This document shows, in pieces, positions 1 through 64,000 of a stretch of DNA of 64,000 nucleotides. Below the pieces are notes generated by a model. That model had not been told where the DNA came from. It ran no database searches and saw only the letters and a list, made by a program, of their open reading frames with translations. How positions within the stretch are numbered: the stretch's first letter is position 1; each line of letters opens with the position of its first letter. The translations under genes were made by a program, and so were the position numbers. Source of the stretch: Pseudobacteriovorax antillogorgiicola (GTDB lineage Bacteria > Bdellovibrionota_B > Oligoflexia > Oligoflexales > Oligoflexaceae); contig NZ_FWZT01000008.1 of the NCBI RefSeq assembly GCF_900177345.1, positions 62,001-126,000 on the forward strand, written 5' to 3'.

Positions 1-2
1 GT

Positions 3-680
3 CTTTGGGCAGTCTTAGCAGAACTGATGATACGATCCTCAGATTCAAATTTTCGGTCCATCAGCACCAGTGGATTTATCTTTGCCACAGCACTTGTTTT
101 GGCTTACGTTCTCAAGGATCGAATCAAAGAGCTTGGTAAGAATCGATTTAAAAGGGGCTTTTTACGTCGCCTGCCCGATGAGCAGAATGATATGATTTTT
201 GATCAAGGATCTGCCTTACAAAAGAAGGTAAAGGTGGGGACCTACAGCGAATATGTTGATAAGCTCAATAGCTCTCAATTGCCAGATGATATTAAACGAC
301 AGCTAGCTCATCATATGGATGTGGCTGAGGGGCCAAGACCGGTTATTCGTTATACGAAGCAGATTGAAGTTCGAAAGAAACAGCTACTGAGGCTAAACCT
401 CAAAGCTCGTGCGCTCTATGACTTCTTCCGGCTCAATCTCTCAGCCCTGATGTTCTTTGCAGAAGAAGGCAATGAACAGTGCCGGATTCCCACCCATGAT
501 CTGAAACTCACATGGACGAGGTTGCCAAAGATTTACAAGGCGGATCTTATTCTCAGAATCAGCGGTAAGACTAAAGCCAGTATGACTCCATGCTATCGCC
601 ATTATTTATTTACTCTCTCCAGGCATGGTATCCATCAAGTTGAGGAATTAGGGGCTCACGATGAAGATGTTCTTGATTGA
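3..680 (+). CDS. C-terminal part of an unrecognised membrane protein (cut by window edge)
   Basis: The reading frame is open from the left edge, so the ATG at 27 is probably internal and the true start lies outside the window. Seen: one hydrophobic segment near the beginning (residues about 15-30 counted from the ATG), then a basic cytoplasmic-looking region rich in Arg and Lys, and a C-terminal 120 residues with no motif I recognise. It ends 45 bases before the end of a convergent gene. No function is assigned. Two cysteines near the C-terminus could matter but form no CxxC pair. Confidence 0.6.
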   Translation, partial: LWAVLAELMIRSSDSNFRSISTSGFIFATALVLAYVLKDRIKELGKNRFKRGFLRRLPDEQNDMIFDQGSALQKKVKVGTYSEYVDKLNSSQLPDDIKRQLAHHMDVAEGPRPVIRYTKQIEVRKKQLLRLNLKARALYDFFRLNLSALMFFAEEGNEQCRIPTHDLKLTWTRLPKIYKADLILRISGKTKASMTPCYRHYLFTLSRHGIHQVEELGAHDEDVLD

Positions 681-725
681 TGTTTTTGAATTTTTGAGTT
701 AAAGGACCATCGGTCGATTTTAAGC

Positions 726-1874
726 TTACGATAGGCTTTCTTTTGAACTTACTCTCACCATTTCAGACCTATCAGAGTAGGATGTTAATTCAATTGAACT
801 CTGCTCTGTAAGTTCATTCATCTTGTGTACAACCTCGACGACTCGTTCCATTGCTATACGAATTCCTGAAATCTGCTGCTGATTTAAGTTTCGACCATTT
901 TGCATTTGTTTTAGATATCCGAGTACGATGGCTGCTGGGTTGTTGATTTCATGGTTGTATGTAGCGATGGTGGAATGAATGCCATTTAATTTTGCTTTTT
1001 GGGTGAGTAGATCTCGTCTTTGGTGCTCCAATGTTTTTTCAATTATGAATAATAAATACCTGTCGTTCAGTGGTCTGCATTGCGATTCGAATACCCTATT
1101 ATCTTGGGTAGTAAATTCGAACTTTGAGCATAATATCCGTCGAAGATTGTAAGACTCTGTCTGATTAGAAACTATGGTGAAAACTTCAACTATACTCTTG
1201 CCGCTAGCTGAAATTCTAAAGTCGTGCTTAAACTTTTGATTGCAAGTAAGAACAATTCCCTTGTCATTTAGCTCTACGATCGAGCTTGGTTGAGAATCCT
1301 GAATCAATATGAGCTTATTGATAAGATCTTGCCGGAATGTCTCATAGATGCAGGCACAGACCCAGCTAACTGACAGCATAACAATACAATAGGTGAATCT
1401 CACCTGGCTGAGCTTAACAGGATCCAAAAGGTTGCTGGGTGTCATGTCTTCGAAGAAAAGATACACAATAGAGCAAGTAAATATAAGAAATAAAGTAAAT
1501 ACCGACGTTGCAGTGATTCCAATTAGAAAACTTGAAGCTACTGGAATTACATACATGAATAAGCAGATTGTTGCATCTGTCCCTCCTGAATTGAAGAGTC
1601 CTGATAGTAGGCAGATAATAAAGCCTATACATAAGAACCATCGAGGCCAAGTTGCTTCGGGTTTACGTAAACTTACAAGGCCTGAAAAACAAATGATTCC
1701 TAGACCGACGTTTAACATAGAATTTGTCATTAATGAAGGAGTCTCAATTGCGCCACGCAATGGTACAATGATAGCAAGAGTAAGAGATAGTACTAGGGTG
1801 AAAATCAATGAAAGCTTTGCCTTGAATGCAGTGTCAAAAGGTAGAAGATCTAACTTGAAGTTCCAATATCTCAT
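726..1874 (-). CDS. Membrane sensor with HisKA dimerisation domain but no ATPase domain
   Basis: The N-terminal 190 residues are about six hydrophobic segments, a membrane sensor region. A PAS-like stretch of about 100 residues follows, then a histidine-kinase H-box reading YNHEINNPAAIVLGYL. The protein stops about 70 residues later, so the N, G1, F and G2 boxes of the HATPase domain are absent. It may be a phosphotransfer or dimerisation partner, or a kinase that lost its end. I chose the ATG at 1874 because GGA lies six bases upstream; an ATG two codons earlier is also possible. It lies just downstream of the large CheA-like kinase on the same strand, with about 125 bases between them. Confidence 0.7.
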   Translation of the reverse strand: MRYWNFKLDLLPFDTAFKAKLSLIFTLVLSLTLAIIVPLRGAIETPSLMTNSMLNVGLGIICFSGLVSLRKPEATWPRWFLCIGFIICLLSGLFNSGGTDATICLFMYVIPVASSFLIGITATSVFTLFLIFTCSIVYLFFEDMTPSNLLDPVKLSQVRFTYCIVMLSVSWVCACIYETFRQDLINKLILIQDSQPSSIVELNDKGIVLTCNQKFKHDFRISASGKSIVEVFTIVSNQTESYNLRRILCSKFEFTTQDNRVFESQCRPLNDRYLLFIIEKTLEHQRRDLLTQKAKLNGIHSTIATYNHEINNPAAIVLGYLKQMQNGRNLNQQQISGIRIAMERVVEVVHKMNELTEQSSIELTSYSDRSEMVRVSSKESLS

Positions 1875-1999
1875 GAACATTCCGTCAAATAAATGAAGTC
1901 ATTTGCATATGATAGTTACTTGATTTCATGGCTCTCCGAAAGAGCAGATTTGAGTTTGATGATCTTAGTTCCTACATTATCGTTCTGAATAGAAGTAAT

Positions 2000-4903
2000 T
2001 TAGAGTTGTGAAGGTTCGGTTTGCTGATTCTCGATTCTTTCGAAGTAGCGAAAGGGTAAATCGATCCTGATAAGGAAAGGAACGTGACCTTCATGAGTTC
2101 TTGAGTCGTGAGTTTCGATAAGGAGTGTGCCATCTACAAGTTCTAAAGCTTGTACAACAGCATCTAATCCGACACCTCTTCCAGACACCTCAGTGACTTT
2201 ATTGGCTGTTGAAAAGCTATGACCAAGGATGAGATTCGCAATTTGATTTGTACTATAGGTATTGTTTGAATCAATGATTCCATGCTCCATTGCTTTTGAA
2301 CAGATGGCTTTGATATCAAGTCCTCTGCCGTCATCTTCAACTATGATCGAGATTGTATCATCACAATTTTCTTGTGCAGTAATTCGTATGCGAGCTTTTG
2401 GGTCTTTGCGTTGGCGTATCCGTTCCAACGGTTCTTCAATACCATGATCTATTGCATTTCGAATGATATGGGTAAAGATGACTTTCATCGTACTCTTAAT
2501 ATCGTCTTTAATCACGTAGGAGTCATTCAGGAATGTGAGATGGGGTTTGGGTTTTCCTAGCCGATGACATAGCGCATCGAGGTGCTTTAGTTCAGCCTCC
2601 AGAAAAGTTTGAAAATTATCTCGGTATAGGAGTGTTAGGTGGCGCACGATATAGGCGCATTTTTCGCATCGAGGGTGATCTTGAAGAGGGGCTGAATTCA
2701 AGAATCTAACGAGGAAAGATAGTTTCTGCTTGGCCACAGTGACATTATCATGGTGCTCGCGTTTTAAAATGTTATAGTTTATGTGACGTAGCTCAGAGAA
2801 CTGCTTCTTAAGGGCTTTGAAGCATGAATGGAACTCACTGGGTAATTGAAACTCAGATCTTTCTAGGGTGTTCTGAACGACGTCTTCTGCGTGGTGAATT
2901 GTACTTGATAGTTCTTTAAAATTGTATGCTCTGGTAATGCCTTTAAGAGTATGGAGGTCTCGATATACCTTTCTTAGGACTTTACTACCAAGGTTGCGAT
3001 TCTTACTTATTTGGTATTGATCCAATCTAATGAAGCATTCAATGGATTTTAAACCTTGATGAAGAAATTCAAGAAATTCATGAAATCGCCGGACATCTGT
3101 GTCAAGGATATTTGAAATAGTTTTCATCTCTCTAGTGTGTTTAAAACTTGCGTCCTTTAGCTTCTTAACTTCAGTAAAGTCTTTAAACGTTAGTAAGATT
3201 CGATTGGTGATGTTCGCATTCTGGTCAATGATGGGAGACCAATCGAGAGAGAGTAGTAGCTTGTTATCATCTATCTGCAGCTCTAGTTCCTTTGGAAGTA
3301 GGTGAGCGTTCAGATCCCAAATATAGCCTTCTTCATTAAGACACGATCTAAATACGGCAATGATGGTTGATTTTTCATCTGAGGTGAGATTGGTATGATC
3401 AATAAATGCTTTGAAGATATCATCACCTGATAAGTCATCTCTTCCTAACAGCTGACTAGCATAGGTTGAAAAGTCACTCGTGATCGTGAATCTTTGACCA
3501 TCAAACGCAATTGGCAGAATACCTTCATTAATGGTTTCTAATATCGAACGTATATCGCCAGTTTTCTCGGCGACTAGCTTGTCAAGGTTTTTGATGGAGT
3601 TTTCTCGCTCTGCAAGTAGAAGTTCCTGAGTATGTATCTTCTCTAGTTCCAGATCAAGCAGGTTTAATTGTAATTGAGACTGCGCTTCTAAGGACTGTTG
3701 CCTCTCAAGGTTAACCAAAGCCATTCGATCCGCAAGAGCTAGGGAGAGTATAAGCAACATAAGTGCTGCGCCTACGAATTGGCCCCAAATCGTAAGATTG
3801 CTATGGGGAATGAACCCAGCTCCTCCAAGGATCACAGCCATATTGCCAAACATTACTATGGACCATGCATAGGAATAGTATCGAGCAGGACGGTAGGTTT
3901 TTGAACGCAAGATACCTACTATGATCATGACGATCGAGTAGATTAGACTCATGAATACGCTAACTTTAATTGCAGCGATGTCCCAGAAAAGGTGGTTCGC
4001 AATATTTAGCGACAATATAAGAATGATTAGAAAGAATGTTTTGCATACTTGTGGGAATGATGTTCTTAGACTTAAGAAGAGGATAGAGAATGTGCTAGCA
4101 GCGATCCCACACAAGTCAACTAGTATATTCATTCCTTGATTCATAGCCCATATAAATTTACCTGTTCTGAATATATACTGCTGGAGAAGGCCCTGATAGT
4201 TTAAGGAGAATAGAATATAGAGAAAGATGCAAAACGAATAGGCGAAATAAGTCTTGCTCCTAAATTTTACGCAGATAAAGAAGTTATAGATCAGCATCGC
4301 TATACAACAGCCAAACAGGCCTCCTAAGAAGATAGACTCATGGAGTTTATGTTTGATGAAACTTTGTGGACTCCATATACGGATTGCAAACTGAGCAGAG
4401 CTTGATGTCCAGAGCTTAAAGTAATACGTGGACATGCCGGTTGGAACTGCTATTTTATAGACAGGGTAGCGATAGTCCAATTCACGTTCTATGAAAGGTA
4501 CTTTGTCGCCGTAAGTTCTTTCTTGAAACGTCCCGTTTTCAAGTTCATACAATGTTAGATAGTCCGTTGGTGCATATTGGTTCACAAGGTAGAGTGACAT
4601 AGGTTTATTGCTTCTATTAGCAATAGAAAACTTCGCCCAGTATACGGCTTGATTTCCATATCCCATAGTTGGGATGGTCTGTTGACTCCTTATAAAACCG
4701 TGATCGAGTTGACCAGAGGCTATAGTTTCAATAGTGTGTTGCCTCTTGCTGTCTTCAAGGATTACCAGGTTTTTACCAATTTCGAGCCCTTCTATCTCAT
4801 GATTATCGATAGAAATTGGTTCTAGCTCTGCTGAATAGGCCCTTTTGTCTAAGTTAGAATAGATGCAAAGAAAGAATAGGACCAGATAGCCTTGTTTTCT
4901 CAT
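2000..4903 (-). CDS. 7TMR-DISM receptor with Hpt and CheA-like kinase domains
   Basis: A signal peptide is followed by a periplasmic 7TMR-DISMED2-type sensor domain (about residues 30-185), seven membrane helices (about 190-390), a coiled coil, and a PAS-like region. Next come an Hpt domain with the phospho-acceptor motif HTLKG and a CheA-type ATPase with N box RNAIDHGIE, G1 DDGRGLD and G2 SGRGVGLDA. Known: such proteins sense an extracellular ligand and autophosphorylate a histidine on Hpt. No CheW-like P5 domain is seen, so this is not chemotaxis CheA. It is a paralogue of the protein at 25034-27868 with the same domain order. Its leader upstream is over 700 bases long and carries a cobalamin riboswitch. 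No response regulator is adjacent. Confidence 0.9.
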   Translation of the reverse strand: MRKQGYLVLFFLCIYSNLDKRAYSAELEPISIDNHEIEGLEIGKNLVILEDSKRQHTIETIASGQLDHGFIRSQQTIPTMGYGNQAVYWAKFSIANRSNKPMSLYLVNQYAPTDYLTLYELENGTFQERTYGDKVPFIERELDYRYPVYKIAVPTGMSTYYFKLWTSSSAQFAIRIWSPQSFIKHKLHESIFLGGLFGCCIAMLIYNFFICVKFRSKTYFAYSFCIFLYILFSLNYQGLLQQYIFRTGKFIWAMNQGMNILVDLCGIAASTFSILFLSLRTSFPQVCKTFFLIILILSLNIANHLFWDIAAIKVSVFMSLIYSIVMIIVGILRSKTYRPARYYSYAWSIVMFGNMAVILGGAGFIPHSNLTIWGQFVGAALMLLILSLALADRMALVNLERQQSLEAQSQLQLNLLDLELEKIHTQELLLAERENSIKNLDKLVAEKTGDIRSILETINEGILPIAFDGQRFTITSDFSTYASQLLGRDDLSGDDIFKAFIDHTNLTSDEKSTIIAVFRSCLNEEGYIWDLNAHLLPKELELQIDDNKLLLSLDWSPIIDQNANITNRILLTFKDFTEVKKLKDASFKHTREMKTISNILDTDVRRFHEFLEFLHQGLKSIECFIRLDQYQISKNRNLGSKVLRKVYRDLHTLKGITRAYNFKELSSTIHHAEDVVQNTLERSEFQLPSEFHSCFKALKKQFSELRHINYNILKREHHDNVTVAKQKLSFLVRFLNSAPLQDHPRCEKCAYIVRHLTLLYRDNFQTFLEAELKHLDALCHRLGKPKPHLTFLNDSYVIKDDIKSTMKVIFTHIIRNAIDHGIEEPLERIRQRKDPKARIRITAQENCDDTISIIVEDDGRGLDIKAICSKAMEHGIIDSNNTYSTNQIANLILGHSFSTANKVTEVSGRGVGLDAVVQALELVDGTLLIETHDSRTHEGHVPFLIRIDLPFRYFERIENQQTEPSQL

Positions 4904-5165
4904 TACAATTGATCCGAAGTATAGACTCTAAATGCAAACAATCATGACTATATATTAGAGATCCATCATGACAATGGGTGTGTTGAACCTAGTGAGATTG
5001 GCTCATCGAGTTTGTTAAGATTGTGATGCGGATATTGGATCTTGTTGATCTCCTCAAGTTCAACATCCGATGGACCAGGTAATCCTTACAAGGTTGCCTA
5101 GCAATGGAGTCTCGTGCAATTCTGAGAACAGATTGAAATACCTCCTCGGGTTTAAAAACGCGCAT

Positions 5166-5252
5166 GCAAAGATCTGGCTCGACCATAAGGTCATACAGTT
5201 GCGGGACAGCGTCGGATTCTCACCGGACTTCATTTACATGCACTTATCTTGC
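5166..5252 (-). promoter_or_regulatory. Cobalamin riboswitch aptamer (compact form)
   Basis: Read on the minus strand, the element contains the hallmark core TCCGGTGAGAATCCGA followed by GCTGTCCCGCAACTGT, very close to the cobalamin riboswitch consensus. A short hairpin (GACC TTAT GGTC) comes next, then AGCCAG, the start of the B12 box. The closing P1 stem can form between GCAAGAT at the 5' end and ATCTTTGC at the 3' end with one bulged base. The usual peripheral helices are missing, so this is a small aptamer of about 87 nucleotides. The next gene on this strand is the 7TMR-DISM kinase, whose start is about 260 bases away; no B12 transport or synthesis gene is present. Confidence 0.8.
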
Positions 5253-5291
5253 CTAGGATCCGTGGATCGGCAATGTAGGACAATTGATATT

Positions 5292-5316
5292 CGTTATCAA
5301 TATAATATAGATAACG
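5292..5316 (-). promoter_or_regulatory. Inverted repeat upstream of the riboswitch, possible operator or promoter
   Basis: CGTTATC and GATAACG form a perfect 7-bp inverted repeat around an AT-only spacer of 11 bases, about 40 bases 5' of the aptamer. The spacer contains TATATTAT, a plausible -10 region. The adjoining GATAACGAATATCAATTGTC weakly resembles a Fur box. A protein operator is inferred only. Confidence 0.3.
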
Positions 5317-5669
5317 CATTTCGCAGTTTTGCTGCAAGAGATTTCTGCGAAATACAGCGAAACAGAGGGAGGAATTAACAGCATGAAGGTAGGCTTTTGC
5401 AAACGTGCACTGGGTTGCAATCACAAAAATGTGTTGGCTATATAGTTGTGTAGAGAGGTCTGCGTTTACTTTTTCAAGTAGATCACAGTAAGGTCTTGAG
5501 TTCCAACGAAGTTGCGAAATTGACTTAAGTTGAGTCCACAATTTTTTGACTCTAGAGCTTATTTCTAGAGCTAGGGTTTTATTTCGATTGGTCGATATTC
5601 CATTCTCGAAGAATTGAGCAAAGCTTTGACGAGAGTGAAATTAGAAAGAAAAACTGGAACCTGACAATC

Positions 5670-6512
5670 CTACATTGGTATAGGGCAGGAGTCGCTATTT
5701 CTAGGCAGCGATATCACATAAGAGCCTTGTTCGAAACGAATCGACTCCGAGGATAGGCGACTCTCACTTTTAATGATCGCCTTGGTTGCGTCTTTCGCTG
5801 ATGAAAGATCTGCTCCTTGGTTTTTCAATGCTGAGAACAAATTTTTCTTAGATCGCCCCCCCTGATCGATAAAAACCTGCTGGGGGGTCAGGACCAAGCT
5901 TTGATGGAAATAGAGAATACTATTGCCATGGCGCTTATTTTTGAGTCGGCGCTTAAATAAGGTATTCAGGTCTATAGGGTCTAGGTCAGAGCATGATTTG
6001 CGGCGTCCACTACACAAGTAGACACCAACGGTGGTAGTCTCCTGAGGAACAGAAACCGAAAAGCTCGCCTTGCCAGATAGCAAAGTGTTGATGTCGAGAG
6101 ACTGGCTATCTAGAACTCGTTCCCCACCCATAGCTTCAACTGTCATGGTAATGCCTTTGCCCGTGGTCCGCATGGATTGATCCATACGAATAAAATCGAG
6201 ATCCCCTAGCTCGCAGTGCCGTGTTAAGGCCTTGAACTCGAAATCTAGTTGGTATTTGCCACGGATCGGCTTGGTTGGAGTGGCGACGAGACCAGCTTCA
6301 AGGTTCTTGCGAAAGGCTCGTCGCTTATTGCGTAGGTCAGCTTTGGATCGTTTCACAGCTTTGGGTTTAGCAATTAGCTCAATTTTTTCGGTCTTGATCG
6401 ACCTTGGTGACTTTGCCCGCATTTGGTTGGATGGCTCCGATGGTCGCATCATATGGACGATCAGAAAGCTGGCAAGGCCAAGTAGCCCAATCCACAAGAA
6501 CTTCTTATTCAT
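5670..6512 (-). CDS. Membrane-anchored periplasmic protein of unknown function
   Basis: The start overlaps the end of the Hint-domain gene by 8 bases (ATGAATAA arrangement), so the two genes are translationally coupled. An in-frame GTG three codons earlier is the alternative start. One N-terminal hydrophobic helix (residues about 5-20) is followed by a basic stretch and a periplasmic domain of about 200 residues containing cysteines around the middle (the CSGRRKSC segment) and one near the C-terminus. I do not recognise the family. Coupling to the Hint protein suggests they act in the same envelope structure. Confidence 0.75.
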   Translation of the reverse strand: MNKKFLWIGLLGLASFLIVHMMRPSEPSNQMRAKSPRSIKTEKIELIAKPKAVKRSKADLRNKRRAFRKNLEAGLVATPTKPIRGKYQLDFEFKALTRHCELGDLDFIRMDQSMRTTGKGITMTVEAMGGERVLDSQSLDINTLLSGKASFSVSVPQETTTVGVYLCSGRRKSCSDLDPIDLNTLFKRRLKNKRHGNSILYFHQSLVLTPQQVFIDQGGRSKKNLFSALKNQGADLSSAKDATKAIIKSESRLSSESIRFEQGSYVISLPRNSDSCPIPM

Positions 6513-8226
6513 AGTTCCCACTCATACTAACAGAAGGCTCGAAGGAGTTTGGCCACTCTTGATTTGGTAAGTCTTCCAAATCTTCCTGCAACTTAAGGTC
6601 ACCGGTTACTACACCATTTGCCACGAGTAAATGTGATTCCATGGTGTCATCTCCATCGAGCCGAAGATTCCAGACCCTCGATGACTCTGACGACGGTTGC
6701 AGGTTCGTGGCTGCTGGATAGGTCTTCAACTGCTGAGAAACCACTTCGGATAAGCTCGATGCAGGAATCAGCCGGCCATGGTACATGAAAGGATGGTCAG
6801 GAGTCACCTTGAGTGTTCCAAACGGACTGTCTATGTGAACCATTGGTCCACTTTCAGGGCCGACGATAACTCGTTTTACGGCTACAGACTTCTGTAGCAC
6901 AGGATTCCAAACGGAATCGCCAACCTTCACCTGGGTAATAGGCTTATACTTTCTGTCTGCCATCAAAATGAGTGTGTCACTAGCAAAGCAACCCGTACCG
7001 TTGCGGAATCCTATTGGCCCGTCCATAGCGCAGTTGTTTGCAGGATCGAATGAATAGATGGGATAGGGGTGATTCCCCGAGCGTATCCAGTCTTGATTCA
7101 AGTTGTTGTGCATGCATGAGAACTTTCCAGGTACGATCGTAGCATAGGAGCCTGACTTACCCTTAAAGGGACCGTAATACCACTTGCTAACATCAGCGCA
7201 CTTATAAGTGCAATCGTTAGGATCAGGCGGTGGCGTAGGGTCTGGAATATCATTGTTAAGCTGGACAACAACTTTTTGGTCCTCAAGCTGCCCTGTGACG
7301 CCCATAACGGAAGCGATGATCTTATATTGCTTTCCATCTTCTAGTGTGAAACCAGGGGTCGTGATCATCTGAGCCCCTTGATTTTTAATCGATGTAGCTC
7401 CATGAGTGGGAAAATCTTGTTTGTCAAAAGGAAATGATTGACTCGATGCAAATTGAGGGCCTCGATCCGTGGCGATCGTTTCTTGCCCTTCAACAAATGT
7501 AATGTCAATGGGACGGCTGGTCTCATCTTGTATTTCAATGAAGCTTTCGACTACCACTCCTCCCACTGTGAGAATCATGCTCATCGATTCTGCAGCAATG
7601 GTGAGGACCTCATTTTGTGGATCGCTGTCGGAACGAGAAAAAGTTTTTCTACCATCTGCACTACTCTCTGTTACGATCTCAAGCTGTAACCCCTGAGGCT
7701 TTGGGGGATCTATCGGAACTCGTGCATGAAACGTTTTTTTCTGACCATTAATGACTCGCTCCATGGCAACATCGACAGATTCCAAGAAAAATCCGTTGCT
7801 AGAGTTAAACCGTAAGGGTTTGATGGAAGACTCTTCACAAGAGAATGATTCGCAGATGTCCTGAATCTTCTTGCCTTCGAGGATGGCATCAAAGTCATCG
7901 TTATCGTCTTTGGCAAAACTTACTTGTTGGATTGTGAAGCTTCCTGACTTGAACTGCACGGTGCTCTCACCGCCTATTTTCTGTAAGTTCGCTTTTGGGC
8001 TGAGATAGGGCTCCGGGTAGATGACGAAGTCATTTGTTGATTTATCGCGAAAAAAACTTGAAAATCTCGATAGAGACGACAGTTGAGCTTGTTCGTTGCT
8101 TTGCTCGACCCGTAGCCTCTTGGCTTCCATGGTCGTTCGATGCAAGTCATTTGCCTGGATATAAGCGGCCGTAACCCCTAATATTCCAATAAGGCCAAAG
8201 ACACTGGCATTACCTTGTTGTGACAT
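6505..8226 (-). CDS. Secreted or anchored protein with C-terminal Hint (intein-like) domain
   Basis: The N-terminus has a short polar leader and one hydrophobic helix (GNASVFGLIGILGV), somewhat like a type IV pilin-like or minor pseudopilin anchor but without the usual glutamate at +5. A beta-rich region of about 330 residues follows. The last 150 residues are a Hint domain: the block A nucleophile is Cys in GTGCFASDTLILMADRK, then KVGDSVW, block B with TPDHPF, and the closing LLVANGVVTGD. Known: Hint domains of this bacterial type self-cleave or cyclise at the Cys. The closing segment ends in TGD rather than the His-Asn of true inteins, so splicing is unlikely; N-S shift cleavage is possible. 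The downstream coupled gene at 5670 is a probable partner. Confidence 0.8.
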   Translation of the reverse strand: MSQQGNASVFGLIGILGVTAAYIQANDLHRTTMEAKRLRVEQSNEQAQLSSLSRFSSFFRDKSTNDFVIYPEPYLSPKANLQKIGGESTVQFKSGSFTIQQVSFAKDDNDDFDAILEGKKIQDICESFSCEESSIKPLRFNSSNGFFLESVDVAMERVINGQKKTFHARVPIDPPKPQGLQLEIVTESSADGRKTFSRSDSDPQNEVLTIAAESMSMILTVGGVVVESFIEIQDETSRPIDITFVEGQETIATDRGPQFASSQSFPFDKQDFPTHGATSIKNQGAQMITTPGFTLEDGKQYKIIASVMGVTGQLEDQKVVVQLNNDIPDPTPPPDPNDCTYKCADVSKWYYGPFKGKSGSYATIVPGKFSCMHNNLNQDWIRSGNHPYPIYSFDPANNCAMDGPIGFRNGTGCFASDTLILMADRKYKPITQVKVGDSVWNPVLQKSVAVKRVIVGPESGPMVHIDSPFGTLKVTPDHPFMYHGRLIPASSLSEVVSQQLKTYPAATNLQPSSESSRVWNLRLDGDDTMESHLLVANGVVTGDLKLQEDLEDLPNQEWPNSFEPSVSMSGNYE

Positions 8227-8437
8227 CGTTTTGTACCTAACCTGGTTTGCGTGCTTTAGTTAAGATCGGCATCTGGACGCATCGAGTTACGTGAATCTCT
8301 TATCGTCTCTAGATGATTGGGACTATATATCTGGATTTAGAGTTTGATTTCTCATTGAATCTGAGAAAGATGCTTACCTTAGGAAAGAAACCTTTGCATA
8401 ATCGTAAGATTTCTCCCCCGGGATGAAGAATCGTCGA

Positions 8438-10105
8438 TCAGGGTAGATCTTGCGTGAGGACCGGTGCGATCATCTCTCTGATCGATTTGTGGCTAGTCTG
8501 GTCATGGAGTTTTCGAAGACTTATTTGCAGCTCTGGTGATGATGGCCAATGTAATAGGGAGCGGACCAAGGATTTCTGCTCGACTAGTGTCATAAGAGAA
8601 AATCTTGATTCGAGAGGCTTATAGCTTGCAGATTGGGGTAGTAGTCGTAAAACCTTGTAAGCTGATGCTCGAACTTCAGGGTCTTGATGTTGAAAATAGG
8701 GGAGCGCGAGTCTTAAGCTTGATTCTAGGCCTGTATTTGCTAGTGCGCTTAAGACGCGCTTAAGCTCTTTGGAATCTTGGCTTTGTTCTAACCAGGTCTT
8801 GAATTGTTGCAGGATGACCTCTGCGTCTTGTGAATTACTGCCTTCAACTTTTTGTTTCTGATTCGCCATAGCTCCAAGGCTGAGGCGGGCTGAATCACGA
8901 AGCGGGTGTTGGGGATCGTTGGCAATGGACTGTACTTCTCCCAAGGTTGATGGGCTCGGAGATGGTACCATTGCAAGGCTTCCTAAGATAAATTTCTTCT
9001 CACTCAAGTCGTTTTGCTGATGAAAACGCTGCCAAAGGATAGATTGATGGTGAGGTCCTCCGTTTGCGATCAGAGCACGGCTAACTAGAATCATCTGTGG
9101 ATCTTTCACAGGAAGATCTAGGTACCATTCAATGAGGGCTCGATCTTGTGGGTGCCATCGGAGCCAGCGATGGAGTTCTTGGAATTTACGACGATCCTCT
9201 AGCTGACTCAAGCGATCCTGAAGCTCGTCAAACTTGAGTGTTTTAATGGACTCATCTTTTTTGTTAGTTAAGTTTGAAAGATAGTCCTGAAGTGAAAACC
9301 ACGGTCGCTCTTCGATTTCGCTGATAGTTTTTTCAACTCTTTGAGAAGTCCAAAGATCTGTTCTTAGATAGGTAAGCGCCAATCGACCGCGGCCTGAAAA
9401 GTTCTGCTGGCCAAGTTCAACGAAAAATTGATCATGTTGTTCGAACTGTGTCCATCGTCCTAGATCTGGGTTGTGAGTGAGTTGCCAGTGGTAGTCCACC
9501 GCTGGCCCCTTCTGTTGAAGCTTCAATGACTTGTGAATAATATGTCCGTTCTGTTGAAGCTTTGATCTGTATGATGCTGTAGCTGGTCCCCACGGTGATA
9601 CTTCGTCCACGTTGGTCTCGTCCTCGATGATCCATGGAAACTGTAACCTCAACCAAATGTAGTACCAGAGAATATCACCGCGGTGTTGATCGTATAGCCC
9701 GATATTATCCCATCGAACGAGGGAACCTTGGTTCAAGCTATTGACCAGGCTTGAAAGATATCGATGGGTACTCGGATCACCTTTAAGTTCACAGTTCTGG
9801 CAAAACCAGATTTCTTCCCCATCTTGAAGAGCTAGTCGAAACATCCGGCCACCAAGTGCCACAGGTGATGATTGCTGACCATCAAGTCCCTGTCCTTCGT
9901 AGTCAAATTGATAGACATAAACCTGATAGGTAGCCTCGGCTTCGTGGATGTGATCGTCTTTTTTAATGTGTGGTTCAGATTCAGAATCAAGATGTGCAGT
10001 TTCTGGGCGCGTCTTTGAAGTTTGAAGGCCTAAGCTGATTGCCAATAAGAGCGCGACTCCAATTAAAACGAGAATATAGACTCGTTGACGGGATTTTTTT
10101 GCCAA
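8438..10105 (-). CDS. Membrane-anchored HEAT-like repeat protein, vitellogenin-N-like
   Basis: The start is TTG, supported by GGGAG eight bases upstream. A single N-terminal membrane helix (residues about 8-27) is followed by a beta-rich module to about residue 270 that contains a CxxC pair (CQNC). An alpha-helical region to the C-terminus then reads like HEAT repeats (ALANTGLESSLRLALPYF, then DPEVRASAYKVLRLL). The order beta-barrel-like module then HEAT-like superhelix resembles the large lipid-transfer (vitellogenin N) architecture described in some secretory proteobacteria. The resemblance is my reading and was not checked by profile search. It may handle lipids or proteins in the periplasm. 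Confidence 0.65.
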   Translation of the reverse strand: MAKKSRQRVYILVLIGVALLLAISLGLQTSKTRPETAHLDSESEPHIKKDDHIHEAEATYQVYVYQFDYEGQGLDGQQSSPVALGGRMFRLALQDGEEIWFCQNCELKGDPSTHRYLSSLVNSLNQGSLVRWDNIGLYDQHRGDILWYYIWLRLQFPWIIEDETNVDEVSPWGPATASYRSKLQQNGHIIHKSLKLQQKGPAVDYHWQLTHNPDLGRWTQFEQHDQFFVELGQQNFSGRGRLALTYLRTDLWTSQRVEKTISEIEERPWFSLQDYLSNLTNKKDESIKTLKFDELQDRLSQLEDRRKFQELHRWLRWHPQDRALIEWYLDLPVKDPQMILVSRALIANGGPHHQSILWQRFHQQNDLSEKKFILGSLAMVPSPSPSTLGEVQSIANDPQHPLRDSARLSLGAMANQKQKVEGSNSQDAEVILQQFKTWLEQSQDSKELKRVLSALANTGLESSLRLALPYFQHQDPEVRASAYKVLRLLPQSASYKPLESRFSLMTLVEQKSLVRSLLHWPSSPELQISLRKLHDQTSHKSIREMIAPVLTQDLP

Positions 10106-10198
10106 TGGTTTGTCTCCCTAGGTCTAAGCGCGATTTGGGGTGTCATTGCCTAGGGATCTTTACCATATATTCTGGCTTAAGAAAAATCTAAGTCATTG

Positions 10199-11614
10199 TT
10201 AACCCACCTGAGATGCTTGGCCTGGAAGCCCTTGTTGGAAGGGGCGCTCAGGTAGATAACTATCAAATGCAGCCGCAATGACTCGTCTAAGCAGTCGGCC
10301 GAGTAGGCCATTCTCACGTATAACATAATCCGTGCTATGGACAATGCCATCGTCGATCAGAGTCTCCAGCTTATGGAGCGAAGGGCTGAAATAGCTTTCC
10401 CATTCAATGGGGAACTGGTCTTCAAGGTCTTGGATATCGATGCGACCGTAGGTATAGATCTGTTGGATCGCCTCTTGCCGGATACGATCATCGTCAGATT
10501 TGAGATGGCAACGATAGTAGCCTTGCTTTGGATGATCGAGCCCCATCAGCCAGTCTTTTTGTTTGTGAGGATTTTGAAAGTAAGTACTGCCAAACGCGCT
10601 TATGGATGATGGTCCGAAGCCCAAAATCTGCTGATCACGTCCCGAGGTCATTCCTTGAAAGTTTCTATGAAGGGCACCGTTGCGATAGGCGATGGCCAAG
10701 TCGTCATCGGCTTTGGCAAAGTGATCCAGTCCAATGAAGTTATAGCCACTATCGGTAAAGGTGTTTAGCGCTAAGAGGTTTAGATCCAACGGGAGTAAGC
10801 CCTGAGGAAGGTCCTTTTTGACAAAGGTTTTTTGCCATTTAAACATATCCGGTAGCACTGCGAGTCGGTAAAACGCCACGCGATTGGGGCTTAGATCGAT
10901 CACCTGATCCAGGGTCTGAGTCATGCTTTCGAGAGTTTGAAACGGTAGGCCATAAATCAGATCAAAATTGATCGATGGAATGCCAAGAGAGCGAGCCGTT
11001 TGCACCAATTCAGCAACCTGTTCGTAAGTTTGAACTCGATTGATAGCATGCTGCACTTTACGGTTAAAGTCTTGAACACCGAGGCTAATACGGTTGACTC
11101 CCATGTGCCGGAAAAATCCGAGTCGGCTACTCGTCATCGTTCTAGGGTCCATCTCGATGGCTATTTCAGCGTCGATCGCCACGTCAGTATATCTTTGAAT
11201 CATACCCCAAAGTTTAAGCCACTCGGCATCGGTTAAGTAGGTGGGGGTGCCGCCACCGAAATGGATGTGACTCACTCTCTTGCCCTCAAGAAGTGGGGCT
11301 TTGATTTTCAACTCCTTTTCGAAACCGCGTAGAAGCTCGTTGATCTTATCTTCCGTTTTTGGGTCGTTCCGTGGTCGAACTTCCTTCAGACAGGCACAGT
11401 AGAAACAGAGCTGCTGGCAATAGGGGATATGGAAGTAGAGGGATACGTCTTCGGGTTTGGCAGAGTCAACCTGTATTATGCGGGATTTGATCGTCTCCCA
11501 TGTATGGCTTTCATTCCAGAAATTAGCAGCTGGATAGGAAGTATGTCGGGGCAAGGCTAGTCCAGCATAGCGGCTATAGGTCTCTCGTTGATTTTTGTCG
11601 AGATGGTACTTCAT
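10199..11614 (-). CDS. hemN: Oxygen-independent coproporphyrinogen III oxidase (radical SAM)
   Basis: Catalyses decarboxylation of coproporphyrinogen III to protoporphyrinogen IX without oxygen, a late haem step in the cytoplasm. The radical SAM cluster motif is CQQLCFYC (CxxxCxxC) preceded by YFHIPY, as in true HemN rather than HemW. GGGTPTYL (SAM binding), the GVQDF segment and the C-terminal HemN domain are present. Length about 471 residues matches the family (about 455-460). I placed the start at ATG 11614 because GAGGG lies nine bases upstream; in-frame codons continue to 11641. No partner gene is adjacent; haem supply fits the cbb3 oxidase at 19-21 kb. Confidence 0.93.
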   Translation of the reverse strand: MKYHLDKNQRETYSRYAGLALPRHTSYPAANFWNESHTWETIKSRIIQVDSAKPEDVSLYFHIPYCQQLCFYCACLKEVRPRNDPKTEDKINELLRGFEKELKIKAPLLEGKRVSHIHFGGGTPTYLTDAEWLKLWGMIQRYTDVAIDAEIAIEMDPRTMTSSRLGFFRHMGVNRISLGVQDFNRKVQHAINRVQTYEQVAELVQTARSLGIPSINFDLIYGLPFQTLESMTQTLDQVIDLSPNRVAFYRLAVLPDMFKWQKTFVKKDLPQGLLPLDLNLLALNTFTDSGYNFIGLDHFAKADDDLAIAYRNGALHRNFQGMTSGRDQQILGFGPSSISAFGSTYFQNPHKQKDWLMGLDHPKQGYYRCHLKSDDDRIRQEAIQQIYTYGRIDIQDLEDQFPIEWESYFSPSLHKLETLIDDGIVHSTDYVIRENGLLGRLLRRVIAAAFDSYLPERPFQQGLPGQASQVG

Positions 11615-11641
11615 CGTGGTTTCCCTCATGGTTGCTAACAA

Positions 11642-11937
11642 TTTGAGTTAAGCAAAGGCCTTGCCAATGGAAAACCAAGCAAAAAATGCAGTATTTTTAA
11701 CAAGTAGGGCTAAATCACGCTGCGTCTCCAGAAAAAATAAGCAATTGGTACAGTTGAGTCTATAAAGGAGAGACCCCCTTGAGTATCAGATTTTATGTAC
11801 AAGTACAGATTTTTTTCGACATAGATAAATTACCGAAAATATAAGGAAATAATGATAGAATGCGAGGATTGAATAATTAAATCGATACAAATTTGGTACA
11901 AACTCTTTCAAGTGGTTGTGTTAGCGCCTCAGTACCC
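11642..11937. other. Intergenic region with no identified feature
   Basis: AT-rich sequence between hemN and the desaturase remnant. I see a loose GTCTCC/GGAGAGAC pair around 11730-11785 but no T-run after it, no ORF of note and no convincing promoter. Confidence 0.4.
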
Positions 11938-12710
11938 TCAAAGCCGCAATACCCTTAGTGCCGACTTAAGAATCTGAATTTTCGCCCGTTTAAAATAATA
12001 AATTTCTCCATCGATCTCGATCAATCGGTATGGACACAAGTCTATTTCCACTATTTCGGCTGATTCAGATTCTACGAAGGGAACAGGACGGCGAAAGACC
12101 TATCGGGAAAAATATTTTCGCTATCTTCAAAAAATGCGTTGGCCACTTGTCCGACAGTGCCATCCCCTCCAACTGCAACGATTTGATCTGCGCCTTGCTC
12201 TAGTGCAGTCCTAGCCTTGTGTTTTATGGACTGCCACTCTGAGCAGATTATCACATCCCTTTTTCCCTTTAAGGCTAAAGTGGGCTCGATTTTTCTCCAT
12301 TTCTGTAGGGCCCTCCCGCTCGCAGCTTTCGAATTGATGATAAAGCAAGTTTTCATAGAGATTGAGGATCTCGCTATATTGCGAAAGTGCCGATGGACGT
12401 CAGTGATGGCTTCCTGCCAATGAGGAAAGTCATAAGGCAATGAGCTTCTTTCAATCTTAGGTTTGACGAACTTCTGCATCGCGCGAAGCCGATGTGATGG
12501 AACTGATGGACAAATGTGATGCTCAATTTGGAAATTCAACCCTCCGAACAACCAATCCAAGCTTTTAGTATTTTGAATAGTTCTCGAAGCTATTACCTGC
12601 TGCTCAAATTGGTGAAGCTTTGCATCTTTTGTCACTAAAGGCTTTCCTATATGATTAATCCAAAATACCCCAAACGTTGGCCACACGAATATGGGCTTCA
12701 TCAAGAACAA
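11938..12710 (-). pseudogene. Remnant of a fatty acid desaturase joined to a gutted diacylglycerol kinase
   Basis: The first part (about residues 1-115) is the C-terminal third of a membrane fatty acid desaturase with the third histidine box GGLNFQIEHHICPS; boxes one and two are missing and a stop (TGA) lies immediately upstream. It runs directly into the N-terminus of a lipid kinase (KTCFIINSKAASG, then GGDGTVGQVAN). At about 12072 the frame stops. In another frame, downstream to 11938, the typical C-terminal end of that kinase family reappears (EIDGEIYYFKRA and KIQILKSALRVL). About 150 kinase residues are therefore deleted. The missing 5' half, the internal deletion and the frame change all mark it as dead. 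Confidence 0.8.
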
Positions 12711-12905
12711 ATTTCAGAAAAGTTTATGAAGCAGTTGTTCTATCCCTTTTTCTATCAACTTTCCTGGCGCCGCAGGAAGCGCGCTCTTAAGTAAAAGAGT
12801 CTCAAAGTATCTAACAGAAAACCTGTATTAAACCATAACACATAAACGAATAGAATATAGGAGTGCTTCTTGTAGTAGCTTTAGTGCAAATATGTGAGGT
12901 AATTA

Positions 12906-15320
12906 TTGGAAATAATGACGGATTTTAGCGGTTTCATACAGGCTCTAAAATTGGGTGGTCAGTTGTTTGTTATCACGTCCTACGGAATCGTTGCGATGAC
13001 GAGCTTGCTCCTTGGTTATGTATTACTGCTGGTACGGAGTAAGAGTAAAGTTGCTTCTTGCGATGGGGAAGAGCGGTTCTCTGAGCATAAGCCTCCAGAT
13101 TTCGCTGAGTTTCGAGAAAGAGTTGAACTGTTTTCGAAAATATTTCCAGGTGTCATATACCAAAGCAGATTGGATCAAGATTTTCCCATGACTTATTTGT
13201 CGCGAAACATCGCGAACTTAACGGGATACGATATGGATGATCTACTGTCACCTCCATCGAAAAAGGCCTATCGAGACCTGATTCACCCCGATGATAAGAA
13301 AGTCGTCCTCGATGCACTTGAGTATGGCTTAAATTACGAAAAATCTGTTGATATCAAGTATCGTATTATCCATCGCAATGGCTTTAGTCGTTGGGTTCAT
13401 GAGCGAGGAAGAGTTTCAGAAGGTGGAAACCAGTACTTTGATGGATTTCTTCTGGATATTTCTGAACAGAAACAGGCAGAAAGTGACTTAACGAATACGT
13501 TTTTGCAATTAACCGAGAGTGAGCATCGAATAGACGTGATTCTAGATTCAGCAAAGCTTTCCTTGTGGGAACTCGATTGCAAGAACAAAGTATTGAAAGC
13601 AACTCACAGCTTTGAACATATGCTTGGTTACCAAAAAGGCGAACTTTTAGAGTTGGAAGATAGCAAATGGTTGCGGTTCAAAGAAGAACACGAATTCATC
13701 TCTTGTGTCCATCCTATGGATCAAGATCGCTATCGGTCTAGCGTCGCTGAGTTAATCAAAGGGCGATTGAGGACGATTGATGAAGTGATTCGTTTTCGGA
13801 GGCGGGATGGTAAATGGCATTGGGTTCATAGCTTTGGCAGGATTGTTCGTCGTGAGAAGAACACACCATTACTAGCATGTGGTGTTTTACATGATGTCCA
13901 CAAAACTAAGGAATTGGAACTTGCCTTACTAGCCGAAAAGGAAAAAGCAGAGTCGGCAAATCGGGCGAAGAGTATCTTCCTAGCAAATATGAGTCACGAA
14001 CTTCGTACCCCACTAAATGCTATAATAGGCTTTTCTCAGCTGATTCAAAGGAATAGTCACATTCCGAAAGAAGTATTGCGGGATTTGCGGACTATCAATG
14101 AAAGTGGGATTCATCTACTCGGCTTGATCAATGATGTCCTTGATATCGCTAAAATTGAGGCTGGTAAAACAAATGTGACAATGACTCCATTTCGACCTCA
14201 ATCACTATTTAATGGCATCTATCAGATGTTCCTGCTGCAGATGGAGGAAAAGGGCCTCCTGTTTATCTTAAAAGGAGTCGAGGACTTACCTTTAAATCTT
14301 ATTGGCGACGAGAAAAAGATTAGGCAGCTCACCATCAACCTCATCTCAAATGCCTTAAAATTCACTGAAAAGGGTTTTGTTAGGGTTTCAATTGCCTATA
14401 ATAGCAACATGCTTTCGATCAACATTGAAGACTCAGGAGTGGGTATAGCGAAGTCGGATTTGGATCAGGTATTCGAGTCATACATTCAGGTAGGGGAAGG
14501 GCTTCAGCATAAGCAAGGGACGGGCTTAGGCCTCTCTATCAGTCGGGACTTTGCCAGGCTTATGGGAGGTACATTGACAGCTACTAGCACACTAGGAGAA
14601 GGGTCAAAGTTCCTCCTTAGTGTCCCCGTCCAAGTTGCCGTCGATTGTGAACAGCACGAGGAAACTAGAGTTGTTAGCTATACTGCAGAAAAAGTCTTCA
14701 AGATCCTAGTCGTCGATGATAATCAGGTAAATAGAGAAGCTCTGGCGCGATTGCTTGGTGAAGTAGGATTTAAAACGAGAATGACAAGCAATGGTATAGA
14801 GGCCCTTGAAACCTTTAAATCGTGGACTCCCGACCTGGTTTTTATGGATCAACGAATGCCCAAAATGGACGGCTTTGGTGCGACACTGTGTATTCGTGAG
14901 CTTGATAGAAAGGTGCCCGTTATTGCACTTTCCGCCAGTACGTTAAAAGAAGAAGAGGCTCGGATTCTTAGTGCAGGAGGAAATGAGTTTCTTATTAAAC
15001 CCTATCAAGAACAGGATTTATTCGATGCGATTGCACGCTATCTGCCAGTGAAATACAACTATGAGTCAATTGACTACATAAATGGAACTAAAGACTATAG
15101 TGAACTCGACATCGAGCAACTGGCTGATGAACTTTCTAAAGTTCCAAGGAGTTGGAGGAGACGGCTCGAAGAAAACACTCTTATCGCCGATGTGCAGCAA
15201 ATTGAAGATTTACTCCATGAAATTGCGTCCGAGCATCCTAAACTAACGGAATATATTTCTCAGCAAGTGGAGTGCTACAACTTTCCAAATATAGGCCGGC
15301 TTATCAAACATAGCTCATAA
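12906..15320 (+). CDS. Hybrid sensor histidine kinase with PAS domains and receiver
   Basis: The TTG start has GAGGT six bases upstream; an ATG at 12915 is the alternative. One N-terminal membrane helix (about residues 15-40) leads to two PAS/PAC modules (about 75-190 and 205-345; the WVHERGRV and WHWVHSFGR segments are PAC-like). HisKA follows with NMSHELRTPLNAI, then HATPase with LISNALKFT, EDSGVGI and GTGLGLSIS, and a receiver domain with VVDDNQ, the phospho-acceptor in FMDQRMP, and KPY. The last 90 residues are helical, possibly a decayed Hpt. The gene 13 bases downstream is another REC protein, so the pair is likely one phosphorelay operon. Confidence 0.93.
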   Translation: MEIMTDFSGFIQALKLGGQLFVITSYGIVAMTSLLLGYVLLLVRSKSKVASCDGEERFSEHKPPDFAEFRERVELFSKIFPGVIYQSRLDQDFPMTYLSRNIANLTGYDMDDLLSPPSKKAYRDLIHPDDKKVVLDALEYGLNYEKSVDIKYRIIHRNGFSRWVHERGRVSEGGNQYFDGFLLDISEQKQAESDLTNTFLQLTESEHRIDVILDSAKLSLWELDCKNKVLKATHSFEHMLGYQKGELLELEDSKWLRFKEEHEFISCVHPMDQDRYRSSVAELIKGRLRTIDEVIRFRRRDGKWHWVHSFGRIVRREKNTPLLACGVLHDVHKTKELELALLAEKEKAESANRAKSIFLANMSHELRTPLNAIIGFSQLIQRNSHIPKEVLRDLRTINESGIHLLGLINDVLDIAKIEAGKTNVTMTPFRPQSLFNGIYQMFLLQMEEKGLLFILKGVEDLPLNLIGDEKKIRQLTINLISNALKFTEKGFVRVSIAYNSNMLSINIEDSGVGIAKSDLDQVFESYIQVGEGLQHKQGTGLGLSISRDFARLMGGTLTATSTLGEGSKFLLSVPVQVAVDCEQHEETRVVSYTAEKVFKILVVDDNQVNREALARLLGEVGFKTRMTSNGIEALETFKSWTPDLVFMDQRMPKMDGFGATLCIRELDRKVPVIALSASTLKEEEARILSAGGNEFLIKPYQEQDLFDAIARYLPVKYNYESIDYINGTKDYSELDIEQLADELSKVPRSWRRRLEENTLIADVQQIEDLLHEIASEHPKLTEYISQQVECYNFPNIGRLIKHSS

Positions 15321-15333
15321 CTACGGGAATACT

Positions 15334-16674
15334 ATGGACTTAGAAGGTAAAGAGAAGGGTGGTGATATCCTTGTTGTTGATGACATTATTGCTAATCTAA
15401 AGGTGCTGTCGTCGGTCCTTGGTGAGGAGGGCTATATCGTACGGCCTGTAAATCAGGGGCGTCTAGCAATTATGTCAGCGATTGCAAAAAGACCTGATCT
15501 AATCCTTCTTGATATTGATATGCCTGAGATGAGTGGATTTGAGGTCTGCCGTCAACTCAAGTCTAGGCCCGAAACTGCTGATATCCCGATTATTTTCCTT
15601 ACGGCTCTGACAGATGAGTCATATATTTCCAGGGGTTTTGAACATGGAGCTGTAGATTATGTTGCCAAGCCGTTCAAGCATTTGGAGTTGATTACTCGGG
15701 TTAGAAATCAGATCGATCTTGCCAATACTATCAAACAGAATGAATTTCAGAATCGCCTTTTAGTGAATATGGCCCATCGCATAGGAGTTCAAGATTCTAC
15801 CGCGAATTTTCTTCATGGTATGGGTAACCTTCTAACACCCGCCTTTGCCAAGCTTAGCTCGCTTTCTAGCCTGAGTAGCTCTAAAAATCTTGATGTACTT
15901 AAGCAGTTGAGAGACAAATTAAATGAACCAGGTTTTGAACCAAAGAGCTTGGTGGAAGATAGCGATATGGTGGAAAAATATCGCCAGCTTTTCAGCTTGA
16001 CGGTTCAGAGGCTCGACGATGAAAGTCTACAAATTCAAGGGACACTCCATGATGTTCATAAGGTTATGGACGATCTTAATCGTTTCCTTCTTGAATTTAA
16101 AAATAGTATCTTTAAATCGAATCATATTAGCACACTGACACTTAGTGAGTTTACCGAGGAGCTGAAGTATTTTCTGGAACAAGAATTTAAGCGCCATGGG
16201 ATATCACTCTATATTGACAATGTTGACCTTAAGCCAACGATTAAGGTTCTCAAGTTTAAACTTTTCAATATCATTCAAACCTTAATTGACTATCGACTAA
16301 AGGCCCTGCAGAAAACAAAAAAGTATCGTTGCGAGTTTCATCTGATGCTAGACGTTAGCAATCAACAAATTAATAGCTTAAGACTCTACGATTTTGGCCC
16401 CAGTCTAAAAGTTGAACAAAAAGACCTCCTATTTAACTGGGAGTACCTTAAAACATCGGATTTTTCTACCCTCTCTCTTCATCTTGCCTCCATCGATGCC
16501 GACCTCCTTGGTGGAACGATTGACTTTGGAACCACTGAACAGGGGCAATTCTATTTTGAACTTGCTTTCGGCGGTGTGTTCTTTCCATTTCTGGACCAGG
16601 AACAAGAGCAAGCTAGCAACGATGGGCAGAAGCTTAGTCAGAAGATTCAGCTACCGACCAAGTTGGTAAAATAA
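15334..16674 (+). CDS. Response regulator fused to a degenerate histidine-kinase-like module
   Basis: The N-terminal 125 residues are a canonical receiver: VVDDII, phospho-acceptor in LLDIDMPEM, LTALTD, and KPF. Next is a helical region with HGMGNLLTPAFAKL, resembling the H-box of kinases of the HNxGN type, then about 120 residues in the position of a HATPase domain where the N box and glycine motifs are not recognisable. It probably does not bind ATP and may act as a phosphorylation-controlled partner of the hybrid kinase immediately upstream. GGGA six bases before the ATG supports this start. Confidence 0.85.
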   Translation: MDLEGKEKGGDILVVDDIIANLKVLSSVLGEEGYIVRPVNQGRLAIMSAIAKRPDLILLDIDMPEMSGFEVCRQLKSRPETADIPIIFLTALTDESYISRGFEHGAVDYVAKPFKHLELITRVRNQIDLANTIKQNEFQNRLLVNMAHRIGVQDSTANFLHGMGNLLTPAFAKLSSLSSLSSSKNLDVLKQLRDKLNEPGFEPKSLVEDSDMVEKYRQLFSLTVQRLDDESLQIQGTLHDVHKVMDDLNRFLLEFKNSIFKSNHISTLTLSEFTEELKYFLEQEFKRHGISLYIDNVDLKPTIKVLKFKLFNIIQTLIDYRLKALQKTKKYRCEFHLMLDVSNQQINSLRLYDFGPSLKVEQKDLLFNWEYLKTSDFSTLSLHLASIDADLLGGTIDFGTTEQGQFYFELAFGGVFFPFLDQEQEQASNDGQKLSQKIQLPTKLVK

Positions 16675-16678
16675 GCTG

Positions 16679-17950
16679 TTAACCTAGTTGCTCAATGGCT
16701 TGATCAAGTAAGTGATCAGATTTGCAAAATGCAAAGCGAATCCAGTGACAATTTGATCCGTGGCGGTGGGATGGAACAAAAAAAGCACTTGTAGGAATCG
16801 TTGTAACTCCTTTGGAGAGGCTCAAGTGCCGAACGACATTGTAATCCAATAGACTTTGAGTATCATGATCCCAATCAATCCCATGCCTTTGATAAAGCTC
16901 GGGCAAGTCTTTGGGTAGTCCTTGGTAAGAAGAAAATCCACTGCTAATATCGCAGCACACAAAGAAACTGCCTTCGGGATTCATGGGGTGAAAGCCAATG
17001 TCCCGCAAGCCTTGAATAAGACGATCTCGTTTGCCTTCATAGAGGCTTGTAAGAGCCTCATAGTAAGTTTTTTGATTGTCAAAGGCTAGTTCAGCCTGTT
17101 GAAGCGATCGAGCGATGGCTTCTTGCAACGGGGTCGCTACGGAGAATACGACCCATTGCTGGTTCAGCTGCATAGGGTAAATGAGGTCCCGATCGCCAAT
17201 AACCCATCCAATTTTCCAACCGGTCACTGAAAAGGTTTTACCAGCTGAGTAAATGGATAGTGTTTTCGAAGCCAGACCAGGAGTTCTAGCAATTGGCACA
17301 TGCTTTTTGTGATCGTAAACCAAGTGCTCATAGACTTCATCGGCAATCACTAGGCAATTGGGGTAAGGCTCTAAAACAGTGGCCAACTGCTGACACTCCG
17401 CAGGAGTAAAAACTTTTCCTGTTGGATTATGAGGAGTGTTGATAATAATGGCCCGAGTCTTATCTGAAAGAGCACTTCTAATTTTATCCCAGGGGATCGT
17501 GATATCTTCTGATGATTGGCAGCGCCCAGGAATGTCAAGTGGAACTGACTTTACGGTAGCGCCAGCCATTCGAAGAGCCCCAAAATAAATGTCAAAGGCT
17601 GGCTCCAATAGGACCACTTCGTTGCCTGCTTTGATATGGCTTCGAATGGCAAGGTAGATAGCTTCGCTAGCGCCCACGGTGACGAGTACATTTTTCTTGG
17701 GGTCGATACTGCGATCTAGTTTCGGGCAATACGCCTTGGCTATCTCATCAACTAGAGGCATATGCCCCGGGGAGCGGGCATAGGTGCTAAATTTCGAACC
17801 TTGACAAGCCTCTTGAGCAGCAACTTGAACGAATGGGGGAGGTGCCCAATCGGGGAACCCTTGGCCCAAATTGATGCTCGAACAGGCCTGGGCCAACGGT
17901 GAAAATTCAAGCCAGACCGAAGCGCGTTCCGGTGATGGTGGTGTCGTCAC
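16679..17950 (-). CDS. Class I/II PLP-dependent aminotransferase, kynurenine/methionine aminotransferase-like
   Basis: A fold-type I aminotransferase, cytosolic. The opening INLGQGFPDW, the NTPHNPTGKVF motif, ADEVYEHLVY and the PLP lysine in YSAGKTFSVTGWKIGW match the kynurenine-oxoglutarate/YbdL branch, which often uses methionine or glutamine as donor. Full length at 423 residues. The start is GTG with AGGAAG six bases upstream. It sits alone between a convergent REC gene (4-base gap) and an AIM24-like gene. The exact substrate cannot be read from the sequence. Confidence 0.88.
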   Translation of the reverse strand: MTTPPSPERASVWLEFSPLAQACSSINLGQGFPDWAPPPFVQVAAQEACQGSKFSTYARSPGHMPLVDEIAKAYCPKLDRSIDPKKNVLVTVGASEAIYLAIRSHIKAGNEVVLLEPAFDIYFGALRMAGATVKSVPLDIPGRCQSSEDITIPWDKIRSALSDKTRAIIINTPHNPTGKVFTPAECQQLATVLEPYPNCLVIADEVYEHLVYDHKKHVPIARTPGLASKTLSIYSAGKTFSVTGWKIGWVIGDRDLIYPMQLNQQWVVFSVATPLQEAIARSLQQAELAFDNQKTYYEALTSLYEGKRDRLIQGLRDIGFHPMNPEGSFFVCCDISSGFSSYQGLPKDLPELYQRHGIDWDHDTQSLLDYNVVRHLSLSKGVTTIPTSAFFVPSHRHGSNCHWIRFAFCKSDHLLDQAIEQLG

Positions 17951-17998
17951 AGATCTTCCTTTCTCTGCATTCCACTTTATCCAAGTTTTGTATAAGAT

Positions 17999-18787
17999 CT
18001 AGTTGCCGTCGAGCATATCGCCGACCTGACCTAAAACGCTACCTTCTCCCTGCCTTTGACCACCAGCCCGCGGAGCGTTGGCCAAGACGCGATCGGCTAA
18101 TCGAGAAAATGGCAAGCTCTGCATCCAGACGGTGCCTGTGCCACTAACTGTTGCAAGAAAGAGCCCTTCGCCGCCGAATACCATGGACTTGAGGCCTCCG
18201 GCACGCTCGATACTATAATCGAGGCCAGGAGTGAAAGCGACGAGGCAGCCCGTATCGAGTCGCAGGGTTTCACCACGGAGTTCTTTACGAACGATGGTGC
18301 CTCCAGCATGTACAAAAGCCATGCCATCACCTTCTATACGTTGCAGAATAAAGCCTTCGCCGCCAAAGAAACCAGTGCCAAGGCGCTTGTTGAAGGCGAT
18401 GCTGATTTTGGTGCCCAAGGCAGCAGCTAGGAAAGAGTCTTTTTGACACAAAATCTCACCACCGACTTCGGACATGTTGAGATCGATAATTTTTCCTGGA
18501 AATGGTGCAGCGAATGCAACCCGCTTCTTGCCAGCTCCCTGGTTGGTGAAATGAGTCATAAAGGCAGATTCGCCAGTGATCATTCGTTTGCCCGCGCTGA
18601 ACATTTTGCCAAAGAAGCCTTGGTCTGGCTCTGAACCGTCGCCCATTTTAGTTTCAAATAAAATGCCGTCTTCCATATAGTTCATAGCCCCAGCCTCGGC
18701 AACCACGGTTTCCTGAGGATCTAACTCGACTTCCACAATCTGCATGTCGCTGCCAAGGATCTCGAAATCGACTTCATGACATTTCAT
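17999..18787 (-). CDS. AIM24/TIGR00266 family protein
   Basis: A beta-helical protein of unknown biochemical function conserved in bacteria and mitochondria. Family signatures seen include [11 protein letters not shown] near the N-terminus, glycine-rich [13 protein letters not shown] in the middle, and [17 protein letters not shown] towards the end. The ATG at 18787 is preceded by GGAG at seven bases, so I prefer it to the in-frame ATG at 18805. Length 262 fits the family. There is no membrane segment. Downstream of it on the same strand is the aminotransferase gene. Confidence 0.9.
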
Positions 18788-18885
18788 TGCTAATCTCCGC
18801 TTCAAGAGGTTATTCCTGAGCAGACGCTAACATTGAAAGGGGAGGGAGTGCCAGGCCTATCTGAGGCATGCCTGGCAGGAGAAAG

Positions 18886-19239
18886 CTACTTTTTCTTTGC
18901 TTTGCTAGCTTCGGGAGCAGAGTCCGAACAAGGTGCGCCTTCGAGGAACTTAGCAATCTGATCAAATTCAGCCTCAGTCACTGCGCTTACCATCGCCATC
19001 ATTGCAGCTGACATTCCACTGTTGCGCTTGCCACTTTTTATAAGGAGCGACTGCTGCTTCAAGTATTCTGCCGACTGGCCACAAAGCTTGGGATAGAGAG
19101 GCATGATCGGCTTCGCACCATTTGCTCCGTGGCAGGTATGGCATAGCTTTGCTGTGTATAGTTTTGCTCCATCAGCCCAACCGTAGGTCTGCCAAGTTAA
19201 TCCAAGCACACATAACATCACCTTTGACCATCGATTCAT
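18886..19239 (-). CDS. Small periplasmic monohaem cytochrome c
   Basis: A signal peptide (about 22 residues ending at YGWA) precedes a class I cytochrome c domain with haem site CHTCH. A methionine ligand is expected among the Met residues after residue 65 (SGMSAAMMAM). Length 117. It is the last gene of the cbb3 operon; its ATG overlaps the stop of the small membrane gene by four bases. Context suggests it substitutes for the haem domains of CcoP, delivering electrons to CcoNO. The C-terminus is a lysine-rich tail. Confidence 0.88.
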   Translation of the reverse strand: MNRWSKVMLCVLGLTWQTYGWADGAKLYTAKLCHTCHGANGAKPIMPLYPKLCGQSAEYLKQQSLLIKSGKRNSGMSAAMMAMVSAVTEAEFDQIAKFLEGAPCSDSAPEASKAKKK

Positions 19240-19436
19240 GAGTCCACCTCCTTCACATTACAAAATTCAAAAATATCGATATTGTCGTGGACTGAAGCGA
19301 AGGAGCCTAGATTATAAAACATATAGGTCCCTGCCCAACCCCCGAGCAAACCCAGGAATAACACGAACAGGATCGGAATCCGACCACTTTTCTCTTGGGG
19401 AATTTGGTAATCATAATCAAGTTCCGGGTTGGACAT
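19236..19436 (-). CDS. Single-span membrane protein of the cbb3 operon (CcoP N-terminus-like)
   Basis: 66 residues: a polar N-terminus with LDYDYQIPQ, one membrane helix (ILFVLFLGLLGGWAGTYMF) and a short periplasmic tail. It overlaps ccoO upstream by 20 bases and the cytochrome c gene downstream by 4, so all are translated together. The N-terminal membrane anchor of CcoP has a similar layout, so this protein and the separate cytochrome c may together stand in for CcoP. CcoQ is the other possibility, but CcoQ usually carries its helix nearer the N-terminus. Confidence 0.7.
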   Translation of the reverse strand: MSNPELDYDYQIPQEKSGRIPILFVLFLGLLGGWAGTYMFYNLGSFASVHDNIDIFEFCNVKEVDS

Positions 19437-20007
19437 TTTGCTCTTCCTTTTGCTTGAGTGATTGTAAATATCGTACTAGGTCCAAAGCTTTTTGACTAGC
19501 CACGATGGGGGGCTCTGTTTCAACTCCAATCCAATCAAAGACCAAAACAACATCGTCAGGGCCAGGCTCAGCTTTCTCTTCAAAAAGGAAAGGGTAGGCC
19601 GGCATGATGCTCCACGGCACCATGATCCGAGGAGCATAAAGGTGCATCAGATTCCATTGCAGCGATGGATTTCGGTCGCCAATATTAAATAGATCAGGGC
19701 CGGTTCTCATGGTTCCAAGCTGATGAGGCCTTTGGCCAGTGTAGTCCTGAGCCTTGGGTTGATAACCCCAGCCACGAGCAAAGTCGGGGCCGAAGCTCTT
19801 GTCTCTCGGTTGCTGCGAATGGCAGTAAACACAACCGAGATCGACATAGGCTGCACGTCCCCGAGCAATCGCAGGATCGGCTTCCCCCAGAGGCACCGAT
19901 TGAGGTTCTGTTTGCCGCAGGATTGAAAAATACGGTGTCACAACTAAGACCACTCCAGAACACAAGACAATGATCACAGCCCCGACAGCCACCAAGACCT
20001 TATTCAT
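19417..20007 (-). CDS. ccoO: cbb3-type cytochrome c oxidase subunit II
   Basis: Membrane-anchored monohaem cytochrome c subunit. An N-terminal helix (about residues 5-27) is followed by the haem site CVYCHSQQ and the CcoO signatures RTGPDLFNIG and MPAYPFLF. Length 196 is close to typical CcoO (about 200-240). It overlaps the stop of ccoN by four bases (ATGA), showing tight coupling. Electron flow would be from the soluble cytochrome or quinol-linked donors to CcoN. Confidence 0.95.
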   Translation of the reverse strand: MNKVLVAVGAVIIVLCSGVVLVVTPYFSILRQTEPQSVPLGEADPAIARGRAAYVDLGCVYCHSQQPRDKSFGPDFARGWGYQPKAQDYTGQRPHQLGTMRTGPDLFNIGDRNPSLQWNLMHLYAPRIMVPWSIMPAYPFLFEEKAEPGPDDVVLVFDWIGVETEPPIVASQKALDLVRYLQSLKQKEEQNVQPGT

Positions 20008-21551
20008 GACGACTTGCCTTTCTTCTTATCTACAAAGCGTTTCAGGATCAGGATAAAGTGAATCATAAAAACCATATGGCCGATGGTTAAAAGCAAGCCG
20101 CCGAAGCTTCTTGCCTTAAGATAGGGAATCGTTACAAGAACTGACTCCATAAATGAAGCATTCGCATCGAGCATTTTCACCCCTTGGAGCCAGCCACCGA
20201 TGCCCAAGAAAATTACATAGATGGCAATTCCTATCAGTGCCAGCCAGAAGTGAAGAGAAATCAGGCGACGATAAGGCCAGTTGGTTTGAAGCACCTTTGG
20301 GATTACAAAGTAGCAAGCGCCAAATAGGATGAATGATGCAAAACCATAGGCGCCGAGGTGGGCGTGAGACACCGTGTAGTGGGTGAAGTGGGTGATGCGA
20401 CTCAAGGCCCTAAGGGAGTGAAGGCTACCTTGAACGCTGGCGAGGGTATACATCATGGCTCCCATCACTACGAAGCGAAGGGGAAGCATGTCGCGGACAG
20501 CCCCTAGGTGGCGGAAGGCTGTCATATGGTGATTGATGGCTACCGATATTACGGGAATCAGCATCATCATGCTCATGACAATGGAAATGGTTACAACATA
20601 CTGGGGAACAGGACCACCGATCAGATGATGGACTCCTACATTGCTGTAGAAGATAGCCAGGGTCCAGAACCCAAGAAAGGAAAGGTTATAGGAGTATATG
20701 GGGCGGCCGATGATCTTAGGAATGATATAGTAGGCGATCCCTATACTCATCGGGGTAAACCATAGCCCTAGGACGTTGTGGGCAAACCACCAATTGACAA
20801 GAGCATGCTCGACACCTTCATGAATGTGAGGGAGGTTGCCAATAAAAAAGAGGATAGGAAACCAAAGTAAAGAGGCGAGGATGTACCACACGGAAACATA
20901 GAGGTGGCGAACCTTGGAACGTATGATAGAAATGAGAACGGGCACCGCGATCAGAGCCCCGGATAGGGCAATAATGAGATCCACCCAGAACGGGAACTCC
21001 AACCACTCGACACCCTCCGAATAGCCAAGAAGAATCGAGGCCAAGCCGAACGTTAGTGCAACGTTCCAGCTTAAGCCTCCAAAAAAGATCAGACGACTAA
21101 AGGGGATGGGAGCGTGGACCAACCGCGGCATGAGCCAAGTCGCGATTCCAATGACTCCCAGAGACAACCAACCGTAAGCAACCGCATTGAGATGAAATGT
21201 TCTCATCCTGCCAAAAGTGAGTGCAGCCTCAGAGATCAGAAAGTCTGGTTCATGGAGCTTGATCGAGGCGATGAGGCCTGCAATAGAGCCGATGAGCAGC
21301 CAGAAACAGGCCATAAATAGGCAGTAAATAACGGGAGTTCGAGTTGATATATCCAAGTTTTTCCAAGCCGAACTATCCTTGCTGGCATCCATCGATTCTC
21401 GGTGATTTAAACCTCCTCGATCGAAGATAACCAGTCCTGAGCTGTTGGAAAAACTCATCCCGTGGGTGTAGAAAGCAAAGGCTACAACTAAGATTCCGAT
21501 CAGCGTGAGCAGGGCGCTTAATCCAGACAGACTCACCAAGGTTTCAAACAT
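20004..21551 (-). CDS. ccoN: cbb3-type cytochrome c oxidase subunit I
   Basis: The haem-copper catalytic subunit in the inner membrane with about twelve helices. Visible ligands: RTFHLNAVAYG (low-spin haem region), WWFAHNVLG (CuB His), VGVHHLIG (two further CuB His), and SHAHLGAYGF (haem His pair). GRPIYSYNLS carries the tyrosine expected to cross-link in cbb3 enzymes. The start at 21551 is supported by GAGGT five bases upstream; in-frame codons extend to 21626. The operon continues as ccoO, a small membrane gene and a cytochrome c. It is divergent from regB-regA. Confidence 0.94.
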   Translation of the reverse strand: MFETLVSLSGLSALLTLIGILVVAFAFYTHGMSFSNSSGLVIFDRGGLNHRESMDASKDSSAWKNLDISTRTPVIYCLFMACFWLLIGSIAGLIASIKLHEPDFLISEAALTFGRMRTFHLNAVAYGWLSLGVIGIATWLMPRLVHAPIPFSRLIFFGGLSWNVALTFGLASILLGYSEGVEWLEFPFWVDLIIALSGALIAVPVLISIIRSKVRHLYVSVWYILASLLWFPILFFIGNLPHIHEGVEHALVNWWFAHNVLGLWFTPMSIGIAYYIIPKIIGRPIYSYNLSFLGFWTLAIFYSNVGVHHLIGGPVPQYVVTISIVMSMMMLIPVISVAINHHMTAFRHLGAVRDMLPLRFVVMGAMMYTLASVQGSLHSLRALSRITHFTHYTVSHAHLGAYGFASFILFGACYFVIPKVLQTNWPYRRLISLHFWLALIGIAIYVIFLGIGGWLQGVKMLDANASFMESVLVTIPYLKARSFGGLLLTIGHMVFMIHFILILKRFVDKKKGKSS

Positions 21552-21705
21552 GGGCACCTCATAACAATTCAACAGGCTGAGACTAGGGCATTCAAGGCGG
21601 GCAGCAAACGCAGCAAATCGCACCAAAAATAAGTTAAGTCCATTGATATCAGTAAGATAGCTTATGCTGTCAGCACTTGTGGCACCTGCTTTTTATTGCT
21701 ATATC

Positions 21706-21719
21706 TTGATTGCAATCGT
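21706..21719. promoter_or_regulatory. FNR-like half-palindrome between ccoN and regB
   Basis: TTGAT-TGCA-ATCGT matches 8 of 10 positions of the FNR/CRP-type consensus TTGATnnnnATCAA. It lies in the region between divergent ccoN and regB, just upstream of the regB ribosome-binding site. No Fnr gene is in the window, so function is inferred from context only. Confidence 0.3.
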
Positions 21720-21735
21720 GAGTTCTAGGGGTACC

Positions 21736-22977
21736 ATGAATTTTCTTGAACCAGACTTTTCTCTGATATCGAACGACCATGCGGCAAAACTGGAGTGGCT
21801 GGCTCGCCTGAGGCTTGTAGCTGCCTTCGGCCAGCTCGTGATGGTGCCCATTGGGCTATATAATGGCTTCATCCCATACGATAGCCTGATGGAAATCTTT
21901 GGGCTGATCTCCTTACTTCTGATCATGAATTTGCTGATTTGGAAGTCGATGCGCAGGAAGAAGGCTTACCCCGAACACACAGTTTTCATCCATTTGTGCA
22001 TCGACTTCGTTTTTTTTAGTCTATTTCTTTCCCTATCCTCAGGTTTTTTAAACCCTCTTATAAATCTCTGCTTTCTACACTTTGCCATCGTCGGGCTGAA
22101 TGTCAGCCCGAAGTTCGGTGCTATGTTTTTTTGTTGGGCTACAGCTCTGCTTGGTTTGGTTTTTGCGAGTAGTGTGGCCGATCCTTGGAACAGTCGCATG
22201 ATGATTCTCTTGGGGACATACATCTTTGTTGGCCTGACAATACTGGTTGTTTCTCAATGGTTTTCACGGACCATGTCCCGTTACAAGGAATCGATCCACC
22301 ACCTTAGAGTTCAGCTTGGAAAAGTCGATAGCCTCAGGGCGAGCGGCCTTGTGGCTGCCAATCTCTGCCATGAGCTTTCCACCCCAATCAACGATGCTGT
22401 TCTCAAGGTCGGCATGATACGGCACCACGATCAGAAATTAGAGCGCCATCGTCTATGTGATGATGTGGAAAACCTCCTTCTTGAATGTGGAGATCGATTG
22501 CAGAGCCTGTTCTCCGATGCATCCATGGAGGAGGGCCAACGCTTTGTGGCAACAGATATCGGCCAACTTGTATCCCGCACGGCAAATAGCTGGCGATCTC
22601 ACCTATGCCCCCACCTTCACATGGAGATTCAAATACCTGACCAAGGAATCATCAAAGCAATACCTAGAATGCTATTTATTCGAACTTTTATGGACTTCTT
22701 AGATAACGCGCGGGATGCTATTGGTTCAAGAGATGGTGCGTTGAAGGTCACAGTTAAAGCGCTTCGTGACGCCAGTGTGGAAGTTGCAGTAGAGGACAAC
22801 GGGCCCGGATTCCAAGAAACTATCAAGGATAAAATCGGAACCCCATTCCTAACCAATAAAGAGAGTGGAGTTGGCTTGGGGCTCTATACGGCATCTCATT
22901 TGGCCTTTCATCTGGGAGGGGATTTCCAAGTTGGTAGGTCAAGCTTGGGAGGAGCCAAGGTTTGCTTGCAGTTTTAG
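21736..22977 (+). CDS. regB: Redox sensor histidine kinase, RegB/PrrB-like
   Basis: Six membrane helices occupy the first 190 residues. Between them lies GFLNPLINL, comparable to the quinone-binding GGxxNPF region of RegB. The H-box is LCHELSTPIND; its Cys just before the His is worth noting because RegB activity is set by a redox-active cysteine, though in a different place. The ATPase domain has DNARDAI, EDNGPGF and GVGLGLYTA. The start at 21736 has AGGGG at the right distance; an upstream ATG at 21664 has none. The response regulator follows after 13 bases. It is divergent from the cbb3 operon, a known RegA target in other proteobacteria. Confidence 0.87.
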   Translation: MNFLEPDFSLISNDHAAKLEWLARLRLVAAFGQLVMVPIGLYNGFIPYDSLMEIFGLISLLLIMNLLIWKSMRRKKAYPEHTVFIHLCIDFVFFSLFLSLSSGFLNPLINLCFLHFAIVGLNVSPKFGAMFFCWATALLGLVFASSVADPWNSRMMILLGTYIFVGLTILVVSQWFSRTMSRYKESIHHLRVQLGKVDSLRASGLVAANLCHELSTPINDAVLKVGMIRHHDQKLERHRLCDDVENLLLECGDRLQSLFSDASMEEGQRFVATDIGQLVSRTANSWRSHLCPHLHMEIQIPDQGIIKAIPRMLFIRTFMDFLDNARDAIGSRDGALKVTVKALRDASVEVAVEDNGPGFQETIKDKIGTPFLTNKESGVGLGLYTASHLAFHLGGDFQVGRSSLGGAKVCLQF

Positions 22978-22990
22978 AGGAGACGTGTCA

Positions 22991-23512
22991 ATGAAGTCGG
23001 TACTATTAGTAGAAGATGATAAACGTTTTCGAGACACTTTGAGGGCGAGTTTTGAAGGCCTTGGGTATCAAGTTTTTGCCATTGCTAGCGAACGTGAGTA
23101 TTTCTCGCTGAAAGTGAAGTCCATCGACTACGCGGTCCTGGACTTGCAGCTAGAGAAGGGCTCTAGCTTATCTATAATTCCCTTGATAAAACGCTATCAT
23201 AGTGATTGCCGGATCTTAATGCTCACTGGCTTCGGCACAGTGACGGCTGCGGTGCAAGCCATAAAGTTGGGTGCGGATAACTTTATTCATAAGCCAGCGA
23301 CGCTGAGTCGGATATTGTCTGCCTTAGACGAGGATATATCAAATTTAGACGATATTCCTCAAGAAACGCCAACACTGGCGAGGCAGGAACGAGACTATAT
23401 TGAGTTTGTCTTGGCCCGTTGTGATGGCAATATTTCTAAAGCCGCGAGGGAATTGGGAATCCATCGGCAAAGCTTGCAGCGAAAGCTGCGCTCTTATCCA
23501 CCATTGCGCTAA
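22991..23512 (+). CDS. regA: Response regulator with Fis-type HTH, RegA/PrrA-like
   Basis: Receiver domain with VEDDKRF, phospho-acceptor Asp in YAVLDLQLEKGSS, MLTGFGT and HKPAT. A C-terminal Fis-type helix-turn-helix follows (CDGNISKAARELGIHRQSL). At 173 residues it matches the RegA/ActR/PrrA family (about 180). GAGGAG stands upstream of the ATG. Paired with regB and facing ccoNO, so it likely controls the terminal oxidase according to oxygen or quinone redox state. The classical RegA linker proline stretch is short here. Confidence 0.9.
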   Translation: MKSVLLVEDDKRFRDTLRASFEGLGYQVFAIASEREYFSLKVKSIDYAVLDLQLEKGSSLSIIPLIKRYHSDCRILMLTGFGTVTAAVQAIKLGADNFIHKPATLSRILSALDEDISNLDDIPQETPTLARQERDYIEFVLARCDGNISKAARELGIHRQSLQRKLRSYPPLR

Positions 23513-24237
23513 ACAGCTTGGTCGCTTATCTGATCTCCATGGTGCTTTTTTGCAGATTCCGATTGGCAGCTAACGATAGCCGGAGCTTCATGGATCAGTT
23601 TATCATTGCTTAAAGCATCAACCATAAATAGTGCGAAATCGACACGTCGGGTGCGGTTGCTATTCAAAATTGGGTCGCCTATGTGTTGACTCCATACCGG
23701 CAGTCCTTCACTCGGGCCCTCTTCAAGGTCGCTGCCACGGACTACCGTCCACTTGCGCGGACTAGCGAAAATTCTGCGACATGCTTCCACCTGGTCATCC
23801 ACTTCAGCGAAGCGAAAAACTCGTGCAAGCCAAGTAAAAAAACGGAGCATTCGTTGGAAGCCCTTCGAATATTGGTCTCTGCCGTCTTTGGTAATATGCC
23901 AGCCACAGGAGAAAATGAGTCGTGCCTCCGATGGCGCATAATCTAATACTGCCTGCGCTGTGCCGCTGGAGTATTGCTGGATACCCCAAGGCGCCAGGAC
24001 CGTGAGGACTCCATCACACCCCTTAACAGCCTTTTCAATGATAGCTCTTTCGTTGGTCATGCCTGGGAATATCGTAATCGAATCCTTAAACTCGTCCAAT
24101 TTCTCAACGCTCTTTTCGCGACAAACCCCCACCACTTCATAGCCACGGTCGAGGCAATGACGAACCATGTAGCGACCCAATTTTCCAGAGATTCCAATGA
24201 TACATACTTTTAGCGCTTTTGATGTTCCCTGACTCAT
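23509..24237 (-). CDS. NAD(P)-binding NmrA/atypical SDR-like protein
   Basis: An N-terminal Rossmann motif, IIGISGKLGRYMVRHC, indicates NAD(P) binding, and the rest follows the atypical SDR/NmrA layout (about 240 residues) without a clear YxxxK catalytic pair. It may be a redox sensor or an epimerase-like enzyme. It begins three bases after the end of the solute-binding protein gene, so the two form an operon. It ends convergently with regA, overlapping by four bases. Confidence 0.75.
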   Translation of the reverse strand: MSQGTSKALKVCIIGISGKLGRYMVRHCLDRGYEVVGVCREKSVEKLDEFKDSITIFPGMTNERAIIEKAVKGCDGVLTVLAPWGIQQYSSGTAQAVLDYAPSEARLIFSCGWHITKDGRDQYSKGFQRMLRFFTWLARVFRFAEVDDQVEACRRIFASPRKWTVVRGSDLEEGPSEGLPVWSQHIGDPILNSNRTRRVDFALFMVDALSNDKLIHEAPAIVSCQSESAKKHHGDQISDQAV

Positions 24238-24240
24238 AAG

Positions 24241-24945
24241 CTAGCCTTTATACTTTTTTACGATTTTGGCAATGGTTTCGGATTCCTGCTCCAGAATATC
24301 CTGGATGACCTTGAGCAGTTTGTGCTGCTGCTTCCGTACAGCGACGGCAACGGGCACGCTATCGATGGAGCCTAAGACTTTGATCGGGACCTGATGCTGG
24401 CGACTGAGATAAAGAGCGACGGCTTTGGGGAGGAGGAGACCATCGAAGCTACCCTGCACGAGCTTCATAAAGCCTGCCGACTTTTCAGGCACCCTTACCC
24501 AACGAATGGCAAGGCCTTTTTGGTTCTTTAATTGACCTTCCAATGGCGAGTGAAAATCGCTACCTACAATCTTTTGGCTCAGGTCTTCAATCTTATTTAC
24601 CTTGGCATTGCTTTCAAGAGTGATCAGTACGGAGTCTCGCGAGTAGTAGGGTTTCGTAAATGTCAGGAACTTCTCTCGCTCAGCTGTGATTTCAATGCCA
24701 ACAATGCAGTCGATAATCGAGAATCGCAGCGATGCGAGGACGTTTGTCCAAGTGTTTTGAAACAAATCAAAGGAGTATGCTTTAGATTTAGCAGAGATGA
24801 TGTCAAATATTTTTGCATCGAGACCAGTGGCCTTGCCCTCTTTTTGAAACTGGTAAGGTGGGAATCCCGTTGCGATTCCACAAGTCGCTGTTTTCGCCCA
24901 GGCAGGATATGTCAAGAAGAGCGCAAAGGCGATAAATCGTTTCAT
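24241..24945 (-). CDS. Periplasmic solute-binding protein, family 3 (amino-acid type)
   Basis: A signal peptide ending at PAWAK is followed by a two-lobed SBP_bac_3 domain: CGIATGFPPYQF, GLDAKIFDII, and DCIVGIEITAER, which is the usual first-lobe signature, and SFDGLLLPKAVA in the second lobe. 234 residues is normal. The ATG at 24945 has AAGG upstream; an earlier in-frame ATG at 24984 lacks both this and a proper signal. No ABC permease or ATPase lies nearby, so it may be an orphan binding protein or a sensor component. Confidence 0.85.
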   Translation of the reverse strand: MKRFIAFALFLTYPAWAKTATCGIATGFPPYQFQKEGKATGLDAKIFDIISAKSKAYSFDLFQNTWTNVLASLRFSIIDCIVGIEITAEREKFLTFTKPYYSRDSVLITLESNAKVNKIEDLSQKIVGSDFHSPLEGQLKNQKGLAIRWVRVPEKSAGFMKLVQGSFDGLLLPKAVALYLSRQHQVPIKVLGSIDSVPVAVAVRKQQHKLLKVIQDILEQESETIAKIVKKYKG

Positions 24946-25033
24946 TGCTATAACCTTATGTACTAAGACGGCTCGTCCTATCATATCTAAAATGTATCGA
25001 GCGTTCTAGGCCTACTTCAGGAGATATTGAGAC

Positions 25034-27868
25034 CTAAGAAGCCGTTGGCATCGGCACTTGGTCAAGCCAAGCAAGGCGATGAGGGAGTTCTACTTGAAAC
25101 GAGAACTTTTGGAAACCATCTGAGTCGGGAGAGCCATCAAGTTTTAATTCGATTTTCCCCCCCATGTCCTTAAGGTACTGGGCAACAGCGTCCATACCGA
25201 CACCTCGCCCCGATACTTCTGTGACCTGGTCTCGTGTGGATATCTGGCTGGTAAAGATGAGTTCAGCAATGGATTGGGGGCTTGCTGTGTCGTCTATGAT
25301 CCCAAGATCTTTGCCCCGTTGCCTCAGCTTGTTTAGGTTTAAGCCCCGTCCTGAATCAGAGTAATTGACCAAGAAGTTTGTGTCAGATGACTGGCAATGT
25401 AGGTAAATCGTATTTTCACTCCCGTCAGCGAAGCCATGATCCAAGCTATTACGAACCAGATGACCAAATATATTCTCTAGTTTTTGGGCAAATAGTTTGT
25501 CGACTTGGAAGGCTTGTCCAGAGAATACAAGTTTGGGCTTTTTTTTGCCCAGCTGCTTGGCCGTTAGCTCTATAGATTGCTGGATGGGTTCAAATATAGC
25601 CTCTAGGGAGGTGCTGGTAAGAGAGTGAAGCTTGTTGAGTAGTGGCGCATACTGATCCTTACCGAAATTTTCTTTGAAAGCTGCATTTTGAAAGGCATCT
25701 TTGATAAAGCCAGCAAGTTCGATAAGGGTTTCTTCGGTTTTCTTCTCCTCTTCTCGGCCAAGAACATCGGAATTGACTCTGATGTAATCTTCGACCATAG
25801 CTTCAATCTGATCGATTTTAGAACGAATCATGAGAATCTGATCTGGTGTCAAATCCTCTGCCTTTAAGCCAAAGAATTTAGTTTCTGCTTCATGGGTAGC
25901 TTCGGCGATGTCGGCAAAACCAAAGGTTCTGGCATTGCCCTTCAGAGTGTGGACATGCCGTAAGAGAGCTTTCCAATGGGCAGTGAAATTGTCTTGCTCG
26001 AAAATATGATAGCAGTCTTGAAGCAAGGCCCGACTGCTGGTAACAAAGCTTTGGAAACGATTGGTACTAAGCTTTATGATGGAACCAATCATCCTTAGCT
26101 CTCGTGCACTTTCAGCGGCTTCAGCTTCAGTCTTTTTCTGTTGGGTGACATCGCGAATGGTAAGCATGATTTTCTCGACTTCGTCTTCCTGGTTCTCTAT
26201 CGCAGCCCAATCAATCTGTAGATGTCTCGGGGAATATTTGGGATTGAGAACGACGTTCCCTGGCAAGAGATGACGGTTTGCCGAGAAATTTATCAAGTCT
26301 GCATCGATGGTATTCTTGACAACTTCACGAATCTGGGACTTTTGCTCTTCACTCAAATCTGAATCATCAAAGAGCAACTTATCTAGCCCGCAGTTGGCTA
26401 GATTCGAATGTGCGAAAATTGATCCCATATGCTTCGAGTATTCGGCATCGAGAGCCAGGTCTTCGTCGACGGTACAGATGCCTTGCTCCACGTGATCAAG
26501 CATGACCTGATTACTTCTTGTCTTCGCCCATAGGTCGGCTGTGCGCTCTTTGACTTTTACGTCTAATTCCTTGATGTGTTGTTCCTGAACCCTTACCAGC
26601 TCTTCTTGCATCTTGACAGATTTTTCTGATTCTTGCCGCAGTTCGACTTCAAGCAGGAGCTTTTGTTGGCGTTCTAACGACATCTTTGCGCCTAGGGCAA
26701 ATGACAATAAGACCATCTCAAGAGCACAGCCTGTGAACTGAGCCCAAGTTGTGACGAATGTTGTTTCGATAACGCCACTTAATGATAGTAGTAGGAGCGT
26801 GTTCCCCCCGAGCACAGTGGACCATGCCACCACATAGATCTTCGCCGGTGGGTACTTACGTAAAGAAACAACGACGCCGATCGCAATGAGTAGAATCGAG
26901 ATTACTAATGAACAAAGGAATGAAAGCTTGTTGCTGAAGCCATAGGCACCGGTAGTGAGGAAGTTAAACATCATATTGGTGAGCACGAAGCCAGCAGCAA
27001 TTCTCAATAGGTGGTAAGCTCGAATAAACTTTTCTTTTAGCACTAAAAAGTCAATAGAGAACAAGATGGCTGAAATAGAAACTAGGTCTACAAAAAGGTA
27101 GAGATCCCAGCCACTGCCTAAGATATTGGCCTGATCACTTGGAAAAAACAGAGGCATAAAGCCGTAGAACGCAATTGCATAGACGAGATATGCTGTGATG
27201 TAGCACGTGTAGAGAATATAGGTGCTGGATCTAAGGGACACGGATATAAACACATTGTAGAGCCATAGCAACGTGATCCCGCCATAGATAAAGCCGACAA
27301 AGGCATATTCGAATAGCTTACTATCCCGAAATTGACCGGGGTCCCACAGTTTGAAGTCGAATTTTACTGTGGTGCCGCTCACCATCTTCGAATAGAAATG
27401 ATTATCACCAGGCTTCAAGGTAAGCTCGAAGAGAGGGTTGCGATGGGGAATGGTTCTTTTGTTGAAGGCTACTTGATCACCCAACTCTAGGTCAAGAAGC
27501 GTTTCACCCTGGTGTTGATGAATCAAGCGAACGCGGTCGGTTATCACATAGTCTGATTCTAGGAATAGATAGCGATCCGTGTCACTGGTATTAGTAATGG
27601 TGAATTTAACCCAATGGGGGTGTCGGCTGCCAAGAGGAAATGCCACAAGATCTTTTTCGGAAGGTATAAATTCCTGGTCATGATCGCCGCGTAGAATGGC
27701 TTCGTCTTGGAACTTCTGCTCCACATCATTAAGATAAGACATATGAGCCCCAAAGGTGAGGCCGCTCAATTCCTGGTCTGGTGAAATCGATAGTCTTCCT
27801 TGGTGCTTCGCGGGCGCCGCATAGCTTTTTAAGGTTATAATCAGAGCAAAAAGGGCAAAACGCTTCAT
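25034..27868 (-). CDS. Second 7TMR-DISM receptor with Hpt and CheA-like kinase
   Basis: The same domain order as the protein at 2000-4903: signal peptide, 7TMR-DISMED2 sensor (about residues 30-180), seven helices, coiled coil, PAS-like region, Hpt with HTLKGNARTFGFAD, and CheA-type ATPase with RNSLDHGFADG, SDSGRGLN and SGRGVGMDA. Length 944. The ATG at 27868 has AAGG six bases upstream; GTG four codons earlier is possible. It stands alone; the hemerythrin gene lies upstream on the same strand. Both kinases lack local receivers. Confidence 0.9.
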   Translation of the reverse strand: MKRFALFALIITLKSYAAPAKHQGRLSISPDQELSGLTFGAHMSYLNDVEQKFQDEAILRGDHDQEFIPSEKDLVAFPLGSRHPHWVKFTITNTSDTDRYLFLESDYVITDRVRLIHQHQGETLLDLELGDQVAFNKRTIPHRNPLFELTLKPGDNHFYSKMVSGTTVKFDFKLWDPGQFRDSKLFEYAFVGFIYGGITLLWLYNVFISVSLRSSTYILYTCYITAYLVYAIAFYGFMPLFFPSDQANILGSGWDLYLFVDLVSISAILFSIDFLVLKEKFIRAYHLLRIAAGFVLTNMMFNFLTTGAYGFSNKLSFLCSLVISILLIAIGVVVSLRKYPPAKIYVVAWSTVLGGNTLLLLSLSGVIETTFVTTWAQFTGCALEMVLLSFALGAKMSLERQQKLLLEVELRQESEKSVKMQEELVRVQEQHIKELDVKVKERTADLWAKTRSNQVMLDHVEQGICTVDEDLALDAEYSKHMGSIFAHSNLANCGLDKLLFDDSDLSEEQKSQIREVVKNTIDADLINFSANRHLLPGNVVLNPKYSPRHLQIDWAAIENQEDEVEKIMLTIRDVTQQKKTEAEAAESARELRMIGSIIKLSTNRFQSFVTSSRALLQDCYHIFEQDNFTAHWKALLRHVHTLKGNARTFGFADIAEATHEAETKFFGLKAEDLTPDQILMIRSKIDQIEAMVEDYIRVNSDVLGREEEKKTEETLIELAGFIKDAFQNAAFKENFGKDQYAPLLNKLHSLTSTSLEAIFEPIQQSIELTAKQLGKKKPKLVFSGQAFQVDKLFAQKLENIFGHLVRNSLDHGFADGSENTIYLHCQSSDTNFLVNYSDSGRGLNLNKLRQRGKDLGIIDDTASPQSIAELIFTSQISTRDQVTEVSGRGVGMDAVAQYLKDMGGKIELKLDGSPDSDGFQKFSFQVELPHRLAWLDQVPMPTAS

Positions 27869-28021
27869 CAGAGCCTTCACAAAATATTTTTATTCAAGCC
27901 AAGGCATCGGCTATTTCTTGAAAAAGTTTTAAGACAAAAACGTAGAGATTGTATGGAGATGGTTCTTCGGCATGACACATGAAGTGTACCATGCCTAGGT
28001 GAGTTCTCGATAGGCAAGGTT

Positions 28022-28426
28022 CTAAGCAACATTCTCTTTCTTGAAATTCGAGTACTTCATATCTATTCCTTGAATGTGCGCTGAAAGCCACATTTTAAGA
28101 AAATTGAAAAACATGGGTGATAGGGTTTGGGACGCGAGAAAGTCTTCCTTATGCTTTGCAAGCTTTTTCAAAAGATCGGCGTGGATTAACTTGTGAACTT
28201 TTAACTCGGGATAGTTAATGGATTCCATGTAAGTTTCTTCATCTGAAAAGTGCTTTATTGTGTAGTTTGCTAGATCTTCTACAGATTGCTTGAGACTGTC
28301 AAATTCCGCTCCCTGTTCGTGTTTTTCATAGAGGCGATTCATCATCGCGATAAGAGTTTTGTGTTCACTGTTCATGGCATCAATACCGAGATCGTAAGAA
28401 TCGTTCCAAGAAAAAAAGCTGGTCAT
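28022..28426 (-). CDS. Bacteriohemerythrin, oxygen-binding di-iron protein
   Basis: A four-helix hemerythrin domain of 134 residues. Iron ligands are visible: the N-terminal SEHKTL His, HFSDEETYM (HxxxE), HKLIHADLL, and HIQGIDMKY (HxxxxD). Such proteins bind oxygen reversibly for storage, delivery or aerotaxis. GGAGG precedes the ATG at six bases. A single-gene unit upstream of the 7TMR-DISM kinase; fits the oxygen theme with RegBA and cbb3. Confidence 0.93.
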   Translation of the reverse strand: MTSFFSWNDSYDLGIDAMNSEHKTLIAMMNRLYEKHEQGAEFDSLKQSVEDLANYTIKHFSDEETYMESINYPELKVHKLIHADLLKKLAKHKEDFLASQTLSPMFFNFLKMWLSAHIQGIDMKYSNFKKENVA

Positions 28427-28579
28427 TGCGTTCCTCCTTCAGTTGCTAGTAAGCAAGGAGCAAATGATATGCCAAATAAAAGCATGGGAAATCGTGGTTG
28501 AGTGGCGCCAGTCGATCAAGGATCTGCGCGAGGTGGCGCAAGTCCGAGGAAGATCGCACACTCTTACCAAGCCGTAATA

Positions 28580-29749
28580 CTAGCGAATATAAATTCTGTG
28601 AAGGGTATTGTGGACTACAAAATTGTCCCAGTCGAAATCACACTGGAATCGGTTGGCGCTGTTATCGATAATCCATTCAGCACCATCACCGACGCTACCG
28701 GTGTTTGACGCTTCGTTCCAAATCCGTCCTAGAGTATTGTCCCCCTGGGAGTCATAGGCTGAATCAGAGAATACAGGGCTATCAGCGGTGTGGCCATCTA
28801 AAAGCTGGTGGCGACCATCGGGGCCAAGCATCTCACTGCAACTGCCGGTGCCGGTTTTAGTCGATGCTATGCAGCCAGGAGCGTCTGTTTTAAAGTGCAC
28901 CATCCGTTCATGCATGCTAGTGATACAGAAGAACCTAATTTCGCTATAGTTCATAAGGTTTAAAAGCGCTGGTGTTGCCTGACCCCACTGTTCTGCATTT
29001 AAGGAGCCGTCGATGCCTAGGTCATCAGAGCTCTTATGAGGCAGGGACTGCACGCGATAGCTTTGTGGAGGGTTGCTATCGGCAAGGTGAAGGTAGTTCA
29101 GAACCAAAGTCCAACCACCTTGGTCAGTTTCCATGTCACAGTAAGCAGGAATCAAACCTTCCAAAGATTCAATAATGAGGTAGTAAACACCGGATGTTCG
29201 ATAACCGAGGGTGTATAGGGTTTGGCATGTATCGGCAAAAATACGCTGCATTTGCTCGTCTATCTCTTGATCTAGGGGTTCGAGCAGCTCTATTTGCTCA
29301 CCTTTAAGGCCGCGGACAGAAACCTTAATATCTTTGAAGAATGTTTCAAGGTTGTCTTGTGCTCCGGTAGCTTTGATCCAAGTGATACTCGGGTCAGTGG
29401 CAAGTTTTTCGGTGCTGATAGGCAAAGCCTCCAATCCAGTGCCAGCAAAGAGCCACTCATATTCAGAGTAGACTTCATCAAGGCTCATGGGAAGGCCGTC
29501 CTCTGATCTCGATTGACAAGACATTTGCCCGCTTGTAGCAGAAACGCTATAGGGTGCACAAGCTAGGTACGCACCAGTTACAGGAGTGGGGATGACTACA
29601 ACTTCTTCTGTCTTCTGGGTGTCACTTGTGGTCGCTTTGGTATCAACCTCCACAGAATCCTCTTTGGACTTAAAAGTATCCTCTTTGCAAGCCAGTGATA
29701 TAGAAGCCACTGATAGGACCCAGACCAATGTTGAGAGCTTTGGGCTCAT
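28580..29749 (-). CDS. Lipoprotein with C-terminal fibrinogen-like domain
   Basis: The lipobox SISLAC places a lipid anchor on Cys21 (from the ATG at 29749, which has GGAG six bases upstream). An N-terminal domain of about 150 residues starts VTGAYLAC and is shared with the lipoprotein at 31811-32869. The C-terminal 200 residues read as a fibrinogen-related domain: SGVYYL, YCDMETDQGGWTLV, then GRIWNE and cysteines near the end. In animals such domains bind acetylated sugars. It is divergent from the MotA/MotB-like pair. Surface-exposed binding of glycans is inferred. Confidence 0.8.
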   Translation of the reverse strand: MSPKLSTLVWVLSVASISLACKEDTFKSKEDSVEVDTKATTSDTQKTEEVVVIPTPVTGAYLACAPYSVSATSGQMSCQSRSEDGLPMSLDEVYSEYEWLFAGTGLEALPISTEKLATDPSITWIKATGAQDNLETFFKDIKVSVRGLKGEQIELLEPLDQEIDEQMQRIFADTCQTLYTLGYRTSGVYYLIIESLEGLIPAYCDMETDQGGWTLVLNYLHLADSNPPQSYRVQSLPHKSSDDLGIDGSLNAEQWGQATPALLNLMNYSEIRFFCITSMHERMVHFKTDAPGCIASTKTGTGSCSEMLGPDGRHQLLDGHTADSPVFSDSAYDSQGDNTLGRIWNEASNTGSVGDGAEWIIDNSANRFQCDFDWDNFVVHNTLHRIYIR

Positions 29750-30057
29750 ACTATTCTCCAAAGAGGTGGTCTTAAATTATCGGTAATGTGATCCCCAGTG
29801 TTGAAAGGCTAGGACTATATTCAATAATATTAATTGCTTGGAGTTCTAGAATACTGCTGTCTCAATGGTGGTCTGATCGAATCGGAACGCTAGTAATTCT
29901 TACTTGAGTCACAATTATTCTTGCTAGTGCCTTAAGTCCTTAAAACGAAGAGGAAAATTAGTGCGTATATATGTCGCCCATCGAACTCAAGAAGTTTCTA
30001 GGCCAACAAGAATGGGCATGCTAGGATCGGGCGGGAATTTAAGGAGAGGAGGAATTC
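29750..30057. other. Divergent promoter region between lipoprotein and MotA-like gene
   Basis: 308 bases without ORF. The 3' end holds the strong ribosome-binding site AGGAGAGGAGG before the GTG at 30058. No palindrome or sigma-54 signature was found. Confidence 0.35.
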
Positions 30058-30975
30058 GTGGTAAAACAATCCGTTTATAAGGTGCAAAGTTCATCGGCAC
30101 TGTTTCAAATATTCATCAGCTTTGCCTTGTTAGCAGGGGTCGCGATTTGGCAAAATGGTTTTTTGAGTGATTTTTTAATCGGTGATCGTTCTACATCCCT
30201 TGGCAAGATTTGCAATAGCCTCATCATCGGGGTCTTTCTGCTAGGAACACTGAGGATCATTGCGCTAATGATCACCTATGGTCGCGAAGAACGTTCGGTT
30301 CGTAATCTTTATGAGAACCTTGGGCTTGATTCTCAAAACCCTTTCAACAATGTTGACTCTGAGTCGATCATCGCCAAAAGGTTTCATATTATCCAGACTC
30401 TCTCGAACAAAAATGCTGAGCTGGACCACGGAGCTCTCGCTGCCATTGTCGAGGCTGAGGAATCAGCGAAGGCATCATTTCCAAAGTTTATTTGTTCCAT
30501 TCTCATTCTGATGGGGATGCTTGGAACGATTCTATCTTTGGCCATTGCTCTTTTAGGAGCGTCAAACTTACTCGAATCCATGACGGACATTAAAAACATG
30601 GGTCTGGTGATCAATGGCATGTCAACGGCCTTGTCAACAACGATGACTGGAATCGTTTGCTATATCCTGTTTCGCTTCTATTTAGGTAAACTGCTCGATG
30701 TGCAGAGCAATTTACTTTACGCAGTGGAACGAGTTACTGCTCTTACATTGATCCCTATGTTTGGCCGGTCTCAAGATGCTGTTGTTCCCAAGGTGCTGGA
30801 CCTCATCGAAAACCTGGACAAGCTTGTGAAGCAAATGGCTAAGAATCAAGAGTCCATGGCTGGCACCCAAGGGGAACTACAAGGATCCATTCGCAGCTAC
30901 ACAGAGCAGATGAGCGGCATGGTCGAGGGCATCAACCAGATCAATGTTAATTTACACAAGGGCTTCCGACTCTAG
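30058..30975 (+). CDS. MotA/TolQ/ExbB-family ion-channel subunit
   Basis: GTG start with an excellent Shine-Dalgarno. Helices lie at about residues 15-30, 45-65, 140-170 and 180-205. The long cytoplasmic loop and the third/fourth helix pair (CSILILMGMLGTILSLAIAL, then GLVINGMSTALSTTMTGIV) follow the MotA/ExbB pattern that conducts protons or sodium ions. The C-terminal 60 residues are coiled coil. It is too short and too plain for MotA of a flagellar motor and no flagellar genes are near. Twelve bases later comes a MotB-like partner. Confidence 0.85.
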   Translation: MVKQSVYKVQSSSALFQIFISFALLAGVAIWQNGFLSDFLIGDRSTSLGKICNSLIIGVFLLGTLRIIALMITYGREERSVRNLYENLGLDSQNPFNNVDSESIIAKRFHIIQTLSNKNAELDHGALAAIVEAEESAKASFPKFICSILILMGMLGTILSLAIALLGASNLLESMTDIKNMGLVINGMSTALSTTMTGIVCYILFRFYLGKLLDVQSNLLYAVERVTALTLIPMFGRSQDAVVPKVLDLIENLDKLVKQMAKNQESMAGTQGELQGSIRSYTEQMSGMVEGINQINVNLHKGFRL

Positions 30976-30986
30976 GGGAGGATACT

Positions 30987-31814
30987 ATGAGATCTTGGGG
31001 ACTTGGCTCTTATCGCCGTCATGACAAAGAGCTTGAGCAGGAAAACTTTTGGCCATCGTTCGCTGATATCATGATGGTAATTGTCATGATCTTTCTGATG
31101 GTGATGGTAGTCCTGTTGGTCAAAAATTGGGAGTTGGTTACCCAGCTCAAGCAATCGATCTTAGCAGAACAGCAAATCGCAGAGGAAGCGGAGAAAAAGG
31201 CTAGTGAGAATGTACTCCTATCCGATCGCCTTGCCGATGCTGAAAGCTTGGTATCCCGCTTACGACTTCAGCTTATGCAGGCGCAAGATGAAAATGGTGA
31301 ACTGAGGGTTCAGCTCGACGAGAAAAGTGAGGAAATTCGAATTTTCGAGAATACTTTAGCTGAAAATTCACAGACCATCAAAGACTTAGAAGGTCGTGAG
31401 GTTGAGCTTAAGGCAATGCTGGCTGAAGAGAAAAAGAGCGCCGAAGACAAAGCTCAGGCTATCATGCAGCTGCAAGCCAATGCTAGAGCAGCGCAGGATG
31501 AGTTCGACGTTCTGAAGAAGAAGTATGATAAACTCGTTCGACCGGCTCGCACTCCAAAAGGCAAAACTGTTGTTGAGGTAAGCTATACAAAGGAAGCAGG
31601 GCGAAACGTGATCCGATTGAAGGAGCCGGGCAAACCCTTGCGCGAAGTGAACTCTGATGAAATGCATCAGACCTTGGCCCGGATACAGAAGATTGATCCC
31701 AGCAAGCTTTACTTAAAAATTGTGTTTCCTAAAGGCAGTCAGATCTCTCATGACGAGGCTTGGAGGTTCACCAGCGGCCTACTAGACCGCTATGATTACT
31801 ACTACCAGGATTAG
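30987..31814 (+). CDS. MotB-like ion-channel partner with long coiled coil and novel C-terminus
   Basis: One membrane helix (about residues 22-45, FWPSFADIMMVIVMI) carries the aspartate at position 27 that in MotB/ExbD/TolR takes the ion. A periplasmic coiled coil of about 120 residues follows, then a globular domain (about 180-275) that lacks the OmpA peptidoglycan-binding motif; it contains the YTKEAGRNVIRLKE and KLYLKIVFPKG segments. GGAGG lies before the ATG. With the preceding gene it would form a rotary or force-generating unit whose cargo is unknown. Confidence 0.8.
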   Translation: MRSWGLGSYRRHDKELEQENFWPSFADIMMVIVMIFLMVMVVLLVKNWELVTQLKQSILAEQQIAEEAEKKASENVLLSDRLADAESLVSRLRLQLMQAQDENGELRVQLDEKSEEIRIFENTLAENSQTIKDLEGREVELKAMLAEEKKSAEDKAQAIMQLQANARAAQDEFDVLKKKYDKLVRPARTPKGKTVVEVSYTKEAGRNVIRLKEPGKPLREVNSDEMHQTLARIQKIDPSKLYLKIVFPKGSQISHDEAWRFTSGLLDRYDYYYQD

Positions 31815-32869
31815 TTGGCAAGAACGTCCACTAAGACCTGATAGGTTTGAGAAAGGTGCTCGTCGCCAAAGAATTCATGGCGGCAGCTGCTTTCCCCACT
31901 GATGATGTAGCCCGGCGTGGGTTCACCATCGGGAAAATTGGGGCGGTCGGCTGCTTCAGGGATTGGTAGCTGCAAATTGCGACACAAATAAATCAATCGT
32001 CCGTTTTCAGACTGCCCGCCGATAACTGCATTCTTAGGAATGGCTCCATCACTTGCATCAATCCAGGAAAATTGGTCACGAACTTGAGTGGATGGCCAAG
32101 TTAGAACTTCGGCCACATTAGAGCTGCCAGTTCCAGCTCGGGTTGTATCTCCAGGAGACGACGAATAGCAATCGGATCCTGTTCTGCCAAAATATTCCAT
32201 ATGGACGAGCTTGCCAGGGATAATTCCTCGTGGAGTATAGATTCGACAGACGCCTAAAATCACTTCTTCCATAATCTCGGAGCCACCTGTGAAGGTGTTT
32301 GTTGGTGGAGCAACATCGCCGTCGAGGAGACTCCAAGTGAGAGGGTTTCGAACGACTACGACGCTATCTGTCTCTAGCTGAACAGGACCCGATATAATAT
32401 CGATTCCGAATCTAGCATTTTGGCGAATCAGGGGCTTTTCACCCTCATCAAGCATTTCAAAGGAATGTTGAATATGCCACAAAGGCTCTTCGGGCAGGGC
32501 CCGGCTTACGAGCTTGGCCTCCCAAGGGGCTTGTAAGCCATCCACTGTCCACCGAACATTGATATCGTTATCACTCAGATCGATTGTTTTGTGACTCTCG
32601 TCATCTCTCAGGGCACAGAGAACTTTAAACTCGCTCGACTCAGCCAGATCTTGCTCGACACAGTAGAGATAGGCTCCCGTCACACTCTGGGGCACTACCA
32701 CTGCTTCTTCTTGGGCCACATCGATAGTTTTCCCGGAAGAGTCTAAGCGACTTGCTTCCTGTGGCTCAGCTCCAGCTCCAAGAGAGATGGTGTCCTCTAA
32801 AGAGCTTGGATTGCATGAAGCCATGGCAAGACCTAGAAGGACGATGCTATGTAGTCGTTTGATTGTCAA
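31811..32869 (-). CDS. Lipoprotein with DM9-like (DUF3421) repeats
   Basis: TTG start with GGAG six bases upstream; lipobox AMASC anchors Cys19. The N-terminal domain (VTGAYLYC onward) is related to that of the lipoprotein at 28580-29749. The C-terminal half resembles two DM9 repeats: CRIYTPRGIIPGKLV, then FSWIDASDGAIPKNAV, then GYIISGESSC with QTYQVLVD. DM9 proteins bind mannose in oysters. It converges on the MotB-like gene with a four-base overlap. Role as an extracellular lectin is inferred. Confidence 0.75.
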   Translation of the reverse strand: MTIKRLHSIVLLGLAMASCNPSSLEDTISLGAGAEPQEASRLDSSGKTIDVAQEEAVVVPQSVTGAYLYCVEQDLAESSEFKVLCALRDDESHKTIDLSDNDINVRWTVDGLQAPWEAKLVSRALPEEPLWHIQHSFEMLDEGEKPLIRQNARFGIDIISGPVQLETDSVVVVRNPLTWSLLDGDVAPPTNTFTGGSEIMEEVILGVCRIYTPRGIIPGKLVHMEYFGRTGSDCYSSSPGDTTRAGTGSSNVAEVLTWPSTQVRDQFSWIDASDGAIPKNAVIGGQSENGRLIYLCRNLQLPIPEAADRPNFPDGEPTPGYIISGESSCRHEFFGDEHLSQTYQVLVDVLAN

Positions 32870-33102
32870 TGACGGCTCCAATCTGTTTCAAGAATCGACG
32901 CTGAACATCGAATGTCTTGGTGCATAAAATTTTAGCGGTTATTCACTCAACGGCTGGACCGCTCATTTTCATGAGCGTCATTGGATTTACCTGTGATTAC
33001 AGGCCTTAGCTTCGAAATATTAATCTGAGTAAGGCTTCCGGAATGGAGGCTTTTCACAAAAATGTGCGGTGTCTTGCAATTCAAGAGCCTTTGGGATTGG
33101 CC

Positions 33103-33912
33103 TCAGTCTTTGAGCTTACGATCCAGAGCAGCCACCATCTCTTTCAGATCCTGCATTTCTTGAATCAATTGGAGCCGTTCATCGTGACCTTGCTCGGCTC
33201 GATTTTCGGCAGCTTGTTCCGTTTCGCTTTGCATGGCATTAACGATAACGGCTATAAATAAATTGAGCATGGTAAAGGTTGCGACTAAAATGAAAGGGAT
33301 GAAGAATAACCAGGCAAATGGATATCTTTCCATCACTGGTCGCACGATGCCCATTGACCAGCTCTCTAAGGTCATAATTTGAAAAAGCGTGTAGGCACTA
33401 GCTCCTAAATTACCGAACCACTCGGGAAACCCCTCGCCAAAAAGCTTGGTGGCCATGATGGAGCCCACGTAAAAAATCAAGAGCATGATTGCCCCGACAG
33501 AGCCGAGACCAGGCAGAGCCGATAACAAGCCATTGACCACCCTGCGGAGTGATGGGATGACACTGATCATGCGTAGTGTTCGTAGGACCCGCAGGGATCG
33601 AACCACAGAAAACGCTCCCGTGGTAGGAAGGTGCGAGATCAAGACCACTGAAAGGTCGAAGATACGCCAAGGATCGCGGGCAAAATGAGACTTGTAGACG
33701 AGTAGTTTGAGCCCTATTTCAACAGTAAATATCGCAAGAAAAATGCCATCGAGCCACTGGAGCCAAGTGAGGGTCTGGCTGCTGATGCCGGGAGTGGTTT
33801 CGAGGCCTAGAGTTATTGCGTTTGCAACGATGATCGCCACGATCCCTCGTTCGAAATCTTTCGATTCCACCAGCTTTTTTATCTTCGATAGTCTAGGTAG
33901 CTCAAGAAACAT
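33103..33912 (-). CDS. Bacterial voltage-gated sodium channel (NavAb/NaChBac type)
   Basis: Six-helix channel subunit. S4 shows spaced arginines in VVRSLRVLRTLRMISVIP. The pore helix and selectivity filter read MTLESWSMGIVRPVM, matching NavAb almost exactly, so sodium selectivity through the Glu is expected. S6 has FIPFILVATFTMLNLFIAVI. A C-terminal coiled coil (RLQLIQEMQDLKEMV) assembles the tetramer. Length 269 is typical. In other bacteria it serves sodium homeostasis and motility. A single-gene unit. Confidence 0.95.
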   Translation of the reverse strand: MFLELPRLSKIKKLVESKDFERGIVAIIVANAITLGLETTPGISSQTLTWLQWLDGIFLAIFTVEIGLKLLVYKSHFARDPWRIFDLSVVLISHLPTTGAFSVVRSLRVLRTLRMISVIPSLRRVVNGLLSALPGLGSVGAIMLLIFYVGSIMATKLFGEGFPEWFGNLGASAYTLFQIMTLESWSMGIVRPVMERYPFAWLFFIPFILVATFTMLNLFIAVIVNAMQSETEQAAENRAEQGHDERLQLIQEMQDLKEMVAALDRKLKD

Positions 33913-34193
33913 TTCACTCGATCCTTTCCATCAAATTCCACAGAATGGGCGGTTTTGCCTCTATTCAAGCCGCCAAGATAATGGCAAATTCTCTACAAGT
34001 ATAGCGTTATCAACAGTTCACCCCCAACAAAGTGAGGGTGACTTACGGAAAGTCAAGGTGGCGAACCTTTGGGAATGGAAAAAATGCTGCGGCCAAGGCT
34101 TTTTGCTTATTTTTTCGAATGATGCCATCTAAAATAGCGAATTGAATCGCTCCATGGTCGCTCATGGAGTTGTCTTACGGATTGGAGGACACA

Positions 34194-35168
34194 ATGAAAT
34201 GGAAGAAGGCTGTGATAGCAATTTTATTGGGTGGATCGAGCCTTGCCTGGGCTCAGTGGGACGAGAGTCAGGTGCAGGCTCTGAAAATGCCACAAAGTGG
34301 AGTCGTCAACGATCACTTGATCGTTGGAGGGCAGCCAGACGAGGATGATTTTAAGTCCTTTAAGTCATGGGGTGTGGTGCGGGTGATCAATCTACGAGTT
34401 CCTGGTGAAAAGAACTTTGTGGCAGAGGAAGAAGCATGGGCCAAATCCGCAGGTATGGAATACTTAAGCCTACCTGTTGCGGGAAAAGACATCAGCCTCG
34501 AACAAAGTTTGGCCTTGAAGAAGCTGTTGGGAGGCCAGAAAAAAACATTACTCCATTGTAGCAGTAGCAACCGGGTCGGTGCACTGCTGGCCATCAATCG
34601 ATTTTTATTTGAACCCATGTCAACGAAGGAAGCCTTGGCCTACGGCGAAAAACACGGCCTAAAATCCTTGGAAGAGATGACTAAGGGAGTGCTAAACGAC
34701 CCAGAGACCCAGGCATTGAAGAAGAAAATTACTGCTGGCAAAAAGCGGATCAAACAATATGGCATGAGCTTGAAGGGCAAACTGATGGACGGTATGAAAA
34801 AAGGCCCCGCTCAGGCGGTGCAAAGCTGTCAGCTAGCGGTAAAAGAGATGCGAGAGACGGGCAGTGAGAGAGTCGGACGCTCATCACTCAAGGTGCGAAA
34901 TCCAGAAAATTCACCTGAACCGGCGTTACAAGCGGTATTGAAGGAATGGCAAGACCGCAAGGTGGGAGCCGATGATTTTCAGTTGGTGGAAGATGGAAAG
35001 TCCATGATACTTGCGAAGCCGATATATATGCAGGGGCTTTGTGTCACTTGCCATGGGGCTAAGGTGTCTCCTGATATTGAGGCGCAGCTTAAGAAGCTAT
35101 ACCCTCAGGATCTTGCACGAGGTTATAAGGTGGGCGATTTTCGTGGGGTGTTTCATACGGAGATTTGA
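34194..35168 (+). CDS. Periplasmic DUF442-type phosphatase fused to a haem-binding DUF3365-like domain
   Basis: GGAGG sits before the ATG at 34194. Signal peptide to about residue 20 (SSLAWA). Residues about 30-160 form a tyrosine-phosphatase-like fold of the beta-lactamase-hydrolase/DUF442 kind with phosphate loop HCSSSNR (CxxxxR, one residue shorter than classical PTP, as in DUF442). The C-terminal 130 residues carry RVGRSSLKVRNPEN and the haem c site CVTCH, a Tll0287/DUF3365-like sensor domain. The fusion of phosphatase and c-type haem is unusual. Cytochrome maturation is required for export. Confidence 0.85.
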   Translation: MKWKKAVIAILLGGSSLAWAQWDESQVQALKMPQSGVVNDHLIVGGQPDEDDFKSFKSWGVVRVINLRVPGEKNFVAEEEAWAKSAGMEYLSLPVAGKDISLEQSLALKKLLGGQKKTLLHCSSSNRVGALLAINRFLFEPMSTKEALAYGEKHGLKSLEEMTKGVLNDPETQALKKKITAGKKRIKQYGMSLKGKLMDGMKKGPAQAVQSCQLAVKEMRETGSERVGRSSLKVRNPENSPEPALQAVLKEWQDRKVGADDFQLVEDGKSMILAKPIYMQGLCVTCHGAKVSPDIEAQLKKLYPQDLARGYKVGDFRGVFHTEI

Positions 35169-35172
35169 AAGA

Positions 35173-35191
35173 GGAGCCCATGGGGGGCTCC
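35173..35191. terminator. Hairpin between convergent genes
   Basis: GGAGCCC and GGGCTCC form a 7-bp GC-rich stem with a 5-base loop directly between the convergent ends of the genes at 35168 and 35197. T-tracts after it are short (ATTT one way, TCTTT the other), so it is a weak bidirectional terminator. Confidence 0.6.
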
Positions 35192-35196
35192 ATTTG

Positions 35197-36687
35197 CTAA
35201 AAGAACCAGGGGGCGAAGTAGTTGGTGTTGCCAGCACTTGATTGCATGATGACAGTCAATGGAATGGTGAGATCAGAGTTTGCATCTCCAGTGTAATCAA
35301 ATGTTCCAAAGACCAGTTTACCGTAGTAGCTGGTTGTGCTATCAGCTGCAATCACAAAGTCTACTACCGTATTCTCATAAACTGCGATCACTGTTCCTGG
35401 GGTAAAGTAGGCTGAAGCCGAGTTGTCAATGGCACTGTCCCCAGCAATCCGGGCATTGATCAGTGGAGCAACCGTTGTGGTCGGCTGTGATGCTCCCTCT
35501 GAAACACTTGCTGTCACGGCAACATCCGACTCCGCAAAGGTTATGGTGATCGTATCCGTATCATCGCTGCTGGCATTGCTGATCAGTGAAGAATCTTCCA
35601 AGGTCGAGGCAATACTACTTAGAGTTGTTGATACATCAGTGTCAAAAGTTACTGTGTCTAGCGTAGTACCATTGACGGATAGAGTGACAACATTGCTTTC
35701 TACTAAATCAGAATTGAACGTGAGAGTTACACCTTGGGTTGGGTCGTAAGTCAGCGGGCCTCGATCTAGTATGGAAACGTTTTGACTCTGGGCTGTGGAA
35801 ACCAGAATTCGCTGAGGATAGAGGGTTCCTGTATCGCGCGTGACAACAATCTGATTTGCTGTAGCTGACGTATTTGTAGCCGTGATACTACAGCCATTTG
35901 TGCATGTAGCAGCATCAGAAACTGTTACAGAAAACGCCGTGGTATCAAATGTAAGTGTTCGCGCCTGATCTGCTCCGAAGGTGGTGTCTTGGGAATACAA
36001 GGAAGGGGCTGGGGTGTCATCTGCTAGATTTGATGTCCAGCTGATCTCATCATAGCTTTCTCCCAAAACTGCAACCACTATGAAGGTATAGGTTGTACCA
36101 TTGCTCAAGTCTTTGATGAGGCACCTTTGGATTCCCTCACCATCTTGGTATTCAGACGTTGACTTGGTTAAAGAAAGGTTGTCGTCACCAATTTCGCTGG
36201 TGCTACTATCAGGATCGTAGCATGCTACTTTCGCATTTACGATGGACTGTGTTGAAGAATCCTGAAGATTGGTTGGGGTTTGGCTGGTAAGGAACAGACC
36301 ACTGTCGCATGATTCGTCTGAATTTACTGTAATTCCGAAAGCTGAGAAGAAGCCGTTGTTGTCTGAACAACGAGGAACCGATGCCTTGCGTAAGGTTGCT
36401 TCAACGCTATAATCGGCCGTGGGATATCCAGGGCGACTTGTCTCTTCAGCTGCTAATTGAGCGACTGATTTATTTGATACCATGAAGACGTCATAGCCTT
36501 GTAGTTCAGATTCAAAGTTCTGCGCATACCATCGCAACTCGATTTGGCTGTCACCTGTTACAGTTGTCAGGGCAATGGGTGGGGTGAGTTTATCGCGAGT
36601 GGATGTATCTGGGTTGGTGCCGTCGCCGTCGCAAGACAGAGAAAGCCCACAGAATAAGAGAAGGCTGCTAGCCCCTAGTTTTTTCAT
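35197..36687 (-). CDS. Lipoprotein with FN3-like N-terminus, paralogue of next gene
   Basis: Lipobox LSLSC, then acidic DGDGT. Residues 40-230 hold an FN3-like fold (ELRWYAQNFESELQGYDVF) with insertions and cysteine pairs, and YTFIVVAVLGES. The C-terminal 250 residues are Thr/Ser/Asp-rich beta repeats (TVTFDTDVSTTLSSIASTL) like those of adhesins or phage tail domains. It follows a paralogue 9 bases upstream, so both are co-transcribed. Likely cell-surface structural or adhesive. No enzyme motif. Confidence 0.8.
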   Translation of the reverse strand: MKKLGASSLLLFCGLSLSCDGDGTNPDTSTRDKLTPPIALTTVTGDSQIELRWYAQNFESELQGYDVFMVSNKSVAQLAAEETSRPGYPTADYSVEATLRKASVPRCSDNNGFFSAFGITVNSDESCDSGLFLTSQTPTNLQDSSTQSIVNAKVACYDPDSSTSEIGDDNLSLTKSTSEYQDGEGIQRCLIKDLSNGTTYTFIVVAVLGESYDEISWTSNLADDTPAPSLYSQDTTFGADQARTLTFDTTAFSVTVSDAATCTNGCSITATNTSATANQIVVTRDTGTLYPQRILVSTAQSQNVSILDRGPLTYDPTQGVTLTFNSDLVESNVVTLSVNGTTLDTVTFDTDVSTTLSSIASTLEDSSLISNASSDDTDTITITFAESDVAVTASVSEGASQPTTTVAPLINARIAGDSAIDNSASAYFTPGTVIAVYENTVVDFVIAADSTTSYYGKLVFGTFDYTGDANSDLTIPLTVIMQSSAGNTNYFAPWFF

Positions 36688-36696
36688 TGTTCACTC

Positions 36697-37995
36697 CTAT
36701 CGGCTTAAGACATTGGCGGTTTTAGAAACTAGAAGCTGGTAACTCATAGTACATGCATCACCGATCGTGGAACCGCATGTTAGTGAATCGACGAATAGCC
36801 AGTCATAGTAAAAATCACTTGCTGTTGGAGTAATGTCAGTGGGAGCATTAGCAACAACATAGATGTTTTTCTCATTAAGAATTACAGATTGTCCTGGGCT
36901 GCTAAAGCCGCCCTCCTGCTTGATTGCAGAAGCTGAAAAATTACCGATGGATGTAATCTCATCTATAGAATCAACAAACGTCGAATCGGTGAAGCCGTTT
37001 GCAAAATACCCTAATGGGCGAATCGATGCATTTTTCCCAGCAACGATGCTCAGGCTGGATGGCGATCCCGTGTAACGTTCGAACTGGAATGCGCCCGATG
37101 CAGAGGTAGAACCGAACTGGGAAGATGAAGCGGTATGAGTAAGATCGGTGCATGCCGCTGCCTCATCAGCAGTTTGGCTACAATTCGTAGTGCGGTAGGT
37201 GCGAATATCGGTGGGTAGTTGATAGCTGAACGTTCCTGTATCCATCGTGACGGTAAGTGTTCCCGAAGTATTCGTGTACTTAGGAGTGATGCACTCCACA
37301 TTACTAGAACTTTGAGAAATCTCAGCCCCACTATCTTGAACAGCAAAAACAAAGAAACAATACTGGCTACCAACTTCAAGGTAGTCGTTTACAGTGGTGC
37401 CCTCCGAACCAAAAATATAGCTCACAGTACCCACAGAAGTAATATCCGATGCTGATGTCTCGTTTGGAGTCACGCCCAGCCCTGTGCAAGAGCCATCTGT
37501 CAAGGTCTTGCAAGTTGGCAAAACAGCTTCTTTATTAGCCACCCGAATCTTATGATAGGGCAGTGCTGAGAACTTAGCTTCCGCTAGGTCAGCAGTATAA
37601 TCGGCTTCAGCATTATCAGCGACACCCGGCAGAACATAGTCGTTATCGGACTGGTAAGAAAAATAGGCGAGCTGGGTGCGCGCTTCAGCAACAGTATTAC
37701 CATCCGCGCTCAAAAGTTGGATGGGTTCACCTTCGGTGATACCCCAACTGGCTAAGGTTGTTGAATCGACCTTAGCGCCGTAGACATTGTAACCTTCAAA
37801 GTCATCTTCAAAGTTTGCGGTTTGCCATTGCAGCGTTACCTGGCCATTGCCGTTATCAATGAGTTTTAAGGCGCTCGCTGATTTTAAATCCTCCCGTGTG
37901 ATAACATCAGGATCGCTGGTATCGCTACAAGAGCTTAAAACTAGGGCCGCTACCAAAGGACCAGTCCTTGTCCAGTGATTGAGCATGGTGTTCAT
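36697..37995 (-). CDS. Lipoprotein with FN3-like N-terminus
   Basis: Lipobox LSSCS. Domain layout is parallel to the neighbour at 35197: a DPDVITREDLKSASAL segment matching its NPDTSTRDKLTPPIAL, then an FN3-like QVTLQWQTANFEDDFEGYNV, and YCFFVFAVQDS. The C-terminal half is different, beta-rich, with two cysteine pairs. GGAG lies before the ATG. First gene of the two-gene unit; a 109-bp inverted repeat lies just upstream. Confidence 0.8.
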   Translation of the reverse strand: MNTMLNHWTRTGPLVAALVLSSCSDTSDPDVITREDLKSASALKLIDNGNGQVTLQWQTANFEDDFEGYNVYGAKVDSTTLASWGITEGEPIQLLSADGNTVAEARTQLAYFSYQSDNDYVLPGVADNAEADYTADLAEAKFSALPYHKIRVANKEAVLPTCKTLTDGSCTGLGVTPNETSASDITSVGTVSYIFGSEGTTVNDYLEVGSQYCFFVFAVQDSGAEISQSSSNVECITPKYTNTSGTLTVTMDTGTFSYQLPTDIRTYRTTNCSQTADEAAACTDLTHTASSSQFGSTSASGAFQFERYTGSPSSLSIVAGKNASIRPLGYFANGFTDSTFVDSIDEITSIGNFSASAIKQEGGFSSPGQSVILNEKNIYVVANAPTDITPTASDFYYDWLFVDSLTCGSTIGDACTMSYQLLVSKTANVLSR

Positions 37996-38034
37996 GGGTT
38001 CTCCATAATAATTCTCAAATATAATAGTACTGAA

Positions 38035-38143
38035 GGGAGCATAAACTTCTGTAATGCATTATGCCTAAAAAATGCCAGTCCCTGCACGACTATTCTGTGT
38101 CTGCATATTTTTAGGCTAGTTCATTACGGAAGTTTATGCTCCC
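38035..38143. repeat. 109-bp long imperfect inverted repeat, possible miniature element
   Basis: Two arms of about 41 bases (38035-38075 and 38103-38143) are inverted copies: both ends read GGGAGCATAAACTTC inward, then TGTAATG versus CGTAATG, then GCCTAAAAA, separated by a 27-base loop. It would fold as one long hairpin. It lies between the end of the gene at 38163 and the start at 37995. There is no T-run after it, so a terminator is unlikely. No target-site duplication is obvious at the ends. No second copy in the window was noticed. Confidence 0.75.
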
Positions 38144-38162
38144 CATTTGATACACAATAACC

Positions 38163-38516
38163 CTACTGGTTGTGGTCAAAGCCTTCTTCTTCAAACTCTT
38201 CATAGCTCGGGCAAATTACATCCCAAAAAGCATTGAGGTCCTCCTCGGTCCACACCTCGCTCGCACGCTTCAGGTTGAACGAACTACTGGGCTCGCTCAT
38301 GTGTAGCAGAAGCTCGACCACGAGATCTTGCTCTTCCGTGAGATTATCTTGGCGATAAGCATTCATGATAATCTCAAAAAGCTCCGCGGGCTCCTTGTCT
38401 AGCTTAGCATCCTCAAAGCATGGGAATGTAAGGATGGTGGCCACAAACTCCTCGACATCGATTTTGACTTCTATGTCTTGATCCTTAGCCTCTTGGTCAT
38501 CAGGTGTGATGGTCAT
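38163..38516 (-). CDS. Small acidic protein of unknown function
   Basis: GGAG lies nine bases before the ATG at 38516, giving 117 residues; the frame stays open upstream to 38843 but that part has no convincing start or coding look. The protein is strongly acidic (EVKIDVEEF, SYEEFEEEGFDHNQ), all-helical by appearance, with no membrane segment and no family I recognise. It may be an adaptor or inhibitor. It is divergent from the potassium channel gene. Confidence 0.65.
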   Translation of the reverse strand: MTITPDDQEAKDQDIEVKIDVEEFVATILTFPCFEDAKLDKEPAELFEIIMNAYRQDNLTEEQDLVVELLLHMSEPSSSFNLKRASEVWTEEDLNAFWDVICPSYEEFEEEGFDHNQ

Positions 38517-38822
38517 AGGGGAACACTCCTTTTGAAGCATGTTTTTTTTGGTCTTCTCAACACGATAAACCTTATGGTTTGGATTTTCTAATATTTTCTC
38601 ACTTTGGCCTGAGCCTAAGAAAGCATCGCGTCCATTAAGTAAAAAAGTGAGTGAAAGCCTCGGAAACATTGATGGGTATAGGCTTGTGCTACCTTGGAGC
38701 GCAGAGCCTTTTGGCCTAGATCGAGGATAATCCTTGATTGACTTTTCAATTTTTAATATCCGGTTCATAATGGGATCGTTGGCCAGCCGTCCCTGCGAGT
38801 TTACTAGTATCCGAGGTTGTCG
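38517..38822. other. Divergent intergenic region
   Basis: 306 bases between the start of the acidic protein and the start of the potassium channel gene. The minus frame stays open across it but lacks a ribosome-binding site. No repeat or palindrome was noticed. Confidence 0.3.
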
Positions 38823-39257
38823 TTGCGAAATACTTTTCAGCACGTGTCTGTTTTTTACTCATCTCTATTTCGAGCTTTCACTAGGCGCCAAACCTTGGCC
38901 TTCGTCTTTTTAGGTAATGCCTTGCTCTTTCCCTTGGCTTTTCTATTTTACGGTGCGGAGCAAGAGGTGAATCCATTGGTAAGAGGCTATCCTGATGCCC
39001 TTTGGTGGGCTTTTGCTACGGTCACGACGGTTGGTTATGGAGATATAACGCCGGTGACCAATGCAGGGCGCTTGATTGGAGTTGTTTTGATGCTGGGTGG
39101 GGCGACCTGTTTTGTAGGATTTACGGCAGTGTTTGTGCCTACCTTTATGGCGGAGTTTACGCGAGATATTATTGAGTCAGAAGAGTCTAGTTTGGATTCT
39201 ATTGAGAAGCGCTTGATTCGGATTGAGCAGGAGTTGCGGCGTTTGAATCGGCGCTGA
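38823..39257 (+). CDS. Two-helix potassium channel
   Basis: TTG start with GAGG six bases upstream. A first helix (about residues 25-45), pore loop with the potassium filter TVGYGD in FATVTTVGYGDITP, and a second helix (LIGVVLMLGGATCFVGFTAVF) make a KcsA-like pore. The C-terminal 45 residues form an acidic/basic coiled coil (DSIEKRLIRIEQELRRL) for tetramer assembly. It resembles small Ion_trans_2 channels. No RCK gating domain. Confidence 0.88.
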   Translation: MRNTFQHVSVFYSSLFRAFTRRQTLAFVFLGNALLFPLAFLFYGAEQEVNPLVRGYPDALWWAFATVTTVGYGDITPVTNAGRLIGVVLMLGGATCFVGFTAVFVPTFMAEFTRDIIESEESSLDSIEKRLIRIEQELRRLNRR

Positions 39258-39399
39258 AGCTTGAGGTTGCCAAGATCAGCAGGGCTGAATCTAGATAAAA
39301 TAGTCCCAAACCTCCACTTGCCTTGAAACTAACTTAATTTTTGGGTAATCAAATCTTGGATAAGGGGAATTTTCTCAAGATTACCTATGAAAAGAAATT

Positions 39400-39804
39400 A
39401 TGTTAAAAATTCAATATTCAGGTGAGGTCAAGGCTATTGACCTTAACAAACTCTTTACCAAGTGCAACTGGGAAGCTTCCCAGAGATCCCTTGCAAGAAC
39501 GGAACAGTACTTAAGAACAGCAGCTAAATTGGTCGGGGCTTTCTACGACGGAGAACTTGTTGGCTTTGGTCGCTTGGGATTTGATGGGTATGTAGCAACT
39601 TTGAGTGATATCATTGTGAACCCGAGTTTCCGCAGGAGAAAAGTTGCATCGAATATGATGACAGAACTCATAGACCAAGCTCGTCAACTCGATGCAATTG
39701 CAGTCAGCCTGCTTGACCAAAGCTCCATCGAAGGTTTTTACGAGCAGTTTGGGTTTAAGGTAGTGAACCCGTGCCCAGGGCTTATGTTTAAGTCCATTAT
39801 GTGA
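39400..39804 (+). CDS. GNAT-family N-acetyltransferase
   Basis: 134 residues with the acetyl-CoA binding site RRRKVASNMM following the beta-strand IIVNPSF, and the C-terminal FYEQFGFKVV, all typical GNAT. The start ATG has an AAAAG-type weak site. The substrate cannot be inferred. The next gene starts 39 bases later on the same strand. Confidence 0.88.
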   Translation: MLKIQYSGEVKAIDLNKLFTKCNWEASQRSLARTEQYLRTAAKLVGAFYDGELVGFGRLGFDGYVATLSDIIVNPSFRRRKVASNMMTELIDQARQLDAIAVSLLDQSSIEGFYEQFGFKVVNPCPGLMFKSIM

Positions 39805-39843
39805 GTTGGGAGCTGGCTAGATGCCATAAGGAGATATACCTAA

Positions 39844-40431
39844 TTGTCAATAAATGATATTTCATTCATGAAGGCAGGAACTCCAAGACAGCGTTTAGCG
39901 TTCGCTGCCATAACATCATTAGGGATCTTAGAAAAACTTGAACCCCATAACGCAGTTCTGGCTGGAACAATTCCCATCGATGTGGATATCGAGGATAGCG
40001 ACCTTGATATCATCTGCGAAGCGAACGATCTGGATGACTTCAATACGCTGGTATTATCTTACTTCGGTGACTGCGATGAATTCACCTCTTACATGACCTC
40101 GACACGAGGCGTAAAGTCTTTTGTTGCTCGATTTGCCTTTAGTGGATTCGGCTTTGAAATCTTTGCTCAAAACTGCCCTATAGAAAGGCAATATGCGGTG
40201 GTCCATCTGCTCGTGGAGAGGCGACTATTGGAGATTGGTGGTGATACAGCTCGGGACGGAATCAGATCTCTAAAAGCAAGAGGCTTAAAGACTGAACCGG
40301 CTTTCGCTAAGTATTTTGGTATACCTGGAGACCCTTATGAAGAGCTTGTGAAACTTGTAGGTCTCTCAGATCGTGAGCTTGAGAAATTTGTTCAATCATC
40401 CATTGATGAACGTAGCTTTAACTCTCTTTGA
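39844..40431 (+). CDS. DUF4269 family, nucleotidyltransferase-like
   Basis: A TTG start with GGAG at ten bases, or the ATG at 39868. DUF4269 signatures seen: AVLAGTIPIDVDIEDSDLDI, which resembles the GxxDxD core of the nucleotidyltransferase fold, and the FEIFAQN, QYAVVHLLVE and IRSLKARGLKTEPAFA segments. About 195 residues is normal for the family, whose substrate is unknown. It overlaps the end of the convergent DUF2569 gene by 36 bases. Confidence 0.85.
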   Translation: MSINDISFMKAGTPRQRLAFAAITSLGILEKLEPHNAVLAGTIPIDVDIEDSDLDIICEANDLDDFNTLVLSYFGDCDEFTSYMTSTRGVKSFVARFAFSGFGFEIFAQNCPIERQYAVVHLLVERRLLEIGGDTARDGIRSLKARGLKTEPAFAKYFGIPGDPYEELVKLVGLSDRELEKFVQSSIDERSFNSL

Positions 40432-40893
40432 AACCAACATATATGAAATGCACAGCACGGCAAAGATTGGAGACAAGAGAGTCTTCACTAGATCTTTGAT
40501 TCCAAGGGTCTCACCAATGTCCACAGTCTGTGATGTGTAATAAATACCACCGAAGAGGATTAACTGGTTGAAAATAACCCAGCCAATGAAAAACTTTGGA
40601 AATATCGTTCTCTTTTTGAAAAAGAGCCACGCCACAACCAGACTGACAGCAAGTAATAAGAGATTCGTGCTAGTGAAAAGAATAGCGACTTGAGAGATTG
40701 CTGGATCAGAATCTTCTGATAGAAGTGCAGACCAAGTTTCAACACTGTACATATCTCGAAACTCTATGAGCATGGAGACTAGCTTAATCGGTGTCATGAC
40801 TATGCCAATACCGATTATCATCAGCCAACCTTCAAGACCCTGTACATCATTTTTTTCTTCTTTCAGTGGCGCGGTCTCGTTGAGATTATCCAA
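40396..40893 (-). CDS. DUF2569-family membrane protein
   Basis: Four hydrophobic segments in 165 residues, with LEGWLMIIGIGIVMTPIKL near the N-terminus and DLVKTLLSPIFAVLCISYML at the end, as in DUF2569. Function unknown. The overlap with the convergent gene at 39844 is 36 bases. Confidence 0.8.
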   Translation of the reverse strand: MDNLNETAPLKEEKNDVQGLEGWLMIIGIGIVMTPIKLVSMLIEFRDMYSVETWSALLSEDSDPAISQVAILFTSTNLLLLAVSLVVAWLFFKKRTIFPKFFIGWVIFNQLILFGGIYYTSQTVDIGETLGIKDLVKTLLSPIFAVLCISYMLVSKRVKATFING

Positions 40894-41061
40894 TATCCTA
40901 AGCCCTTATTTAACTATCCTAAAAGTATAGAGCATCGCTATTTTGACAGCATATGGCCTATACTGAGACATTTCTGTCAACAGATAATCAGCTAACATGC
41001 TCCGTTGTTGCATGGCTTGCGCCAAGAGTACGGCAAAAATCATCCTCAGGTACGTGACCCA

Positions 41062-41238
41062 TTAGGTCCCTAGATATTGCGAACGCCATTGACTACTGGC
41101 TTGGGAATTGTTGATCTTGGCTATTCCATCGGCGAGCTGTGCCAAATTTGTATTTTCATAGGCGAGACGGCATCGATATGTCAGAAGTTTTAAAGGTGTC
41201 CAAGGAGACGTAACAGAGTACTCTGTGTCTCCCGTCAT
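41062..41238 (-). CDS. Candidate small ORF or gene remnant, 58 residues
   Basis: ATG to TAA with an ordinary amino-acid mix (LLTYRCRLAYENTNLAQLAD) in a 390-base gap between the protease and the DUF2569 gene. No Shine-Dalgarno precedes the ATG. The same frame continues open beyond the TAA to about 40912, as if a longer gene had acquired a stop. The 5' part of the ORF overlaps a strong hairpin at 41204-41232 (GGAGAC and GTCTCC around ACAGAGTACTCTGT). No family recognised. Confidence 0.3.
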   Translation of the reverse strand: MTGDTEYSVTSPWTPLKLLTYRCRLAYENTNLAQLADGIAKINNSQASSQWRSQYLGT

Positions 41239-41283
41239 AAATTCGATTGCTATTCAAAACCAGACCAGCGCCTTAAACGAATC

Positions 41284-42219
41284 TCAAAGCATCTCCTCAA
41301 CCACTTCACGGGCAGCATCACTTAGCTCACCAGCCACCAGCTTCTCCAGAAAAAGCTCTTTGATCTTAGCCGCAGGAACTCCATAGGATAGTTCAGACCA
41401 GATTTCTTCGCTCTCTTCAGCGAGAATTGAGTCCAGGTAATCAGAGTTCTGAATCTCAGATTTTTTGGGAATCTTTCCAGTCCAAATAATACCGATCACC
41501 TGTCCTGATTCACGATCCACCATGGCAGACCCGGAGTCACCATGAGAAACATCGCAGCCATTGGCGAACGACCAGGTTTTGTAGCGGCCAGGGTTCAGTG
41601 AGTCGGGGTCATCCATCAGACGAAATTCGTCTGTTTTTGAAAACACTTTGCAATCACTATCCCAGTTGCCTACCATATCGCGCCTGCTATTATTTGCAGA
41701 TCCATAGCCAACTGTCAGAAGTTTTTGTCCCGGGTACAAAGGTAGATCGAAGGCAAAAGGAAGGGCGTAATTGGCCATAAGGCTTTCATCATCTTTGGCG
41801 ACTTTAATGGTTAATAATGCTAGATCGATACTAGGCCAGGAACCGATAAAGCTTGATGTGCGGTAGGACTTTCCCAATTGTTTAAATGCAATACTAGCGA
41901 ATGAGCATGCCCATGATGAAGGGCACACGTGGTTGTTGGTAGCAACTACATGCTGCCCTGCAAACTTACCGAGGTAGAATCCCGTGGCACCTCTTACATT
42001 AGCAGTGCCTTTAGCAACTCTCTCTAAACTTGCCAACTCCTTAAACTGACTTTCCTGAATAGGTTTCTTGCCCCATTCGCTTCCAATTTGGTAGCGGCTA
42101 TCATCGATCTGATCTGAGCCTGGTTCAATCAAGATCCCCGATCCAAGCATAGGAATAGGCTCGGATCGGAGGGCGGGAGTGGCAATAAAAGATAGCGCAA
42201 GTAGCCATGCAAACTTCAT
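41284..42219 (-). CDS. Secreted trypsin-like serine protease
   Basis: Signal peptide from the ATG at 42219 (AAGGAA upstream), cleaved near PALRSEP. The catalytic triad is visible: His in VVATNNHVC, Asp in SIDLALLTI, Ser in SHGDSGSAMV. Cysteine pairs are present around the His and the Ser loops. Length 311. A chymotrypsin-fold peptidase of family S1 type, periplasmic or secreted. Substrate specificity not deducible. Confidence 0.92.
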   Translation of the reverse strand: MKFAWLLALSFIATPALRSEPIPMLGSGILIEPGSDQIDDSRYQIGSEWGKKPIQESQFKELASLERVAKGTANVRGATGFYLGKFAGQHVVATNNHVCPSSWACSFASIAFKQLGKSYRTSSFIGSWPSIDLALLTIKVAKDDESLMANYALPFAFDLPLYPGQKLLTVGYGSANNSRRDMVGNWDSDCKVFSKTDEFRLMDDPDSLNPGRYKTWSFANGCDVSHGDSGSAMVDRESGQVIGIIWTGKIPKKSEIQNSDYLDSILAEESEEIWSELSYGVPAAKIKELFLEKLVAGELSDAAREVVEEML

Positions 42220-42308
42220 CTGAATTTCCTTTCGTTGTTTCTGAATGAACGTCAGGATATCAGGATGAGTGGCTGATGCCAATTGAGGATAATAATAAAA
42301 GCTATTCC

Positions 42309-43643
42309 CTACAGTTTTCCAAAGTCAGCAGTGTTGATCCGTAATACCTTTGAAGGAAATAGTTCTGAAGAGCCTGCCTCGTCAGGTTGCTGTGAACCAA
42401 GAAGATTGCCATCGCCCACTATATATAGAATTGTTTCCATTCCTGGTCGGGGATCAAAAAACGCAGACGTTGGGCCCCAAAGCCCATCTTGGCTGTCAAG
42501 AATAAGGCTGGCGCGACCATTTTTTTGAAGCTTCACCAAGGTATTGCTGGGGTGGGTGGTGACCCAAAGGTTACCCGAGCGATCCACTGCGAAATCATCA
42601 GCACCAATTCCAAAGTTGCCATTGCTAACGATGGTGCGACGTTTTCCAGCGGTACCGTCCTTTTTGATTTTTGTTTCCACAATAGCAGCTGTGGAAGAGT
42701 TACTGATGAAAACAGAGTCATTCGCAACCTTAATACCGTTTGGTCCTAAATATCCTTGGTTCACTAAGCTTCCGCCCTCGGCCCAAACTTTGGCGACTCC
42801 AGTTTTTCTGTTCCATTTAAAAATTCGGCCCACACCGCTATCAGCAACGTATAGGTTGCCTAGGTGATCAGAAGCAATGCCATTTGGAATGCTGTCCTTG
42901 GGAAGGTCGGCAACAACTTGGTAGGCACCGTCGGCAAGCTTGATGATGGCGCGAATTCCTTCAGGATCGTTAACATCGGAAATTGTGCCAAAAAGCTCCC
43001 CTTGAGGGGTGAACGCAATATTGCCGCCCTGGCCCTCAGGGTAGGGAACCACAAGCTCAGCCCCGCCTTTTTCTGCAATACGAAAAACCCCTGTGCCTGT
43101 AGGCCCGAGGTTCATGACCCACACATCTCCGTGACGATCGACGGCCACTGACTCGATGAAGTCTCCTTTAGAAAAACTCGCCAGTTCTTCGATCTCTGGG
43201 CTCGCTACGCTTTTGCTTAACCAGGCTTGGTAATTGGCTTGGCAGGACTCAGATTCGCTCCCAACTTGATATTGAAGGGTCAGCTTTAAGCTCTTGCTGG
43301 GGCCTCTGCCTGTAAACTCCGCAGTGCCACTTTGAAAGGACCACGATTGGGGGGCAGAGTCTGGAGAAAGACATTCCGCAGAGGACTTGGTATCCAAAAC
43401 AAACTTTCCTTTTTGCCTTCGTAGCTCAAGGACGCAATTGGGGCGGAACGCAACATTCAGTCGACGACCATTATTTTCTAGTCTTATCTCGCGACTCGAT
43501 GCGGACTGATAGCTCGACGTCGAGGCACATGTCAGCTTGGTTCCCCCTGAGGCGGCTTGCCACACTGATTCTTTGCCGTATATTTGGCCCGCCACCCCTA
43601 AACTCAAAGCTAGGATGGCTGGTCTAGTGACTGCATGGTTCAT
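42309..43643 (-). CDS. Secreted NHL/SMP-30-type beta-propeller protein
   Basis: Signal peptide, then about 120 residues of beta-rich domain with a few Cys, then about 290 residues of propeller blades: VAVDRHGDVWVMN, IAFTPQGELFG, IASDHLGNLYVADSGVGRI, FAVDRSGNLWVTTH. These are NHL-like repeats also found in SMP-30/gluconolactonase relatives. GGGAG precedes the ATG. No catalytic metal site is obvious. May be a binding or lactonase-like protein. It is the gene upstream of the protease on the same strand, with a gap of about 90 bases. Confidence 0.82.
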   Translation of the reverse strand: MNHAVTRPAILALSLGVAGQIYGKESVWQAASGGTKLTCASTSSYQSASSREIRLENNGRRLNVAFRPNCVLELRRQKGKFVLDTKSSAECLSPDSAPQSWSFQSGTAEFTGRGPSKSLKLTLQYQVGSESESCQANYQAWLSKSVASPEIEELASFSKGDFIESVAVDRHGDVWVMNLGPTGTGVFRIAEKGGAELVVPYPEGQGGNIAFTPQGELFGTISDVNDPEGIRAIIKLADGAYQVVADLPKDSIPNGIASDHLGNLYVADSGVGRIFKWNRKTGVAKVWAEGGSLVNQGYLGPNGIKVANDSVFISNSSTAAIVETKIKKDGTAGKRRTIVSNGNFGIGADDFAVDRSGNLWVTTHPSNTLVKLQKNGRASLILDSQDGLWGPTSAFFDPRPGMETILYIVGDGNLLGSQQPDEAGSSELFPSKVLRINTADFGKL

Positions 43644-43751
43644 GGATAACTCCCTATCTATAATTGAACATGATCATTTGGCAGCACCGCGACGGAGCTG
43701 TTAGCGATCTGAATATATTGGAAAAATAGATTTCAAACTAGACAGTGAAAC

Positions 43752-43783
43752 GTTTATTCGTTATTCGTCGAAATACGAAATAA
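43752..43783 (+). promoter_or_regulatory. Probable ArsR operator
   Basis: TTATTCGT and ACGAAATAA form an imperfect inverted repeat (spacer 6) right before the ribosome-binding site AAGGAGG of arsR, and TTATTCG is repeated directly 8 bases upstream. Imperfect AT-rich dyads at this place are typical for ArsR autorepression. Confidence 0.45.
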
Positions 43784-43792
43784 GGAGGAATT

Positions 43793-44104
43793 ATGGGGAA
43801 ATTTGAAGAGCTTGACGAACGGATGGCATCTTTATGCAAAGCACTAGCTCATCCGGCTAGAGTTCGTATTTTGTCGTTTCTTATTGAGCGTCGTGAATGC
43901 ATCTCTGGTGATTTGGCCGAACATATTCCCTTGGCGGCCTCGACAATTTCAGAGCACCTCAGGATTTTAAAGTCAGTGGGCCTTGTCCAGGGCACGGTAG
44001 ATGGTCCGCGACGTTGCTATTGTGTTGATGGCGAAGTTTTAAAGGAGTGGCAGGACTTAGTATGTGATCTGCAAGCTCCATCGAATCGGAACTTAAGTTG
44101 TTAA
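43793..44104 (+). CDS. arsR: ArsR-family arsenic-responsive repressor
   Basis: Winged-helix regulator of 103 residues: LAHPARVRILSFLIERRECISGD, DNA-recognition helix TISEHLRILKSVGLVQG, wing DGPRRCYCV. Cysteines in the RREC, RRCYC and the C-terminal NLSC segments may bind arsenite. GGAGG at five bases. Followed 16 bases later by acr3, so it represses its own operon. Confidence 0.92.
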   Translation: MGKFEELDERMASLCKALAHPARVRILSFLIERRECISGDLAEHIPLAASTISEHLRILKSVGLVQGTVDGPRRCYCVDGEVLKEWQDLVCDLQAPSNRNLSC

Positions 44105-44120
44105 ATAAAGGATGATGAAC

Positions 44121-45203
44121 ATGGGAATTTTCGAACGTTTCCTGAGTGTATGGGTTGCGCTGGCGATGGCAGCGGGTGTGGTCCTTGGGCTTGTTGCTCC
44201 TGAGGTCGCAGCGCTGCTGAGTGACTTGCAGGTCGCTAACGTAAATATGTTGGTGGCTCTTTTGATCTGGGTCATGATCTACCCCATGATGATCCAAATC
44301 GAGTTTTCGTCTTTGAAGGATATTGGCAAGCGCCCCAAGGGTTTGTGCCTTACCTTGATCATCAACTGGCTGATCAAACCGTTTACTATGGCGCTTCTTG
44401 CCAATCTGTTTTTTACTTATATCTTTGCAGACTATGTGAATCCAGCAACGGCCAAAGAATATATCGCTGGCATGATTTTGCTGGGGGTCGCACCTTGTAC
44501 TGCTATGGTCTTTGTCTGGAGCCATCTGACCCGTGGTGATGCTAACTACACCCTTGTGCAGGTATCAATCAATGACCTGATTATGGTTATTGCTTTCACA
44601 CCCATCGCTGGATTTCTCTTGGATCTTCAAGAAATCGTGGTTCCATGGGAAACTCTGCTTTTATCAGTAGTGTTATATGTGGTTGCACCATTATTAGCTG
44701 GAGTTATAACAAGAAGGGCTTTACTGAGGCTTGGCTCTGAACAGCTGAGCAAATTTATCAGCCGCCTAAAACCATTTTCTATCATGGGCTTGCTGGCGAC
44801 AGTGGTGCTTTTGTTTGCCTTCCAAGCGGGAACCATAGTAGCCCAGCCAATGGTGGTGGTTATGATTGCAATTCCTCTACTGATTCAAAGTTATGGAATC
44901 TTTATCATTGCATATTGGGGTGCTTACAAGTGGAAAATTCCTCATGACGTCGCTGCTCCGGCTGCTATGATCGGTACTTCGAACTTTTTTGAACTGGCCG
45001 TTGCTGTCGCGATCAGCTTATTCGGTCTGAATTCAGGTGCAGCATTAGCAACTGTGGTAGGTGTTTTAATTGAAGTGCCTGTGATGCTTTCCTTGGTAGC
45101 TTATGCCAATCGCACAAGATCATGGTTCACTCCAGGGGATGGCTTGCCTCTTTCAGGGCCAACCCTCGGTCAAGGGGAGCAAGGCTCCCCCAAGTCGATC
45201 TAG
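44121..45203 (+). CDS. acr3: Arsenite efflux permease, ACR3 family
   Basis: Ten membrane helices in 360 residues of the bile-acid/arsenite transporter fold. Signatures: [14 protein letters not shown] (helix 2-3), [15 protein letters not shown] with the essential Cys, and [19 protein letters not shown] in the last third. Confers arsenite or antimonite export using the proton motive force. Start ATG at 44121 has GGA eight bases upstream. It ends convergent to glgP, overlapping by four bases. Confidence 0.95.
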
Positions 45204-46804
45204 TAGAGTTTTTCAAAGTAAGACTTAAGCATGGTATCAACGCTGAACGGTTCCGTAACAGAGTTGATGCTTTCTTGCATCATGGTAATCCATTTCTGAC
45301 GATCGTCGTAATAAGTTGGAAGTACGTCCTGGATCAAGGTTTCACCTAAAAACTTTGCATCCCGGGCATCCTGTTCTTCAAAAGACTCTGGAACATGATC
45401 GTCGCCGATTGCCCAGCCGTTGACACCGTGCTGACAAGCTTCAGGCCACCAGCCATCAAGAACGCTAAGATTCAGAACACCATTCATGGCAGCTTTCATG
45501 CCAGATGTGCCACAGGCTTCTTGTGGTCGGCGGGGGTTATTGAGCCAAACATCAGATCCTCGGGTCAGCATGGCACCAATATCCATATCGTAGTCTTCGA
45601 GGAAGACGATACTGCCAGGATATTGGCGGGAGAAAGCAACGATCTCGTGAACAATGTCTTTACCGCCATCATCGAGTGGGTGGGCCTTACCAGAAAATAC
45701 CACCTGAATCTTGCCTGCTTTCAGAGCTTCAATCACTGCATCGCCAGCCTGAAAGATTAAGTTGGAGCGTTTATAAGCTACGGCTCGGCGAGCAAAGCCG
45801 ATGATCATTTTATTTGAATCGAGCTGCTGGCCTGTTCTTTCTTTCACGAACGCAATGAGATCGTTTTTAAGACTCATGTGAACGTCCCAAAGTAGATCGG
45901 GATGATCCTTGGCTTCTTGAATTCTGGAATCCACCCAAGTCGGTTTGTGAATACCGTTGGTAATGCCGATGATTTCCGGGGCCTTTTCCACATGAGCCCA
46001 CATCTTACGAGCGGTTTCTCCGTGGAGCTGGGCGACACCATTGGATGCACGGCAAAGTTGAAGTGCAGCAACCGTCATATTAAATGGAGTTCCCCCTAAC
46101 TGATGAACTTCCTCCTGGCTAAGATCGCCAACAGCACCCATGTAGCTTAGGAGTTCAGGAGGATGGGATTCATTGCCCTGGATGACCGGAGTGTGGGTTG
46201 TAAAAACAACCTTTGCTCTGGTCTTCTCCCAAGCGTGCTCAAAACTCAACCCATCGGCTTTGTAGTTTTGTAGCAGTTCGATCGCTGCCAGTACTGCGTG
46301 ACCTTCGTTGAAATGATAGACATCCACATCTATTCCGAGCTCCTTCAAGGCGCGAACTCCGCCGATACCGAGTACCATTTCCTGCGCGACTCGCTCTTCG
46401 CCAAACCAACCGTAAAGTTGGCCAGTAATCCAGGTATCTGCATTCTCAGGAACGTCGGTATCTAGGAGATACAGTTCACTCACCCCCCAGTCGGTAGCCT
46501 TCCAGATTTTGCAGACGACATCGCGATTGCGGATCCGTACGGTGACAGACTTGCCGGTATCTTCAAAGCCGTCGTAAGGATGGTTCTCATAGGAATCGAC
46601 GACTCGATCCTTATCGTTAAGGTGTTGACGGGTGTAGCCTTGCTTCCACTTCAAGCCCACACCAACTATGGGGAGCTGCTCATCTTTAGCGCCTTTTAGG
46701 TAGTCACCAGCTAAGATGCCTAGGCCTCCAGCATAGGTCTTGATATCGGAGTTGACTGCATACTCCATGCAAAGATATGCCACTTTTGGTAGTTTTTGAT
46801 TCAT
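45200..46804 (-). CDS. glgP: Alpha-glucan phosphorylase, short form
   Basis: Releases glucose-1-phosphate from glycogen or maltodextrin. 534 residues, the compact family without the regulatory N-terminus. Seen: [83 protein letters not shown] with the glucose/phosphate-site residues. The PLP-lysine region of the long form is not required in this alignment. GAGGGA precedes the ATG at 46804; the longer in-frame start has none. No glycogen synthase adjacent. Confidence 0.93.
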
Positions 46805-47063
46805 TTTTATTCCCTCACTAGTAAAGCAACAAGTATTAGGCTTTCTTGTACCCTGTGAATTCCTATCCAGCAAACTTTGTTACTAAATTGCATATTTTTT
46901 GATTTTGCCTATCGAAATGCTAAATACGCGGAGGGCAGAATTTAAAAGCTCTTGCTCTCGATCGTCTGGGTTTTTGAAGATAGGTTTATGTGGAGTAATT
47001 TAACGCCAAGGCTTTGGGTTCGAGTGTGGAGTAAAGGAATGTTAAGAAGGGGTGGAGCTAGGC

Positions 47064-47103
47064 AAAAAATGACGTGGGAACCTTGTTCAAGCACAAGGTT
47101 CCC
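47064..47103 (-). terminator. Rho-independent terminator of the HU-like gene
   Basis: On the minus strand GGGAACCTTG and CAAGGTTCCC form a perfect 10-bp stem with an 8-base loop, followed after six bases by TTTTTT. It begins 9 bases after the stop codon. Confidence 0.9.
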
Positions 47104-47111
47104 AGGGAACT

Positions 47112-47570
47112 TTAGATGAGCTCTTTGAGCTTCTTCAATGATACCGCTTTTACAGTTTTTGAAGCAGGCTTTGCCTTGAACTTCATCTTCTCGCCCGTGA
47201 AAGGGTTCACACCCATCCGTGCCTTGCGAGCTGGTTTCTTCTTTTCTGAGAACTTAACAAAAGAGAAAAGATTAAACTTTTTGTGCTTTTTTAGTTCTGC
47301 AGGTACGATTTCTTCGAACAATGATGAGAATACTTCGCCCAACTGCTTTTTGGGAAGCTCGTGCTTCTCAGCGAGAGTCGCTATGATCTGAGACTTTGTC
47401 GCAGGCGACTGCCCAGCACGATACGCCGCTCCAGCAGTAGTTGTTGCTTTCTTCGTTGTTGCTCGCTTAGCCGTAGTCTTCTTCTTTGCTACCTTCTTCT
47501 TCGTTGCCTTTTTACGTGCAACTTTTTTCTTTGCTACCTTCTTCTTCGTTGTTTTCTTCTTAGCCACCAT
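47112..47570 (-). CDS. HU-family DNA-binding protein with histone-H1-like lysine tail
   Basis: Residues 1-50 are a repetitive lysine tail (KKKVAKKK, KKATKKK, AKRATTKK), like histone H1 or Hc1. Residues about 55-152 form an HU/IHF fold: SPATKSQIIATLAEKHELP, KKFNLFSFVKFSEKKKPARKA, RMGVNPFTGEKMKFKAK, which includes the beta-arm RxxxNPxTGE motif. Known: tailed HU proteins compact DNA. GAGGG precedes the ATG. A single gene with its own terminator, likely highly expressed. Confidence 0.93.
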   Translation of the reverse strand: MVAKKKTTKKKVAKKKVARKKATKKKVAKKKTTAKRATTKKATTTAGAAYRAGQSPATKSQIIATLAEKHELPKKQLGEVFSSLFEEIVPAELKKHKKFNLFSFVKFSEKKKPARKARMGVNPFTGEKMKFKAKPASKTVKAVSLKKLKELI

Positions 47571-47731
47571 ATCAAATGCCCTCTTGATAATTAATATACT
47601 CTTATTTTCCTAAGATTATCCTGATTAGTCAATGTTTGCTGCTATAGAAATTGCTTATTTTCTGCAAATTATCCGCTTTCCCGTGATCCACCCACAGGAA
47701 ATAGCCTAATTTTAGCTACTGTCGAGCTGTC

Positions 47732-49789
47732 TCAAGATGCCTCAGGATGGGGAGCTTTATCTAATTCGTTGGTAAAATCTAAGATCTTAATTGCAAAATA
47801 GGTGCAGTCATCAAGGGGTTCTTGGTCCTGCCAGATACCTGCGCTCATGGATTGCAGGTCTTTGACCACATCGTAGACATCATTGTGGCCTTTGAGGGCC
47901 TTCTTGAGTTTTCGATTCGAAAGGATCTCACCGTTTGGGCCTTCATTTTCGGTCAGGCCATCGGTAAAGAAAAAGATGAGATCGTCTTTTTGCAAGGGGT
48001 AGCGCTTGACGTCGCTGAAGAAATCTTCCAGGAACCCCAGCACTGAACCCCCCTGTAGCAACGTGGTGACAGCACCTTTCCTAATGAGAAAGAGGGGGCG
48101 ATGACCGGCGTTCATGTAGAACAAGGATCGATCTTGCAAGTCAATGCATGCTAGAGCCATAGTCATGAGGTGCTTGGCTTTGGCACCTGTTTTATAGATG
48201 ACTTGATTGGTACGACGAGCTACTAGCTGAAGACTCTCTTCAGCGGATAACTTATTCTCATCAACTTCACCGAGCGTTGATTTGATACAGCCTGCCACTG
48301 TAGCAGTAAGCAGAGCCGATGAAAAACCATGGCCCGTAACATCGCCGATAAATAGAAAGATTCGCTGACTATCTTGTGATTGGTAAATCCCATACCAGTC
48401 GCCACCGGTAACTTCAGCTGCTTTGTAGTATGCTGAATATTCGATGCTTGCGATGTCGCGGGCATCAGGAATCAAAGACTCCTGCACCGCTTGTGCAGCA
48501 TCATGACGTTCTTTGCGCTTGATGGAATCGTCTCGGGCTGTCCGCTCTCTAATCTGGCGATTCCAGATAAATGTCCAGAGGCTAGCCGTAAAAAAGCAGG
48601 CAGTATAGACTTCCCACGGGAATATCATTTCTAAATAGGAAAAAGAAAGAATGCCGGCGCCGGCGATGCCTAAGATACCCGATATCCAAAAAGCAAACCA
48701 TAGGATCGGTATTGTCAGAGTACCAAGACCGATGCCTGTAAGGGTGAGTCCCAAAACGTAGAAAAACTCATATTCAATGTGTTGTAGCCATCGACCCGTG
48801 ACAGCACTATTGATCAAGGATGCCATGACATAGCCACCAGGAATATAACCGATTGGTGTAGGAACCATATCAGTGTTACCAGTGTACATGGCAGGTAAGA
48901 TCACCACGATTTGCCCTGGTTTGATGACACTATCAAAGCTCATTCCTCGTCTGGCCCGCGCGATCGAGCTTTTAAAACTAAAGGTACGGCCACGCAGTTC
49001 GTCAATATTTACAAGGTTTGCGAGTATCTTGCCCTCACGATTCAATGGGACCTTTTGTTGATTGATGTAAATGGCACCCTTGTCGAGATAGTATTTGTTG
49101 CGGCCGATAAAGCTCATATGGGGGATGACCTTATCATCCCGAACCCTAATCAAGGGCTCTACTAAACCTTGGCCATGATAAATGGCGTGACCTAGGTTGT
49201 TGAGAGCTGGCGCGATGTTGCGGTGGGGGCCATAAAGGCTTGCAGGACGAACTGTAAGCCACTCCAGATCTTCGTCAGACTCTTCGAGAATGCTAAATCG
49301 CCCTCGATCCACCGCTTTGTGAAGGGAAAAAAGAGCTTGGTCCAAAGCTATCGGAGACTTGCCATGGATTGGTGTTTCAGTTACGTAAGCGGCGCTGACG
49401 ATGGGAATATTGATGGCTTTTATAGTCTCATTGAAGTGCTTATAGCCATCTCCTTGGGGTGCGCTGAATAATTTATCGACGTAAATAACTGACGGCCCAG
49501 ACTCAGCCATCCCTTGCAGGACATTAGCCCATTCGGTGATCGTCATATCGCTGCGATTGAGGAAATCCACCGAAACATCATCGAGGGCATAGATTTTAAT
49601 CATGGGATGGAGTCTTGGAGATTTGCCAAGTGCGGAGCGAGTGAAAAAGTTAATGGGTGATGAAACGGTGTTCTGAACGATGGTGTAAACATTGCTGTAG
49701 ACAAGCAAGCTGAATAGGCTGGTAATCACCAGAGCGATGATCAATAGCCAGCGAAATTTTAGCTCATTTTGCACAATACGGTGTTGCAT
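47732..49789 (-). CDS. CHASE2 sensor with SpoIIE-type phosphatase output
   Basis: One membrane helix (about residues 10-30), a periplasmic CHASE2 domain (about 40-330, KIYALDDVSVDFL, GIDxRG-like stretches), three further helices (about 340-410), a short coil, and a PP2C/SpoIIE serine phosphatase (about 440-670): AAEVTGGDWYGI, FIGDVTGHGFSSALL, and FFTDGLTENEG with the metal aspartates. Such proteins dephosphorylate anti-anti-sigma factors or STAS proteins; none is adjacent. GGAG precedes the ATG. Confidence 0.93.
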   Translation of the reverse strand: MQHRIVQNELKFRWLLIIALVITSLFSLLVYSNVYTIVQNTVSSPINFFTRSALGKSPRLHPMIKIYALDDVSVDFLNRSDMTITEWANVLQGMAESGPSVIYVDKLFSAPQGDGYKHFNETIKAINIPIVSAAYVTETPIHGKSPIALDQALFSLHKAVDRGRFSILEESDEDLEWLTVRPASLYGPHRNIAPALNNLGHAIYHGQGLVEPLIRVRDDKVIPHMSFIGRNKYYLDKGAIYINQQKVPLNREGKILANLVNIDELRGRTFSFKSSIARARRGMSFDSVIKPGQIVVILPAMYTGNTDMVPTPIGYIPGGYVMASLINSAVTGRWLQHIEYEFFYVLGLTLTGIGLGTLTIPILWFAFWISGILGIAGAGILSFSYLEMIFPWEVYTACFFTASLWTFIWNRQIRERTARDDSIKRKERHDAAQAVQESLIPDARDIASIEYSAYYKAAEVTGGDWYGIYQSQDSQRIFLFIGDVTGHGFSSALLTATVAGCIKSTLGEVDENKLSAEESLQLVARRTNQVIYKTGAKAKHLMTMALACIDLQDRSLFYMNAGHRPLFLIRKGAVTTLLQGGSVLGFLEDFFSDVKRYPLQKDDLIFFFTDGLTENEGPNGEILSNRKLKKALKGHNDVYDVVKDLQSMSAGIWQDQEPLDDCTYFAIKILDFTNELDKAPHPEAS

Positions 49790-49940
49790 GAATGTCTCCA
49801 GTCACTCACCTTGTTTTTTCGGTTAAATGGTGGCAGGCTGGAGGGCAATTCTTGCCCAGTTGTGGATAAGACTATCTACAATCTACAAACCTAGTAAGAA
49901 GAGTAAAACCTATGATCCTTCGTTAAGCCTAAAAATAAAC

Positions 49941-51812
49941 CTAGACGGCGGACTTCATGTTCAGTTCTAATCCACCTTGCTGTGATATCAGTTGATAATA
50001 AATGAATTGCGCGCCTTTGTCGTTTCGTACCACGATGTTGTGCTCAAGAAGGCTAAACTTCTTAAAGGCCGCCTGCTTCTCAGGAGGCAGGGCCCGGTAG
50101 ACGGTGTCCTGGAGAATCACAATGTTCGATTGAACCTTGAGCGCTTTGAGTACTAGCTTTCTCAGTTGTTCGTAACGAGTCGCTAGCACGAGTCCGCGAC
50201 CAAAGAGATCATATTCGATTGGGGGAGATTTTGGGTAGAATCCCTCGACGGGGCCATAGGCGATCCCCAACCCGCAGTAGACGGCTTGATCATAGTCGAA
50301 GGCTTCAAGTCCCTTACAAAAGGCTTGCAAGAAGTCTAGAGCGAGGTCGGACGCTGCCACAAAGATGTTGTCATGAGGACTTTGAAAGGGAAATCCTACG
50401 GTACACAGAAAACCATCGCCCATTTCTTTGATCCGAAAGGCATTGGCTTGTAGGGGCTGTTGCCGATAGTTTGCCATCATGATCTCACCGCATTCGGCAA
50501 AAACCGCCCGGAAAAAGTCCTGGGTACCAGGTGCGGCAATCAAAGAGCTTCCAGCAATGTCGAAGCTGATGACGCAGGCGTCCCCAGAGCCTATGGGCAT
50601 GCTAGCCTCTAGTGGCTGTCCAGCTTCCATCAGTTCGATTTGGTGAGGGTAAAAAACCTTTGCCAGCTGTGCATAGCTATGATTCATGCTTTCTAAAACG
50701 TGAACTCGATCCTTTTCGGTGTTGGCGATTCTGATGGCTATCGCATAGATCATGATCACATTCTCCAGCATTCCAGCATACCATAGGAAGTGCTCTGAAA
50801 ATTGAGGTAGAAAACCCCGCCACACCAGAGCTTGAACCACCGATCCAGCTAACATGACTCCAAAACCAACGGTATAAATGAGTTGGTGAGACTTGCGCTC
50901 CTGAATAAATATCATCAGGGCTAAAACTAAGCCAAGGACCGAACCTAGGCTGACAGTTACCACCATGATCCTAGTCAGGGCAATGAGATTGAATACGGCC
51001 AAGGGTAAAACCAGAAAATCAATGCCGACAACTATAAGCATGGCTCGACGAAAAATTGGGTGCCGTTGATCGATATCCAGAAAATCGAGGCTGAATAGGG
51101 CGATCATCATCTGGCAAAGCACCCCAGCAGCCATGAACCAGTGATCAGCGTGTGGCAAGGGAAACATGCTCCACTGAACGGTGGCTGAAAAAGCAAAGGT
51201 CAAAATATAGGCCGAGTAGAAGATATAGACACGAGATCGATAGACAGTAAATAGTATGGCATTAAAGAATAGGCTCATGGCGAAGACGGCGATAACCACG
51301 CCCCAGTTTCGCTCATAACTCATCATCCTATGGTGGAGTGCGTCTCTATTATTCCAAAAAGTCCAGGTTTGCCGCAGAGGGCCTTCGATATCCTTACGAA
51401 TATAGATGGTTGCTGTAGTATTTGCTTCCAACTGGACAGGAATGATTCGTTTGCGAAGGCTATCATGAGGGTATAGTTCCCCAAGGAGTTGCTGGTTCTT
51501 GTAAACTTGAATTCGAAGGTTTTGAATGAGGTTATCAAAGATGTAAAACGTCCTGGGCTGGTTTGCAGAGTTTTCAAACTGATATTTTGCCCATAGAGTC
51601 TTGGCTGAGAAGCCGAACGAGTTGAGGTCTCGGTCGCTCCTGAAAAACTTGGCATCAGAAGAACGAACTTGGTCAAAGCTCAATTCCCCAATAAGCCAAG
51701 AGGCTTCAAGGCCGAAGTTTTGGCCATTAAAGCTTTCATGGTTGATTGAGATGGGCTCAGCGCCAAGGAGCTTGCTACTGAGCACTAGCCAAAGGCCTAG
51801 TTGTTTGATCAT
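49941..51812 (-). CDS. 7TMR-DISM receptor with class III nucleotidyl cyclase
   Basis: Signal peptide, 7TMR-DISMED2 sensor (about residues 25-170), seven helices (about 185-385), then a cyclase domain (about 410-600). Cyclase residues: VISFDIAGSS (metal Asp), EMGDGFLCTVG (second metal Asp), and GLGIAYGPVEG. The dimerisation arm and the YDLFGRGLVLATRYEQL segment are class III typical. Whether it makes cAMP or cGMP cannot be told. It is one gene in a run of three receptors on this strand. Confidence 0.88.
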   Translation of the reverse strand: MIKQLGLWLVLSSKLLGAEPISINHESFNGQNFGLEASWLIGELSFDQVRSSDAKFFRSDRDLNSFGFSAKTLWAKYQFENSANQPRTFYIFDNLIQNLRIQVYKNQQLLGELYPHDSLRKRIIPVQLEANTTATIYIRKDIEGPLRQTWTFWNNRDALHHRMMSYERNWGVVIAVFAMSLFFNAILFTVYRSRVYIFYSAYILTFAFSATVQWSMFPLPHADHWFMAAGVLCQMMIALFSLDFLDIDQRHPIFRRAMLIVVGIDFLVLPLAVFNLIALTRIMVVTVSLGSVLGLVLALMIFIQERKSHQLIYTVGFGVMLAGSVVQALVWRGFLPQFSEHFLWYAGMLENVIMIYAIAIRIANTEKDRVHVLESMNHSYAQLAKVFYPHQIELMEAGQPLEASMPIGSGDACVISFDIAGSSLIAAPGTQDFFRAVFAECGEIMMANYRQQPLQANAFRIKEMGDGFLCTVGFPFQSPHDNIFVAASDLALDFLQAFCKGLEAFDYDQAVYCGLGIAYGPVEGFYPKSPPIEYDLFGRGLVLATRYEQLRKLVLKALKVQSNIVILQDTVYRALPPEKQAAFKKFSLLEHNIVVRNDKGAQFIYYQLISQQGGLELNMKSAV

Positions 51813-51971
51813 CGCTCTGCTTCGAAGTCTCCCGGTTGATGTCTCGGTCGTCTTCGGATCTATCCCTGCAATGCCAATAGGTAAGACTTGCCCTTCACTT
51901 GGACCTATGACTTACACGTGATAGTGGTGAGGCTTTTGTGACTTATCGCAGCCTTTGACTATTTTTTTAGC

Positions 51972-54014
51972 CTAGGCCACAAGCTTTTTAGGTTTTTTGG
52001 TTATAGCTTCGACTTCTTGGGATTGATCCACCAAGGAAGCCATAGTCTCAGAGATACTATGCACTCCCTCGGATTGCTCTTCGGCCGCTTTGGTAATGGA
52101 AGCCATGAGGTTCTTTACAGTTCCCACCCGATCTACAAGTTCTGTAAGAATTTCGTCGCACCGTACAGCAAGTTCAACACCCTTGGAGACCGTGTTGCTG
52201 CTACGATTTGCCAGCTCGTGGACTTGTTTTTGTGAGTTTCCCACGATGGTATGGATTTCCGTCTGGCTTCTGTCCAGTAGAGCAGAGATCTCACGGGCGG
52301 CATTACCGCTCATCTGTGCGAGGTTGCCGACCTCCTCCGCGACCACTGAAAAACCTTTACCTTGGTCTCCCGCACGAGCGGCTTCCACGGAGGCATTGAA
52401 TGATAGAAGTTTGGTCTGGAAAACGATATCATTGATAATTGTAGTTTTCTGAGAGATATCCTTAATGATAGTCATGATCGTTTCGATATTTTCGTTGCCA
52501 ATTCTCACCTGTTCCACTACCGAAACCACAGCACTCTCGATTTCCTTCATGGACTGTTGCATCTGACTCACTCGCTCCCGACCTTCCGTAGCGATTTGGT
52601 GAGAGGTTTCAGCCTCCTTTTCAGATGCTCTAGCATGACCGACATTCTGATCGACTGTTTCTAGTATTTGATTCAACTCACCCACAGTAGACTCAACAGC
52701 TTCGCTTTGACGGTGGATCATGTGATCCATGGCTTGGCTCTTGGTCTTTAGCTCATTGGTTCGGGTTTCGACAATCGATTCCAGGTTTTTATTGACCCCT
52801 TCGATATTTTTGAGGAGAGACTTGTTTTCGAGGTAGGTTGAAGCGAAAAGACTGCTTGCGACCACCATAATGCAGCTCGTTGCAATGAGCGTCCCAAAGA
52901 AAATGAGGCTCACCGATTGGATCAGACCTAGGGCGAGGAGAATATCATGGATGGAACAGGCAAACATGATGAATTCCCCAAGCAACAACGGTACAGCAAC
53001 ACGATTTTTACGAGCTGCCTGAACCAATACATAGATAAACTGGTAGGAAACAATATTTGCATAGATAAACAAAAACTTCCGAACCCCAAGAAAAGCTTGG
53101 TGGTGGAAGTCGATGGCAAAGTAGACAAAGCATGCAATCAGGACTCCATTGACCGTGAAGTTGAGGCGGTTGAACCATGGATAGAAGCGATAGAAAAACT
53201 GGGCGAAGTAGCCATGGAACATAGCCAAAGAACCGATTCCGGTATAATGGAGAATCTGTAAGGTTTGCGGGTCGACGTGACGAATAAACATATCGCTGGG
53301 AAAGCCATAGAATGGAAATATGGACACTCCTGAAAGACCAGCTATGAGGTACAGCTTAGATTTTACTTTAGCGTAAATAAGAAGAAAAAAGAGTCCAATG
53401 GCCCCAACTACAAAAGCGGAAAGGCTGCGAAACTCACCGCCCCAAAACTGGTAGAAGGATACATAGTCATCTTGGTTTTTGTAGGACAGCATAGTGAAGG
53501 GTAATTGATACACTCCCTTCATGAGGTTTGTGGTGATGCGAAAAGCGATAACCTGTCTTTCTTGGCTTATGGTAAATATGATGGGAATTGGCTGGATCGA
53601 AAAATATTTCTCATAGGAGTTGGATGAGCCTCGTTGGTAGATTTCCTTACCATCGAGAAAGACTTCCACCCCACCCATATAAGCATCCAGGAGGATCGTC
53701 ACCTTCTGACCGATCAATTCGGGGGCAAACACGAAATTACCCCGATACCAACCTACCATGTAAGGGCTCTGCTCGGGATAAGCCTTCTCCCAGCCTCCTG
53801 GAGTCATCACCGTTGTCCACTGAGATGTATCCGCCTCTGGTGACGCGTGACTTGGCTGGTCCGAATTGGTAAACAGCCATCGGCCAGTTAAATCAAGGGG
53901 CTCACTGAGATCCGTAACTTTGATCTCGCACGAGAAGCAGTCTTGTTGTGGCTCTGCGACGAGGCGCGTGGAGTAAACCACTAAGAGAATCATAATGAAT
54001 CTAAAGCATGTCAT
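51972..54014 (-). CDS. Seven-helix receptor with methyl-accepting chemotaxis signalling domain
   Basis: Signal peptide, then a periplasmic jelly-roll domain like a sugar-binding beta-sandwich (LTGRWLFTNSDQPS, VGWYRGNF, VEVFLDGKEIYQRG), seven helices of the 7TMR type (about residues 200-390), a coil, and a cytoplasmic MCP helical hairpin whose tip VFQTKLLSFNASVEAARAGD is canonical. No HAMP domain and no methylation pentapeptide tail. Start at M11 of the frame opening at 54044 because a site AGGG lies upstream there; the longer start lacks one. No che genes nearby. Confidence 0.88.
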   Translation of the reverse strand: MTCFRFIMILLVVYSTRLVAEPQQDCFSCEIKVTDLSEPLDLTGRWLFTNSDQPSHASPEADTSQWTTVMTPGGWEKAYPEQSPYMVGWYRGNFVFAPELIGQKVTILLDAYMGGVEVFLDGKEIYQRGSSNSYEKYFSIQPIPIIFTISQERQVIAFRITTNLMKGVYQLPFTMLSYKNQDDYVSFYQFWGGEFRSLSAFVVGAIGLFFLLIYAKVKSKLYLIAGLSGVSIFPFYGFPSDMFIRHVDPQTLQILHYTGIGSLAMFHGYFAQFFYRFYPWFNRLNFTVNGVLIACFVYFAIDFHHQAFLGVRKFLFIYANIVSYQFIYVLVQAARKNRVAVPLLLGEFIMFACSIHDILLALGLIQSVSLIFFGTLIATSCIMVVASSLFASTYLENKSLLKNIEGVNKNLESIVETRTNELKTKSQAMDHMIHRQSEAVESTVGELNQILETVDQNVGHARASEKEAETSHQIATEGRERVSQMQQSMKEIESAVVSVVEQVRIGNENIETIMTIIKDISQKTTIINDIVFQTKLLSFNASVEAARAGDQGKGFSVVAEEVGNLAQMSGNAAREISALLDRSQTEIHTIVGNSQKQVHELANRSSNTVSKGVELAVRCDEILTELVDRVGTVKNLMASITKAAEEQSEGVHSISETMASLVDQSQEVEAITKKPKKLVA

Positions 54015-54044
54015 GCGTAAAAAGCCCTTGCCTAATTCTTCCAT

Positions 54045-54335
54045 TGAGTTGTCGGAGTCTGGATTGCCATATTTAGGTGACTTGCTGATTCTTTGTTAAA
54101 GGCCTAGTTATTTCGATGGCTTCAGGTGCGATGTCAGTGAGGGGAGTGGCTTGTTTAATTAAAAAATTAGCCCTCATCAAATGATCATCATGCAATATTT
54201 AAAAATAACCTTTGTCCGATTTTTTAATGGGCTTCCATGCAACCCTGTGATTCCCTGATAACCGAATCTGATTGAGGCCTGTGTCAAATTCTGTTATCAC
54301 CGAGCCATAGTTTTTCTTGGGATAAAGGATCTCTT
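54045..54335. promoter_or_regulatory. Divergent region with inverted repeat upstream of the actin-like gene
   Basis: TGATAAC (54256-54262) and GTTATCA (54293-54299) form a perfect 7-bp inverted repeat 30 bases apart, close to the probable promoter of the actin-like operon. AGGA lies seven bases before the ATG at 54336. Upstream is a TGAGGG/CCCTCA pair around 54140-54176 with AT-rich loop. No iterons are seen of the kind used by ParR at plasmid parC. Confidence 0.4.
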
Positions 54336-55424
54336 ATGAATGCAACAACTCTAAAATCACTTCCTGCTTTTATAACTAAAGAACCAAGAAGTTTTTCTGA
54401 ATCTCTCATGGCGAACTCCATTAGCATTAAAGACCAAGGGATTTGGTTGACCGTTGGTGAGGCTGCGCAGATGGTGGCCCCCGATCATAGCCGTGCCTTT
54501 GGTGGTAATTTAAGGCAGCCTAATTTTCGTCGTTTAGTAAAAGCCGCGATCGCCTATACCCTAGGCGCAGGGCGCCATAAACTTGACCTCGCTCTGGCTG
54601 CCAGTCAGCAACACTTCAGCGGATTCACGGACGCCAGCAACAAATTTGATCGTGAGCAACGAAGCATTCTTGAAGAAATTGTCAGGGATATCGAATTTCG
54701 TACTCACCCTTTAGAGGAAACACAACACTGCCAGCTTGAGTTGGAAAATGTTCATCTCTTGTACGAAACTCAAGCTGTGTTACAGGCAGTTCCAAGGGAT
54801 CTTCGCAGCTATATTTTGTGGCAACTTGGCCATGGGGACTTGCAGCAAATTACAATGTACGATGGTCGCCCCATCCCTAATACACATGCACGGGTCGAAG
54901 GCTTATCGTCAGCAATTCGAGACTTTGCTCAGTATGTCAAGCTTCCATTGGCCGATGCGGTGATTGCTTGGCAAAATGGCCAGAAGGCGCGGAGTGATTC
55001 TCTAGAATCTGAAACCAGTGACATTTTTGAAGAGAAACAACGGGCGATTCGTGAGTACTTTGCGACGGCAACTCAGGATCTCCTTAATCTTAACGAGCCC
55101 TACAAGCAGCGTTCTGTTGCGATTGTATTGTCTGGCGGTGGTGCAAAAGATCCGATGGTCGTGGACTGTTTGCGACAGGAGATCGAAAGTGGTGGTCATT
55201 ACAAACTATTTGCAATCGATCAACTTCCTCACAGCACGCCCGAGCTTCAGGACCCTGTTTTTACCTGCGTTCAAGGCTTGCTTAAAACAGCAAGCCTGGC
55301 TCTCGATATTGGCAATTCGTCCTTGAAAACGGGCTTTGTCAGTCGCGAAACCGATGAGCCTTACAGGCAACCTATGATGCAGGATAATCTGTTTGGACAG
55401 GTAAGCTCTACAGGGATGGCGTAA
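54336..55424 (+). CDS. Actin-like ATPase, ParM type, apparently circularly permuted
   Basis: 362 residues. The actin motifs are present but in rotated order: VGEAA (residues 40-44), connect-1-like ETQA (144-147), phosphate-2 QLGHGD (163-168; the usual first Asp is Gln), adenosine loop LSGGGA (265-270), DPVFTCVQGLL (306-316, like ParM's end), and then phosphate-1 LALDIGNSSLKTGF (321-334) at the C-terminus, where all known ParM/MreB/DnaK families have it at the N-terminus. No in-frame extension upstream contains a second copy, and a stop lies about 22 codons before the ATG. The stop overlaps the next gene's start. Filament-forming role inferred. Confidence 0.7.
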   Translation: MNATTLKSLPAFITKEPRSFSESLMANSISIKDQGIWLTVGEAAQMVAPDHSRAFGGNLRQPNFRRLVKAAIAYTLGAGRHKLDLALAASQQHFSGFTDASNKFDREQRSILEEIVRDIEFRTHPLEETQHCQLELENVHLLYETQAVLQAVPRDLRSYILWQLGHGDLQQITMYDGRPIPNTHARVEGLSSAIRDFAQYVKLPLADAVIAWQNGQKARSDSLESETSDIFEEKQRAIREYFATATQDLLNLNEPYKQRSVAIVLSGGGAKDPMVVDCLRQEIESGGHYKLFAIDQLPHSTPELQDPVFTCVQGLLKTASLALDIGNSSLKTGFVSRETDEPYRQPMMQDNLFGQVSSTGMA

Positions 55425-55813
55425 TGATGACTGAACAGCAACTGATTATTCGAATCGCGAACTCGGGTCGTCAGCAGGATTTAATTGATATCTTGCTGAC
55501 TGAGGACGAATCTCAGTTGCCGTTCTCTCTACCAGATTTAGTCACGTGGCCTACTGGCCAGCGAGCCTGCTCAGAAAGGGCGATTCTACTAATTCGTGCT
55601 GGCCTGCGATACTTGGAAGCTAAGCAAGAGCAAAACCCCGAAGTACCAAGGGCCAAGCTAAAAGAGTGTGAACCGTCACCTCAGCCGCAAGCAGTGGCTA
55701 ACCCACCAAGCCCGGAGCCTCAAGTGATGCAACCAGCGGTGGCTCCCCAAACAAAACCAAAGAGCGAGGTCAAGGCTGGTCGTACGGACTTTGACATTTC
55801 CCTATTCCAATAG
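55424..55813 (+). CDS. Small adaptor-like protein, ParR-like architecture
   Basis: 129 residues. A helical N-terminal 65 residues (IIRIANSGRQQDLIDILL, RACSERAILLIRAGLRYLEA), a proline/glutamine-rich linker (about 75-115), and a short C-terminal motif RTDFDISLFQ. ParR proteins have the same plan: DNA-binding head, flexible linker, and C-terminal helix that grips the ParM filament end. No sequence family recognised, so the role is an inference from layout and one-base overlap with the actin-like gene. Confidence 0.7.
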   Translation: MMTEQQLIIRIANSGRQQDLIDILLTEDESQLPFSLPDLVTWPTGQRACSERAILLIRAGLRYLEAKQEQNPEVPRAKLKECEPSPQPQAVANPPSPEPQVMQPAVAPQTKPKSEVKAGRTDFDISLFQ

Positions 55814-55824
55814 GAAGCTTTGCG

Positions 55825-56169
55825 ATGAAGCGCTATATCAGGCAAGAGACTTTGGAAACCATAGCTCGCTTTATGAAGCTGTGTTTTCTTGAAGAGGAAG
55901 ATCAGCAAGGTGTGGCCCGGCTCGTCAGCGTTCACAACGATCACCAAGAAGCGCAGCAGGCACTAGAAAGGCGGTATCAGGGATTCGCTTCGGAAGCTCA
56001 TTTCGAGGGCTCGCTTCGCGAGGTTTTAGCTTATGTTGCTCATCGTGAATTTGACACCCGGTTTTCCTGGCCGTTACTTCGCGTCTTGAGTAGTCAAGAC
56101 GTTTTGGAATACTATGGGCTTTCGGCTTTTTTAGATCTGATGCCGATGCAGGAGTTTCCTTTAAGTTAG
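55825..56169 (+). CDS. Small helical protein of the actin-like operon
   Basis: 114 residues, helical throughout, with many Glu, Arg and Leu and no motif I recognise; AGGAAG upstream of the ATG. It starts 12 bases after the ParR-like gene and lies 18 bases before the lipid kinase gene, so it belongs to the same operon. Confidence 0.7.
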   Translation: MKRYIRQETLETIARFMKLCFLEEEDQQGVARLVSVHNDHQEAQQALERRYQGFASEAHFEGSLREVLAYVAHREFDTRFSWPLLRVLSSQDVLEYYGLSAFLDLMPMQEFPLS

Positions 56170-56187
56170 TCTTTGGTAGGAGTCGTT

Positions 56188-57075
56188 GTGGATAAGGTTG
56201 TCGTTTTGAATCCCCATGCTGGAGATCACGATCGAGATCTAGAATCTTGGAAAGAATTGTTACCCTGGGACATCAGAGTAAGTCAGGAGCCGGGCGATGC
56301 TGGGCGTATCAGTCGCGAACTTGCGGAAAACGGTGTTCCTCAGATTATTGTAGGTGGTGGTGATGGCACCATTCGGGAAGTCGCTGATAGCCTAATGAGC
56401 CTTGCGAAAGAGAAACGTCCTCAGCTCGCTGTTCTACCATTAGGCACGGCCAATGACTTTTGTAAATCTATCCATATTGGTCCTGAATTAGAAACTGCGA
56501 TCAAGGCTATCAAGGAAGGTCTGTCGGTTCCGCTAGATGTGATTCAAGTAACCCTTAATGATAAAACCTTCTATGGGATGAACGTCGCTTGCGTAGGGTT
56601 TGTGCCCGAGATGACCAAGCGCGTCAGCGGCAGCGATAAGGAGCTTTGGGGTTCTTTAGTCTACGCTTTGAAAAGTGTCGAAACAGCCCAGGAAAGTCGG
56701 TGCTATCACCTAGCAGCTCAGCTTGATGGTGAATCCTATGAATGGGATTCATGGAATATCGTCTTGGGCAATGGGCGATTTGCAGGCGGGGGAGTTCCAA
56801 TTGCTCCCGAGGCAGAACTTGATGACGGATTGCTGGATGTCTATGTGTTTAATGGTGAAACAAAGCTCGACTTTTTGGTCGAGGGAGTTCTGTCGCTCCT
56901 TGGGCAACATAGCCAATCCGTAGGAGTGGAAAGCCTAAAAGGCAAGTCATTAAAACTGAACAGCGATCTGTCGTTACCCATTTCGCTGGATGGCGAGCTA
57001 CTGGGTGAAGGGGACGTGGAGTTTCAACTCATGACAGGTGCTTTAGATGTTGTGGTGGGTCAAAAGACCCAATGA
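56188..57075 (+). CDS. Diacylglycerol/lipid kinase, YegS/DgkB type
   Basis: Phosphorylates a lipid hydroxyl, usually diacylglycerol. ATP-binding loop VGGGDGTIREVAD and VLPLGTANDFCKS, C-terminal LDGELLGEG and DDGLLDVYV are full signatures. 295 residues. GTG start chosen because TAGGAG lies six bases upstream. Intact, unlike the broken homologue at 11938-12710. Last gene of the actin-like operon; a link between filament and membrane lipid is only a guess. Confidence 0.92.
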   Translation: MDKVVVLNPHAGDHDRDLESWKELLPWDIRVSQEPGDAGRISRELAENGVPQIIVGGGDGTIREVADSLMSLAKEKRPQLAVLPLGTANDFCKSIHIGPELETAIKAIKEGLSVPLDVIQVTLNDKTFYGMNVACVGFVPEMTKRVSGSDKELWGSLVYALKSVETAQESRCYHLAAQLDGESYEWDSWNIVLGNGRFAGGGVPIAPEAELDDGLLDVYVFNGETKLDFLVEGVLSLLGQHSQSVGVESLKGKSLKLNSDLSLPISLDGELLGEGDVEFQLMTGALDVVVGQKTQ

Positions 57076-57658
57076 GGCGTATATCTCCTTGAAATGTTTT
57101 AATATTTAGCTGGGTTGTTTACCTACTTACAACGTAATTAATTTTCTTTCAGCAGACTCTCACCCGCGAAGGCTGCCGCCACTCAGGCCCCCGCCACAAT
57201 CAACTTTAACTCATTAAAGTTTGTAATATCAGTGTTATAGCTCACCTTGCGAGGCTCCGTCGGGGCTAGCAGACAGCGTCGTTTGCAGCCTCGATGACTC
57301 GTGCTGTTCGAGTAGGATGGCATGCCCTTATGAATATTCGAAAAAATGGTATTTACCATCACAAAAATGACAATTAATATCGGTGTGGAATTCATCTTGT
57401 AAAAATGTCTTAGCGACGTTATTTACAGTTTGGGAAACACGATAAATCTATAACATGTTGAAAAATAAATTAAATTAGCTTATCCCAGATGGGCAGACAT
57501 AACGAGTGTGGCGGGATTGAATTAGGAATTCCTAGTTAAAACAGCGCAGTATATTTTTTTGTAAACGTCACAAACATGGGAACGTACCTTGCAAACTCTA
57601 AGGCAGAGATTGCACGATCTCGCAACAACAAGTTGAATGTGGCAGCAGGAGCTAATAA
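57076..57658. other. 583-base gene-free region with hairpins
   Basis: Contains a perfect 8-bp stem AACTTTAA/TTAAAGTT at 57202-57221, a CGAGGCT/AGCCTCG pair around 57248-57294, and a 12-bp palindrome TAGGAATTCCTA at about 57525-57537, 120 bases before the LuxR-type gene. A 70-residue minus ORF inside lacks a ribosome-binding site and was not called. No tRNA, rRNA or known riboswitch fits. Confidence 0.35.
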
Positions 57659-57964
57659 ATGGATGAGTTGATAAAGAAGTTCTGTGATTCTTACTCCCTG
57701 ACAAATAAGGAGCAAAGTATTGTCTTTGCACTCGTGTCGGGATACGCGCAAAGTAGCGATCTGGCAGAAGAGTTTGGTATCTCTGAAAACACGGTGCGGG
57801 TTCATATCAAGAATATAAACGCCAAGCTCCGGACCAACTCGAAAGCAGAGATCTTATCCAAGTTTGTACGCTATTTGTATACAAGCTTAAAAGGTCCCGA
57901 ACTTGATGCTAAGGATACGCCCTACCTCCAATCCCCTCATGGTCAAAATCACCTCGAAATCTAG
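57659..57964 (+). CDS. Stand-alone LuxR-type (GerE) helix-turn-helix regulator
   Basis: 101 residues with LuxR C-terminal HTH: LTNKEQSIVFALVSGYAQ, SDLAEEFGISENTVRVHIKN, INAKLRTNSKAEIL. No receiver or ligand domain, as in GerE. A palindrome upstream may be its target. It is followed by two hairpins and then the barrel gene; target genes are unknown. Confidence 0.9.
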   Translation: MDELIKKFCDSYSLTNKEQSIVFALVSGYAQSSDLAEEFGISENTVRVHIKNINAKLRTNSKAEILSKFVRYLYTSLKGPELDAKDTPYLQSPHGQNHLEI

Positions 57965-57980
57965 TCCCAATTCCTATCGC

Positions 57981-58054
57981 CAGCCTCTCTATGGAGGCTG
58001 TCTTAAGGCGTATCAGTGCTAAGCAATAAGAGCCTCTCCTTGTGGGAGGCTTTT
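57981..58054 (+). terminator. Two hairpins after the LuxR-type gene, second Rho-independent
   Basis: CAGCCTC/GAGGCTG at 57981-58000 is a perfect stem without T-run. AGCCTCTC/GGGAGGCT at 58031-58051 has one G-U pair and is followed by TTTT, a proper terminator. Confidence 0.75.
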
Positions 58055-58149
58055 GCTGTATCAATGGCTTGTTCTAGGCAAGGTTTCCCTATCAGGTAGA
58101 TTCGCTGGCAGTCGAAAGAAAGACGAAATTCTTTCGAGGAGTGATGAAT

Positions 58150-58659
58150 ATGTTTGTTGTTCGGCGGTTTTTTCTGCTGCTTTGCTTATCCACGCCAGCT
58201 CAGGCCATGCATCTGGGTGTTGGGTTTGCAAGCCACACCTCGGGTAGGATGGTGCCTTCTTTTAATGGCGGCTTTGGCTTAGGTAGCAGTTTACTTGTTA
58301 GTGGTACCTCCTCGGGAGTCGCAACCAAGGCCTACTATAGCAATCAATACTCACTTAGCTTTCTCTATCGGTTTGACTTTGGCAAACACTGGTTTGGCCA
58401 ACTCAAAGGTGGGATGGGAGTGGGAGCCACTTACGGCACCAAAGCAGTTGCTGCGAACCCGGATGCAGATGAACAAGATGGAGTCGAGTCAGAAGAACAG
58501 GGTGATGTTGATTCAGGGCTTGGGCCTGCGTTTCGCATTGCTTTCAATCCCTTTTCTGGATTCTACATTGGTTTGGACTATGTGCTTGCCATTGGCCCAG
58601 GAGCCATCGGTAATGGCTGGGGCGATGTGGGGATGTTTGCCTTGGGATTGGAGATTTAG
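58150..58659 (+). CDS. Outer-membrane-like beta-barrel protein
   Basis: Signal peptide from the ATG at 58150 (GAGGAG eight bases upstream), cleaved after PAQA. The remaining 150 residues alternate hydrophobic and polar residues with many Gly (GGFGLGSSLLVSG, YSLSFLYRFDFG, WFGQLKGGMGVGATYG) and an acidic loop rich in Asp/Glu. Suits a small 8-stranded barrel. It is the first of three genes in a row. Confidence 0.75.
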   Translation: MFVVRRFFLLLCLSTPAQAMHLGVGFASHTSGRMVPSFNGGFGLGSSLLVSGTSSGVATKAYYSNQYSLSFLYRFDFGKHWFGQLKGGMGVGATYGTKAVAANPDADEQDGVESEEQGDVDSGLGPAFRIAFNPFSGFYIGLDYVLAIGPGAIGNGWGDVGMFALGLEI

Positions 58660-59067
58660 ATGATGACTTCAATCCTAAAAAGTTTCGTTCTTAAAGGCCT
58701 TGCTCTACTTTTTGTGTGGTCATCACATTCTACAGCCAGAGCATCAGCAAGTACGTCTTCTGTGGTTCTTCACTTGGGGGAAGCTTTCAGTCCGAATCAC
58801 TTTCGTCTCAACCTTAAAACCTTCGATATTGGCTACGATGGCAAGGGTGGAGGCTTATACTCCGGGAAGCGTTTATGGAAGGGAAATACCTACGGCGGGG
58901 CTGGGTTCTGGGTCGGGTTCTCCAATGACTTTGGGCTATACGGAATGCTTGGTATGGACTGGACGGCCTTTGGTTTTTTACTGACATCGTTTGAATTTTA
59001 TAGCGTGGGGACCGTGATGGGATCGACCTATGCCATTGCGCAGTTGGGAGTGGGGTTCGAATGGTAA
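58660..59067 (+). CDS. Small secreted protein, barrel-like
   Basis: Signal peptide to about ARAS, then about 105 residues with glycine/aromatic alternation (GGAGFWVGFSNDFGLYGMLGM, YAIAQLGVGFEW). It immediately follows the preceding barrel gene and overlaps the protease gene by seven bases; both facts suggest one operon. Family unknown. Confidence 0.7.
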   Translation: MMTSILKSFVLKGLALLFVWSSHSTARASASTSSVVLHLGEAFSPNHFRLNLKTFDIGYDGKGGGLYSGKRLWKGNTYGGAGFWVGFSNDFGLYGMLGMDWTAFGFLLTSFEFYSVGTVMGSTYAIAQLGVGFEW

Positions 59068-59744
59068 ATCAATATGTAGCTCAGGCTTTGTGTCTTACTG
59101 TGATTATGATTTTTTCAAGTGGCTTTCGGATTCAACAGGACCTCAAATGGGACATCAATGAGAATGACCCCACCGTCTGGCTTGATGTCGATGCTGCTGT
59201 TCTGGCTTTTACCTTTAGCAATAGCGATTTTGATGACGGCTACGATGCTCTCACTGGGGTTGCCGCTGAGAATCAAGCCCGTGTCGTTATCCAAGAAATC
59301 ATCAACGATTATAATAATATATCGACATCGTACCTTCGTCTCGCCCTGCCTGATGCTCCGGCAACAGAAGACAGTGCGGTATCCACTTTTGATCTGCCAG
59401 GGAGAACCATAAAGATTGTATTTGGAAGTCCTTCAGCATTGGGTGCCTCAGGCTATGCCACTTACTCAGGTTCCGCCTATATCGACGAATGTACAGTAAC
59501 CCTTTCTGAGACTGCCCTTAGCAGTGCTCAGGAATTCAAAGCGACATTGACACACGAGCTTGGGCATTGCATGACCTTGGATCACACCCATGCGGATCGG
59601 GACTCCATTATGAGCTACAATCGCACTTCTGGCATGCATCGCCTTGGTGTTGATGAGAAGATCGCTATGACTTATCTCTATCCCACAGATGACGACTACG
59701 CTGAGGAAGTGGCGACTTTGGGGCTAAGCTGTAGCCGACTCTGA
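59061..59744 (+). CDS. Secreted matrixin-type zinc metalloprotease
   Basis: N-terminal hydrophobic segment, then a metzincin catalytic domain with HELGHCMTLDH (HExxHxxxxxH) and the Met-turn DSIMSYNR. About 227 residues, short, lacking a propeptide cysteine switch that I can see. Matrixins in bacteria cleave peptides outside the cell. It overlaps the preceding gene by seven bases; ends in cysteine-containing LSCSRL. Confidence 0.88.
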   Translation: MVNQYVAQALCLTVIMIFSSGFRIQQDLKWDINENDPTVWLDVDAAVLAFTFSNSDFDDGYDALTGVAAENQARVVIQEIINDYNNISTSYLRLALPDAPATEDSAVSTFDLPGRTIKIVFGSPSALGASGYATYSGSAYIDECTVTLSETALSSAQEFKATLTHELGHCMTLDHTHADRDSIMSYNRTSGMHRLGVDEKIAMTYLYPTDDDYAEEVATLGLSCSRL

Positions 59745-59763
59745 AACCGACCCCGATACTCAT

Positions 59764-59793
59764 TCTGCCTAGCCTGCCCCTCGATTAGGCAGA
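59764..59793. terminator. Hairpin after the protease gene
   Basis: TCTGCCTA and TAGGCAGA form a perfect 8-bp stem with 14-base loop, 20 bases after the protease stop. No T-run follows, so it is a weak or factor-assisted terminator. Confidence 0.4.
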
Positions 59794-59861
59794 TATGAGA
59801 CCAGCTATAAATGGGGATTCCAGCCTCCCGATTTACGGTGTCGATTCTGTAGCGTTCACCT

Positions 59862-60035
59862 CTAGAGAACAATTCCTAAAAAGTTATCCCAAAATATATT
59901 TTCTAAATGTTCTTTTTCAATCATAACGGCAACATCCCAAAGGGGATGAAGCACATCAAAATCCAGTGTTTTGTTTAGATTCGACTGGCTTTGGTAGGCT
60001 GGAGCCTGACCCAAAAGCCCGTTGCAGAACGACAA
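59862..60035 (-). CDS. Candidate small ORF or gene remnant, 57 residues
   Basis: In the 386-base gap between protease and SDR a minus frame is open for about 70 codons from a TAA to TAG. It reads as ordinary protein (NGLLGQAPAYQSQSN, FDVLHPLWDVAVMIEKEH) starting at TTG 60035. A strong GGGAGG lies too far upstream (about 50 bases), next to non-standard start codons. It may be a decayed gene. No family recognised. Confidence 0.25.
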   Translation of the reverse strand: MSFCNGLLGQAPAYQSQSNLNKTLDFDVLHPLWDVAVMIEKEHLENIFWDNFLGIVL

Positions 60036-60130
60036 AATACAAGGTGTTTGAGTAGGATAACTTTTTAATATCAGATAGGATGTTTAACCTCCCATCTGAT
60101 CCTCTTTTACCCTCTTACTCGATCCTGATC

Positions 60131-60880
60131 CTAGGCGAGATAGCCGCCGTCCACATTGAGGATGGTACCTGTGGTATAGGATGAGGCTTCGCTTGCCAAA
60201 TACAATGCTGCACCAATCATTTCTGATGGCTGTGCAACGCGGCCCTGGGGAATCAGTGGCAGAATCTGTTTGAGGATAGATTCGTTCTGAGTGATGGCAG
60301 ACGCAAATTTAGTGTCTGTCAAACCTGGAAGTAGAGCATTGACGCGAATTTTAAGCCCTGCTAACTCCTTTGCGAAGACTTGAGTCATGGCGATAATGCC
60401 AGCTTTAGTGATCGAATAGACGCCTTGCATGGGGGCTGGTCGAACGCCGTTCACAGATGCTACATTAATTATGCTGCCCCCACGATCTTTCATAAGCAAA
60501 GCCCCTTGCTGGCACATGAAGAAGCTGCCTTTCAAGTTCACATCCATGGTTTTATCGTAGATTCCCTCATCGACTTCGATTGCAGGGCCAAAATGGGGGT
60601 TGGTGGCAGCATTATTGACCAGAATATCCAGCTGGCCTACCTGATCGCGAACGAAGCTAAACAGCTCTTTGATGTCGCTCATCTCCCCTGTGTTGCAGGT
60701 TTTTATGAGAGCCTCACCGCCGTCTTTTTGAATTTTATCCTGTACGACTTTGAGCCCATCTTCCTTTCGGCTTACAAGAATGACTTTGGCACCAGATTTT
60801 GCAAAGCCCTGGGCAATAGCTTCGCCAATGCCACGGCTTGCGCCTGTAACCAAGGCAACCTTCTGATTCAGTTCAAACAT
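60131..60880 (-). CDS. Short-chain dehydrogenase/reductase
   Basis: Classical SDR of 249 residues: TGASRGIGEAI (NAD(P) site), NNAATNPHFG, catalytic Ser in NVASVNG, YSITK (YxxxK), and the C-terminal NVDGGYLA. AGGA precedes the ATG at 60880. Likely acts as a 3-hydroxyacyl or related dehydrogenase in the acyl-CoA catabolism operon. Its start lies 16 bases after the end of the APH-like gene. Confidence 0.93.
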   Translation of the reverse strand: MFELNQKVALVTGASRGIGEAIAQGFAKSGAKVILVSRKEDGLKVVQDKIQKDGGEALIKTCNTGEMSDIKELFSFVRDQVGQLDILVNNAATNPHFGPAIEVDEGIYDKTMDVNLKGSFFMCQQGALLMKDRGGSIINVASVNGVRPAPMQGVYSITKAGIIAMTQVFAKELAGLKIRVNALLPGLTDTKFASAITQNESILKQILPLIPQGRVAQPSEMIGAALYLASEASSYTTGTILNVDGGYLA

Positions 60881-60896
60881 AGCGATCCTTTCGAGT

Positions 60897-61961
60897 CTAG
60901 TATTGTCCAGTAGCAATGGAGTGTTGACAGGCTTTTTCCAAGCCTTTGACGCCATGGATCAGTTGGCCAAAGCGAGGGTCTTTGGTTTGGCCAAGTGAAA
61001 AACGATAATAGATTTGCTGAGCAATGACAGCTAAACGAAAGAGGCCGAAAGTGTAGTAATAGGAAAAGTGATCCACATTCAGCTGACGTTGCTCGCCGTA
61101 ATAAGAAACGATCTCGCGTCTGGTGGGGTAGCCCTCCAGATGACTAGGAAGTGTTCGAAATGCCTTCATAAATTCGGGGTCGTCCCCTTGTACCCAGTAG
61201 GCTAGGGAATTACCCAGATCCATCAAACTATCGCCAACTGTAGCCATCTCCCAATCCAATATGCCAATCACTTGGCAGGGATCTTCTGGATTGAAAATGA
61301 TATTATCGAGCTTAAAATCATTGTGAATGAAGCTCGTATGTGATTCTTTGGGCTGCTCATCTTTAAGCCAGCTCATTATCTCTTCATAGTCTGGGGAGTC
61401 GTCGGTTCGCGCAGCTCGATAGCGCTCAGACCAGCCTGCCACCTGGCGAGCCACATATTGTGCGGGGTCCGATCGCGATTGCCACTGGCTTGCGTCTAGC
61501 TTATGGAGTGCGATCTGTGCATCCAGCGCAGCAAAGCCCTGTCGTCTTCGATCTTCAGGGGGAAGATCGAGGTCTTTGGGCAGGTCTCGACGAATAATCA
61601 ACCCCACTTTATTTTCCATAATATAGAATTCTGAGCCGATAATGCTTTCATCATCGCTGTAGAGAAGGGCTTTCGGGGCAAGGGGGTATTTGTCTTCGAG
61701 AAAGTTGAGGACTCTAAACTCTCGCTTCATATCATGAGCCGTTTTGGCTTTGGTTCCATTGGGTGGCTTGCGCAATACAAAGCTTTGGCTGCCTTGTGAG
61801 ATTCGGTAGGTAAGGTTCGAGAAGCCTGATGGATACTGCTCAATGGTGATGGCTTCCCCTTCGTCAAAGTCGAGACTCGAATTTGCAAGGAACTGGCGAA
61901 GCTTGCTTTCATTCAATTCTTCACCGGGCCTGACATTACTTGGCTGGTCGTTAAGTGTCAT
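60897..61961 (-). CDS. APH-family kinase, ACAD10-like
   Basis: Aminoglycoside-phosphotransferase fold: FVLRKPPNG (ATP lysine), FIHNDFKLDNIIF (catalytic loop HxDxxxxN), ILDWEMATVGDSLMDLG (DFG-equivalent). Homologous to the kinase domain that in ACAD10/ACAD11 proteins is fused to an acyl-CoA dehydrogenase and phosphorylates 4-hydroxyacyl-CoA. Here a separate acyl-CoA dehydrogenase lies in the same operon, two genes away, which supports this role. 354 residues. Confidence 0.93.
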   Translation of the reverse strand: MTLNDQPSNVRPGEELNESKLRQFLANSSLDFDEGEAITIEQYPSGFSNLTYRISQGSQSFVLRKPPNGTKAKTAHDMKREFRVLNFLEDKYPLAPKALLYSDDESIIGSEFYIMENKVGLIIRRDLPKDLDLPPEDRRRQGFAALDAQIALHKLDASQWQSRSDPAQYVARQVAGWSERYRAARTDDSPDYEEIMSWLKDEQPKESHTSFIHNDFKLDNIIFNPEDPCQVIGILDWEMATVGDSLMDLGNSLAYWVQGDDPEFMKAFRTLPSHLEGYPTRREIVSYYGEQRQLNVDHFSYYYTFGLFRLAVIAQQIYYRFSLGQTKDPRFGQLIHGVKGLEKACQHSIATGQY

Positions 61962-61991
61962 CGTTAACCTTCGTCTAGTTTATCTATGATT

Positions 61992-62729
61992 TTAATGGAT
62001 CGTTGGCGATGCCTGTCGAGCCCCTTGGGTCACGGTTTCGATCAGGCTCATGATCTCCTTATGGTACTGCCGTAAGGAGACTTTTTTCTGACGGTACTTC
62101 CAACGTTTCATATACCAATCTTGGATCAGAGCTTTAATCATTCCGGCAAAAATATCAAAAGACATGGATTCGTGAATGAGCTTCCGTTCTGCGCTCCTTT
62201 GCAAGCAATCCAAGATCATAGCTTCCACTTGCAGCGCTCGGTCCAAGGTTTTGCGTCGCGCACTCTCAGGAAAGGAGCGAATCTCCCTAAAGCAGAAGTA
62301 GAACCAAGGGTGCATGTCTTCCGCAAGTTGCAAATGATAGTAGATAAGTGTGGACAGTCGATCCATGGGGTCGTGGCGATGATCGAGATAACGCTGGAGG
62401 CTATGCCAAACAACGTCTGCTCCGTGGTCGATGATCATAGCTAGGAGGGTGTCTTTGCTACCGATATAGGCGTAAAGGCCCCCCATACTGAGGCCAGTTT
62501 CACGGCATAAGTCTCTCAGGGATAGGCTCGAAAACCCCTTGTGGAGACAGATGGTGATGGCCGACTCCATAATGATCGGCAAGTTCTTATGAAGCAGCTT
62601 GGTCTTCTTGATAGCGATGTTATCCTGATAATTGTGGATAATAGTATCGAGGGACGAGCGCTTTTGTAGAATCAAGTTTTCTTTGAATTGATCTGGGCCC
62701 ACATAGGGGGCGATATCAACGATGGTCAT
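61992..62729 (-). CDS. TetR-family repressor of the acyl-CoA operon
   Basis: A central N-terminal HTH: ESAITICLHKGFSSLSLRDLCRETGLSMGGLYAYIGSKD, typical TetR though preceded by about 50 extra residues; the remainder is a helical ligand domain. It overlaps the acyl-CoA dehydrogenase by 14 bases. Likely responds to an acyl-CoA. 245 residues. Confidence 0.9.
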   Translation of the reverse strand: MTIVDIAPYVGPDQFKENLILQKRSSLDTIIHNYQDNIAIKKTKLLHKNLPIIMESAITICLHKGFSSLSLRDLCRETGLSMGGLYAYIGSKDTLLAMIIDHGADVVWHSLQRYLDHRHDPMDRLSTLIYYHLQLAEDMHPWFYFCFREIRSFPESARRKTLDRALQVEAMILDCLQRSAERKLIHESMSFDIFAGMIKALIQDWYMKRWKYRQKKVSLRQYHKEIMSLIETVTQGARQASPTIH

Positions 62730-63900
62730 GGAGTACCCTCTTGGCGATGCTTAATTTGTGAACTTCATCCGGACCATCATAGATCCGTGAGGCCCGCTCC
62801 TCCCGATAGTAGAAGGAGATCACTGTTTCGTCGGTCATTCCTAAGGCGCCGTGCACCTGCACGCCTTTGTCAAGGACCCTTGCTAGCACAGAGGCAACGT
62901 AGAACTTGATCATAGAAATCTCATCTTTTGCACCATGACCTTGGCTGAGCTTGTAGGCGGCGTCCAAAACCATCAGCCTAGCGCTGTGGATATCGCACTT
63001 AAGCTCTGCGATCCAAGACTTGATCACGTCGCTATCCGCCAGACGTTTGCTGCTGCTGATTTCCCTCGACATCGCACGCTCACAAATCATTTGGAATACT
63101 CGTTGGCAAATGCCCAGCCAACGCATGCAGTGGTGAATTCGCCCTGGGCCCAGGCGATCTTGAGCAAGCAGAAAGCCACGACCTCGCTCGCCAATAAGGC
63201 TTTCGTCTCCCACAATGCAGTCCTTGAGACTCAATTCTCCATGACTAAAATACCCAGTGCCTCGGTGCCCCATGACGGAAATATTCTGAACCAAGTGAAA
63301 GCCCTCTTGGTCTGTCGGGACAAGAAACATACTGGCTCTTTGATGGGGGGAAGCTTCCGGATCTGTGACCGCCATAACAATGCAAAATGCAGCACCGTCG
63401 GCAGATGTAGTAAACCATTTCTCACCGTTGATACGGTAGCCACCATCAATTTTTTCAGCGCGGGTTTTAAGAAGGGTTGGGTTGCTGCCCGCTGTTTGGC
63501 GTTCTGTCATCCCAAAGCAGCTGCGTAGCTCTCCCTTAACCAGTGGATCTAAAAAACGCTGCTTCTGTTCTCGGGAACCCCATTGGTGAAGTAACTCGAT
63601 ATTGCCTAAATCGGGTGCTTGGCAGCCAAAAATGTAGTGGCCAAGGGGCGAGCGACCAAGTTGCTCAGCAATATATGAAAATTGGTAGATATCAAGAGCT
63701 TTACCTCCAAACTCTTTGGGTAGACAAAGCCCCCACAGGCCATCGCCTTGGACTTTGCGGCGAAGCTCTTGAAGTTTCTCCCACCACTTGTCATTCCAAT
63801 TATAAGATAGAAATTCTTCTTCCAATGGATATAAGTTTTGTTCTATAAAACGAGCAACTCGCTCGCAGATAGCTTTCGTTTCTGGGCTAGGAGTGAGCAA
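62716..63900 (-). CDS. Acyl-CoA dehydrogenase
   Basis: FAD-dependent: CFGMTERQTAGSNP (FAD-binding loop), NGEKWFTTSADGA, QVHGALGMTDE, RIYDGPDEVHKLSIAKRVL (C-terminal motif). 394 residues if translation starts at TTG 63900 (GAGGT five bases upstream); an ATG seven codons earlier has none. First gene of a four-gene operon with TetR, APH-like kinase and SDR; together they look like a pathway for oxidising hydroxylated or branched acyl-CoAs. Confidence 0.93.
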   Translation of the reverse strand: MLTPSPETKAICERVARFIEQNLYPLEEEFLSYNWNDKWWEKLQELRRKVQGDGLWGLCLPKEFGGKALDIYQFSYIAEQLGRSPLGHYIFGCQAPDLGNIELLHQWGSREQKQRFLDPLVKGELRSCFGMTERQTAGSNPTLLKTRAEKIDGGYRINGEKWFTTSADGAAFCIVMAVTDPEASPHQRASMFLVPTDQEGFHLVQNISVMGHRGTGYFSHGELSLKDCIVGDESLIGERGRGFLLAQDRLGPGRIHHCMRWLGICQRVFQMICERAMSREISSSKRLADSDVIKSWIAELKCDIHSARLMVLDAAYKLSQGHGAKDEISMIKFYVASVLARVLDKGVQVHGALGMTDETVISFYYREERASRIYDGPDEVHKLSIAKRVLHDHR

Positions 63901-64000
63901 TGAATACCTCTTGCATTCCATTTAAAATAGAGCGATTGTTCGATTTTCATCCTTACTACAGAAATGTTTGATGGTCTCTTTAATTTTACTAAAGAGCTAA

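Follow-up and report, generated by a model that had tools for sequence, protein, structure and literature searches.

In actin, MreB, ParM, and Hsp70 alike, the phosphate-1 hairpin, which grips ATP, is assumed to open the chain. The locus described here raises the question of how to read a gene in which the other motifs of a ParM-type actin follow one another in order and phosphate-1 appears only after them. The open reading frame, at 54336..55424 of the window (the whole 64,000-nucleotide stretch of Pseudobacteriovorax antillogorgiicola DNA that was analysed), encodes a protein of 362 amino acids; it lies on the plus strand, as do all the operon features given below. Its identification as a circularly permuted ParM/Alp-type actin rests on the reading frame itself, colinear homologues, an AlphaFold2 model, and matches in the PDB to ParM, Ta0583, and Alp7A. 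A preliminary description, made from the sequence alone, had proposed that the gene was permuted so that the old termini are joined and new ends lie after the first beta-hairpin, which is supported here by rotation, a block-move control, and the predicted fold. The permuted order is shown in sequence, and such an actin-fold protein is apparently undescribed.

Motif order and the phosphate-2 loop

The motif series opens with VGEAA at residues 40-44 and continues with YETQA (residues 143-147; 54762..54776), whose Glu144 is invariant in the alignment and which, from family knowledge, we take to be the likely equivalent of ParM Glu148. The phosphate-2 loop WQLGHGD (residues 162-168; 54819..54839) carries Gln163 in place of the usual Asp and an invariant Asp168 five residues on. 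The adenosine motif LSGGGA, identified by sequence and alignment, occupies residues 265-270 (55128..55145), and DPVF (306-309) and GLLK (314-317) lead into phosphate-1, SLALDIGNSSLKTGF, at residues 320-334 near the C-terminus. The preliminary description thus held as to the motifs and their order, with phosphate-1 beginning one residue earlier than the 321-334 it had given. The relocated hairpin as a whole, SLALDIGNSSLKTGFVS (residues 320-336; 55293..55343), is supported by two strands in the model, by hhalign, and by the block-move control. Behind it lies a low-confidence tail (residues 338-362; 55347..55421; pLDDT below 50), of a kind seen only in the two Pseudobacteriovoracaceae-type copies and missing from the other aligned members. 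At the opposite end, near the permutation junction, the new N-terminus LKSLPAFI (residues 6-13; 54351..54374; model strands 4-10 and 12-15) corresponds to the strand next after the phosphate-1 hairpin of an ordinary ParM, and the rotated profile aligns through this region to conventional ParM.

No other copy of the motif could be located. None lies upstream of the ATG, where the frame extends back by some 20 codons only; when 52001-58000 was searched for the motif in six frames, the C-terminal copy alone came back; and tblastn of twelve permuted relatives found no second copy within the window. The earlier claim that no upstream in-frame copy exists accordingly held, and an artefact of frameshift, truncation, or tandem copies was ruled out by the six-frame and tblastn searches. 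The gene is single-copy in the 7.3 Mb genome. Among the homologues found, which had been named as a possible source of refutation, none carries an N-terminal phosphate-1. In all proteins of the family to which the window actin belongs (type A), the chain ends 13-40 residues past the start of the motif, and none of the four C-terminal residues D324, G326, N327, and K331 varies among the eight aligned members, so that the C-terminal phosphate-1 is not a matter of chance. The ASKHA criterion of an N-terminal phosphate-1 is not met by the window actin, in which the motif is found solely at 320-334.

The phosphate-1, phosphate-2, and adenosine motifs are all present and conserved in type A, with phosphate-2 aberrant. 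The usual Asp (as in LIDIG of the conventional ParMs in alignment A10) is replaced by Gln in the window, Pseudobacteriovorax MAG, Pigmentibacter, and Aeromonas proteins and by His in the Silvanigrellales phage-plasmid copies, while an Asp five residues later is common to all. The replacement noted in the preliminary description thus holds family-wide as Gln or His; the altered hydrolysis that it had read into the change remains an inference only, without hydrolysis data. A Pfam match of the window protein to PRMT5 (E 0.0012, below cut-off) is missing from its relatives and was set aside as chance.

Rotated profiles and the predicted fold

The permutation was assessed by moving the C-terminal phosphate-1 block to the front of each protein and matching the result to Pfam ALP_N (PF17989) or to conventional ParMs. 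The ALP_N match was improved by rotation in 8/8 permuted proteins tested and extended to the start of the model; rotation was a check that the preliminary description had proposed. Native type-A proteins gave weak matches from model position 28 or later only; once rotated, all matched from position 1 or 2, with E-values better by two to five orders of magnitude. The window protein, unreported in native form, reached E 0.0099 (16.5 bits), and the remaining values moved from 0.0034 to 1.9e-5 (Silv6), from 0.021 to 9.3e-6 (Pigm), from 0.015 to 5.3e-7 (Aer9), from 0.0018 to 9.5e-8 (Aer11), and from 4.7e-4 to 3.3e-8 (Aer8). The Pigmentibacter protein and the three Aeromonas proteins exceed the curated ALP_N cut-off of 26.3 bits only when rotated, and Silv6 reaches 25.3.

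A profile comparison against three conventional ParMs from the same class (alignment A10; Silvanigrellales) gave the same picture. In hhalign, solely the C-terminal columns 322-338 of the native family align, to residues 3-19, whereas the rotated family aligns over columns 2-127 to residues 3-122 (E 4.7e-4), the score rising from 20.5 to 37.5 with the C-terminal block in front. When each of the 157 other 18-column blocks was put in front in turn, the mean score was 20.7 (sd 0.7) and the maximum 25.7. A sequence search of the PDB with native and rotated profiles returned no actin match either way and cannot discriminate between the two orders because the sequences are too diverged.

Prediction of the fold, a check named beforehand, was performed with AlphaFold2 from a five-sequence alignment without templates. 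The resulting model (pLDDT 84, pTM 0.82) confidently predicts the two-lobed nucleotide-binding core of actin and Hsp70, including the hairpin strands 321-324 and 329-335, with disorder restricted to the tail. Foldseek yielded 779 matches in the PDB at E 0.001 or better, headed by pCBH ParM (E 1.1e-11), Ta0583, Bacillus thuringiensis ParM, and Alp7A, with R1 ParM lower. TM-scores were about 0.6; the Foldseek alignment is sequential, and the moved hairpin is therefore not scored. R1 ParM is more distant from the window actin than the ALP_N/pCBH-ParM branch is, a placement that refines the preliminary description, as do the ParR-like operon partner and the family on phage-plasmids and plasmids described below.

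Relatives, carriers, and operon partners

The permuted order is common to all type-A homologues found. The nearest, from a Pseudobacteriovorax MAG, is colinear with 73% identity and the same motif order, and colinear homologues on Silvanigrellales phage-plasmids share 35-43% identity, with 36-37% in three genomes of the same class. These genomes we take to be Silvanigrellales, an inference from two contigs equal to IMG/VR records and from proteins closest to that group; three phage-plasmid-type contigs of Silvanigrellales show the permuted order. Among closed plasmids, nine matches were obtained: eight on Aeromonas plasmids, which measure 190-373 kb (actin identity 31-32%), and one on pGTC16762-3 of Pigmentibacter ruber (Silvanigrellales). 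One metagenome viral contig carries a further homologue with the same motif order. Phage records and other viral contigs held no relatives beyond three loci. The occurrence of the same rearranged gene on phage-plasmids and large Aeromonas plasmids marks it as a real, inherited variant of plasmid-segregation actins, and purifying selection is indicated by two phage-plasmid copies (dN 0.048, dS 2.12). In Aeromonas media pE31A, an ISKpn9-type insertion sequence splits the gene (L010:4288-6624).

Given their phage structural genes, both a 63-kb Silvanigrellales contig (terminase, portal, protease, sheath, tape-measure, and baseplate genes) and the circular 44.8-kb pGTC16762-3 (baseplate and tail genes) are phage-plasmids. 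ParA and ParB_N genes lie side by side on the former and ParA-like genes are present on Aeromonas plasmids; partition on these elements may therefore not depend on the actin alone. On pGTC16762-3, no ParA or ParB_N match was found, and the permuted actin is thereby the one segregation candidate recognised there. Pigmentibacter ruber also carries a conventional ParM, on a 140-kb plasmid (L038:1989-3065).

A search of the class with ALP_N revealed a second permuted subfamily (type B), at L023:1495-2505 and L021:1480-2508, in which phosphate-1 is likewise last, the phosphate-2 loop reads SIGFGT, and a small gene follows each actin. Rotation improved the ALP_N E-values of the two proteins from 1.2e-4 to 4.2e-8 and from 1.6e-6 to 2e-7. 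Types A and B align colinearly but weakly and are parted by long branches in the tree, and no type B protein was found in plasmids. Whether one permutation event or two gave rise to them cannot be distinguished from these data.

A small gene lies directly downstream of every permuted actin, with an overlap or gap of a few bases and little sequence conservation. In the window it spans 55424..55813 (129 aa) and shares one base with the actin stop codon (TAATG). Its product ends in DFDISLFQ, and several of the small downstream genes end in such a peptide or one of the DFLSLLK type. The window product matches no Pfam family, and its AlphaFold2 model is poor (pTM 0.35), with confidence too low for a fold search. 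Its designation as a ParR-like adaptor, likely to bind DNA, thus rests on position and layout only and is unproven.

Repeat arrays are clear at some loci. On the phage-plasmid locus L032, six of the eight GCATAAATA sites of a 20-kb stretch (0.8 expected over the full 20 kb) fall in the 160 bp that precede the actin; the iteron cluster itself lies immediately upstream of the gene at L032:4404-4539 (G057 contig C8), on a contractile-tailed phage-plasmid. The Aeromonas caviae plasmid pSS332-218k has nine TTTGTGTGAA sites just behind the adaptor gene, several arranged as TTCACACAAATTTGTGTGAA palindromes; these palindromes, four to five in number, occupy L009:7490-8018, a stretch without annotated genes. 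Arrays are clear at L032/L006 and L009, weak or absent at several other loci, and were not found in the window or Aer8.

At the window locus, a third operon gene (55825..56169; 114 aa) is conserved in the Pseudobacteriovorax MAG only (BLASTP 28% identity, E 3e-13), although the genes farther out differ between the two. Ten larger window open reading frames that were scanned are signalling, metabolic, or unnamed, none being phage or plasmid, and no iterons were found near the actin. The contig measures 280 kb, and the 278 kb of it that were read yielded no tRNA, which leaves unsettled whether this copy is chromosomal or resides on a large plasmid. The role of the window copy is less certain given the lack of an evident mobile element and of iterons and the conserved third gene; it probably descends from a system of the kind carried by the plasmids and phage-plasmids and has become resident, its repurposing being no more than plausible. 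In the MAG, a 426-aa Hsp70-like open reading frame sits two genes upstream of the permuted actin (L002:1728-3008) and is missing at the window locus. Elsewhere in the window, a minus-strand cobalamin riboswitch was detected at 5148-5256 (Rfam RF00174; score 32.2 bits, cut-off 31.5).

A probable permuted segregation actin and its rivals

What the data show directly is that the order is permuted in sequence, that it has been inherited across lineages, that the protein is predicted to take an actin fold, that it belongs to an operon, and that some loci carry repeat arrays. The likely interpretation is a segregation actin of the ParM type (ParMRC) with a permuted gene and a ParR-like partner; nucleotide binding, polymerisation, and the adaptor and centromere functions are inferred without biochemistry. 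In the proposed mechanism, the old first strand would run straight on from the old C-terminal helix, and the new chain ends would lie in the beta2-beta3 loop of subdomain IA (second to third strand), the phosphate-1 hairpin presumably keeping its usual place in the fold. Most probably, the permuted actin would bind ATP and polymerise, the downstream small protein would act as a ParR-like adaptor on a repeat-type centromere, and the filaments would push replicated phage-plasmids or plasmids apart.

The ALP_N-branch actins pCBH ParM (6ixw/6izr), Ta0583, and Alp7A share with the permuted family the actin core, the nucleotide motifs, and, after rotation, ALP_N homology, but the permuted family has the phosphate-1 hairpin last and the phosphate-2 Asp replaced by Gln or His. 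Type II ParMRC partition (plasmids R1 and pSK41) resembles the permuted loci in having a small adaptor-like gene at once behind the actin gene and, as regards some of these loci, in the repeat arrays, whereas here the actin is permuted, the adaptor lacks detectable ParR homology, and the array lies upstream in Silvanigrellales and behind the adaptor in Aeromonas. AlpC and AlpA of the Corynebacterium prophage CGP3 (PMC4446434) are similarly a phage-borne actin and DNA-binding adaptor, although the permuted actin sits on extrachromosomal contractile-tailed phage-plasmids and permutation is not known in AlpC/AlpA. FcmB of filamentous cyanobacteria is derived from a ParM-type actin (PMC12645912, PMC12270681); FcmB/FcmC of Nostoc and the chromosomal cParMs resemble the window copy in pairing a ParM-derived actin with a small partner off-plasmid, and permutation is unmentioned in those papers.

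That chance, a wrong gene model, or faulty assembly placed phosphate-1 at the C-terminus of what is a truncated ordinary ParM is all but excluded. A truncated ParM would have the same N-terminal start, but separate assemblies and closed plasmids from different phyla repeat the order, the true block alone matches ParM when put in front, the D, G, N, and K residues are invariant, and no other copy lies nearby. A non-partition role, whether in phage DNA positioning during lytic growth (as for AlpC) or as an aid to conjugation, would fit carriers that include contractile-tailed phage-plasmids, Aeromonas copies located between traF/traH and mobI/mobH or near transfer genes, and the ParA/ParB genes of some elements. 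It is nonetheless unlikely in view of the Pigmentibacter plasmid devoid of ParA or ParB_N matches and of the ParMRC layout formed by actin, small gene, and repeats.

For the window copy alone, a further possibility is a chromosomal cytoskeletal protein that once served in a segregation system and, in the manner of FcmB, has been repurposed, the third gene supplying its new partner. In favour are the absence of phage or plasmid genes among the scanned neighbours and of iterons, the retention of the third gene while the outer flanks differ, and the precedent of chromosomal ParM-derived actins (PMC12645912, PMC12270681). Against it, a large plasmid is not excluded by the tRNA-free 278 kb, and the adaptor gene and its C-terminal peptide are retained; the balance tips slightly against this rival.

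With the permuted segregation actin as the preferred reading, a bolder version, towards which we lean without firm commitment, regards these proteins as the first natural circular permutants among actins, forming an old cytomotive filament family with C-terminal phosphate-1 and coupled loss of the phosphate-2 Asp, in at least two diverged subfamilies (A and B) across Bdellovibrionota and Gammaproteobacteria, and probably arising from one event at the beta2-beta3 loop. No description of a permuted actin, ParM, or MreB was found in the open-access literature searched, which comprised 5.4 million papers; subscription journals and preprints fell mostly outside its scope, so this is not proof, and the permuted ParM-like actin is best called an apparently undescribed variant of known plasmid-segregation actins. 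Searches and gene annotation lean on an N-terminal phosphate-1, and permuted actins are labelled 'hypothetical' in plasmid records. A natural permutation reveals which chain connections are dispensable to a polymerising actin fold and offers new free ends for the tagging of filaments, and the altered catalytic loop that accompanies it is directly testable. Large Aeromonas plasmids that have transfer genes, pMCR5_045096 among them, carry the family, which is therefore relevant to how such plasmids are kept.
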